This document shows positions 1-32,056 of a DNA stretch of 32,056 nt, piece by piece (position 1 is the stretch's first letter; every line of letters starts with the position of its first letter). Made by a program: the position numbers and the translations under genes. The notes beneath the pieces were generated by a model. That model was not told the DNA's origin. It did not search any database and worked only from the letters and a program-made list of their open reading frames with translations. The stretch is from Saprospiraceae bacterium. Its GTDB lineage: Bacteria; Bacteroidota; Bacteroidia; Chitinophagales; Saprospiraceae. The stretch lies in the NCBI GenBank assembly GCA_016787285.1, contig JAEUUV010000201.1, positions 1 to 32,056 on the forward strand, in the 5' to 3' direction.

Positions 1-1274
1 CGCTGGGTACGGCGCAGATTATTGGTCCACAACGTGGCGCTCAGGCCATAAGGCGAACCGTTGGCTAAGGCCAGCGCCTCGTCGTCGGTATCGAAGGGCT
101 GGATGGTGACCACCGGGCCGAAAATTTCCTCCTGATTGGTGCGGCATTCCAGGGTCAGGCCTTCGATGACCGTGGGCGCGATGTAGTACCCGCCCGCCAA
201 ACGGCCCGGCAACTGCAAAGCGTGCCCGCCGCACAGGATACGGCCGCCCTCCTGCCGCGCCAGTTCAATGTACGACAGCACTTTGTCGTAGTGCATTTTG
301 GATACTACGGCTCCGAGCCGGCTGCCCGGGTCGGCGGGATCGCCTACACGCATGGCCTGTACGCGGGCCACAAAGTCGTTTTTGAACCGCTCGTACAGCG
401 GCCGCTCCACGTAGATGCGCGAGCCGCAGAGGCAAATCTGCCCCTGGTTGTTGAACGATGAGCCGACGGTTGTTTCCAGCATCTGCTCGTAGTCGCAGTC
501 GGCAAAGATGAGGTTGGGGTTTTTGCCGCCTAATTCGAGCGAGAGTTTTTTGAACATGGGCGCGGCGATGCGGGCGATTTCGGCGCCGGCGCGGGTGCTG
601 CCGGTGAACGACACGGCTTTCACCAACGGATGCCGCACGATGGCCTCGCCGGCGCGCGGGCCGAGGCCATGCACGATGTTCAGCACGCCCGGCGGCAGCC
701 CGGCGGCGGTGCATATTTCGCCCAGCAGGTAAGCGCTGTAGGGCGTCACCTCGGAAGGCTTGCCCACTACGCAGTTGCCCGCCGCCAGCGCGGGCGCTAT
801 TTTCCAGGTAAACAGGTACAGCGGCAGGTTCCAGGGCGAAATGCCGCCCACCACGCCGAGCGGCTGGCGCAGGGTGAAACTCGTGGCGCCGGGCATAGCG
901 TGGCTTTCGGAAGCAAAGTGCAGGAGCGCCGTAGCGAAAAACTTGAAGTTGAGCGCCGCACGCGGGATGTCCACGGTGCGCGAAGCCGTGATCGTTTTGC
1001 CGGAGTCCAGGCTTTCGGCTTCGGCCAGCCGGTCGAGGTTGGCTAGGATACCGTCGCTGATGCCGCGCAGGATGTCGTGGCGCTGTTCGAGCGGCATGGC
1101 GGCCCAGGCGGGAAAGGCGGCGGCGGCGGCCTGAACGGCCAATTCCACGTCCTCGGGGCCGGAGTCGGGAATTTGTCCGTACACCTCCCCGGTGGCGGGG
1201 GCGATGTTGTCGAGGTATCGTCCGCCAAGCGGGGGCACGAAGTGGCCGTTGATGTAATTTTGAATGATGCGCAT
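1..1274 (-). CDS. Aldehyde dehydrogenase, ALDH8 / 2-(hydroxy or amino)muconic semialdehyde dehydrogenase-like (3' end cut off by window edge)
   Basis: NAD(P)-dependent oxidation of an aldehyde to its acid. The frame starts at the ATG at 1274 (MRIIQNYING) and stays open to base 1, so about 424 of the usual ~485 residues are present and the C-terminus is missing. Visible landmarks are SPWN (146-149), GKPSEVTP in the cofactor site (171-178), FTGST (223-227), the general-base glutamate in LELGGKNPN (Glu247) and the catalytic cysteine in NQGQICLC (Cys281). The CLCGSRIYVE stretch and LYLFTWKIAPAL resemble the ALDH8/hydroxymuconic-semialdehyde branch, which acts in kynurenine or catechol meta-cleavage degradation. 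That substrate is inference, and no other pathway gene is in view. A weak promoter-like TACCTTCG lies on the minus strand at 1298-1305. The general family is near certain, the subfamily moderately so. Confidence 0.93.
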   Translation of the reverse strand, partial: MRIIQNYINGHFVPPLGGRYLDNIAPATGEVYGQIPDSGPEDVELAVQAAAAAFPAWAAMPLEQRHDILRGISDGILANLDRLAEAESLDSGKTITASRTVDIPRAALNFKFFATALLHFASESHAMPGATSFTLRQPLGVVGGISPWNLPLYLFTWKIAPALAAGNCVVGKPSEVTPYSAYLLGEICTAAGLPPGVLNIVHGLGPRAGEAIVRHPLVKAVSFTGSTRAGAEIARIAAPMFKKLSLELGGKNPNLIFADCDYEQMLETTVGSSFNNQGQICLCGSRIYVERPLYERFKNDFVARVQAMRVGDPADPGSRLGAVVSKMHYDKVLSYIELARQEGGRILCGGHALQLPGRLAGGYYIAPTVIEGLTLECRTNQEEIFGPVVTIQPFDTDDEALALANGSPYGLSATLWTNNLRRTQ

Positions 1275-1445
1275 GGTTGCGGGCGAAATTTACGGGGCGA
1301 AGGTAGGAGAGCTTTAAATGACCGGAGTAACGGTTTTATGGGGTTCGCGTTACTCATCAAAAACTATTTTTAAAATAAATAAACTTCCCGATTGAAAAAG
1401 CGGTTGAACTATCGTTTTTTTGCAGAAAAATTTACAAAAAAAGTC

Positions 1446-2759
1446 ATGTTGCTTGAATTTAAGATAGCCAATTTTCGATCCATCGGTGAAGAGCAGGTCA
1501 TCAGTCTTTTACCAGCACCTAAGCAAAAGGATTTTCCCGAAAACATATTGCTCAACGGGAAACAGGAAGCGCTAAATGCGCTTGCGTTTTACGGGGCTAA
1601 CGCCAGCGGTAAAAGTAATTTACTTCTCGCGATGAGCCATTTGGACAGGCTGCTTCATTTGTCGGCCCGATTTTCATCAACCACCAAATTACCATACGAC
1701 CCTTTTTTGCTTAGAGCAGGGTACGAAAAAAAGCCTACTCATTTTGAGATCACCTTCATTGCAGACAACAGACGCTATCGTTTCGGTCTAGAGTTTTTTG
1801 AGCAAGAAGTATCAAGCGAATGGCTATATCGGAAAGAGAAAGGCCGAGAAGTTCCGCTCTTTTTACGGGAGCGCGATGAAGTCGAGACATTCAGTAGTTT
1901 GAAAGGAAATGCCAAAATCGTTCAGGCAGCCATTGAGTCAACCAAGCCCAACGGATTGTTCCTCTCTGCTTGTGACACATTTAATCTGGAGGACGCAAAA
2001 ATCATTTTTAAATGGTTTCAGCACTTTTCAGTGATTAATGCCCTGAGAACCGAGGATAAAATGCCCGAAACCCTCTCGTTGTGGCGGGACGATGCCTATC
2101 GGGATAAAATTGAGGCCTTCTTGCTGCGGCTAAATTTGGGATTTGTTGGCATGGAAGTCCAGGAAAAAAATTTTGATGCTAATGACCTGCCAGTCAATAT
2201 GGATGAGCAAATGAAAGCCGTAATATCCCAGCAACTGAGCGGAAAAAAGGGTTTTTCTGTGTGGGCCAAGCACAGAATGTATGACACAGACGGCAAACCG
2301 ACGGAACAAATATTGTCATGGAAAATGGGCGAACGTGAATCCGCCGGCACGAACAATATGGTGCAGTTTAGCGGTCCGGTCCTATGGACGCTTTTGCATG
2401 GGGGGGTTCTGATAATTGACGAAATCGAGGCAAAAAAACATCCGCACCTTACCCTTGACCTAATTGATGCTTTCTTGAAAAAAGAAACCAATCCACATGG
2501 CGCACAATTGATTTTTTCCACACACGACTCCAATTTGCTCACATACTCGAATCTCCGTCGCGACCAAATTTATTTCGTGGAAAAAAACCATTGGGAATCC
2601 ACCGAGATATACTCGCTCTCGGACTTTAGGTACCTTGATGGCAACGGCCTTAAGGAACGGCCGGATCGGGATAAAGAGAAACGCTACCTGGAAGGGCGCT
2701 ATGGTGCGGTGCCGGTTCTTAAACCTCAAATCGTAGTGTTCAATGGCAAAGAAAACTAA
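1446..2759 (+). CDS. AAA family ATPase (AAA_15/OLD-like, RloA/AbiLi-type), putative phage-defence ATPase
   Basis: A 437-residue P-loop ATPase from the ATG at 1446 (MLLEFKIANFRSIGEEQVIS); a longer reading from a TTG at 1392 is possible but lacks the family's typical beginning. The N-terminal strand with NFRSIGEE is typical of SMC/OLD-like ATPases. Walker A is GANASGKS (50-57). Walker B is GVLIIDEIEAKKHPHL, followed by the switch segment IFSTHDSNLL. Between them lies a variable helical region. The gene overlaps the RloB-like gene by 17 bp, so the two are probably translationally coupled. Both are visibly AT-richer than the neighbouring ALDH and ABC genes, which suggests horizontal gain. Known systems pairing such an ATPase with a TOPRIM/RloB partner (PARIS, AbiL, OLD/Gabija-type) act in abortive phage defence. 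The role here is inferred from that architecture. Confidence 0.85.
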   Translation: MLLEFKIANFRSIGEEQVISLLPAPKQKDFPENILLNGKQEALNALAFYGANASGKSNLLLAMSHLDRLLHLSARFSSTTKLPYDPFLLRAGYEKKPTHFEITFIADNRRYRFGLEFFEQEVSSEWLYRKEKGREVPLFLRERDEVETFSSLKGNAKIVQAAIESTKPNGLFLSACDTFNLEDAKIIFKWFQHFSVINALRTEDKMPETLSLWRDDAYRDKIEAFLLRLNLGFVGMEVQEKNFDANDLPVNMDEQMKAVISQQLSGKKGFSVWAKHRMYDTDGKPTEQILSWKMGERESAGTNNMVQFSGPVLWTLLHGGVLIIDEIEAKKHPHLTLDLIDAFLKKETNPHGAQLIFSTHDSNLLTYSNLRRDQIYFVEKNHWESTEIYSLSDFRYLDGNGLKERPDRDKEKRYLEGRYGAVPVLKPQIVVFNGKEN

Positions 2760-3468
2760 AGGCCTCAAAGGGCGTCACCGTGTGGAACCAACTATCCAAC
2801 GGCCCATAAAATACCGGAATTATCAATACCTTTTCCTCATCGTATGCGAAGATGAACAGACGGAGCGTATATACTTTGGGAGCTTTGCGTCCATTATACC
2901 CGAAAACACTCTCTTTTTAAGAAGTGTTGGAACAGGACTTGATCCCAAAAGGGTGGTTGAACGAACTATTGTGGAAAGAGAAAAGTTGAAAAATGAATCC
3001 AGAAAAGAAGTTGATGAATCCTGGGCTGTTTTTGACAAAGACGATGCTGACGAAAATGAGCGCAAAATTCGACGGTTTGAGGAGGCTTTTTCAATCGCAG
3101 ATGAAGAAGGAATCAACTTGGCTTACACCAACGAAGCCTTTGAACTTTGGCTGTTGTTGCACCTGACTGCTGTGCCGCCTCGCCCCCCACTTCCTCGACA
3201 TGAGATTTATCAACGACTGGAGGCTGAAATATCCCGGCGACCGGGCTTCGAAGATTTCAGGTACAACCATCGCGAAACAGAGGCAGTTGACATTCTTGAT
3301 AAAATTCGTCGCCTCGGAGATGAAAATGCAGCAGTGCGACGGGCAGAAGCCCTCCTTGCTGCTCAAGCCGGTATTCCGCCAATTCAAGCAAATCCAAGTA
3401 CCTGTGTCCATCTGTTGGTAAAATCGTTAAGAGAAAAAATTGATTTTTATTCTTGGCAACCCGATTGA
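2743..3468 (+). CDS. RloB-family protein (TOPRIM-like putative nuclease), partner of the ATPase
   Basis: A 241-residue protein with RloB-family hallmarks: FLIVCEDEQTERIYF (31-45) containing the first acidic cluster, WAVFDKDD (94-101) supplying the DxD-type acidic pair of a TOPRIM-like fold, and YTNEAFELWLLLHL (128-141), the most conserved block of the family. The N-terminus is short and basic (KKTKGLKGRHR). It starts inside the end of the ATPase gene with a 17-bp overlap, so the two proteins are probably made in fixed ratio. RloB was first named from open reading frames linked to type I restriction loci; here no restriction-modification genes are visible. By analogy the ATPase would sense or restrain and this protein would act as toxic effector. 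Nuclease activity is inferred from the acidic motifs and not demonstrated. Confidence 0.85.
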   Translation: MAKKTKGLKGRHRVEPTIQRPIKYRNYQYLFLIVCEDEQTERIYFGSFASIIPENTLFLRSVGTGLDPKRVVERTIVEREKLKNESRKEVDESWAVFDKDDADENERKIRRFEEAFSIADEEGINLAYTNEAFELWLLLHLTAVPPRPPLPRHEIYQRLEAEISRRPGFEDFRYNHRETEAVDILDKIRRLGDENAAVRRAEALLAAQAGIPPIQANPSTCVHLLVKSLREKIDFYSWQPD

Positions 3469-3605
3469 TCGTAACGCTCAACTCCATCCGTTGGCAGAGC
3501 ATAGTGCTGGGAAAAAATGTTTTTTTCGTCCTTTCGCCGATAAAAACTCGAATAGCCGGGCAAAGCGCATGATCTTGCCGCCCGTTAAACGAAAAGACCC
3601 GTGTT

Positions 3606-4508
3606 ATGATCCTTTCCATCCAGAATGTCGTCAAGCAATACGGCAAACACACTGCGGTGAATCACGTGAGTTTCGATGTGCCAAAAGGCTGTGTGTTCGG
3701 CCTGCTTGGCCCGAACGGCGCCGGCAAAACCTCGCTGATCCGCATGATCACCACCATCACCGGCCCCGACGAGGGCGCCATCTACCTCGACGGCGAACTG
3801 CTCAACGAGCGCACCCCCGAACAGATCGGCTACATGCCCGAAGAACGCGGCCTGTACAAAAAAATGAAGGTCGGCGAACACCTGCTCTACCTCGCGCAAC
3901 TCAAGGGCCTGTCGGAAAAAGCCGCCAACGAGGAAATCAAACATTGGTTCGACAAGTTCGAGATCAACGATTGGTGGAACAAAAAGGTGGAAGAGCTGTC
4001 CAAGGGCATGCAACAGAAAATCCAGTTCATCACCACCGTGGTGCATAAACCCAAACTGCTCATCCTCGATGAACCGTTCAGCGGCCTCGACCCGATCAAC
4101 ACCACACTCATCAAGGATGAAATCCGCCAACTCAACGAGGCGGGCACGAGCATCATTTTCAGCACGCACCGCATGGAACAGGTGGAGGAAATGTGCGACC
4201 ACATCGTGCTCATCAATCAGGGCAAAAACGTGCTGTACGGTGAGGTGAAGGCGATCAAAAACGAGTTCAAGGAAAACCTGTTCCGCATCGAAACCTCGGA
4301 CACGCTGCCGGGCGACTTCGATAAACACTTCCAGGTCGCCAGCCGCCCGGACGGCGCCGTGGTGGTCAAACTGGATGAAGCCGCCAGCCGGAACAACGAA
4401 CTGCTGCGCTATCTCATCCAGCACAACATCCACATCACCCGCTACGAGGAAATTCTGCCCACTTTCAACGAAATCTTCATCCGCCGCGTCGAAGAAACAC
4501 AAAACTAA
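3606..4508 (+). CDS. ABC-2 type transporter ATP-binding protein with C-terminal DUF4162 (NatA-like)
   Basis: A 300-residue cytoplasmic ATPase of a two-gene exporter. Walker A is GPNGAGKT (35-42), the signature loop is LSKGM (131-135, with K in place of the usual second G), and Walker B is LLILDEPFSGLDP (151-163), followed by the H-loop in IIFSTHRMEQ. The last ~80 residues form the DUF4162 tail seen in NatA-like and Bacteroidota exporters. The permease follows 93 bp downstream on the same strand, with a 15-bp-unit hairpin element in the gap. NatA/NatB relatives export sodium ions or drugs; the substrate here cannot be read from sequence. The gene begins 137 bp after the RloB-like gene, and its base composition returns to the high-GC genome background. 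Confidence 0.93.
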   Translation: MILSIQNVVKQYGKHTAVNHVSFDVPKGCVFGLLGPNGAGKTSLIRMITTITGPDEGAIYLDGELLNERTPEQIGYMPEERGLYKKMKVGEHLLYLAQLKGLSEKAANEEIKHWFDKFEINDWWNKKVEELSKGMQQKIQFITTVVHKPKLLILDEPFSGLDPINTTLIKDEIRQLNEAGTSIIFSTHRMEQVEEMCDHIVLINQGKNVLYGEVKAIKNEFKENLFRIETSDTLPGDFDKHFQVASRPDGAVVVKLDEAASRNNELLRYLIQHNIHITRYEEILPTFNEIFIRRVEETQN

Positions 4509-4510
4509 TA

Positions 4511-4591
4511 GGTTGCTGGTTTCTGGTTGGAAGGTTTCTGGTTGTAGAACACCCTCCAACCAGAAACCTTCCAACCAGAAACTTTCCAACC
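4511..4591. repeat. Intergenic hairpin of 15-bp units (copy 1)
   Basis: Between the two ABC genes, units of a 15-bp word (TTTCTGGTTGGAAGG) occur about twice on the left (4516-4544) and as inverted copies (CCAACCAGAAACCTT) on the right (4557-4591), separated by about 12 bp. The transcript could fold into one long stem just before the permease start. The same unit and layout recur at 12175-12258. Confidence 0.85.
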
Positions 4592-4601
4592 TGTTTCAGC
4601 C

Positions 4602-5918
4602 ATGAGCAAGTTAAACCTGATCATAAAGCGCGAGTACCTGACGCGCGTCCGTAAGAAATCCTTCATCATCGGTACCCTGCTCGCCCCCGTGGGTTTGCTG
4701 GTGTATTTTCTTGTCATTGTCGGCCTGACCAAATACGAAGGCGGCGGCGAGGTAAAAGTGGCTGTGCTCGACGAGGGCGGCGTTGTCGGCATCATCCCCG
4801 ACGACCGGGGCGTACGCTACATTCCGGCATCGGACAAAACACTCGAACAACTCAAGTCCGAAGTGCTGGAGGGTACCTACAACGGCGTCCTGCAAGTGCC
4901 GACCCTCGGCTCCCTCAAGCAAAAGGAACTCACCGTTTTTTACTACTCCGACGACAAACTCGCGCCGGAAAAACGACAGTACATCGAGAAACGCATTGCG
5001 GACAAGGTACGGGATTTCAAAATTGACTCCTTGCGTCTCGACCGCACCAGCATCGAAACCCTCGACACGGACGTGTCCATTGACCCCGAAAGCATCGCCA
5101 AGGAAGGTGAAGATGAAAGCAAGTACACCATCGGCGTGGGCTTAGCCATCGGAGGCATCATGGCGTTCATCATGTTCTTTATGGTGATGATGTACGGCCA
5201 GATGGTGATGCGCTCGGTGATGGAAGAAAAAACCAACCGCATCGTGGAGGTGATGATGTCGAGCGTGCGGCCGTTCCAACTCATGCTGGGCAAGATCATC
5301 GGCGCGGGCGCCGTGGGCCTCACGCAGGTGTTGGCCTGGATTGTGCTAAGTGGCGCCGTCATGTTCCTGATGCCATTCCTCGTGGATGTAGATCCGCAGG
5401 CCATGCAGCCGCCGCCGGGCGCCGGAGCGGCCATTGATCCCGAAGTAGCCCAGGGCGAAGCATTCCGCCTGTTTCAGGAACTCGGCAAACAAAACTGGCC
5501 CATGATCGTCGGCTCGTTCCTGATCTTTTTCCTCGGCGGGTATTTCATCTACTCGTCCATGTTCGCGGCTATCGGTTCGGCTATGGGCGACGACTACGGC
5601 GAAGGCCAGGCCCTCGTGTTGCCGGTAACCATTCCGATCATCCTGGCCTTCTATATCGTGGCCTTCGTGGGTATCCGAAATCCCGACAGCGGGCTGATGG
5701 TGTTTGCATCCATGTTCCCGCTGTTCTCCCCCATCGTCATGCCGTTCCGAATGGCGTTCAGCCCGCCCGTGTGGCAGGTGGCGCTTTCGCTGATCTTAGT
5801 CGTCGCGTCCGCCTTTTTCTTCGTGTGGATGGCGGGCCGGATTTACCGCGTGGGTATTTTGCTGTACGGCAAAAAGGTAACGCTGAAGGAGATCGGGAAG
5901 TGGTTGTTTTATCGGTAG
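4602..5918 (+). CDS. ABC-2 type transporter permease (NatB-like)
   Basis: A 438-residue membrane protein forming the channel of the exporter. It opens with MSKLNLIIKREYLTRVRKKS, a cytoplasmic amphipathic stretch typical of NatB-like permeases, followed by a first membrane helix (about 21-43). A roughly 125-residue extracytoplasmic domain precedes a cluster of five or six helices in the second half. A conserved segment reading MRSVMEEKTNRIVEVMMSS lies at the start of the second membrane block, as in the ABC2_membrane_3 family. A Pro/Gly/Ala-rich loop (QPPPGAGAAIDPEVAQ) sits between later helices. It is co-directional with the ATPase, and the pair is probably one operon. The gene ends only 16 bp from the stop codon of the convergent beta-helix gene, with no separate terminator visible. 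Confidence 0.92.
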   Translation: MSKLNLIIKREYLTRVRKKSFIIGTLLAPVGLLVYFLVIVGLTKYEGGGEVKVAVLDEGGVVGIIPDDRGVRYIPASDKTLEQLKSEVLEGTYNGVLQVPTLGSLKQKELTVFYYSDDKLAPEKRQYIEKRIADKVRDFKIDSLRLDRTSIETLDTDVSIDPESIAKEGEDESKYTIGVGLAIGGIMAFIMFFMVMMYGQMVMRSVMEEKTNRIVEVMMSSVRPFQLMLGKIIGAGAVGLTQVLAWIVLSGAVMFLMPFLVDVDPQAMQPPPGAGAAIDPEVAQGEAFRLFQELGKQNWPMIVGSFLIFFLGGYFIYSSMFAAIGSAMGDDYGEGQALVLPVTIPIILAFYIVAFVGIRNPDSGLMVFASMFPLFSPIVMPFRMAFSPPVWQVALSLILVVASAFFFVWMAGRIYRVGILLYGKKVTLKEIGKWLFYR

Positions 5919-5934
5919 GGGGAAATTGATTTTC

Positions 5935-8070
5935 TCACAACCGCAGCCACTTGCCCAAAAATTCCCCGCTGTCTGTGCTCAACCGAAGGGTATAAAACCC
6001 TGGCGGCAGATGCCCCAGCCACCATGTATTATTCGGCCTGACTGTGATTGTTTTGGTGTAAACCTCTCGCCCCTGCACATCGAACACCCGCAGCACTCCG
6101 CTGCCCGGATCAATAACAGGTATCTGAACATGTAGTTCGCCCTCCGACGAGGGGTTGGGCCACAACACCAGTAGCAGGAATCCGGGCGCTGCCGCGGTGC
6201 TCACGGACTCGCAGGAATCCTGCTGTTCATATGCACCCAAATCCACTTTTCCATAGCGGATGCGCGGCAGGCCATCCAGATCGTCCTGCAAGCCCATGCC
6301 GAGGGGAATATCGTTGTTGCCCTTGTTCACCGCCGGAGAGCAGGGCAGCAGCCGGAGATCGCCGGCGACTGAGTCCTGAAAACCCGGCGCAATGCCGCGC
6401 AGGATGTTGCTCTGAAAAGCCTGCGCCGCGCCCGGCACGCTGGTGCTGTCGGTCAGGTTGAGCAGGGTGTTGTTGAGGTGGTAGCCGTACATATTGCTCA
6501 CCATCGGCTCGTTGTTGTAGAACATCTTTCTCAGGTCGGTGCCCGGCTCCCAGATGATGCAGTTGTCAATAAAAAAGTCATTGAAGTATTGGATGGAGTC
6601 GTTGAAAACGGGGTCCCAGGTCTTGACAAAAATGTACTCGTTGTTGTCAAAAAAGGTGCAGTTAGCGATGCGGGTGGTGTTTTGATTCCGAGCGGCGGAA
6701 GTCCCGGCCACGCCACCCCCATTATCAAAAAAGGTGCAGTTGGAAACCTCTGTTTCTACCAGATTGAAGGCGCCACCACCATGACTCAAGGCTACGCACA
6801 GGCGGTTAGGGCCATTTTTGTCTTTGTTGCCAAGAAATGTGCAGCGGTTTACTTTAAGTTTTGATTTGCAATCTTTGGCAAAAGAAATTTCCCCGGTAAT
6901 ATCACCTGCCAAATTACCCACGAAGGCACAGTCTTCTACTTCCACATCAATTTTTACATTGAACCCAAGGAAAAAGAAAAATGCTGACCCATTTGCAATT
7001 CTTGCCAGGTTTTTCTCAAACATACAGTTCTGTATTTTGCAGTTGAGTATCATGCCTTCACCCTGAACAAACCCCGTGTAACCGTCGAACAAAATAGCGC
7101 CGCCTTCTGCCGCCATGTTTTCGCGGAAAACACAGGAATCGAACAAGAGGGTGTAGGCGCTCAGGTCGGGCGGGTCGGCATAATAGGCAACAGCACCTCC
7201 TGCGTCGCCGAAGGAGGAGTCGCGTTCGAACACACAGCGGCGAACCAGCGTGCTGGAATTGGCGGTAGAACTAAAGAAAATGCCACCGCCTTTTTCAGCA
7301 TACGCCTTGTTGTCCAGAAACCGGCAATCCTCCAGGATAAACGTATCAGCGGGCGCCGAGGGACTATTCTTGTGAAATGCCCCGCCATTCGCTGAAGCCG
7401 TGTTTCGGCTGAATGTGCAGTTGCGCAGCACGGGATTCACCGGGCTGGTAATCTGCTCAGGGGTATCGAAGTCCGACCAAGTGGCGCACAGGCCGCCACC
7501 GCTGTTGGAGTGGTTGTGCTCAAACACACAGTTTTGAATCAGCGGGCGCGAGTCCAACAGGTTCGTTGATCCTTCCAGAAGCATACCCGCGCCATAGCGA
7601 TCAATCGGCACGGGCGTGAACTCATTGTAGGAATAGCCGTCTCGGATGGCAAATCCGTCCAGCACAGTTGTGGCGCCAAGGCCTTTTCCGCGCACAACGT
7701 GGTACGAGTTGTCGGAGGTCAAGCCCGGCGTGCCGATGTCGCCGCTCAGGATGGTTTTATTGGTTTCGAAGTTGCGGGCATTCAGTGTGGTTTCCGAACC
7801 TGCGAAGCCACCATACAGGGCCACGCCGTCGTTGAGCACAAACGAGACCGAACGGTCTGCGGTGCTTGTGGGCTTGTAAACCCCGGCCGCCACCCAAATC
7901 GTATCGCCTGCCGAGGCGGCGGTGAGGGCTTGTTGGAGGTCAGTGAAAGCGTCGGCCCAGGAGACGCCAGTTTGTGCGCCGGTCGCGGATTGGCCGACGT
8001 AATATCGGGATTGTGCGGATAAAGAAATGGAAAGCAAGTAAAAAAGGCAGGGTATAAAAATGGAGCGCAT
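5935..8070 (-). CDS. Secreted right-handed beta-helix protein with T9SS type A sorting domain
   Basis: A 711-residue exported protein. Residues 1-20 (MRSIFIPCLFYLLSISLSAQ) are a clear signal peptide. The next segment, YYVGQSATGAQTGVSWADAF followed by DLQQALTAASAGDTIWVAAG, is the usual opening of Bacteroidota and planctomycete proteins with pectate-lyase-like parallel beta-helices. Then come many coils of the pattern NCxFxxNxAxxGGA, consistent with a long solenoid over roughly residues 100-600. The last ~80 residues (WPNPSSEGELHVQI ... GRE ... LPPGFYTLRL) form a type A T9SS C-terminal domain, so the protein should cross the outer membrane by T9SS and be surface-attached or released. No enzymatic residues can be assigned; it may be an adhesin or a polysaccharide-acting protein. 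Four 7-bp repeats lie 23 bp upstream of the start. Confidence 0.9.
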   Translation of the reverse strand: MRSIFIPCLFYLLSISLSAQSRYYVGQSATGAQTGVSWADAFTDLQQALTAASAGDTIWVAAGVYKPTSTADRSVSFVLNDGVALYGGFAGSETTLNARNFETNKTILSGDIGTPGLTSDNSYHVVRGKGLGATTVLDGFAIRDGYSYNEFTPVPIDRYGAGMLLEGSTNLLDSRPLIQNCVFEHNHSNSGGGLCATWSDFDTPEQITSPVNPVLRNCTFSRNTASANGGAFHKNSPSAPADTFILEDCRFLDNKAYAEKGGGIFFSSTANSSTLVRRCVFERDSSFGDAGGAVAYYADPPDLSAYTLLFDSCVFRENMAAEGGAILFDGYTGFVQGEGMILNCKIQNCMFEKNLARIANGSAFFFFLGFNVKIDVEVEDCAFVGNLAGDITGEISFAKDCKSKLKVNRCTFLGNKDKNGPNRLCVALSHGGGAFNLVETEVSNCTFFDNGGGVAGTSAARNQNTTRIANCTFFDNNEYIFVKTWDPVFNDSIQYFNDFFIDNCIIWEPGTDLRKMFYNNEPMVSNMYGYHLNNTLLNLTDSTSVPGAAQAFQSNILRGIAPGFQDSVAGDLRLLPCSPAVNKGNNDIPLGMGLQDDLDGLPRIRYGKVDLGAYEQQDSCESVSTAAAPGFLLLVLWPNPSSEGELHVQIPVIDPGSGVLRVFDVQGREVYTKTITVRPNNTWWLGHLPPGFYTLRLSTDSGEFLGKWLRL

Positions 8071-8093
8071 GGATGCGAGATTTTTGGCACTGA

Positions 8094-8121
8094 GTGATGA
8101 GCGATGAGTGATAAGCGATGA
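8094..8121. repeat. Four 7-bp units (GYGATRA) upstream of the beta-helix gene
   Basis: Units GTGATGA, GCGATGA, GTGATAA and GCGATGA follow each other without gaps, ending 23 bp upstream of the minus-strand ATG at 8070. In the mRNA they read as UCAUCRC-type heptamers. Related units occur near three other start regions. Confidence 0.85.
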
Positions 8122-8205
8122 GCATGTCTCCGCTCACAAAGCCGGCAATTTGCCAACACGGTTGGTCATTGTCCGACACTATGGGTTGAGAAAACAATGC
8201 AGACA

Positions 8206-8237
8206 GGATTCCAGGCCAATGGTTTGGCCTGAAATCC
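8206..8237 (-). terminator. Probable hairpin terminator after the M43 protease gene
   Basis: An inverted repeat (GGATTCCAGGCCAA / TTGGCCTGAAATCC, one mismatch, 4-nt loop) lies about 30 bp downstream of the M43 stop codon. No long T run follows at once on the minus strand (ATTGTTTT comes about 10 bp later), so this is a weak or factor-assisted terminator. Confidence 0.5.
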
Positions 8238-8267
8238 CGTCCCGGTGTAAAACAAGAGAATGGTTTG

Positions 8268-10696
8268 CTATCGCTTTCCGAGTTTGCCTTGAGCGGTCAT
8301 GTCGCCTGCCCGAAGGATGTACCAGTAAAAACCCGATGGGCGTTGTGCCAGATCGGTTACACTGATTTCGTTTAGCCTGGCAGGGAAAATGCCATAATTG
8401 CTGCTCACCAGCGTACCCGTCGCATCGAAAATATCGAGTTGCACCCGGCTCTCGCCCGGCAGTTCAAATGAAATAGCCACTTCCGAAGTGAAGGGCATCG
8501 GGTATGCGGTAGTGCGTAACGATTTCGATGCGCGAGGGTTTGTTCCCGGAAGGGTTGGCCGGCGCAGGCCCTGTGGTACATTCGAGATGTGGAGCGTGAG
8601 CGATACATTGGGGACGAGCACCCCGTCTTCGTCGTAGAAAAAGAAAGGCAGCACGTTTTTGTCCAACTGCAAGGCGTCGGCCAAATTGACTGTGCCCTGA
8701 CTTGCTGTCACATCGAACTCGAAAAGCACCTTGTTGTGGATCGAAACCGGTTCATCGTCTTCGGCATACCAAATCGCCCGCAAGTGACCCGGGTCAGGTA
8801 AAGAGGTGTCGGGGGCGATGCTGAAGTTCTCCTCGTCGAAGAGTTCAGCATCAGTGCCGGGAGCAAGGTCGAAGAGTATCAGGGAATCGGAAGCATAGCG
8901 TGCGCCAAACTGCCAGGCGACCACCTCTCTTGAAGCAGAAGCGATTACCTGAACACGTTTGGTACCCGAAAAATTTACACTTGTAAGACTGGACGAGTCA
9001 ATCAGGAATTCGTGGTCATCCCCAGAAAAGGAAGAGTCGTCAATATCGGCATTGCAGTTGACGTCGCCAAGTTTGACGCCGGTGAATGACCATGCTGTTT
9101 CGGCGCCCGCGACGGCCGAATTGAGATGGTGATAGACAAAATCCATCCAGGTGGATACGGGCTTTCCATTAACGACGCCCTCCTTGTAATGGCGTTCAAT
9201 ACCATAATCATCGATAACAGTTGTGGCAAAAGGGTTGAAACTAAATGCGTTCCAAAAACCCGTATTCTCCGTGAACAGCTTGGGCACATAGCGCCAGCTC
9301 ATACCTGAAGGAAATTGCTGAATAAGGCCAAGAATGAGCATACGAATGGCAATAATGTCACTGCTACTTATTCCTCCGTTGTTGTTTACGTCTGCAGCAA
9401 CCATCTGAAAGGGATTGGGGAAGGGTACCACTCCAAGAATGTGTTGATTAATTCGAACCATGTCAAAAGCTGTCACTCCATTGAGCGGATTATTGCCAAA
9501 ATTTCGGTCAGGATATACCCGGCGCAAGGTTCCAGGCAACGGGCATGGTTTGATTTGGTAGCGCCCGAGTGTGTTGGTCATGTTGTCTTGCGGATCGCAG
9601 TACAAGTTCGCAGCATGCTGAACCTCAACAGGGACATAGATTATTGGGCTTACGGAGTTGTTAATCAAGACATCTTCGCAATTCCGTTCGATATGTCCAA
9701 AAGTGGGGAAAATACACTCCTCGGGTGGTGGTTTCAAGAAGGCGTAGTCAGGGATATATTGATAGAGATAACGCATCACTTGACGCTGCTCGTCGGAGAA
9801 ACGATTGCCGCAACCGCCGTAGCCCATGAGCAATGTTGGGTCGGGGTTGTATGGGAGGCCGAGTGGATCAAAGCCAGTAGGACATGAAGTAATCTGGCAG
9901 TTAGTGATGCTACATTCGCCAGGATCGGCAGGTGTGTCGCAAAAGCCATCACCCGTGTGGAGGCAGGTATAAGACAGCCCGCTGATCGTGACCGGGTAAT
10001 CTTCAGGATTGGTAGCGTGATGCACATATTGTCTATCTGCTCCGCCTAAATAGGTATGTGGGAGGCCGAAATAGTGACCGAGTTCGTGCGCCCATGTCTG
10101 GCTACCCATCCCACCCAAAAAAACGCCCGGGTAGCTGTAGTTTAGCGGGTCATAGGCATAGGCTACGGCAAGAGGATTTCCATTTGCCTTGACATTCCCG
10201 GTGTTAGTTAAAAAAACACGAACGCATTTGTCCGCGTCAGGCTGATTAAGCCCTGAAAGGTGTGTCCACAAGTTGCCAAGATCGGTCTCGATATCCAGAT
10301 CGGCGTAGTCATCATTATCAATGGTGGTAGACCCACAGAGGTGGAATTCAAAGAGTCCCCCAAAGTAAGTATTAACAGCCTCGATAGCTTGCTCAGCATC
10401 CGGGTTTGGGATATTTGAACTGCCGTTAGTCTGGCGCAGATGATAAAACCAGACGCCTACCTTCCAAACGCCATTTGCGGCCACACTGCCGCTTGCTACG
10501 GCATTCTCGCCGGTGGTATCAATTTCAGCCAAAATGGCTTGTCGCTGTTGAGGGGAAAGGCCGGGGGCGCTGCATTCCACTACGCCCTGTGCATGAACCA
10601 GCATGGTGCAAATGGTAAAAAGAAAGGCTAGCGTGAAGCGGTGAGCGGTGAGCGGTGAGCGGTGAGCGGTGAGCGGTGAGCGGTGAAGTTTAACAT
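8268..10696 (-). CDS. M43-family (pappalysin/cytophagalysin-like) metalloprotease with dockerin-like segment and T9SS sorting domain; start region frame-broken by 7-bp repeats
   Basis: A secreted zinc protease. The motif WAHELGHYFGLPHT gives HExxHxxGxxH, and a downstream LMGYGGCGNRFSDEQ resembles the family's Met-turn region. A later VAADVNNNGGISSSDIIAIR and LGDVNCNADIDD look like dockerin-type calcium repeats. The last ~80 residues (AYPMPFTSEVAISFEL ... PSGFYWYILRAG) form a T9SS sorting domain. A signal-peptide core (FTLAFLFTICTMLVHAQG) is present but has no in-frame ATG before it. The frame is open upstream only to a TTG at 10769 (with a second TTG at 10742). The good ATG at 10696 enters seven 7-bp repeats (10638-10686) and exits in the wrong frame, stopping at 10628. 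One extra repeat, or two fewer, would fuse it to the signal peptide. The 5' limit given is that ATG; the continuous in-frame body begins at the signal peptide. Confidence 0.8.
10638..10686. repeat. Seven perfect 7-bp tandem repeats (GCGGTGA) at the 5' end of the M43 protease gene
   Basis: Seven uninterrupted copies of GCGGTGA (TCACCGC on the coding strand) lie between the ATG at 10696 and the signal-peptide core. Seven is not a multiple of three, so each gain or loss of a unit shifts the frame. With seven units the ATG frame terminates at 10628; with eight, five or two it would read into the protease. Confidence 0.93.
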
Positions 10697-10842
10697 CGTG
10701 GGAGTTGTTTTTGGTGAACGAAATAAATTGGAAAGGCCACAAAAATAGTAGATTGTTTTGAAAAAACAACAGCCACCAATGTTAAGGTTTTCAGGGAGTT
10801 GTAAACAGGGAGGGGGGCAACTCCTGAGTAAGGTTACCAAAA

Positions 10843-10850
10843 CAAAACTA
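10843..10850 (-). promoter_or_regulatory. Possible -7 element (TAGTTTTG) for the M43 protease gene
   Basis: TAGTTTTG on the minus strand matches the Bacteroidota TAnnTTTG element and lies about 150 bp upstream of the ATG at 10696, just beyond the clpX stop. Its -33 partner is weak (TTTC about 18 bp upstream). Downstream, the leader holds an inverted repeat (CAGGAGTTG / CAACTCCCTG, 10793-10827). Confidence 0.35.
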
Positions 10851-10877
10851 CGATATAAAAAAGGGGAGGAAATCCTT

Positions 10878-12161
10878 CTACGCCGCCTTCAACCGCCCTA
10901 CCCGCGAGCGCTCCAACTTCTCCGCCGCATACTCCCGATCCACCGTCAGTTTTTTGCTGCCTCCCGTGCTGGTGGGCAGGTCGAACATGGCGTCGGTGAG
11001 GATGGCCTCGCAGAGGGAGCGCAGGCCGCGAGCGCCCAACTGATATTCGAGCGCTTTTTCGGCGATGAAATCAATGGCATCGGGCTGAATGTCGAGTTCG
11101 ATGCCTTCGAGGCTGAACAGTTTTTTGTACTGGCGCAGGAGCGCGTTGCGGGGCTGGGTGAGGATTTGCCGCAAGGCGTCCAGATCGAGCGGGTCGAGGT
11201 GTACGACCACGGGCATACGGCCCACGAGCTCGGGAATGAGGCCGTAGTGTTTTACGTCCTGACTCGTGACATATTGGAGCAGGTTGTCGCGGTCAAATTC
11301 GATATCGCGGTTTTTGTTTCCGTAGCCGATGACCTGGGTGTTCACGCGCCGGGCGATCACTTTGTCAATGCCGTCGAATGCGCCGCCGCAGATGAACAGA
11401 ATGTTCTGGGTGTTCACCTTGACGAGTTTTTGTTCCGGGTGCTTGCGTCCGCCCTGCGGGGGCACGAGCACTTCGGCGCCTTCGAGCATTTTCAACATGG
11501 CCTGCTGCACGCCCTCGCCCGATACGTCGCGGGTGATGGAGGGATTGTCCTGCTTGCGGGCGATTTTGTCAATTTCGTCAATGTACACGATGCCGCGCTC
11601 GGCGGCGGTCACGTCGTAGTCGCACACCTGGAGCAGACGCGCGAGGATGCTTTCCACGTCTTCGCCCACATAGCCGGCCTCGGTGAACACGGTGGCATCC
11701 ACGATAGCAAAAGGCACGTTGAGCAGTTTGGCGATGGTTTTAGCAAGCAGGGTTTTGCCGGTACCGGTTTGGCCCACGAACAGAACGTTGGATTTTTCGA
11801 TCTCCACGTCGTCGTTTTCGGCGCGTCCTTTGGCCAACTCCTGGAGGCGTTTGTAGTGGTTGTACACCGCCACTGCGAGCACTTTTTTGGCATCGTCCTG
11901 ACCGATGATGTAGTCGTCGAGGAAGGTTTTGATGTCGCGCGGAGGTATAAGGTGTACCGGTCCGCTGAATTTTGAACTCTTGGGCGCGGCTTTCCCTTCC
12001 CCCTCCGGGCGGCTGAGTTCCTGTTCGATGATCTCTTCGGCTTTTTCCACGCAGGTTTCGCATATCTGCGCTTCCATGCCGGAAATGAGAATCATCACGT
12101 CGTCCTTGCTGCGCCCACAAAAGGAGCAATGGTTTGGATTCACTTTGCCGCGTTTTTGCAT
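10878..12161 (-). CDS. clpX: ATP-dependent Clp protease ATP-binding subunit ClpX
   Basis: The AAA+ unfoldase that feeds substrates to ClpP; 427 residues, normal for the family. An N-terminal C4 zinc-binding domain uses Cys12/15 and Cys34/37 ([10 protein letters not shown] ... ICETC). Walker A is GQTGTGKT (130-137), the pore-1 loop is GYVG (163-166), Walker B is [10 protein letters not shown] (191-200), and the sensor/arginine region [10 protein letters not shown] follows. The ClpP-docking IGF loop reads IGY (278-280), a conservative change that still leaves an aromatic side chain. The gene lies downstream of clpP on the same strand, with a 98-bp gap filled by a 15-bp-unit hairpin. The order tig-clpP-clpX is the classic arrangement, so cotranscription is likely unless the hairpin attenuates it. 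Confidence 0.98.
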
Positions 12162-12174
12162 TTTTAATGGTTTG

Positions 12175-12258
12175 GAGGTTGGAGGGTTTCTGGTTAGAAG
12201 GTTGGAAGGTTTCTGGCTAAAATGTGTACAACCAGAAACCTTCCAACCAGAAACCTCC
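12175..12258. repeat. Intergenic hairpin of 15-bp units (copy 2, clpP-clpX gap)
   Basis: The same words as at 4511-4591 (GGTTGGAAGGTTTCTGG on the left, CCAGAAACCTTCCAACC on the right) stand as an inverted pair around a ~15-bp centre, filling the clpP-clpX gap. The left arm carries a degenerate extra unit. Confidence 0.85.
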
Positions 12259-12259
12259 T

Positions 12260-12970
12260 TTAACCTTTTTTCTTCGGATTGTTCCGGTCCAGCACCTCGT
12301 CCACGAGTCCGTAGGCTTTGGCTTCTTCCCCGCTCATCCAGTTGTCGCGGTCGCAGTCTTCCTGAATTTTTTCGTAGGGTTGGCCGGTGTGATGAGCGAG
12401 CACGTCGTACAGCGACTTTTGCATCTTTTTGATGAGTTTGTACGTGATCTCGATGTCCGACACCTGACCCTGTGCGCCGCCCATCGGCTGGTGGATCATG
12501 ACGTGGCTGTGGTACAGGCAGCTGCGTTTGCCTTTGGTGCCGGCGGCAAGCAACACGGCGCTCATGGAAGCAGCCAGACCCGTGCAGATGGTGGCCACGT
12601 CGGGCGCTACGTACTGCATGGTGTCGTAGATGCCGAGTCCGTCAATGACCGATCCGCCGGGGCTGTTGATGAACAGCTGAATGTCGCGCTTGGGGTCGCT
12701 GGATTCGAGGAAGAGCAACTGCGCCTGAATGACGTTGGCCACGTAGTCGTTGACGGGCACGCCCATGAAAATGATGCGGTCCATCATCAGGCGGCTGAAC
12801 ACGTCCATTGCTACCACGTTCATCTGCCGCTCTTCGATGACGGCAGGCGTGAATGCGCGGATGTCGGGCACCGTCACCGGGGTGGTGGCGTTGATGTACT
12901 TTTCGAGGTGCATGCTGCTCATTCCGAGGTGTTTGGCAGCATACTTCTGGAACTCATTTTTGTTGAACAT
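12260..12970 (-). CDS. clpP: ATP-dependent Clp protease proteolytic subunit ClpP
   Basis: Serine peptidase that assembles into tetradecameric chambers and degrades proteins delivered by ClpX. At 236 residues it is about 30-40 longer than E. coli ClpP, because of an N-terminal extension before the core ([16 protein letters not shown] ...), as seen in several Bacteroidota ClpPs. The catalytic triad is intact: Ser135 in GLAASMSA, His160 in VMIHQPMGG, and Asp209 in [11 protein letters not shown]. The oligomerisation and head-domain segment [16 protein letters not shown] is normal. The extension could be a propeptide or could be partly untranslated if a later start such as Met17 or Met20 is used. 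It sits 56 bp after tig and before clpX. Confidence 0.98.
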
Positions 12971-13026
12971 AGTCGTTTATTTTTTGCGGCAATGATAACA
13001 AGGATTTCGGGGAATGGTTACTGCCT

Positions 13027-14442
13027 TTATTCGATCGTTTCGCGCAGTGAAGCGTCGGCGGCTTGCTCCTGCTGGGCTTTTTTGGTGATTTCATCCAGAA
13101 TGCGGTGCAACTCATCGGAGTGCACAGCCTTTTCTACTATGGAAATTTCGGCGCGAATGGCCTCGAAAATTTTATCGGTTTCCAACTGCCGCTCGGTTTC
13201 CGACACGTCCTTCTCGTCCTGCATCAGGCGCTCGACGCTGCTGCTGATGATGTGGTCGGGGATTTCAGCCTGAAAATAATTGCGCACCCGGGCGGCGTAT
13301 TCGGCGCGGAGGTCTTCGTCTGAAACAAAAATATTGAAGTGCTCCTTCAGGCGGTCGCGCAGGAGCGACCAGCGCAGGTTTTCGGCAAATGCCGGGTATT
13401 CGGCTTCAATCTGTTCGGGTTGCAGGCTCTCGTTGTTGTACTGCAGCCAGCGCTTGAGGAAGGTGTCGGGCAGGTCGAAGCGGTTGAGGTCGAGCAGGCG
13501 GGTCTGGAATTCGCGCATGAGCAGGGCGTTGGAGCGCACGTCGTAAAAACTGCGGATGCGGATTTTCAGTTGTTCGATTGCTTCCTCCGGGGTGGTTACG
13601 CCGCCGCCAAAATAGTTGTTGAAAAACTCCTCGTCGAGGTCGGCAGGCTCCAGGCGCGACACGGATTCCACCACACCTTCGAACCAGTCGCCCACTGCGC
13701 GGTCGTCTTCGGCAGGAATATTGAGGATGAACTTGCGGTATTTTTCCTCGTCGTGGCCCGACTCCAGTAGTCGGGCGTTGAAGCGCAGGGTATCGCCTTT
13801 TTTCTTCGACAGAATTTCTTTTTTCAGGTTCTCGTCGGTCACGGAATTGACTAAAAACGACACGGAGGTTTCCCAGCCGCCGGCCTTGGGCTGGTCGCCG
13901 TCAAGTTCGCGGGCTGCAATTTTGACCATATCGGTTTCGATAATGTCGCTTTCCGCGTCGGAGCGTTTACCCATGCGTTTGCGGGCATATTCCAAGTCTT
14001 GCTGCGCCAATTCGTCAAGGTTGGAGGCCGTCAGGCGCTCGAAGGTCTGGTCTTTACCCAGTCCCTGAATGTCGAATGCCGGCACGAATCCGACTTCGTA
14101 TTCCACGGCGTACTCATCCTCCATGGAGTCAATCTTGAAGGAATAGCGCTGCTGGTTTTCGGTAGGCAGCGGCTGGCCGAGTACATCGAGTTTACTTTCG
14201 CGCAGGAAGTTGGTCAGGTGCTCCGAGAGCATTTCCCCGAGCACGTCGCCGAAAATGGAGGAGCCGTACATGCGCTTGATGTACTCCGCAGGCGCATGAC
14301 CGGGGCGGAAGCCCTTGATCGCGGCTTTATTTTTGATGCGCTTCAATTCGGCATTGATTTTGGGCTGAAGATCGTCTTTGGTCAGTGTGACGGTGACCAA
14401 AGCAGAGGTATTGTCAATATCTTTTCGTTGAACGCTGGGCAT
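13027..14442 (-). CDS. tig: Trigger factor (ribosome-associated chaperone)
   Basis: A 471-residue chaperone that binds nascent chains at the ribosome exit tunnel. The ribosome-docking signature appears as GFRPGHAP (44-51; family GFRxGxxP) inside the N-terminal domain, followed by YIKRMYGSSIFGDVLGEML. A weakly conserved FKBP-like middle part and a long, charged helical C-terminal domain follow, ending in a Gln/Ala-rich tail (KKAQQEQAADASLRETIE). The low conservation of the PPIase domain and the extra length are usual for this phylum. It heads the tig-clpP-clpX cluster; upstream lie a 9-bp-unit hairpin and then tRNA-Leu on the same strand, so transcription could come through from the tRNA promoter or from an unseen promoter in the repeats. 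Confidence 0.95.
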   Translation of the reverse strand: MPSVQRKDIDNTSALVTVTLTKDDLQPKINAELKRIKNKAAIKGFRPGHAPAEYIKRMYGSSIFGDVLGEMLSEHLTNFLRESKLDVLGQPLPTENQQRYSFKIDSMEDEYAVEYEVGFVPAFDIQGLGKDQTFERLTASNLDELAQQDLEYARKRMGKRSDAESDIIETDMVKIAARELDGDQPKAGGWETSVSFLVNSVTDENLKKEILSKKKGDTLRFNARLLESGHDEEKYRKFILNIPAEDDRAVGDWFEGVVESVSRLEPADLDEEFFNNYFGGGVTTPEEAIEQLKIRIRSFYDVRSNALLMREFQTRLLDLNRFDLPDTFLKRWLQYNNESLQPEQIEAEYPAFAENLRWSLLRDRLKEHFNIFVSDEDLRAEYAARVRNYFQAEIPDHIISSSVERLMQDEKDVSETERQLETDKIFEAIRAEISIVEKAVHSDELHRILDEITKKAQQEQAADASLRETIE

Positions 14443-14452
14443 GAAAAAAAGA

Positions 14453-14582
14453 GGTTTAACGGGTTTAACGGGTTAAGCAGGTTTAACGGGTTGAGCGAGT
14501 TAGAGGGCCAGGTGTTTTTCTTAAACCCGTTAAACCCGTTAAACCCGCTCAACCCGTTAAACCCGCCAACCCGTTAAACCCC
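14453..14582. repeat. Intergenic hairpin of 9-bp units (GGTTTAACG family) between tRNA-Leu and tig
   Basis: About six units of GGTTTAACG/GGTTGAGCG type (14453-14504) face about six inverted units (TTAAACCCG, CTCAACCCG; 14521-14582) across a ~16-bp centre. It occupies nearly the whole gap, and on the minus strand it is followed by T7 before the tig start. Related units recur at 27461-27599 and 27803-27850. Confidence 0.88.
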
Positions 14583-14590
14583 TAAAAAAG

Positions 14591-14672
14591 TGCGGGCGGA
14601 GGGACTCGAACCCCCATGCCTCTCGGCGCCAGATCCTAAGTCTGGTACGTCTACCAATTTCGCCACGCCCGC
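14591..14672 (-). tRNA. tRNA-Leu (anticodon UAG)
   Basis: On the minus strand an 82-nt cloverleaf can be drawn. The acceptor is GCGGGCG (14672-14666) pairing with CGCCCGC (14598-14592), with discriminator A at 14591. The anticodon arm is CCAGA-CTTAGGA-TCTGG, so the anticodon is TAG (reads CUA). A long class II variable arm (GCCGAGAGGC) fits leucine, and the T-loop is GGTTCGAGTCC. CCA is not encoded; a T6 run follows directly and may end the transcript. Confidence 0.97.
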
Positions 14673-14700
14673 AAAAAAGACGGTTTTTTGAAAAGGAGCG

Positions 14701-14729
14701 CAAAAGTAATCCTTTCTCCCATATCGCAA
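14701..14729 (-). promoter_or_regulatory. Promoter of tRNA-Leu (TTG-N18-TACTTTTG)
   Basis: On the minus strand TACTTTTG (14708-14701) matches the Bacteroidota -7 consensus TAnnTTTG, with TTG (14729-14727) 18 bp upstream. The mature tRNA begins at 14672, leaving a leader of about 20 nt, a normal distance. Confidence 0.7.
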
Positions 14730-14769
14730 GGGAGGTTTTTTGGAAAACAGTTAACAAGGCTCAAACGTA

Positions 14770-14800
14770 TTTGGCCGTCCGGTCGGCAGCGGTAATTTTG
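14770..14800 (+). promoter_or_regulatory. Promoter of the rsh gene (TTTG-N19-TAATTTTG)
   Basis: TTTG at 14770-14773 and TAATTTTG at 14793-14800 are separated by exactly 19 bp, a full match to the primary-sigma consensus of Bacteroidota. The start codon at 14827 follows about 20 nt after the expected start site, with a purine-rich AGGAGGGG just before it. Confidence 0.8.
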
Positions 14801-14826
14801 TAACAAACAAAACAGGAGGGGAAACC

Positions 14827-17085
14827 ATGACACAGGAATATTCGGCGGAGATTGAAGATGGACGCGACACCGCGCTCATTCAGCGGGCCTACCGCAATTT
14901 GCTCAAATGTATGCCCGCGCCCTTGAATAAGGAGGACAAACACAACATCCGCGCGGCCTTCGAACTGGCAGCCAAGGCCCATCAGCAACAGCGCCGCAAG
15001 TCGGGCGAACCGTACATCCTCCATCCCATCGAGGTAGCGCGCATTTGTGTGGAAGAAATCGGCCTCGGCCCCACCGCCGTCGTGTGCGCGCTGTTGCATG
15101 ACGTGGTGGAAGACACCGAGGTGACGCTCAAGGAAATTCACGCGCAGTTTGGCGAACGCGTCGCGCTCATTGTGGACGGCCTGACCAAACTCGACAGCCT
15201 GCACGATTCCGAAAGCCCGCAAGCGGAAAACCTCACCAAGGTACTCCGCACCATGCTGTCCGACGTGCGGGTGGTACTTATCAAAATGGCCGACCGGCTG
15301 CACAACCTGCGCACCATCAAGAGTATGGCGCACCACAAGCAGATCAAAATTGCCGCCGAAACAAGTTCCATCTACGCGCCCCTGGCACACCGGCTGGGTT
15401 TGTACAAGATCAAAACCGAGTTTCAGGATATCTGCCTCAAAATTTCCCACCCCGACGAATACCACGACATCGCAGAAAAACTCGCCCAAACCAAACGCGC
15501 CCGCGAACAGTACATCGAGACCTTCAAACAGCCCCTGCAAAAAGCCCTCGAAGAGCAACTCGGCTCCGGTGTGCGCATTATCGGGCGCCCCAAGAGCATC
15601 TACTCCATCTGGAATAAAATCCGAACCAAACAGGTGGACTTCGAAGACATCTACGATTTGTTTGCGATCCGAATCATCCTTGATGTGCCTCCCGAGCGGG
15701 AAAAAATGATTTGCTGGCAAGCCTACGCCGTTGTAACCGATTTCTACACCCCTATTCCCGAACGGCTCAAAGACTGGATTACCAACCCGAAAGCCAACGG
15801 CTACACTTCGCTGCACACCTCGGTTATGGGGCCACAGGGCCGTTACGTGGAAGTGCAAATCCGCACCGAACGCATGGATGAAATCGCCGAACGCGGCTTT
15901 GCCGCCCACTGGAAGTACAAGGGTATCCGGCGCATGCGCAACGACACCGACGTGTTCGACAACTGGCTGAACCAGGTGCGCGACACCCTCGAAAATGTCG
16001 GCGCCGCCAATGCCGTGGAGGTGCTGATCAATCTGCAGAGCGACCTGTTCTCGGATGAAGTCCACGTATTTACGCCCAAAGGCGAAATGCGTATCCTGCC
16101 CGAAGGTGCTACGGCGCTCGATTTCGCGTTCAGCATCCACTCCGATGTCGGTTGCACCTGCCGGGCTGTGCGGGTAAACAACCGCATCGAGCGCATCAGT
16201 TATGTCCTGAAAAACGGCGATCAGATTCAGGTCATCACAGACAAAAACCAGCGCCCCGCCGAGGACTGGCTGAACTTTGTCATCTCCTCAAAGGCCAGAA
16301 ACCGCATTCGTTCCGCCCTGAAGGAGGAGAAACGCCAACTGGCGGCCCTGGGCCGCGAGATACTGGAGCGCAAGTTGAACAACATGCACAAGTGCCCCGT
16401 GGAAGAAAACGCCGACATGCTGGCCAAGTGGTACGGCTACCACAACCGCCTGGAATTTTTCAGCGCTATTGCCCTGGAGCAGGTGGATATGTCGGGTCTG
16501 AAATCGTTCCGCCCCGATGGCCAGCGCCTTGTCGAGATCGAAGGCGAAAAAGCGCCGATTCCGCACGAAAACGAACCGAAGCCCGCCGACGGCAACCTCC
16601 CGGCCAAACCACTGAAACACCAGGTCAACAAGGCAGATGTGTTCATAAACGGCGAACCGGGCACCTACTACGCCTACTCCTTCGCCACCTGCTGCAACCC
16701 CGTACAAGGCGACCCGATCTTTGCCTACGTCACCGCCAACAAAGAAGGCGTAAAAATCCACCGCACCACCTGTCCGAACGCGCCGTTTCTTTTGGCCAAC
16801 TACGAATACCGCGTGATGAAAGCCGAATGGGGCGCCACCGTAAAAGCCGACTTCATCGCGGCCATACTCGTGACCGGTATTGACGCCGGCCCGGGGGTCA
16901 TCCAGCAGATTACCGACCGCATCTCAGGCCTCGGCATCAACATCCGCTCCTTCTCCATTACCGGGGAAGGCGGCTATTTTGAAGGACGCATTTCGCTGGT
17001 AGTGGCCAACACACACCAACTGAACCAGGCCATTCTGGCGCTCAAGTCGTTCAAGTTTGTAGCCAATGTGAGCCGAATGGAATAG
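14827..17085 (+). CDS. Bifunctional (p)ppGpp synthetase/hydrolase (RelA/SpoT homologue)
   Basis: Makes and degrades the stringent-response alarmone (p)ppGpp; 752 residues, the full long-RSH length. The hydrolase (HD) domain is intact, with H66 in YILHP, H91-D92 in ALLHDVVEDTEV and DRLHNLRT (156-163). The synthetase domain carries GRPKSIYSIWNK (253-264), FEDIYDLFAIRII (272-284), GYTSLHTSV and VEVQIRT. The TGS domain starts near residue 410 (EVHVFTPKGEMRILPEG) and includes a DVGCTCRAVRVN stretch. The zinc-finger/CC region (ATCCNPVQGDPI) and a C-terminal ACT domain (about 680-752) complete the regulatory half. Both active sites look complete, so a bifunctional enzyme is expected. It is divergent from tRNA-Leu and tig, with face-to-face promoters. 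Confidence 0.96.
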   Translation: MTQEYSAEIEDGRDTALIQRAYRNLLKCMPAPLNKEDKHNIRAAFELAAKAHQQQRRKSGEPYILHPIEVARICVEEIGLGPTAVVCALLHDVVEDTEVTLKEIHAQFGERVALIVDGLTKLDSLHDSESPQAENLTKVLRTMLSDVRVVLIKMADRLHNLRTIKSMAHHKQIKIAAETSSIYAPLAHRLGLYKIKTEFQDICLKISHPDEYHDIAEKLAQTKRAREQYIETFKQPLQKALEEQLGSGVRIIGRPKSIYSIWNKIRTKQVDFEDIYDLFAIRIILDVPPEREKMICWQAYAVVTDFYTPIPERLKDWITNPKANGYTSLHTSVMGPQGRYVEVQIRTERMDEIAERGFAAHWKYKGIRRMRNDTDVFDNWLNQVRDTLENVGAANAVEVLINLQSDLFSDEVHVFTPKGEMRILPEGATALDFAFSIHSDVGCTCRAVRVNNRIERISYVLKNGDQIQVITDKNQRPAEDWLNFVISSKARNRIRSALKEEKRQLAALGREILERKLNNMHKCPVEENADMLAKWYGYHNRLEFFSAIALEQVDMSGLKSFRPDGQRLVEIEGEKAPIPHENEPKPADGNLPAKPLKHQVNKADVFINGEPGTYYAYSFATCCNPVQGDPIFAYVTANKEGVKIHRTTCPNAPFLLANYEYRVMKAEWGATVKADFIAAILVTGIDAGPGVIQQITDRISGLGINIRSFSITGEGGYFEGRISLVVANTHQLNQAILALKSFKFVANVSRME

Positions 17086-17131
17086 CCGCACTCAAACAAC
17101 ACACCCTCTACACCGTACACACTTCGCAATT

Positions 17132-17437
17132 ATGACAAAAACAATGCTTATCCTGTTCTGGGCGCTCTGGCTGCTGGATGTACTTGCTGCGCTATATGGC
17201 CACCGGGAATTTATCATGGGTGTTTTTGGTCAGTATGCCGCACCGTCTGCCGGCTATGTGCTGATGTGGACAGCCCTGCTGCTGGCCATGCTGGCTATCC
17301 TGTTCGGAAGCGTTTTCCTCAAAAATCACGGACATCATACTGCGGCGCTCATCGTGGCGGCGGTGCCTGTGGTGCTGTCATTGCCTTTCCTGTTGTACAT
17401 GCTGGTCCTTGTGATCGCGCGTCCCGACTGGCGTTGA
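17132..17437 (+). CDS. Small three-helix membrane protein, function unknown
   Basis: A 101-residue very hydrophobic protein starting at the ATG at 17132, 46 bp after the rsh stop. Three membrane helices are readable: MLILFWALWLLDVLAALYG, YVLMWTALLLAMLAILFGSVF and AALIVAAVPVVLSLPFLLYM. A short loop with NHGHHT lies between the second and third. No family was recognised. It precedes another small membrane protein by 35 bp, and the two look like a pair. Confidence 0.75.
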   Translation: MTKTMLILFWALWLLDVLAALYGHREFIMGVFGQYAAPSAGYVLMWTALLLAMLAILFGSVFLKNHGHHTAALIVAAVPVVLSLPFLLYMLVLVIARPDWR

Positions 17438-17472
17438 GCGCGATCGTATCCACACATCAAAACGAACAAACC

Positions 17473-17772
17473 ATGTCGCACATCAACTTCGTGTACTTGT
17501 GCCTGATGATCGGCACCTATCTGTACTACCACACCACAGGGACGCCGTTCCCCGAATTTTTGCGCAGCCTGAACACCTGGGTTTGCTGGGGCTTTCTGGC
17601 CTGGGGAGGCTTTTACGCCGGCCGGGTTATTGTAGACTGCCTCCAGTTGAGCGCACAAGGGCAAATGCAGCCCGAGCATGTCCGCAACGGCATCCTGTTG
17701 GCTCTGGTGAGTTATTTACCGACAGTACTCATGTCGGTGTTTTTGTTGCGGGAAGGGTTCATGGAACACTGA
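17473..17772 (+). CDS. Small membrane protein, function unknown
   Basis: A 99-residue protein from the ATG at 17473 (MSHINFVYLCLMIGTYLYYH). A longer in-frame reading from 17266 would run through the preceding gene in another frame, so the short start is preferred. Two or three membrane helices are visible (FVYLCLMIGTYLYY, WVCWGFLAWGGFYAGRVIV, GILLALVSYLPTVLMSVFLL). No family was recognised. The position after the 101-residue membrane protein suggests joint expression. Confidence 0.7.
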   Translation: MSHINFVYLCLMIGTYLYYHTTGTPFPEFLRSLNTWVCWGFLAWGGFYAGRVIVDCLQLSAQGQMQPEHVRNGILLALVSYLPTVLMSVFLLREGFMEH

Positions 17773-17853
17773 ACCCGAGAGTGGCCTGTCCCTGATTTGC
17801 TCTTTTTTACAAAAACACCAGATGGGACACAGATTTCACGGATGTAGTGATAT

Positions 17854-17891
17854 AAAAAAAATACCCGGCTGTGACTTTTCACAACCGGGGT
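17854..17891 (-). terminator. Intrinsic terminator (minus strand)
   Basis: A GC-rich stem of 12 pairs (ACCCCGGTTGTGA / TCACAGCCGGGT, one bulge, loop AAAG) is followed on the minus strand by A and T8. It is the clearest rho-independent terminator in the window. Confidence 0.85.
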
Positions 17892-18127
17892 TCTCGCCTA
17901 TGAAGCATAAGACATCTGCAATGAAATAGCGGCACCCGTCAAATCGGTGGACGTTTTTTAATCCAAATCATACCTGGTGTGGAAGTGCCGAATGCCCGTT
18001 GAGGGCTAGCGTTTCAATCGAATGGAAACGCCGAAGGGCCGCAAAGCACGCACATGGACGTACTGCAGCCGGGTAGAAAGCCAACTTGTAGAAAAGGAAA
18101 CTTTAGCAACGGGCATAACGTGCCCCT
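17854..18127 (-). ncRNA. Probable structured small RNA, family not recognised
   Basis: The ~500-bp gap 17773-18276 holds no convincing protein gene. On the minus strand it has a -7 element (TATCTTTG, 18141-18134), a predicted start near 18127, and a strong intrinsic terminator at its end (17854-17891). The ~270-nt RNA between them has paired segments: ATGCCCGTTG (18116-18107) with CAACGGGCAT (17999-17990), the local hairpin GCGTTTC/GAAACGC, and CGGCAC with GTGCCG. I compared it by eye with the signatures of RNase P, tmRNA, SRP and 6S RNA and found no match. It could also be the long 3' region of the Nudix gene transcript, but the promoter argues for a separate unit. Confidence 0.5.
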
Positions 18128-18133
18128 GAAGGA

Positions 18134-18141
18134 CAAAGATA
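18134..18141 (-). promoter_or_regulatory. -7 element of the small RNA (TATCTTTG)
   Basis: TATCTTTG matches TAnnTTTG on the minus strand. No clear TTG lies 18-21 bp upstream, so the promoter call rests on the -7 element and on the matching terminator about 270 bp downstream. Confidence 0.5.
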
Positions 18142-18276
18142 GATCCGCTCATGGGATGTAGTGTTTGTTTGTGTAATCGGTAAAAAGCGAAACCTCTGGA
18201 TTAAAACTTACGCCAGCAAATGTAAGCGCCGTCCGTTGAAAAAAGCAACGTTTTTTTGCAAACTGTCTGCCATCTT

Positions 18277-18798
18277 TCAAAAGTCGGAGAAGCCTGCCCA
18301 GCGCTCACCGAACTGTTCCCAGAACGCCAGCACTTTGCTCCGCGCCGGAAATTCGGAGTAAATCTCGCCGCGTAGCATACCCTGAAGTACGTGTAAAGTA
18401 GCTTTGGACACTTCTTTTGGAAGGCTATCAACCGGCAACCATTGCACGTCCTTAAATTTTTTCGGCTCCAGCGATGCCGGTTCTCCATGAAAGCGGTCTG
18501 CCCGAAAGTAGAGCACGAGTAGTGTCTCATCTTTCTTCAACTTGTGCCGGTGCAGCACATGCACCAATTTCAAGTCGTTGGGTTCCACATGAATACCGGC
18601 TTCTTCCCGGGCTTCCCGGGCCAAGGCTTCGCGGGCAAATTCATTTTCCTCCACGTTGCCCCCGATAAGGGAAAAACGCCCTCCATTTTTCCTGGTCTGG
18701 CGCAGGAACAGCATTTTCCCTTTTTCCTCTACGATTAGCCTGACGGCAAATATGAGCATACGCTGAGCCGGTAAAATGTCAACGGTTTGGGTTGTCAA
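18277..18798 (-). CDS. Nudix hydrolase family protein
   Basis: A 173-residue hydrolase of nucleoside-diphosphate-linked compounds. The Nudix box is a perfect Gx5Ex7REUxEExGU: G47, E53, then REAREEAGI (61-69), preceded by GGRFSLIGGNVE. The beta-sheet segments LIFAVRLIVEEKGKMLFLRQ and LLVLYFRADRF fit the fold. The substrate cannot be deduced; relatives act on nucleotide sugars, oxidised nucleotides or NADH. A start at the internal Met14 is possible, but the first ATG leaves a sensible spacing of 57 bp to the upstream gene. Confidence 0.9.
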   Translation of the reverse strand: MTTQTVDILPAQRMLIFAVRLIVEEKGKMLFLRQTRKNGGRFSLIGGNVEENEFAREALAREAREEAGIHVEPNDLKLVHVLHRHKLKKDETLLVLYFRADRFHGEPASLEPKKFKDVQWLPVDSLPKEVSKATLHVLQGMLRGEIYSEFPARSKVLAFWEQFGERWAGFSDF

Positions 18799-18855
18799 AA
18801 CGGTGCAAGGTATCGCGGTGGCGATAAAACTCCGGATAAAGTTTTTGTAAAGGGC

Positions 18856-19269
18856 TTATTCCAGGTAAATATCCAACAAAGCGGCTTTGATTGTGGCTTC
18901 CGGCTCGCCCTTTGCTTCCATGGCTAGACGCTTTTCCGCACGCAGTTTCCGCTGTTCGGACAGGGTTTGCCGATACAACGCCCGTTGCGAATTGGAGTTC
19001 AGCAGCCTGCCTATACTTGCCTGGGTGCCTTGCTGGATACTGGTCTTTTTGGCGTGGTACAACGCCGGAGCACTGGAAGCAAACGCTTCAATCTCCGCCA
19101 GGTTTTTCAGTTTCCGAACCTGGATAGCATAGGCTTTTTCCGCCTGTTGAGTGTCCAGATTGTATTTAAGAATCAGCCGGTCGGTAGCCTCGCGGGCGGG
19201 ATCGGAACTTTGTGCGAAAGAAATGTGCTGAACCGTCAGCACGAAAAGCAGGAAAAAAAGGGTGCGCAT
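18856..19269 (-). CDS. Small secreted protein, helical, function unknown
   Basis: A 137-residue protein. The start at 19269 is chosen because MRTLFFLLFVLTVQHISFAQ is a complete signal peptide, whereas longer readings add an unlikely leader. The mature part is rich in Ala, Gln, Lys and Arg and is predicted helical (ILKYNLDTQQAEKAYAIQVRK ... LYRQTLSEQRKLRAEKRLA), resembling the small periplasmic proteins that often sit in Bacteroidota genomes without known role. The DUF4230 gene lies 53 bp upstream on the same strand. Confidence 0.75.
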   Translation of the reverse strand: MRTLFFLLFVLTVQHISFAQSSDPAREATDRLILKYNLDTQQAEKAYAIQVRKLKNLAEIEAFASSAPALYHAKKTSIQQGTQASIGRLLNSNSQRALYRQTLSEQRKLRAEKRLAMEAKGEPEATIKAALLDIYLE

Positions 19270-19322
19270 AATTGAGTATTTGATTGGCATAGCCGGCAAA
19301 ATTACGGTGTTTTCGGGGCGAT

Positions 19323-19925
19323 TCAACGCGGTGTCGTTTCCGGCTGCCCGGCCCGCATAATCTCGACTTTCCAACCGGTATTTTCCGCCATAAAACGCAC
19401 GATCTCGAAAATCTTGTCCGATTGCTCTTTCGCCGAGGCCAGCAGGTTGCTTTGGTTCGCCGATTCCCGGATGAGGTCCTTGGCTCGTTTGTTGATCCGG
19501 TTGTAGTCCTCCGGTGAAAAATCCGTGAACACCCCCGTGGATACGTCGTAGTAGTCCAGCGTGTGGTCAATGCTCAGAATTTGCGGCTCGGGCAGCGGCC
19601 CGATGCGCAGCACCTTGTTCAGGGAATCCGCCTCCATGTTCAGGTTTCCGAGGTCATAACCGGCAGACACCACCGCATTCACCCGCACCAGGGCTTTTTT
19701 GTCCCAAAACCAGGTGAAGTAGCCCGAGTACTCGCTGTAGTTATAAATCTCCGAAAACTCCCCTTCCACGGTAGTCAACTTGACCACCGAGCGGATTTTT
19801 TCCAGCAAAACCGTAGCGCTTTCCTGCGGCTTCGTTTCTTTGGGCGCGAAAATCCGGATGGCCAGCCAGCCGCCCAATACAAACGTGACAACGAAAGCAC
19901 TGATGACGAGGATGCGTTTTAGCAT
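19323..19925 (-). CDS. DUF4230 domain-containing membrane-anchored protein
   Basis: A 200-residue protein with a single N-terminal membrane anchor (MLKRILVISAFVVTFVLGGW) and an extracytoplasmic domain typical of DUF4230: VVKLTTVEGEFSEIYNYSEY, KALVRVNAVVSAGYDL, ILSIDHTLDYYDVSTGVFT and a helical C-terminus. The start at 19925 is preferred; an open extension to 20267 would run through the divergent lipoprotein gene. The function of DUF4230 is unknown. The gene is divergent from the lipoprotein gene across only 54 bp. Confidence 0.85.
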   Translation of the reverse strand: MLKRILVISAFVVTFVLGGWLAIRIFAPKETKPQESATVLLEKIRSVVKLTTVEGEFSEIYNYSEYSGYFTWFWDKKALVRVNAVVSAGYDLGNLNMEADSLNKVLRIGPLPEPQILSIDHTLDYYDVSTGVFTDFSPEDYNRINKRAKDLIRESANQSNLLASAKEQSDKIFEIVRFMAENTGWKVEIMRAGQPETTPR

Positions 19926-19979
19926 GGTCAAGATTATTTGAATACAAAGGACACGAAAAAAACTGCAAACCTGTACGAT

Positions 19980-21053
19980 ATGAAAAAAACGCTTCTCATC
20001 GGCCTGGCTTCCGCCTGGCTGTTCGCCTGCCAAACCCAATCCGGCCCCTGGGCAGATTTTGTCAAATGCGGTGCCAACCCCTGTGTTGCCGAAGCAATGG
20101 CGGTCAAAGATGCTTTTCTGAAAGACCCCAAAACGCTGCTCGGGCAGTTTCAGGAAACCTACGCCAAAGGCGACGACCACGTCGTCGGCTGGCTGTACAT
20201 CCTGCGCGACAGTATGCTGCTCAACGAACAATATGGCAGCACGGCAGAACGCTACGCCATTCAGCAACGCATAGTGGCTGCGGCAAAAGCCTTTGAAAAC
20301 GACCCGAATTTAGGCGAAATGGCCCGCTCGGTGCTGGGTGAAATCGAGACGCTCGCCATTATTTCCGAAACGGAAGACGCTGCCGAACCGTCCGGCGAAG
20401 TGTTCACCGGTACGTACGCCTACGAACTTCCGGGCGACGGCGGCACCGGCGAACTGCTCGTCGGGCGCACAGCGTACGACAAGTTTCGGTTCCAACTCAC
20501 CGTCGTCGGCAAAGCGCCTGCCCACAATCAGGGCGTGCTGGAAGGCGAGGCAAACATCCACGGAAACGGGGCCTCGTTTTCCACCACAGCCTACGGCGGT
20601 ACTTGCACCCTCGAGTTTTTCTTTGACGAAAACACAGTGAAAATCAAAACTACCCAGGGCGACAGCCCGACCTGCGGCTTCGGAAACGGCGTTTTGGCCG
20701 ACGGCGAGTTCCGCCGCAAGGGCTACGACGACCTGTTCCTCAACGGCGCCGATGCCGAAATGGCAAAAAACGTGCAGGGCGAATGGGTGTCGGCTACCGA
20801 CCCGAAGGCGGCGCTGAAAATTGCCGACGGTAAATACGGCGATGTGTACGCCGGCGAGGCTATGGGCGCCTGGCCGTACCTGTTCAACCCGAAGTGCCCG
20901 GCCAACTGCAATCCGGTAGCGCCGACGCCCTGTCTGCAGGTATTCGGACAAGACGATGTGTGCTACGCCGTCGTAAAGGCCGACGGCAAAACGCTGCACC
21001 TTTCCCAAATCGGCGGCACAGGCAACACGCTGGTTTTTACCCGAAAAAAATAA
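19980..21053 (+). CDS. Putative lipoprotein, function unknown
   Basis: A 357-residue exported protein. The first 17 residues (MKKTLLIGLASAWLFAC) form a signal peptide with lipobox LFAC, so Cys17 should be lipidated. The mature part begins with a helical stretch (residues ~25-125), followed by beta-rich domains with GTYAYELPGDGGTGELLVG and two Cys-containing segments (CGANPC; CPANCNPVAPTPC). No known family was recognised. The CapA-family gene starts 6 bp after its stop, so the two are surely cotranscribed. Confidence 0.82.
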   Translation: MKKTLLIGLASAWLFACQTQSGPWADFVKCGANPCVAEAMAVKDAFLKDPKTLLGQFQETYAKGDDHVVGWLYILRDSMLLNEQYGSTAERYAIQQRIVAAAKAFENDPNLGEMARSVLGEIETLAIISETEDAAEPSGEVFTGTYAYELPGDGGTGELLVGRTAYDKFRFQLTVVGKAPAHNQGVLEGEANIHGNGASFSTTAYGGTCTLEFFFDENTVKIKTTQGDSPTCGFGNGVLADGEFRRKGYDDLFLNGADAEMAKNVQGEWVSATDPKAALKIADGKYGDVYAGEAMGAWPYLFNPKCPANCNPVAPTPCLQVFGQDDVCYAVVKADGKTLHLSQIGGTGNTLVFTRKK

Positions 21054-21059
21054 ACCGCC

Positions 21060-22136
21060 ATGCGAACGCCACTCCCGATTGCCACGTTTTTATTCTGCCT
21101 CTGCGCCCTCCCGCTCGGCGCCCAAACGGACACTCTGCGCCTGATCTTCGCCGGCGACATCATGGGCCACGCCCCGCAGATCAAAAGCGCCGAAACCGGC
21201 CCGGGCCAGTACGATTACCGGCCTTGCTTCCGCTACGTCAAGCCCATTCTGGAGCAGGCCGATCTGGCCATCGGCAACCTCGAACTGACGCTGCCCGGCA
21301 AGGGACCGTACTCGGGTTATCCCATGTTCCGCAGTCCCGACGCGCTGGCCGTGGCCCTGCACGACGCCGGTTTCGACATCCTCGTGACGGCCAACAACCA
21401 CTCCAACGACAGCCGTGGCCCGGGCGTGGTCAGTACCATCGAAACCGTGCGCGAACTGGGCTTCCAGCAAACCGGCACCTTCAAAAGCCGGCGCGACCGC
21501 GAGTTGTTCTACCCGCTCATGGTGTACCGAAATGGTTTCAAATTAGCGCTGCTGAACTACACCTATGACACCAACGGCGTACCCACAGAGGCGCCCACCG
21601 TTGTCAACCTGATTGACACGATGCAAATAGCCGCCGACCTCGCCGAGGCCCGCTCCCGCAAACCGCATTTCATCATCGTGGTGATGCACTGGGGGCTGGA
21701 GTACCAACTTCATGAAAATGCCGAGCAGCGCAAATTAGCCAATTTCCTTATCCGGAACGGCGCCGACATGATTATCGGCGCGCACCCGCACGTGGTGCAG
21801 CCCATCCGGGAGGAAACGGTCACCCTGCCTGATGGCTCGAAAAAATCGGCAGTGGTGGTCTATTCGTTGGGAAACTTCATCTCCAACCAGCAAAAACCCG
21901 GTACCGACGGCGGTATTCTGTTTCAGGTGGATTTGCTGCACCGAAAGGGCGTGCCCTACGCCGAAGTCGGCGCCTACGGCTACATTCCCGTGTGGCGCTA
22001 CATCCACCGGGACGCCAAAGGCAAGAGCACATTTTTTGCCGTTCCCACCGACCGGCCACCGACCGACCTGACCATGCCGGCTACGGCTACGAATGCCATG
22101 CGGACGTATGCGGAAGGGCTGCGCAAGCGTTTGTGA
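21060..22136 (+). CDS. CapA family protein (PGA_cap / metallophosphatase-like), exported
   Basis: A 358-residue protein with a signal peptide (MRTPLPIATFLFCLCALPLG, cleavage near Ala21-Gln22). The CapA/PGA_cap fold is marked by GDIMGH (32-37), GNLELTL (72-78), TANNHSND (110-117), MHWGLEY (209-215), GAHPHVVQP (240-248) and YSLGNF near 275. These His/Asp/Asn clusters build a two-metal centre like that of calcineurin-type phosphoesterases. CapA of Bacillus takes part in poly-gamma-glutamate capsule export, but no other cap genes are present here, so a capsule role is not supported. It is cotranscribed with the lipoprotein. Confidence 0.92.
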   Translation: MRTPLPIATFLFCLCALPLGAQTDTLRLIFAGDIMGHAPQIKSAETGPGQYDYRPCFRYVKPILEQADLAIGNLELTLPGKGPYSGYPMFRSPDALAVALHDAGFDILVTANNHSNDSRGPGVVSTIETVRELGFQQTGTFKSRRDRELFYPLMVYRNGFKLALLNYTYDTNGVPTEAPTVVNLIDTMQIAADLAEARSRKPHFIIVVMHWGLEYQLHENAEQRKLANFLIRNGADMIIGAHPHVVQPIREETVTLPDGSKKSAVVVYSLGNFISNQQKPGTDGGILFQVDLLHRKGVPYAEVGAYGYIPVWRYIHRDAKGKSTFFAVPTDRPPTDLTMPATATNAMRTYAEGLRKRL

Positions 22137-22151
22137 TTTGAGTATGCCGCA

Positions 22152-22242
22152 TTTGTCATCCTGACGGGATCCGTGCGCTCTACGAGGGGAACCGTGCGTG
22201 CGTGGCCCTCGTAGAGCGGACGGATCCCGTCAGGATGACAAA
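22152..22242. terminator. Long inverted repeat between convergent genes (probable two-way terminator)
   Basis: Arms of 37 bp (22152-22188 and 22206-22242) match except at one position, around a 17-bp loop. Each arm begins with TTTGTCATCCTGACGGGATC on its own strand. It fills the gap between capA-like and sxtJ-like stop codons. No T run follows, so termination would depend on the stem itself; it may be a dispersed repeat. Confidence 0.8.
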
Positions 22243-22249
22243 CGAAGGG

Positions 22250-22621
22250 TCACCACGTGTTTTCCAAATCCTTCGGCCCGTAGGTATGGCCGCGCTCGGT
22301 GTAGTAGCTCTCGTCGGCCTTTTTTTTGCGCAGCAAAAAGCCCGACGCGGCGCCGGAAAGACGCGCCAGCCAGGCAACGGGCGTGAGCAGCAAGAAAAAC
22401 ACCACCGACAGCAGCACGCGCCCATTCAGCCAGCCCAGCCCTTGGGCCAGCAGCATCCAACCTGCATGTACCTTGGCGGATAGCCAGGGCGAAAACACCC
22501 CGGCCAGCGCCACCGCCACCGCACTCCGCAGCAGCCAGATATTCCCCAGCCAGAGGTAAAACACCAGCAGCCCCGCCGTGATGACCAGCATGGTTTCCAG
22601 TACTTTCGATCGGTTGTTCAT
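22250..22621 (-). CDS. SxtJ-like small membrane protein
   Basis: A 123-residue membrane protein starting at the ATG at 22621 (MNNRSKVLETMLVITAGLLV). It has three or four hydrophobic segments (LVITAGLLVFYLWLG, SAVAVALAGVFSPWLSA, VLLSVVFFLLLTPVAWLARL) and a polar tail with LLRKKKADESYYTERGHTYG. The sequence and position match the SxtJ family: unknown proteins encoded beside O-carbamoyltransferases, first described in saxitoxin clusters. It starts 2 bp after the stop of the DUF5989 gene, so coupling is tight. No enzymatic role can be read; a membrane scaffold or partner for the carbamoyltransferase is inference. Confidence 0.82.
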   Translation of the reverse strand: MNNRSKVLETMLVITAGLLVFYLWLGNIWLLRSAVAVALAGVFSPWLSAKVHAGWMLLAQGLGWLNGRVLLSVVFFLLLTPVAWLARLSGAASGFLLRKKKADESYYTERGHTYGPKDLENTW

Positions 22622-22623
22622 GG

Positions 22624-22773
22624 TCAAAACAGCGTGTAGATGAACGGTGCAATGGCACTCCCGCCGCCGATAACCAGCAGCACACCCAGCAGCAGCAGCA
22701 CGATCACCACAGGGGCGAGCCACCACTTTTTGCGGGTTTTCATGAATTGAAACAGTTCGCGGAGAAATTCCAT
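22624..22773 (-). CDS. DUF5989 (SxtK-like) single-helix membrane protein
   Basis: A 49-residue protein: MEFLRELFQFMKTRKKWWL forms an amphipathic basic lead, then VVIVLLLLGVLLVIGG is one membrane helix, and SAIAPFIYTLF closes the chain. This exact layout (RKKWW, helix, APFIYTLF end) is that of DUF5989 proteins, found next to carbamoyltransferases and SxtJ. Its small size makes it easy to miss in automated annotation. It lies between carbamoyltransferase and SxtJ genes, as SxtK does. A 7-bp repeat block starts 16 bp upstream of its ATG. Confidence 0.88.
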   Translation of the reverse strand: MEFLRELFQFMKTRKKWWLAPVVIVLLLLGVLLVIGGGSAIAPFIYTLF

Positions 22774-22789
22774 ATCGTGAGTGATATTA

Positions 22790-22859
22790 GCGATGAGTGA
22801 TGAGTGATGAGTGATGAACACCCTACGGGACTCATCGTTCATCACTCATCGCTCATCGC
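22790..22859. repeat. Symmetrical hairpin of 7-bp units (4 + 4 inverted)
   Basis: Four units (GCGATGA, then GTGATGA three times; 22790-22817) face four inverted units (TCATCGT, TCATCAC, TCATCGC, TCATCGC; 22832-22859) across 14 bp. It lies in the 95-bp gap between the carbamoyltransferase stop and the DUF5989 start. Confidence 0.9.
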
Positions 22860-22868
22860 TAACAAAGT

Positions 22869-24731
22869 TTAGTCCAGCACAAACTCCTCTTTCCACCCAT
22901 CCCTTTCCTTCCATTCGGGCTGGTTTTTTTTGTCAAACAAATAGTCGCCCACCACGAGGTAGTCCATTTCCGTGCGCATGAAGCAGCGATAGGCATCCTC
23001 GGGGGTGCAAACGATGGGTTCGCCGCGCACGTTGAAACTCGTGTTCACCACCACCGCCACGCCGGTTTTTTGGCGGAACGCCTCGATGAGCGACCAGTAG
23101 CGCGGGTTGGTTTCGCGGTGCACCGTCTGGATGCGGGCCGAAAAATCAATATGCGTGATGGAGGGCAGATCGGAGCGCAAGTGGTACAGTTTGTCGCGCA
23201 CGGGCAGGGTGTCGTAGTTGGCCGGCAGGGGCAGGCGGCGCTCGGCACGTACCGGATGCACCAGCAGCATGTACGGCGAAATACCCGCGTAGTCGAAGTA
23301 CTCCGCCACGCGCTCGGCCTGCACCGAGGGCGCGAAGGGTCGGAAACTTTCGCGGTACTTGATCTTCAGGTTGAGTTTTTTCTGCATTTCGGCGTTGCGT
23401 GGGTCGCCGAGGATGCTGCGGTTGCCCAGCGCGCGCGGGCCGAATTCCATACGCCCCTGCACCCAGCCGACCACATTGCCGGCGGCGAGCAGGGCGGCGG
23501 TTTCGGTTGCCAGATCGTCGAAGCGGTCGAAGTGGCGACAGGGCGCGCCGTATTTTCGGGCTACGCGTTGCACTTCCAGGTCGGAAAACGCCGGACCGAG
23601 GTAACTGCCCTGCATGCCGTCAAGTTGCGCGGGCACAGGGCGGTCTTTTTGGAAAAAAATATGCTCTGCCGCCAGGGTCGCTCCGAGCGAACCGCCTGCG
23701 TCGCCGGCAGCGGGCTGGATGAACACCTGATCGAAAATGCCGGCTTGCTGGATTTTTCCGTTGGCCACGCAATTGAGCGCCACGCCGCCGGCGAGACACA
23801 GGTTGCGGGCGCCCGTCAGGCGTTGCGCCTCGCGGGCCATGCGCAGCACGACTTCTTCGGTAAACTGCTGGATGGCGAGACCGAGGTTGCAGTGGTGTGC
23901 TTCGAGCGCGTCTTCGGGTTTGCGCTTGGGAAAACCGAAGAGGCGCTCCCAGTCGGCGTCGCGCACCATGCGCAGACCGGTGGCGTAGTCGAAGTAGCGC
24001 TGGTTGAGCCAGAGCGAACCGTCGGGACGCAAATCCACGAGTTCGGTGCGGATGGTGTCGAGGTAGCGCGCGATGTCGGGTGAATGCGGGTTGCCGTAAG
24101 GCGCCAGACCCATGAGTTTGTATTCGCCGGAGTTGACCCGGAAGCCGAGGAAATAGGTGAACGCCGAGTACAGCAGTCCCAGCGAATGCGGGAAACGCAG
24201 TTCTTTTAAAATCGAAATCTCCTTGCCTTTGCCGTGGCAGATGCTGGCCGTAGCCCACTCGCCCACGCCGTCCACGGTGAGGATGGCGGCTTCCTCAAAG
24301 GGCGCCGGGTAAAATGCGCTGGCTGCGTGCGAGAGGTGGTGTTCGGGAAACAGCAGGCGCAGTTTGCGGCGGTCGAAGGGCATGATTTTGCCCAGTTCCT
24401 CGCGCAGGGCGCGTTTGAGAAACATTTTTTCGCGCAGCCACACGGGCATGCCCGCCCAAAAGGAGCGCAGGCCGCGCGGCGCAAAAGCGTAGTACGTCTC
24501 CAGCAGACGCTCGAATTTGAGCAGGGGTTTGTCGTAAAACGCCACGGCGTCGAGTTGGTCGAGCGTGAGTCCGGCTTCCTCCAGACAGAAACGCACGGCG
24601 TTGGTTGGGAAGCCGGGGTCGTGTTTTTTGCGCGTGAAGCGCTCCTCCTGCGCAGCGGCGATCAGGTGTCCGTCGCGCAGGATGGCGGCGGCGGAGTCGT
24701 GGTAGTAGGCGGAAATTCCGAGGATGTTCAC
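22869..24731 (-). CDS. NodU/CmcH/TobZ-type carbamoyltransferase (SxtI-like)
   Basis: Transfers a carbamoyl group from carbamoyl phosphate, through a carbamoyl-adenylate, to a hydroxyl of a sugar or metabolite. At 620 residues it has both family halves. The N-terminal Kae1-like domain starts MNILGISAYYHDSAAAIL and carries the metal-binding HHLSH (131-135) and TVDGVGEW (152-159), plus LCLAGGVALNCVANGKI further on. The C-terminal YrdC-like half contains GWVQGRMEFGPRALGNRSIL, KIKYRESFRPFAPSV and VVNTSFNVRGEPIVCTPEDA. All expected motifs are intact. Neighbours are an SGNH hydrolase, DUF5989 and SxtJ-like proteins, so the acceptor is probably an envelope glycan or an exported small molecule. That is inference. 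Confidence 0.95.
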   Translation of the reverse strand: MNILGISAYYHDSAAAILRDGHLIAAAQEERFTRKKHDPGFPTNAVRFCLEEAGLTLDQLDAVAFYDKPLLKFERLLETYYAFAPRGLRSFWAGMPVWLREKMFLKRALREELGKIMPFDRRKLRLLFPEHHLSHAASAFYPAPFEEAAILTVDGVGEWATASICHGKGKEISILKELRFPHSLGLLYSAFTYFLGFRVNSGEYKLMGLAPYGNPHSPDIARYLDTIRTELVDLRPDGSLWLNQRYFDYATGLRMVRDADWERLFGFPKRKPEDALEAHHCNLGLAIQQFTEEVVLRMAREAQRLTGARNLCLAGGVALNCVANGKIQQAGIFDQVFIQPAAGDAGGSLGATLAAEHIFFQKDRPVPAQLDGMQGSYLGPAFSDLEVQRVARKYGAPCRHFDRFDDLATETAALLAAGNVVGWVQGRMEFGPRALGNRSILGDPRNAEMQKKLNLKIKYRESFRPFAPSVQAERVAEYFDYAGISPYMLLVHPVRAERRLPLPANYDTLPVRDKLYHLRSDLPSITHIDFSARIQTVHRETNPRYWSLIEAFRQKTGVAVVVNTSFNVRGEPIVCTPEDAYRCFMRTEMDYLVVGDYLFDKKNQPEWKERDGWKEEFVLD

Positions 24732-24750
24732 GGGTGCGTACGGGAGAATT

Positions 24751-24783
24751 AGACCTTCCAGGTTTTAAAAACCTGGAAGGTCT
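24751..24783. repeat. Perfect palindrome (16-bp arms) overlapping the end of the SGNH hydrolase gene
   Basis: AGACCTTCCAGGTTTT (24751-24766) and AAAACCTGGAAGGTCT (24768-24783) are exact inverted copies around one base. The stop codon of the SGNH gene (24765-24767) lies in the loop, and its last residues DLPGF are encoded by the arm. It looks like a short dispersed palindrome that inserted into the gene end. Confidence 0.88.
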
Positions 24784-25841
24784 TGCGTTGCAATTTGTTT
24801 TTCAATAAACGGCCGCAGAAACGCCGCCGCCAGTTCGTTCCCCCGGTTGTTCCAGTGGTAGCCGTCGTCGGTGCGAATGCATTGGCCGGCGCCCTCGAAC
24901 GTTTGCAGGTAAGCCGGCAGACCATCCGCAAAATCCAGTTTGTTTTCGCGGCAGAGCCGGGCGAACTGGTCGTACTGCGGCTGAAAACCGTCGGCATCGA
25001 ACACCAGCAGCCGGGTTTTGCCGGCCAGCAGGGTTTTCATTTTTTTGAATACGGCATCGGTCATGCGCACGCTGCGGGCGAAGGGTTCGTAGTCGAGGTT
25101 TTTTTCGGCAATCCACTTCTCGGCGGGTTCGGCCGGCGGCTGATCGAAAGTACCCTGCGCCTCGGCGATACGCTTGAGGATGAAGTACAGAAAATGCGAG
25201 TACGGTTTGACGTTGCGCGGGTATTCGGCGGCGAGTTTGTGGGTCACGCTGCCGTCTTCCAGCACGTAGGGGCGTCGCATGCGGACGTGGTATCCGGCCA
25301 CTTTTTCGAGTTCCCAGTAGTTGTCAATGAAGTCGTTGCAGCACAGTTGCCACACCACAAGGTCGGGTTTTACGGCGTCTATGTATTTTTCCAGCGCCAG
25401 GTATTGCTGGGCATTGCTGTACCCGGCCGCGCCGAATGCAAACACCTCGATGGGCAGGGAGTCGCCAAGCAGTTTGTAAAAAAGGTGGTCATCGGAGGTT
25501 TGGGCGCAGGCGGTGTAGGAGTCGCCAAGGAACAGCACTTTGGGGCGTTTAGCATCTGGATTGCCCCACTTTCGGAAGCCGTTTTTCCCAAAGGAAATCG
25601 TCAGCGGGTAAATGGTGTCGCACTTGTCGCGCAGTTCGCCGGTATGCCGGTAGCCTTCCTGCACCAACCAGCCGTACTCGCGGTCAGGTACCCGGTAGTT
25701 GTAGGGAGGCGGCGCCGGCGGATCGCTGACCGGCCCGGGAAAAATTCGGAAAAACAATTCTCCGACCGCGAAAACCAGAAGCAAGCCGATGGTAGAGGCG
25801 ATCAGGCTGAAAAGTATCCGACGCGCGGGCGATTGGGCCAT
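24765..25841 (-). CDS. SGNH/GDSL hydrolase family protein, membrane-anchored
   Basis: A 358-residue protein from the ATG at 25841 (a longer reading to 25898 adds an unlikely leader). One N-terminal helix (ILFSLIASTIGLLLVFAVGE) anchors it, followed by a periplasmic esterase-type domain. Block I is LFLGDSYTACAQ with catalytic Ser108, block II is FGAAGYSN (Gly140), block III reads CCND (167-170, in place of GxND), and block V is DDGYHWN with Asp326 and His329. Such proteins add or remove acyl groups on glycans. It precedes the carbamoyltransferase by 33 bp, and the pair is likely coexpressed. The C-terminal DLPGF comes from an overlapping palindrome. Confidence 0.85.
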   Translation of the reverse strand: MAQSPARRILFSLIASTIGLLLVFAVGELFFRIFPGPVSDPPAPPPYNYRVPDREYGWLVQEGYRHTGELRDKCDTIYPLTISFGKNGFRKWGNPDAKRPKVLFLGDSYTACAQTSDDHLFYKLLGDSLPIEVFAFGAAGYSNAQQYLALEKYIDAVKPDLVVWQLCCNDFIDNYWELEKVAGYHVRMRRPYVLEDGSVTHKLAAEYPRNVKPYSHFLYFILKRIAEAQGTFDQPPAEPAEKWIAEKNLDYEPFARSVRMTDAVFKKMKTLLAGKTRLLVFDADGFQPQYDQFARLCRENKLDFADGLPAYLQTFEGAGQCIRTDDGYHWNNRGNELAAAFLRPFIEKQIATQDLPGF

Positions 25842-25847
25842 TTTGTA

Positions 25848-25861
25848 GCGATGAGTGATGA
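25848..25861. repeat. Two 7-bp units (GCGATGA, GTGATGA) just upstream of the SGNH gene
   Basis: Two adjoining units end 6 bp upstream of the minus-strand ATG at 25841. They are the shortest member of the 7-bp family also seen at 8094, 10638 and 22790. Confidence 0.7.
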
Positions 25862-25877
25862 ATAGAGAAAGCGGCTG

Positions 25878-25885
25878 CAAAGATG
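25878..25885 (-). promoter_or_regulatory. Possible -7 element (CATCTTTG) for the SGNH-carbamoyltransferase operon
   Basis: CATCTTTG is one base off TAnnTTTG and lies about 37 bp upstream of the SGNH start, with TTGG about 22 bp further up. Spacing is slightly long, so this is a weak call. Confidence 0.3.
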
Positions 25886-25904
25886 CGCAATTGATCAAAT
25901 ACCC

Positions 25905-25949
25905 GAGCCAATCGAATCAATCGGACTTAATCGAATCAATCGAATCAAT
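25905..25949. repeat. Direct 9-bp repeats (AATCGAATC) after the GH113 gene
   Basis: About four to five units of AATCGAATC, one of them degenerate (AATCGGACTT), overlap the last codons and stop of the glycosidase gene. Unlike the other arrays there is no inverted arm. Confidence 0.7.
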
Positions 25950-26985
25950 CCCTTCCATACCACTGCTGCAACGTCTGTTCTGCGCGTTTGCCCTGCGGGG
26001 TGTAGTCGCGTTCGGGATAACCTTCGTGGCCGCGCATATTGGGAAACCACTTCCAGAGAAAACCACCGGCCCACCAGTTTTCGGCCTGATAGGTGGCAAG
26101 CAGGGCTTCGATGCAGTTGGCCTGGGCTTGTTCGTTGATTGGGCGGGAGGTGATGTCGCGTTCCAGTTCCCAGTTTCGCCAGCCGGCGCCGTTCACGCTG
26201 AGGTAGCCGAATTCGGTGAAAAGTACGGGGCGGTTGTGCTGTTGGCTGAAGTCGCGCAGTTTACCTGCGATGGGTTGCCAGGCAGTTTTTAATGATTCCA
26301 CGGTCGGCGTATCGGCGTCCACGAGCGGGAAATAGCCGCTTAGGCCGATGAAATCGAGTTTATCCCAGAAGGGAATGTGCTGCCAGTCGTCCCAGTTGGC
26401 AGAGTAGGTGAGTTTGCCGGAATAGGCCGCCCGCACTTTTTTGATGAGGTTTTGCCAAAACTGCGGGCGCTGTTCGACTGATTTTCGGAATTCGGTGCCG
26501 ATGCAAAACAGGTCAACCTCCGTAGAGTCGGCCAGGCGGGCCATGCGCAGGATATAGCGTTCGTAGTCGGCTTCCCAGGCGGCCCATTGTTCGGCAGTGT
26601 CGAAGGTCAGGTGGCCGGTCCAGGATCGGGGCACATACACCTGGGGTTTGAGCATGACCCGGATGCCGGCCTCATGTGCCAGCCGGATCGTTTCGCGCAC
26701 GCCGGCGGGTCGTTCGCCCCACCATTGCCAGCCCTCCTCCTGGTAGCGCACCGAGGGGGCGCCCGTCCGGGTGAATGCGTACGGCACCACAGCGATCCAG
26801 CCGGCGCCGGCGCCTTTTACCGCAGGCATCGGATTTTCCGGAAAAGGCTCGGGGGGCGCCACCAGTGTCAGGCCGTTAATTTTACCTGCTCCCGGCGCAG
26901 CAGCGGCCTGAATCGGGAGTGGTCCCGGTTGCGAGCAACGGCAGAAAAAAAGCAGGAGCAGAAAAAAAAGGCCAGGTGCTTTCAC
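25945..26985 (-). CDS. Glycoside hydrolase family 113-like protein, probable lipoprotein
   Basis: A TIM-barrel glycosidase of about 346 residues. The likely start is the GTG at 26985; the only upstream in-frame start codons lie inside the HIT gene. An N-terminal hydrophobic stretch (GLFFLLLLFFCRCSQPG) with Cys15/Cys17 suggests a lipoprotein, though the lipobox is not canonical. GH113 hallmarks are VAPPEPFPENPM, the acid/base Glu165 in CIGTEFRKS and the nucleophile Glu258 in VLFTEFGYLS, with WKWFPN near the end. Characterised GH113 members are beta-1,4-mannanases; many relatives have unknown substrates. It heads the SGNH-carbamoyltransferase group with a 103-bp gap, so a shared glycan target is plausible but unproven. 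Confidence 0.87.
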   Translation of the reverse strand: MKAPGLFFLLLLFFCRCSQPGPLPIQAAAAPGAGKINGLTLVAPPEPFPENPMPAVKGAGAGWIAVVPYAFTRTGAPSVRYQEEGWQWWGERPAGVRETIRLAHEAGIRVMLKPQVYVPRSWTGHLTFDTAEQWAAWEADYERYILRMARLADSTEVDLFCIGTEFRKSVEQRPQFWQNLIKKVRAAYSGKLTYSANWDDWQHIPFWDKLDFIGLSGYFPLVDADTPTVESLKTAWQPIAGKLRDFSQQHNRPVLFTEFGYLSVNGAGWRNWELERDITSRPINEQAQANCIEALLATYQAENWWAGGFLWKWFPNMRGHEGYPERDYTPQGKRAEQTLQQWYGRD

Positions 26986-27061
26986 GGGCGAGGAAATTAA
27001 TTGCGGCGAAAGACTCCGCGCCTCTGCGCCTCCGTGGTGAAAAGAGAAATGTGCGATCTCG

Positions 27062-27451
27062 TCAAACGAGCGCGGAAATTTTGGCAGCCAGTTCTGCCAT
27101 TTCATCCGATGGAATAACCAAAGGTTCCTTGAAGACCATATCCGACACAGCATTCAGGGGGATCAAATGGACGTGGGCGTGCGGCACTTCGATACCCACC
27201 ACTGCGATTCCAATGCGTTTGCAGGGCACTACCTGACGCAGGGCTTTGGCCACTTTTTTGGCAAAAAGCATGAGGCCGGCCAGTTCCTCGTCTTCCAGAT
27301 CGAAGATGTAGTCTTCCTCGCGTTTGGGAATACACAATGTGTGGCCCTTGGCTTGCGGACGAATATCGAGAAAAGCCAGATAATCGGTGGTTTCAGCCAC
27401 TTTGTGGCACGGGATTTCGCCGTTGACGATGCGGGTGAAAATGGTTGCCAT
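27062..27451 (-). CDS. HIT family protein (histidine triad nucleotide-binding)
   Basis: A 129-residue protein of the Hint branch, which hydrolyses adenosine phosphoramidates and related nucleotide conjugates. It begins [18 protein letters not shown], the standard HIT opening, and has the histidine triad HAHVHLIPL (His91, 93, 95, with His95 as the expected nucleophile). The segment [17 protein letters not shown] binds the nucleotide. Length and motifs are normal. It lies downstream of greA, separated by a 403-bp repeat-filled gap. Confidence 0.95.
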
Positions 27452-27460
27452 GTGAAAAGA

Positions 27461-27599
27461 GGTTGAACGGGTTTGGCGGGTTGAGCGGGTTGAGCGGGTT
27501 GAGCGGGTTTGGCGGGTTGAGCGGGTTGAGCGGGTTGAGCGGGTTTGGCGGGTTGAGCAGGTTGAGCGGGTTTGGCGGGCTTAACGGGTTAACGGGTTG
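27461..27599. repeat. Array of about fifteen 9-bp units (GGTTGAGCG / GGTTTGGCG)
   Basis: Direct units of nine bases alternate between GGTTGAGCG and GGTTTGGCG, ending in GGCTTAACG-like variants. It forms the left outer arm of a hairpin whose right arm (inverted units, 27803-27850) lies beyond a 200-bp palindromic core. Together they fill the HIT-greA gap. Confidence 0.9.
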
Positions 27600-27808
27600 G
27601 GTTTAAAAGCCCCGAAGGGGCGCCATACCCAAAAGCAGGGCAGCGCCCTGCTTTTCTACGACATCTCGACGGGAAGCCCTGAAAGGGCGTCATATCCTCG
27701 CATGCGGCTATACTATGCCGCCCTCTCAGGGCTTGCTCGCAGGGGCAGGATTTTTTAAGCAGGGCGCTACCCTGCTTTCGGGTATGGCGCCCCTTCGGGG
27801 CTAAACCC
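27600..27808. repeat. Nested palindromic element (about 209 bp), MITE-like
   Basis: The outer arms (starting GGGTTTAAAAGCCCCGAAGG at 27600 and ending CCCTTCGGGGCTAAACCC at 27808) are inverted copies about 29 bp long. Inside each arm is a self-complementary segment (AAAAGCAGGGC/GCCCTGCTTTT on the left, AAGCAGGG/CCCTGCTT on the right). The centre has a third inverted pair (AAGCCCTGAAAGGGCG / CGCCCTCTCAGGGCTT). No transposase is encoded, so it is either a non-autonomous mobile element or a structured RNA/DNA element. Confidence 0.8.
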
Positions 27809-27850
27809 AACCTGCTCAACCTGCTCAACCCGCCAAACCCGCTCAACCTC
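27803..27850. repeat. Inverted 9-bp units, right arm of the HIT-greA repeat
   Basis: About five units (AACCTGCTC, AACCCGCCA, AACCCGCTC) are complementary to the 27461-27599 array. They end 4 bp before the greA stop codon. Confidence 0.8.
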
Positions 27851-27854
27851 CCAA

Positions 27855-28331
27855 TTAACCGATAGAAATTTCCACAATTTTGAATTCGAGCACGCCGCCC
27901 GGCGTGGATATTTTGGCGACATCGCCGCGTTCTTTGCCCAGCAGTCCGGCTCCGATGGGGGAGGAGACGGAAATCTTCATCTGTTTGGTATCGGCCTCCG
28001 TTTCCGACACGAGTTTGTAGGTCAGTTCTTTGCCGGTTTTCAGGTTTTTGATGGTTACGTTGGACAGGATAGCCACCTTGGAGTCGTCCAATTGGCTTTC
28101 GTCCAGTACGCGAGCGTTGGACAGAACTGTTTCCAGTTCACTGATTTTCATTTCGAGCATGCCCTGGGCATCCTTGGCTGCATCGTATTCGGCATTTTCA
28201 GAAAGATCGCCCTGGGAGCGCGCCTCTGCAATGGCACGCGCCGCTTCGGCTCGGCCTGCTGTTTTCAGTTCTTCCAGCTCGTTCCTGAGTTTGTCGTACC
28301 CGCTCTGTGTCAGATAGGTGTAATTGGCCAT
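27855..28331 (-). CDS. greA: Transcription elongation factor GreA
   Basis: A 158-residue factor that rescues backtracked RNA polymerase by stimulating transcript cleavage. The N-terminal coiled coil carries the active tip ARSQGDLSENAEYDAAKD, with Asp42 and Glu45 as the acidic residues that reach the polymerase centre. The C-terminal FKBP-like domain includes SSPIGAGLLGKERGDVAKI. Length is normal. Upstream lie a probable promoter and an almost perfect 41-bp palindrome followed by T6, so the gene may be controlled by attenuation. Confidence 0.97.
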   Translation of the reverse strand: MANYTYLTQSGYDKLRNELEELKTAGRAEAARAIAEARSQGDLSENAEYDAAKDAQGMLEMKISELETVLSNARVLDESQLDDSKVAILSNVTIKNLKTGKELTYKLVSETEADTKQMKISVSSPIGAGLLGKERGDVAKISTPGGVLEFKIVEISIG

Positions 28332-28367
28332 AGCACTAATGCTTTAGGTTAGGTTGGTACAGAAAAA

Positions 28368-28408
28368 AGCAGAAACGTTTCTACCGGGCCGGTAGAAACG
28401 TTTCTGCT
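28368..28408 (-). terminator. 41-bp palindrome with T run in the greA leader (intrinsic terminator or attenuator)
   Basis: AGCAGAAACGTTTCTACCGG (28368-28387) and its exact inverted copy (28389-28408) surround one base. On the minus strand T6 follows directly. Each arm contains the 12-bp palindrome AGAAACGTTTCT. It may end the PorV-like transcript, attenuate greA, or both. Confidence 0.85.
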
Positions 28409-28425
28409 GGTAATTAAAAGTGGCG

Positions 28426-28433
28426 CAAAGGTA
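28426..28433 (-). promoter_or_regulatory. Possible greA -7 element (TACCTTTG)
   Basis: TACCTTTG matches TAnnTTTG on the minus strand about 95 bp upstream of the greA start. The -33 region is a T-rich stretch without a clean TTG. The predicted start site (about 28421) would place the palindrome in the leader. Confidence 0.5.
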
Positions 28434-28478
28434 ATGGGCCTCCGAGAAAGAGAAAAATCTTTTTTCTTTCTTTATGCC

Positions 28479-29528
28479 TTACAGGTCAATACGTACTGCC
28501 AGGTTGTGGATGCCGTTGAAAATGGACGTGTTGCGGTATCCGTAGTCGAAGGACAGGCGGCTTTTCGATTCCTTGCTGAGGGGTACCGATACGCTCATGC
28601 CGGCGGCGAGGCCATTGTCCAGCGATGCTTCGACGCTGCCTTCCGGCGTATCAAGTTCCAGTTTGTAGGCAGCGCGCAGGGCAAAGTTTTGGCCGAGGCC
28701 GAACTCGATACCGCCGCCCACGAGGTCGCGGGAAAACGCATTCGAAGTAAAGTTGCCAAGCACAGTCAGGCGGTTGGTACGACCGATGATGAAATCATAG
28801 GACGCACCGAGGTTCAACTGCGAGGGCAGTTCGTATTCGGCGCTGCGCTGGTAGTAGGTGATCGGGTACTCGAACGTCGGGTTGTTCCCGTCGTTTTGCA
28901 CACCCAGACCCTCGCCGGTGAAGCGCATTTTGCCGCCCACGTTGCGCAGCGAGATACCGAATTTGAAATTGTCGTCTTCGCCGGTCACGTACTGCACGCC
29001 GGCATCAATGGCCATAGCGCTGGCGCCGGCATTGGCGATGGATTCGTTTACGAATTTCACCGTGAAGCCTACCGACACGCGGTTGGCAAACAGGTGGGAG
29101 TACGAAACGCCGAGGTTGAAAAAGGAGGGGCTGAACGTAGCACCCGAGCCTTCCGGCGTATCGGTGGTGGTCAGGTCCAGTTCGCCGAGATCAAGCGCTA
29201 CGAGACTGATGCCGAATGCACCGTTGGAACCGATACGCTGCGCAAAGCCCAGTGAATTCAGGTTGATATCGGCGCCCGACATGTAGCGGGTGTGGCTCAG
29301 GTTGATCTGGGTTTTGTTGATGCGCGACAGGCCCGCCACGTTCAGGTAAAGGGCGTCGGTGCCGGTCACCGAAGAGGTATTCATGGAGTGCAAACCGGCG
29401 CTCCGTGCCCATGGATTAATGAGTAACTGGGCGGCCCCGGCTTCACCCTGACGCTCCGGGTTGCCGGCAAAGGCCGTTCCGGTCGCGGCCAGAAGACAAA
29501 GTGCAAGCAATGTATTTTTATAGTTCAT
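28479..29528 (-). CDS. PorV/PorQ-family outer-membrane beta-barrel protein
   Basis: A 349-residue barrel. Residues 1-22 (MNYKNTLLALCLLAATGTAF) form a signal peptide. The conserved opening GAAQLLINPWARSAGLHSMN and the segment TDALYLNVAGLSRINKTQINLSH match the PorV/PorQ (UPF0164, FadL-related) family, in which NPAGL-type sequences plug the barrel. The chain ends in a strand (LAVRIDL) typical of outer-membrane barrels. PorV shuttles T9SS cargo to the attachment complex; this protein may do so for the large neighbour encoded just upstream. It is a paralogue-type member, so calling it porV itself would go too far. Confidence 0.88.
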   Translation of the reverse strand: MNYKNTLLALCLLAATGTAFAGNPERQGEAGAAQLLINPWARSAGLHSMNTSSVTGTDALYLNVAGLSRINKTQINLSHTRYMSGADINLNSLGFAQRIGSNGAFGISLVALDLGELDLTTTDTPEGSGATFSPSFFNLGVSYSHLFANRVSVGFTVKFVNESIANAGASAMAIDAGVQYVTGEDDNFKFGISLRNVGGKMRFTGEGLGVQNDGNNPTFEYPITYYQRSAEYELPSQLNLGASYDFIIGRTNRLTVLGNFTSNAFSRDLVGGGIEFGLGQNFALRAAYKLELDTPEGSVEASLDNGLAAGMSVSVPLSKESKSRLSFDYGYRNTSIFNGIHNLAVRIDL

Positions 29529-29549
29529 ACGATATTGTCGTTGAGTGGA

Positions 29550-29623
29550 TAAGTGTTTTAGTGTTTTAGTGCCTGGGTGTTTTAGTGGCTAAAACACTAA
29601 AACACCCAAACACCAAAACACTT
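29550..29623. repeat. Intergenic hairpin of 8/9-bp units (GTGTTTTAG)
   Basis: Units of GTGTTTTAG type (29550-29586) face inverted units (CTAAAACAC, 29589-29623) over a 2-bp centre, with a few mismatches. The element fills the gap between the large exported protein gene and the PorV/PorQ-like gene. Confidence 0.85.
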
Positions 29624-29629
29624 AATTTA

Positions 29630-32056
29630 TCAAAGGCCCGATGGATCAAACTGTCGGGCTATACCGAACCACTTGATTGTTCGTTCACCCAAGCCAGGGG
29701 CCTGTATCTGAAACAGATACACACCGCTAGCGACCGGAATGCCCTTGTTGTTTTTCAAATCCCACTCCAGGTCGGGCGTGATTTGTTTGTAAGGGGCATA
29801 CACCTCGTCGCGCCGGTACTGCCGGATGAACTTGCCGTCGAGCGAGTAGATCGTAACAGTGCATTTCGCCGGCAGGTTGGTGACCTTGATCACGTTGCTG
29901 AACTGGCTGATCTCGTACGACGAGAAACCGTAGTACGGGTTGGGCACTATCTTGATCGAGTCGAGCGCATTGGCGATCTGAACAGCATCCTGATCCGTGG
30001 ACTGGCGGCCGTCAATCTTGAACTGGTAGCGCGGCAGGCCGTTTTTCTTCTTGCTGTCGGCGTCGTTATACCAGGTATCGAAGGGGCGGGTCACACGCAG
30101 TTTGTACACCGTTTCAGTCGGAATCAGGCCCTGATTCAGCGGCAACAGTTGTGCGTCCTGTGCCAGCATCAGCATACCTGCCCATGCGATGGAACGCATT
30201 TGCGGCACTTTGAACACATCCGACAATTGCGGGCTAAGCGAATACTCCGGATGCAGACGGCGGCGCATGGCTTCGCAGGCATCGTATGGCGTGTTGGTGA
30301 CGTACACCCAATGCTGACCGCCGAGAACGAGGTCGTAGTACTCCTCCAGTGGGCCATCGGTTACGAATTGGCTGGTCGGATTCCAGATCATGTCACGACC
30401 GGTGTATGCCGGGTCAACGGCCGAGCTGTAGCACGAGTTTTCGCCGAAGAAGATGTTCAAGCGCTGACCGGTTTCCACGTCTATGGCATAGCCAGGGAAC
30501 CAGCCCATACCGCGGAGCGGAGCGCCGTTTTGGTCCAAAGCGCCGTCCGGATCGGGCTTGCCGTCTCCGTCATTATCCCGTTTGCCTACCGAGAGTGCGT
30601 AGCGGGTATCGAACGACACACGCTGTTTGTTGGCCGGGCTTTCAGTGCGAAGTGCTGTGTCTTTCGGGAAGTCGCTGGAAGTATAGTACTTGGAAGCGGT
30701 TTCCACCACAAGACAACGGCTCCAGCGGCTGGTGTCGCTGGTGAGTACAATATCCACGTTAGGCAAGGTCGCCAGTTTGTAGTACCGGCTGGTGGTGCTG
30801 TTGGCCGGTGTAGGCTCCAGGCTGCCCCCCATGACCGATTCGCTCAGGGTAAGCTGCTGGGGTGTCCAGGCCGGCGTGGCAAAACGTGTGCTGTCCACCA
30901 CCCAGTCGCAAAGTGCATATGGAACAAACAAGCCTGGCCCCATGGTGCTAAGCGCCTGAATGGGATCGTAGTCTACGTCGCGTTCGAACTTACCGGTCTT
31001 GATGTAATTGAATATGCCACCGGCCACTGTTGCTTCCTGATCCTGAATACCGGAAAGCCAGGCCTTGCTCGAGTCGGCGTAGGTAAGCGCTGCTCCGAGC
31101 GCGCCATTTTGTAGGCCTGGATTTACATAACTTTTAGCAGTAGCCTCATTCTGGGCCCATTTGTAACTTCCTGCCAAGGGCGCACTGGCGATCGTTACGG
31201 AGAATCCGTACTCGGCTATAATCTGTTCGTTCAGGTCGGCGATGGTGCGGTCGGAAGCGATGACCGCTCCGTCGGGCAGTTTGCGCAGTTCCCAGCGGGC
31301 GTCCTTGTCGAGCGTGGCGTCGCCGGTATTGGTTTCCACAAAACGCAACTCGTATTCGCCGTCTTTCACCTCCAGCGGGTTGAAAATTGTGACGGTGATC
31401 GGGCCGCGACCCAACTGGTAGTCCAGAATGGTATCCGTAAGCCCCGGGGTGAACAGCTTGTCGTAGGTGCCGGGCACCAGATCGAGGTAATTGCTGTTAT
31501 TGCCCGCGCCTTCGAGACGGGTGATCGCTACACCGTCGCCATAGGAAGCATTCAGCACGCGATCCACAATCGGACGTGGTACCACAGTGAAAATGCGAAT
31601 CGGACCGTCGCCGGCCTTACGGCCAGGCAGGTACAGCCGCGGCTGGCCTTCCACCGGGCGCTTGATCGGGTCAAAAGTCTGGAAGTTGTTGTACGCATAG
31701 GCGATAACGGCGTAGTAGTACTTCTTGTGGTTGATCAGACGCTTGTCGTTGCCCAGAGCAAAGCGGTCTTCCGTAATGGGGAAGGTGTGGCGCAGCCCAT
31801 TGTCGCCGCCATCCACCATCAATTCCGGATAGTACACCAGATCGTTGTTGTTCGGGTTCCGGGTTTCCACCCAGTTGTAGATTTTGGAAATTCCGTTCCG
31901 GGTATCAACCTGATACACCAAACGCGATTTTTCCGGGTCATCAAAGTCGGAGGTGGACACGTTCGGGTTGGCCAACTGATAAATCAGATAGCCTTCGAAC
32001 TTGTACTTGATGGATTCCCGAAGTGCCGGATCCGGGTGGTTTTTGAGGGTATCCGG
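29630..32056 (-). CDS. Large exported protein with C-terminal FlgD/T9SS-like domain (5' end beyond the window)
   Basis: At least 808 residues; the frame is open through base 32056, so the N-terminus is missing (an apparent start at 31975 is only a TTG inside the frame). The visible part has fibronectin-like and beta-rich segments, a calcium-loop-like stretch DNDGDGKPDPDGALDQNG, and many aromatic Tyr/Trp motifs. The C-terminus (KIVPNPYYGFSSYE ... SLDGKFIRQYRR ... WDLKNNKGIPVASGVYLFQI) resembles the FlgD-like/type A sorting domain of very large Bacteroidota surface proteins. Such genes are commonly followed by a PorV/PorQ-family gene, as here. The function is unknown; a surface or gliding-related role is inference. 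Confidence 0.85.
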   Translation of the reverse strand, partial: PDTLKNHPDPALRESIKYKFEGYLIYQLANPNVSTSDFDDPEKSRLVYQVDTRNGISKIYNWVETRNPNNNDLVYYPELMVDGGDNGLRHTFPITEDRFALGNDKRLINHKKYYYAVIAYAYNNFQTFDPIKRPVEGQPRLYLPGRKAGDGPIRIFTVVPRPIVDRVLNASYGDGVAITRLEGAGNNSNYLDLVPGTYDKLFTPGLTDTILDYQLGRGPITVTIFNPLEVKDGEYELRFVETNTGDATLDKDARWELRKLPDGAVIASDRTIADLNEQIIAEYGFSVTIASAPLAGSYKWAQNEATAKSYVNPGLQNGALGAALTYADSSKAWLSGIQDQEATVAGGIFNYIKTGKFERDVDYDPIQALSTMGPGLFVPYALCDWVVDSTRFATPAWTPQQLTLSESVMGGSLEPTPANSTTSRYYKLATLPNVDIVLTSDTSRWSRCLVVETASKYYTSSDFPKDTALRTESPANKQRVSFDTRYALSVGKRDNDGDGKPDPDGALDQNGAPLRGMGWFPGYAIDVETGQRLNIFFGENSCYSSAVDPAYTGRDMIWNPTSQFVTDGPLEEYYDLVLGGQHWVYVTNTPYDACEAMRRRLHPEYSLSPQLSDVFKVPQMRSIAWAGMLMLAQDAQLLPLNQGLIPTETVYKLRVTRPFDTWYNDADSKKKNGLPRYQFKIDGRQSTDQDAVQIANALDSIKIVPNPYYGFSSYEISQFSNVIKVTNLPAKCTVTIYSLDGKFIRQYRRDEVYAPYKQITPDLEWDLKNNKGIPVASGVYLFQIQAPGLGERTIKWFGIARQFDPSGL

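Follow-up and report, generated by a model that had tools for sequence, protein, structure and literature searches.

The locus considered here poses a simple question: how could a long, apparently intact protease gene be translated when the only ATG ahead of its signal peptide is out of frame with it? The window (the whole stretch of DNA analysed, 32,056 nt) is the entire contig C42 of a Saprospiraceae genome assembled in 345 contigs (G000; 5.56 Mb).

The heptanucleotide array and the reading frames of the window gene

On the minus strand, the order of elements from the ATG at 10696 onward is TTAAACTT, seven perfect CACCGCT units, the signal-peptide core FTLAFLFTICTMLVHAQ and the protease (Table 1). 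In the frame of this ATG the sequence reads MLNFTAHRSPLTAHRSPLTASR and ends at a TAG (10630-10628) after 22 codons, whereas the protease frame runs uninterrupted between the array and its own stop at 8268, a length of 789 codons if counting begins at the final array base, 10637. The ATG lies 59 nt from the core, which places the protease in frame 2 relative to the ATG, so that unit counts of 2 modulo 3 put the ATG in frame. An earlier note on this DNA had described the sole ATG as running through seven units to a stop at 10628, with signal-peptide core and protease intact in another frame; frame reading and Tandem Repeats Finder confirmed both statements, and its calculation that one unit more or two fewer would restore the frame holds. 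A repeat unit that is not a multiple of three is located between the start codon and the gene body, as in translational phase variation by simple sequence repeats (SSRs).

Tandem Repeats Finder reported the array with period 7, 100% matches and a score of 100, the highest of any period-7 array within the window. An 18-base pattern of the array (2.6 copies, at most one mismatch) gave eight overlapping matches in the 5.56 Mb genome, at two places only, the window gene and a paralog on contig C103, and both arrays adjoin an ATG on its 3' side.

Table 1. Features of the protease gene in the window
Feature	Position	Strand	Basis
-33 TTG element of a Bacteroidota-type promoter (first TTG start of the earlier note)	10767..10769	-	TTG-N19-TAnnTTTG; spacing and distance to ATG as in paralog C103
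-7 box TATTTTTG; its last three bases are the second TTG start of the earlier note (10742)	10740..10747	-	-51 to -44 from the ATG in both paralogs
ATG start codon, not in the protease frame with seven units	10694..10696	-	Reading frames; promoter distance equal in paralog C103
Off-frame ORF of 22 codons, arising with seven array units	10628..10696	-	Reading of the ATG frame (f0)
Candidate phase-variable array, 7.1 perfect CACCGCT copies (GCGGTGA on the plus strand)	10637..10686	-	Tandem Repeats Finder; genome pattern scan (two such arrays)
Signal-peptide core, protease and stop codon, 789 codons, open, without in-frame start	8268..10637	-	ORF reading
HELGHYFGLPH zinc-binding motif (HExxHxxGxxH, metzincin type)	10056..10088	-	Alignment of six members
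Dockerin-like domain	9345..9476	-	20.1 bits (cut-off 22.9); family profile against 4uyq, E 3.4e-6
C-terminal type IX secretion (type A) sorting domain, slightly under cut-off	8295..8504	-	Profile scores

Promoter and start codon

The earlier note had also considered in-frame TTG codons at 10769 and 10742 as alternative starts, and this was not borne out. The first triplet forms the -33 element, and the second closes the -7 box, of a perfect TTG-N19-TAnnTTTG match, which we take to be the Bacteroidetes housekeeping promoter consensus. The window gene and its C103 paralog share this geometry; in the G008 ortholog the element lies at -40, and no full match was found in the other eight 5' ends compared. 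The motif is modestly enriched upstream of signal-peptide genes in the sampled genome (5 of 152 genes, versus 0.7 in shuffled sequence). Since both TTGs lie inside the promoter, neither should be present in the mRNA, and they were rejected as starts. In the G017 and G020 members, a stop interrupts the protease frame ahead of the core, and no ATG, GTG or TTG is present there. Taken together, the promoter position of the TTGs and the lack of an alternative start in these two members make the ATG at 10696 the only sensible translation start as judged from the sequence.

Translation from a point elsewhere in the protease frame (at TTG 10769 or 10742, at a rare start codon or by reinitiation), with a repeat that exerts no control, would account for the intact gene, and in-frame TTG codons do exist. 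The location of both inside the promoter and the closed frame in G017 and G020 argue against it, and we consider this explanation very unlikely.

The encoded protein

The motif HELGHYFGLPH of the window protein fits the HExxHxxGxxH signature of metzincin metalloproteases. Its three histidines and the glutamate are invariant in the six aligned members; the glycine is replaced by a threonine in G008 and G025_C61, so the full signature is found in four of the six. For the M43 label of the earlier note, the window protein (18.9 bits) falls below the Pfam M43 cut-off of 23 bits; of the five close family members scanned, it and G025_C61 (15.4) fail and three, C103 (24.7), G020 (31.4) and G008 (26.7), pass. 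The type A sorting domain of type IX secretion (T9SS) scored 22.3 bits with TIGR04183 (cut-off 23) and 22.9 with PF18962 (cut-off 27) in the window protein; the C103 paralog passed with TIGR04183 (23.6) and was under the cut-off with PF18962 (17.7 vs 27). On these profile scores, the most fitting description of the window protein is an M43-like metalloprotease, probably a T9SS cargo.

A search of genome contigs with the single window protein recovered no relative. With a family alignment as the query, the best-matching named relatives among the matches listed were metagenome-assembled genomes (MAGs) of Saprospiraceae, Lewinellaceae and Chitinophagales.

A further metalloprotease with a T9SS sorting domain was observed in G020 (contig C6, L149) as an ORF of 837 codons, in which a C7A7 run and stops separate the ATG from the signal-peptide core and no clean in-frame start is present.

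Repeats at the same position in close family members

The close family was defined as the ten best catalytic-domain matches plus the G007 ortholog of the G009 gene, in which the catalytic part is deleted (11 members in all). The 5' end was readable in nine members, the other two being cut by contig ends. All nine carry a frame-shifting repeat of at least two copies between the ATG and the signal-peptide core (eight of nine by the automatic threshold), and, with members grouped by unit rather than by tree, five units fill this slot: CACCGCT, CACGCAT, CCACATT, GCTCGGT and AC (Table 2). At the repeat, the frame is in in two of the close members and out in seven, or 3:8 when two more distant relatives are included.

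Table 2. Repeats between ATG and signal-peptide core in readable close family members
Member	Repeat and copies	ATG frame
C42 (window)	CACCGCT x7.1	Off
C103 (own-genome paralog)	CACCGCT x5.3	Off
G017 and G020	CACGCAT x2.9 each	Off
G008	CCACATT x4.4	In frame
G064	GCTCGGT x4.7	Off
G025_C45	GCTCGGT x2.1	In frame at repeat; frameshift further downstream
G009	(AC)12	Off
G007	(AC)8	Off

Beyond the close family, G030 has CACGCAT x3.3 in frame, and a more distant Saprospiraceae MAG has ATGGT x7.4, which is off at the first ATG, with in-frame ATGs supplied by the pentamer itself. Several sequences break at the slot: G025_C61 reaches the contig end inside a GCTCGGT array, G062 starts inside the signal peptide, and a more distant copy in G017 (contig C273) has a gap of 305 N immediately 5' of the core. 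Such breaks are what a repeat of mixed length would cause, an observation that is only suggestive.

The family-alignment search, which covered 591 stretches, returned at least 92 relatives, of which the best 80 were kept; 18 of these lacked a recognised signal peptide and one was cut inside the array at a contig edge. Among the other 61 of those best 80 loci, a frame-shifting tract was found in seven and none in 54; four of the seven tracts are weak (poly-A/poly-T of 8-9, or TATATTT), and the clear ones are among the four best matches. We also examined the more distant T9SS matches, of which L117, L119, L125 and L126 were unreadable. No tract was found in L118, L122, L123 and L124, the 5' ends of which were read by eye; L116 has a TC run with the ATG out of frame, L120 has a heptamer within the core, in frame, and L121 corresponds to the C162 locus described below.

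Copy number and selective constraint

Unit counts in related copies, in line with one check proposed in the earlier note, gave 7 vs 5, about 5 vs 2, and 12 vs 8. The own-genome paralogs C42 and C103, with seven and five units, are each in a different wrong frame. In the second comparison, G064 is off with x4.7 and G025_C45 in frame with x2.1, the preceding ATGTCTAAAC context being common to both. The third concerns the (AC)12 of G009 and the (AC)8 of G007, the flanks of which are 91-97% identical. Copy number differs, and the frame changes with it, between related copies and between relatives, as distinct from within a clone.

The G017 and G020 copies have the same number of units and the same off frame, despite a dS of 0.29; an array of about 2.9 copies would slip rarely. 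For this pair, dN was 0.035 and dS 0.292 (dN/dS about 0.12), and the protein is under purifying selection though both copies are off. The C42-C103 comparison gave a dN of 0.287 and a dS of 2.55, which is saturated. Both frame states are present in the family and the gene body is intact and constrained, but with three of the nine copies damaged downstream, namely those of G009 and G007 (frameshifts and an internal deletion) and G025_C45.

It is possible to read these data as those of a decayed or permanently off relic, in which the repeat once switched, seven units are now fixed and the gene is no longer expressed. The seven off copies among nine readable close members, the further damage in G009, G007 and G025_C45, and the off frame retained in both G017 and G020 would fit such a relic. 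However, the frame is intact in C42 and C103, the dN/dS of about 0.12 was obtained from an off pair, and the in-to-out ratios in the strict family (2:7) and with the two distant relatives (3:8) are close to the one third in frame expected by chance. We therefore regard a relic as unlikely.

Controls and repeat background

As controls we used single-domain M43 proteases from the same genus, for which 22 loci were read among 60 weaker catalytic-domain matches, one of them lacking a recognised signal peptide. None of the 21 with a recognised signal peptide had a frame-shifting repeat, and 20 of the 21 had an in-frame ATG. The difference from the close family corresponds to a Fisher probability of 7e-8, or 1.5e-6 using eight of nine, in a table whose rows are not phylogenetically independent. 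Signal-peptide ORFs were recognised by our own rule (a hydrophobic core plus [AGSC]Q). Of 319 such ORFs from three sampled genomes, 28 had a frame-shifting tract of any kind close to the core, many being poly-A/poly-T of 8; the figure is 26 of 317 once the two family genes of G000 are left out.

Heptamer arrays are common in the own genome (38 of at least 19 nt in 0.855 Mb of a sample that was not random, 20 of its 81 stretches having been chosen for matches in earlier searches), mostly with other units and often intergenic. In this sample, 7-mers as such were not enriched before signal peptides, and a 7-mer tract in the 60 nt ahead of the core was found in 2 of 179 G000 signal-peptide ORFs, these being the two family genes. 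Generic intergenic heptamer arrays were rejected as a full explanation: the common arrays have other units (AAAACTC, ACTCATC), and only those 2 of 179 ORFs have a tract at the core. Since heptamer arrays are common and 7-mers show no enrichment ahead of signal peptides, the evidence comes from the relatives: the argument is that all readable close members carry a repeat in this slot, with units that differ, and not that heptamers are rare.

Other repeats were observed in the window. Intergenic heptamer arrays with other units (ACTCATC and TGAGCGA types) lie at 22792-22817, 22831-22860 and 8091-8123, those at 22.8 kb being two facing inverted arrays. Nine-base tandem arrays of the GGTTGAGCG, GGTTTAACG and CAATCGAAT types are located at 27461-27599, 14453-14496, 14521-14581 and 25909-25950. 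In the genome sample, AAAACTC and ACTCATC arrays are frequent, and period 9 is second to period 7 among exact arrays of periods 4 to 15.

Two G009 regions (C1:1376224-1378107 and C3:905100-905900) hold 100% identical reprolysin-like gene regions with a TCTCGCC repeat 3' of the ATG, one of the copies being split by about 1.1 kb of other DNA. Tetranucleotide arrays were found in G020 shortly 5' of the ATGs of secreted-protein genes (L150, TCAC x10.8; L148, GTGA and TGAG x5.5), and these may represent a promoter- or leader-type repeat switch.

Poly(C/G) tracts before other signal peptides

Poly(C/G) tracts of at least 9 gave 39 matches in G000, of which 11 were set aside (nine at contig ends and two at one misassembled place on C329), leaving 28 internal tracts. 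The automatic rule placed five of these 28 at most 75 nt upstream of a signal-peptide core (C22, C162, C193:2827, C221 and C335), versus 0.34 expected (P 2e-5). By reading, the layout of ATG, tract and signal peptide was recognised in nine of the 28, i.e. those five plus C77, C158, C193:8772 and C222; the corresponding P of 3e-11 depends on by-eye reading, and we prefer the value of 2e-5 from the rule. Three of the nine are in frame and six out; C162, which has a second in-frame ATG 3' of the tract, C221 and C222 are the least certain. Three loci that passed the hydrophobicity filter (L305, L311 and L325) were excluded by eye. Tracts of at least 9 are not over-represented in the own-genome sample (12, versus 18 in a Markov model), and those of at least 10 numbered 9 versus 4, most of them at contig ends. 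Poly(C/G) tracts of at least 9 are unusual in placement only, not in number. At three G000 contig ends (L132 1-119, L057 1-98 and L046 27-45), long poly(C) adjoining AAAACTC-type sequence resembles an artefact of assembly or base-calling.

Among the tract genes with tested products, C22 encodes a beta-helix protein that carries a T9SS sorting domain, C335 a PKD protein and C162 a T9SS-type protein; in two other tract genes a lipobox ends the signal peptide, by reading. The lipoprotein genes on C158 (position 7381, L313) and C193 (position 8772, L320) are 92% identical over 326 nt around the tract, which lies between the ATG and the lipobox and is C12 (off) in the former and C11 (on) in the latter. 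Copies of a similar lipoprotein gene in G009 (assembled in 7 contigs; L368, L370 and L372) have C12 (on), C9 (on) and C7 (off), the C7 copy also having one extra A in the preceding A run, and those in G007 (9 contigs; L369 and L371) have C12 (on) and C9 (on); two further partial G007 matches to this gene showed no readable tract. Two paralogous secreted-protein genes of G000 (L306 on C77 and L319 at C193:2827), 82% identical over 1.8 kb, have C11 and C10 after the ATG and are both out of frame. In G009, the layout was found in 3 of the 30 poly(C/G) tracts examined, of 49 found. Judged from these layouts, the protease gene appears to be one of several surface and secreted genes that are phase-variable through simple repeats.

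Probable phase variation and the remaining alternatives

Two further explanations bear on the out-of-frame ATG. A programmed ribosomal frameshift could link the ATG frame to the protease frame, and the ATG is indeed out of frame in most copies. Nevertheless, no single shift would serve all eight off copies (five are in frame 1 and three in frame 2), three copies need none, and the repeat units differ among copies, so there is no conserved slippery site; programmed frameshifting was rejected on the differing frames, and we give it hardly any credence. The out-of-frame state might also be an assembly or sequencing error, given a draft of 345 contigs with artefact-like poly(C) at some contig ends. 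Against this, the 50-nt array is shorter than ordinary short reads, and the layout, off frames included, recurs in the paralog and in the separate assemblies of relatives, two of which consist of few contigs, which makes such an error close to negligible as an explanation.

Slipped-strand phase variation, as proposed in the earlier note, is the best reading of these data, because repeats of different units occupy the same slot in all nine readable relatives, copy number and frame vary, both states occur and the protein is under purifying selection. We therefore consider it highly probable, from the sequence comparisons, that the window gene is a simple-sequence-repeat contingency locus. Transcription would begin just 3' of the TTG-N19-TAnnTTTG promoter and translation at the ATG at 10696, after which the ribosome would read the heptamer array, predicted to encode the n-region of the signal peptide as HRSPLTA in every frame, without a stop. 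Slipped-strand mispairing would alter the unit count, on which it would depend whether the ATG shares the frame of the hydrophobic core and of the metalloprotease, a probable T9SS cargo; with seven units, as assembled, the gene is off (22 residues and then a stop). The array presumably slips within a clone, the in-frame form of the protease would be exported, and switching may have been favoured by selection, for instance as a defence against phage or grazers or against the cost of making an exoprotease.

At a broader level, it is somewhat more likely than not that this Saprospiraceae lineage has genome-wide simple-repeat switches in the signal-peptide n-regions of secreted and surface proteins, and that the protease slot outlives any particular unit, heptamers and a dinucleotide having replaced one another, as if selection favoured the ability to switch and not any given sequence. 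Most known cases of SSR phase variation are in host-adapted pathogens, and the Saprospiraceae-group genus studied here is apparently environmental. A genus-wide layout of this kind in genes for exported proteases and lipoproteins suggests that switching exoenzymes and surface proteins on and off at random pays outside hosts too. A set of loci that can be read from sequence makes switching testable in metagenomes, and the slot, constant while its unit changes, provides a natural system for testing whether selection maintains evolvability itself.

Comparison with known systems

In a search of open-access papers, we found none linking Saprospiraceae with phase variation, or with tandem repeats and frameshift, and none combining three of the terms Bacteroidota, phase variation, simple sequence repeat and type IX secretion. 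Novelty is not claimed for the Bacteroidetes phylum as a whole.

Tandem heptamers near start codons are known from Bacteroidetes, as TAACTGA direct repeats occur in Beggiatoaceae, Cyanobacteria and five Bacteroidetes (PMC4679880). However, those repeats are mostly upstream of starts and are proposed regulator-binding sites, whereas the protease array lies inside the coding sequence and sets its frame. The oipA gene of Helicobacter pylori has CT dinucleotides in its 5' region (PMC10564699). In this it resembles the AC tract of the G009 and G007 orthologs, but its product is an outer-membrane protein of a gastric pathogen. The oipA tract is not known to undergo repeat-unit turnover.

The autB/autA genes of Neisseria and Haemophilus carry AAGC tetramers directly 3' of the start codon, and in-frame copies of meningococcal autB are often damaged otherwise (PMC5118866), a situation comparable with that of G025_C45. 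Unlike the protease family, autB and autA share the same tetramer in both genera and encode autotransporters, and their variation has been counted over many isolates. In Neisseria opa, CTCTT pentamers are located in the signal-sequence region (PMC13183285). As in the Saprospiraceae case, genes for surface proteins have a frame-shifting repeat within the part that encodes the signal peptide, the frame follows from the copy number and there are several loci per genome; opa, however, has one pentamer and encodes surface proteins of a human pathogen, whereas here the unit varies among relatives and the product is a T9SS-type metalloprotease. By analogy with these accounts, the protease array would work like those of opa and autB; the novelty lies in the host group, in a protease as cargo and in a repeat unit that changes while its slot stays in place.
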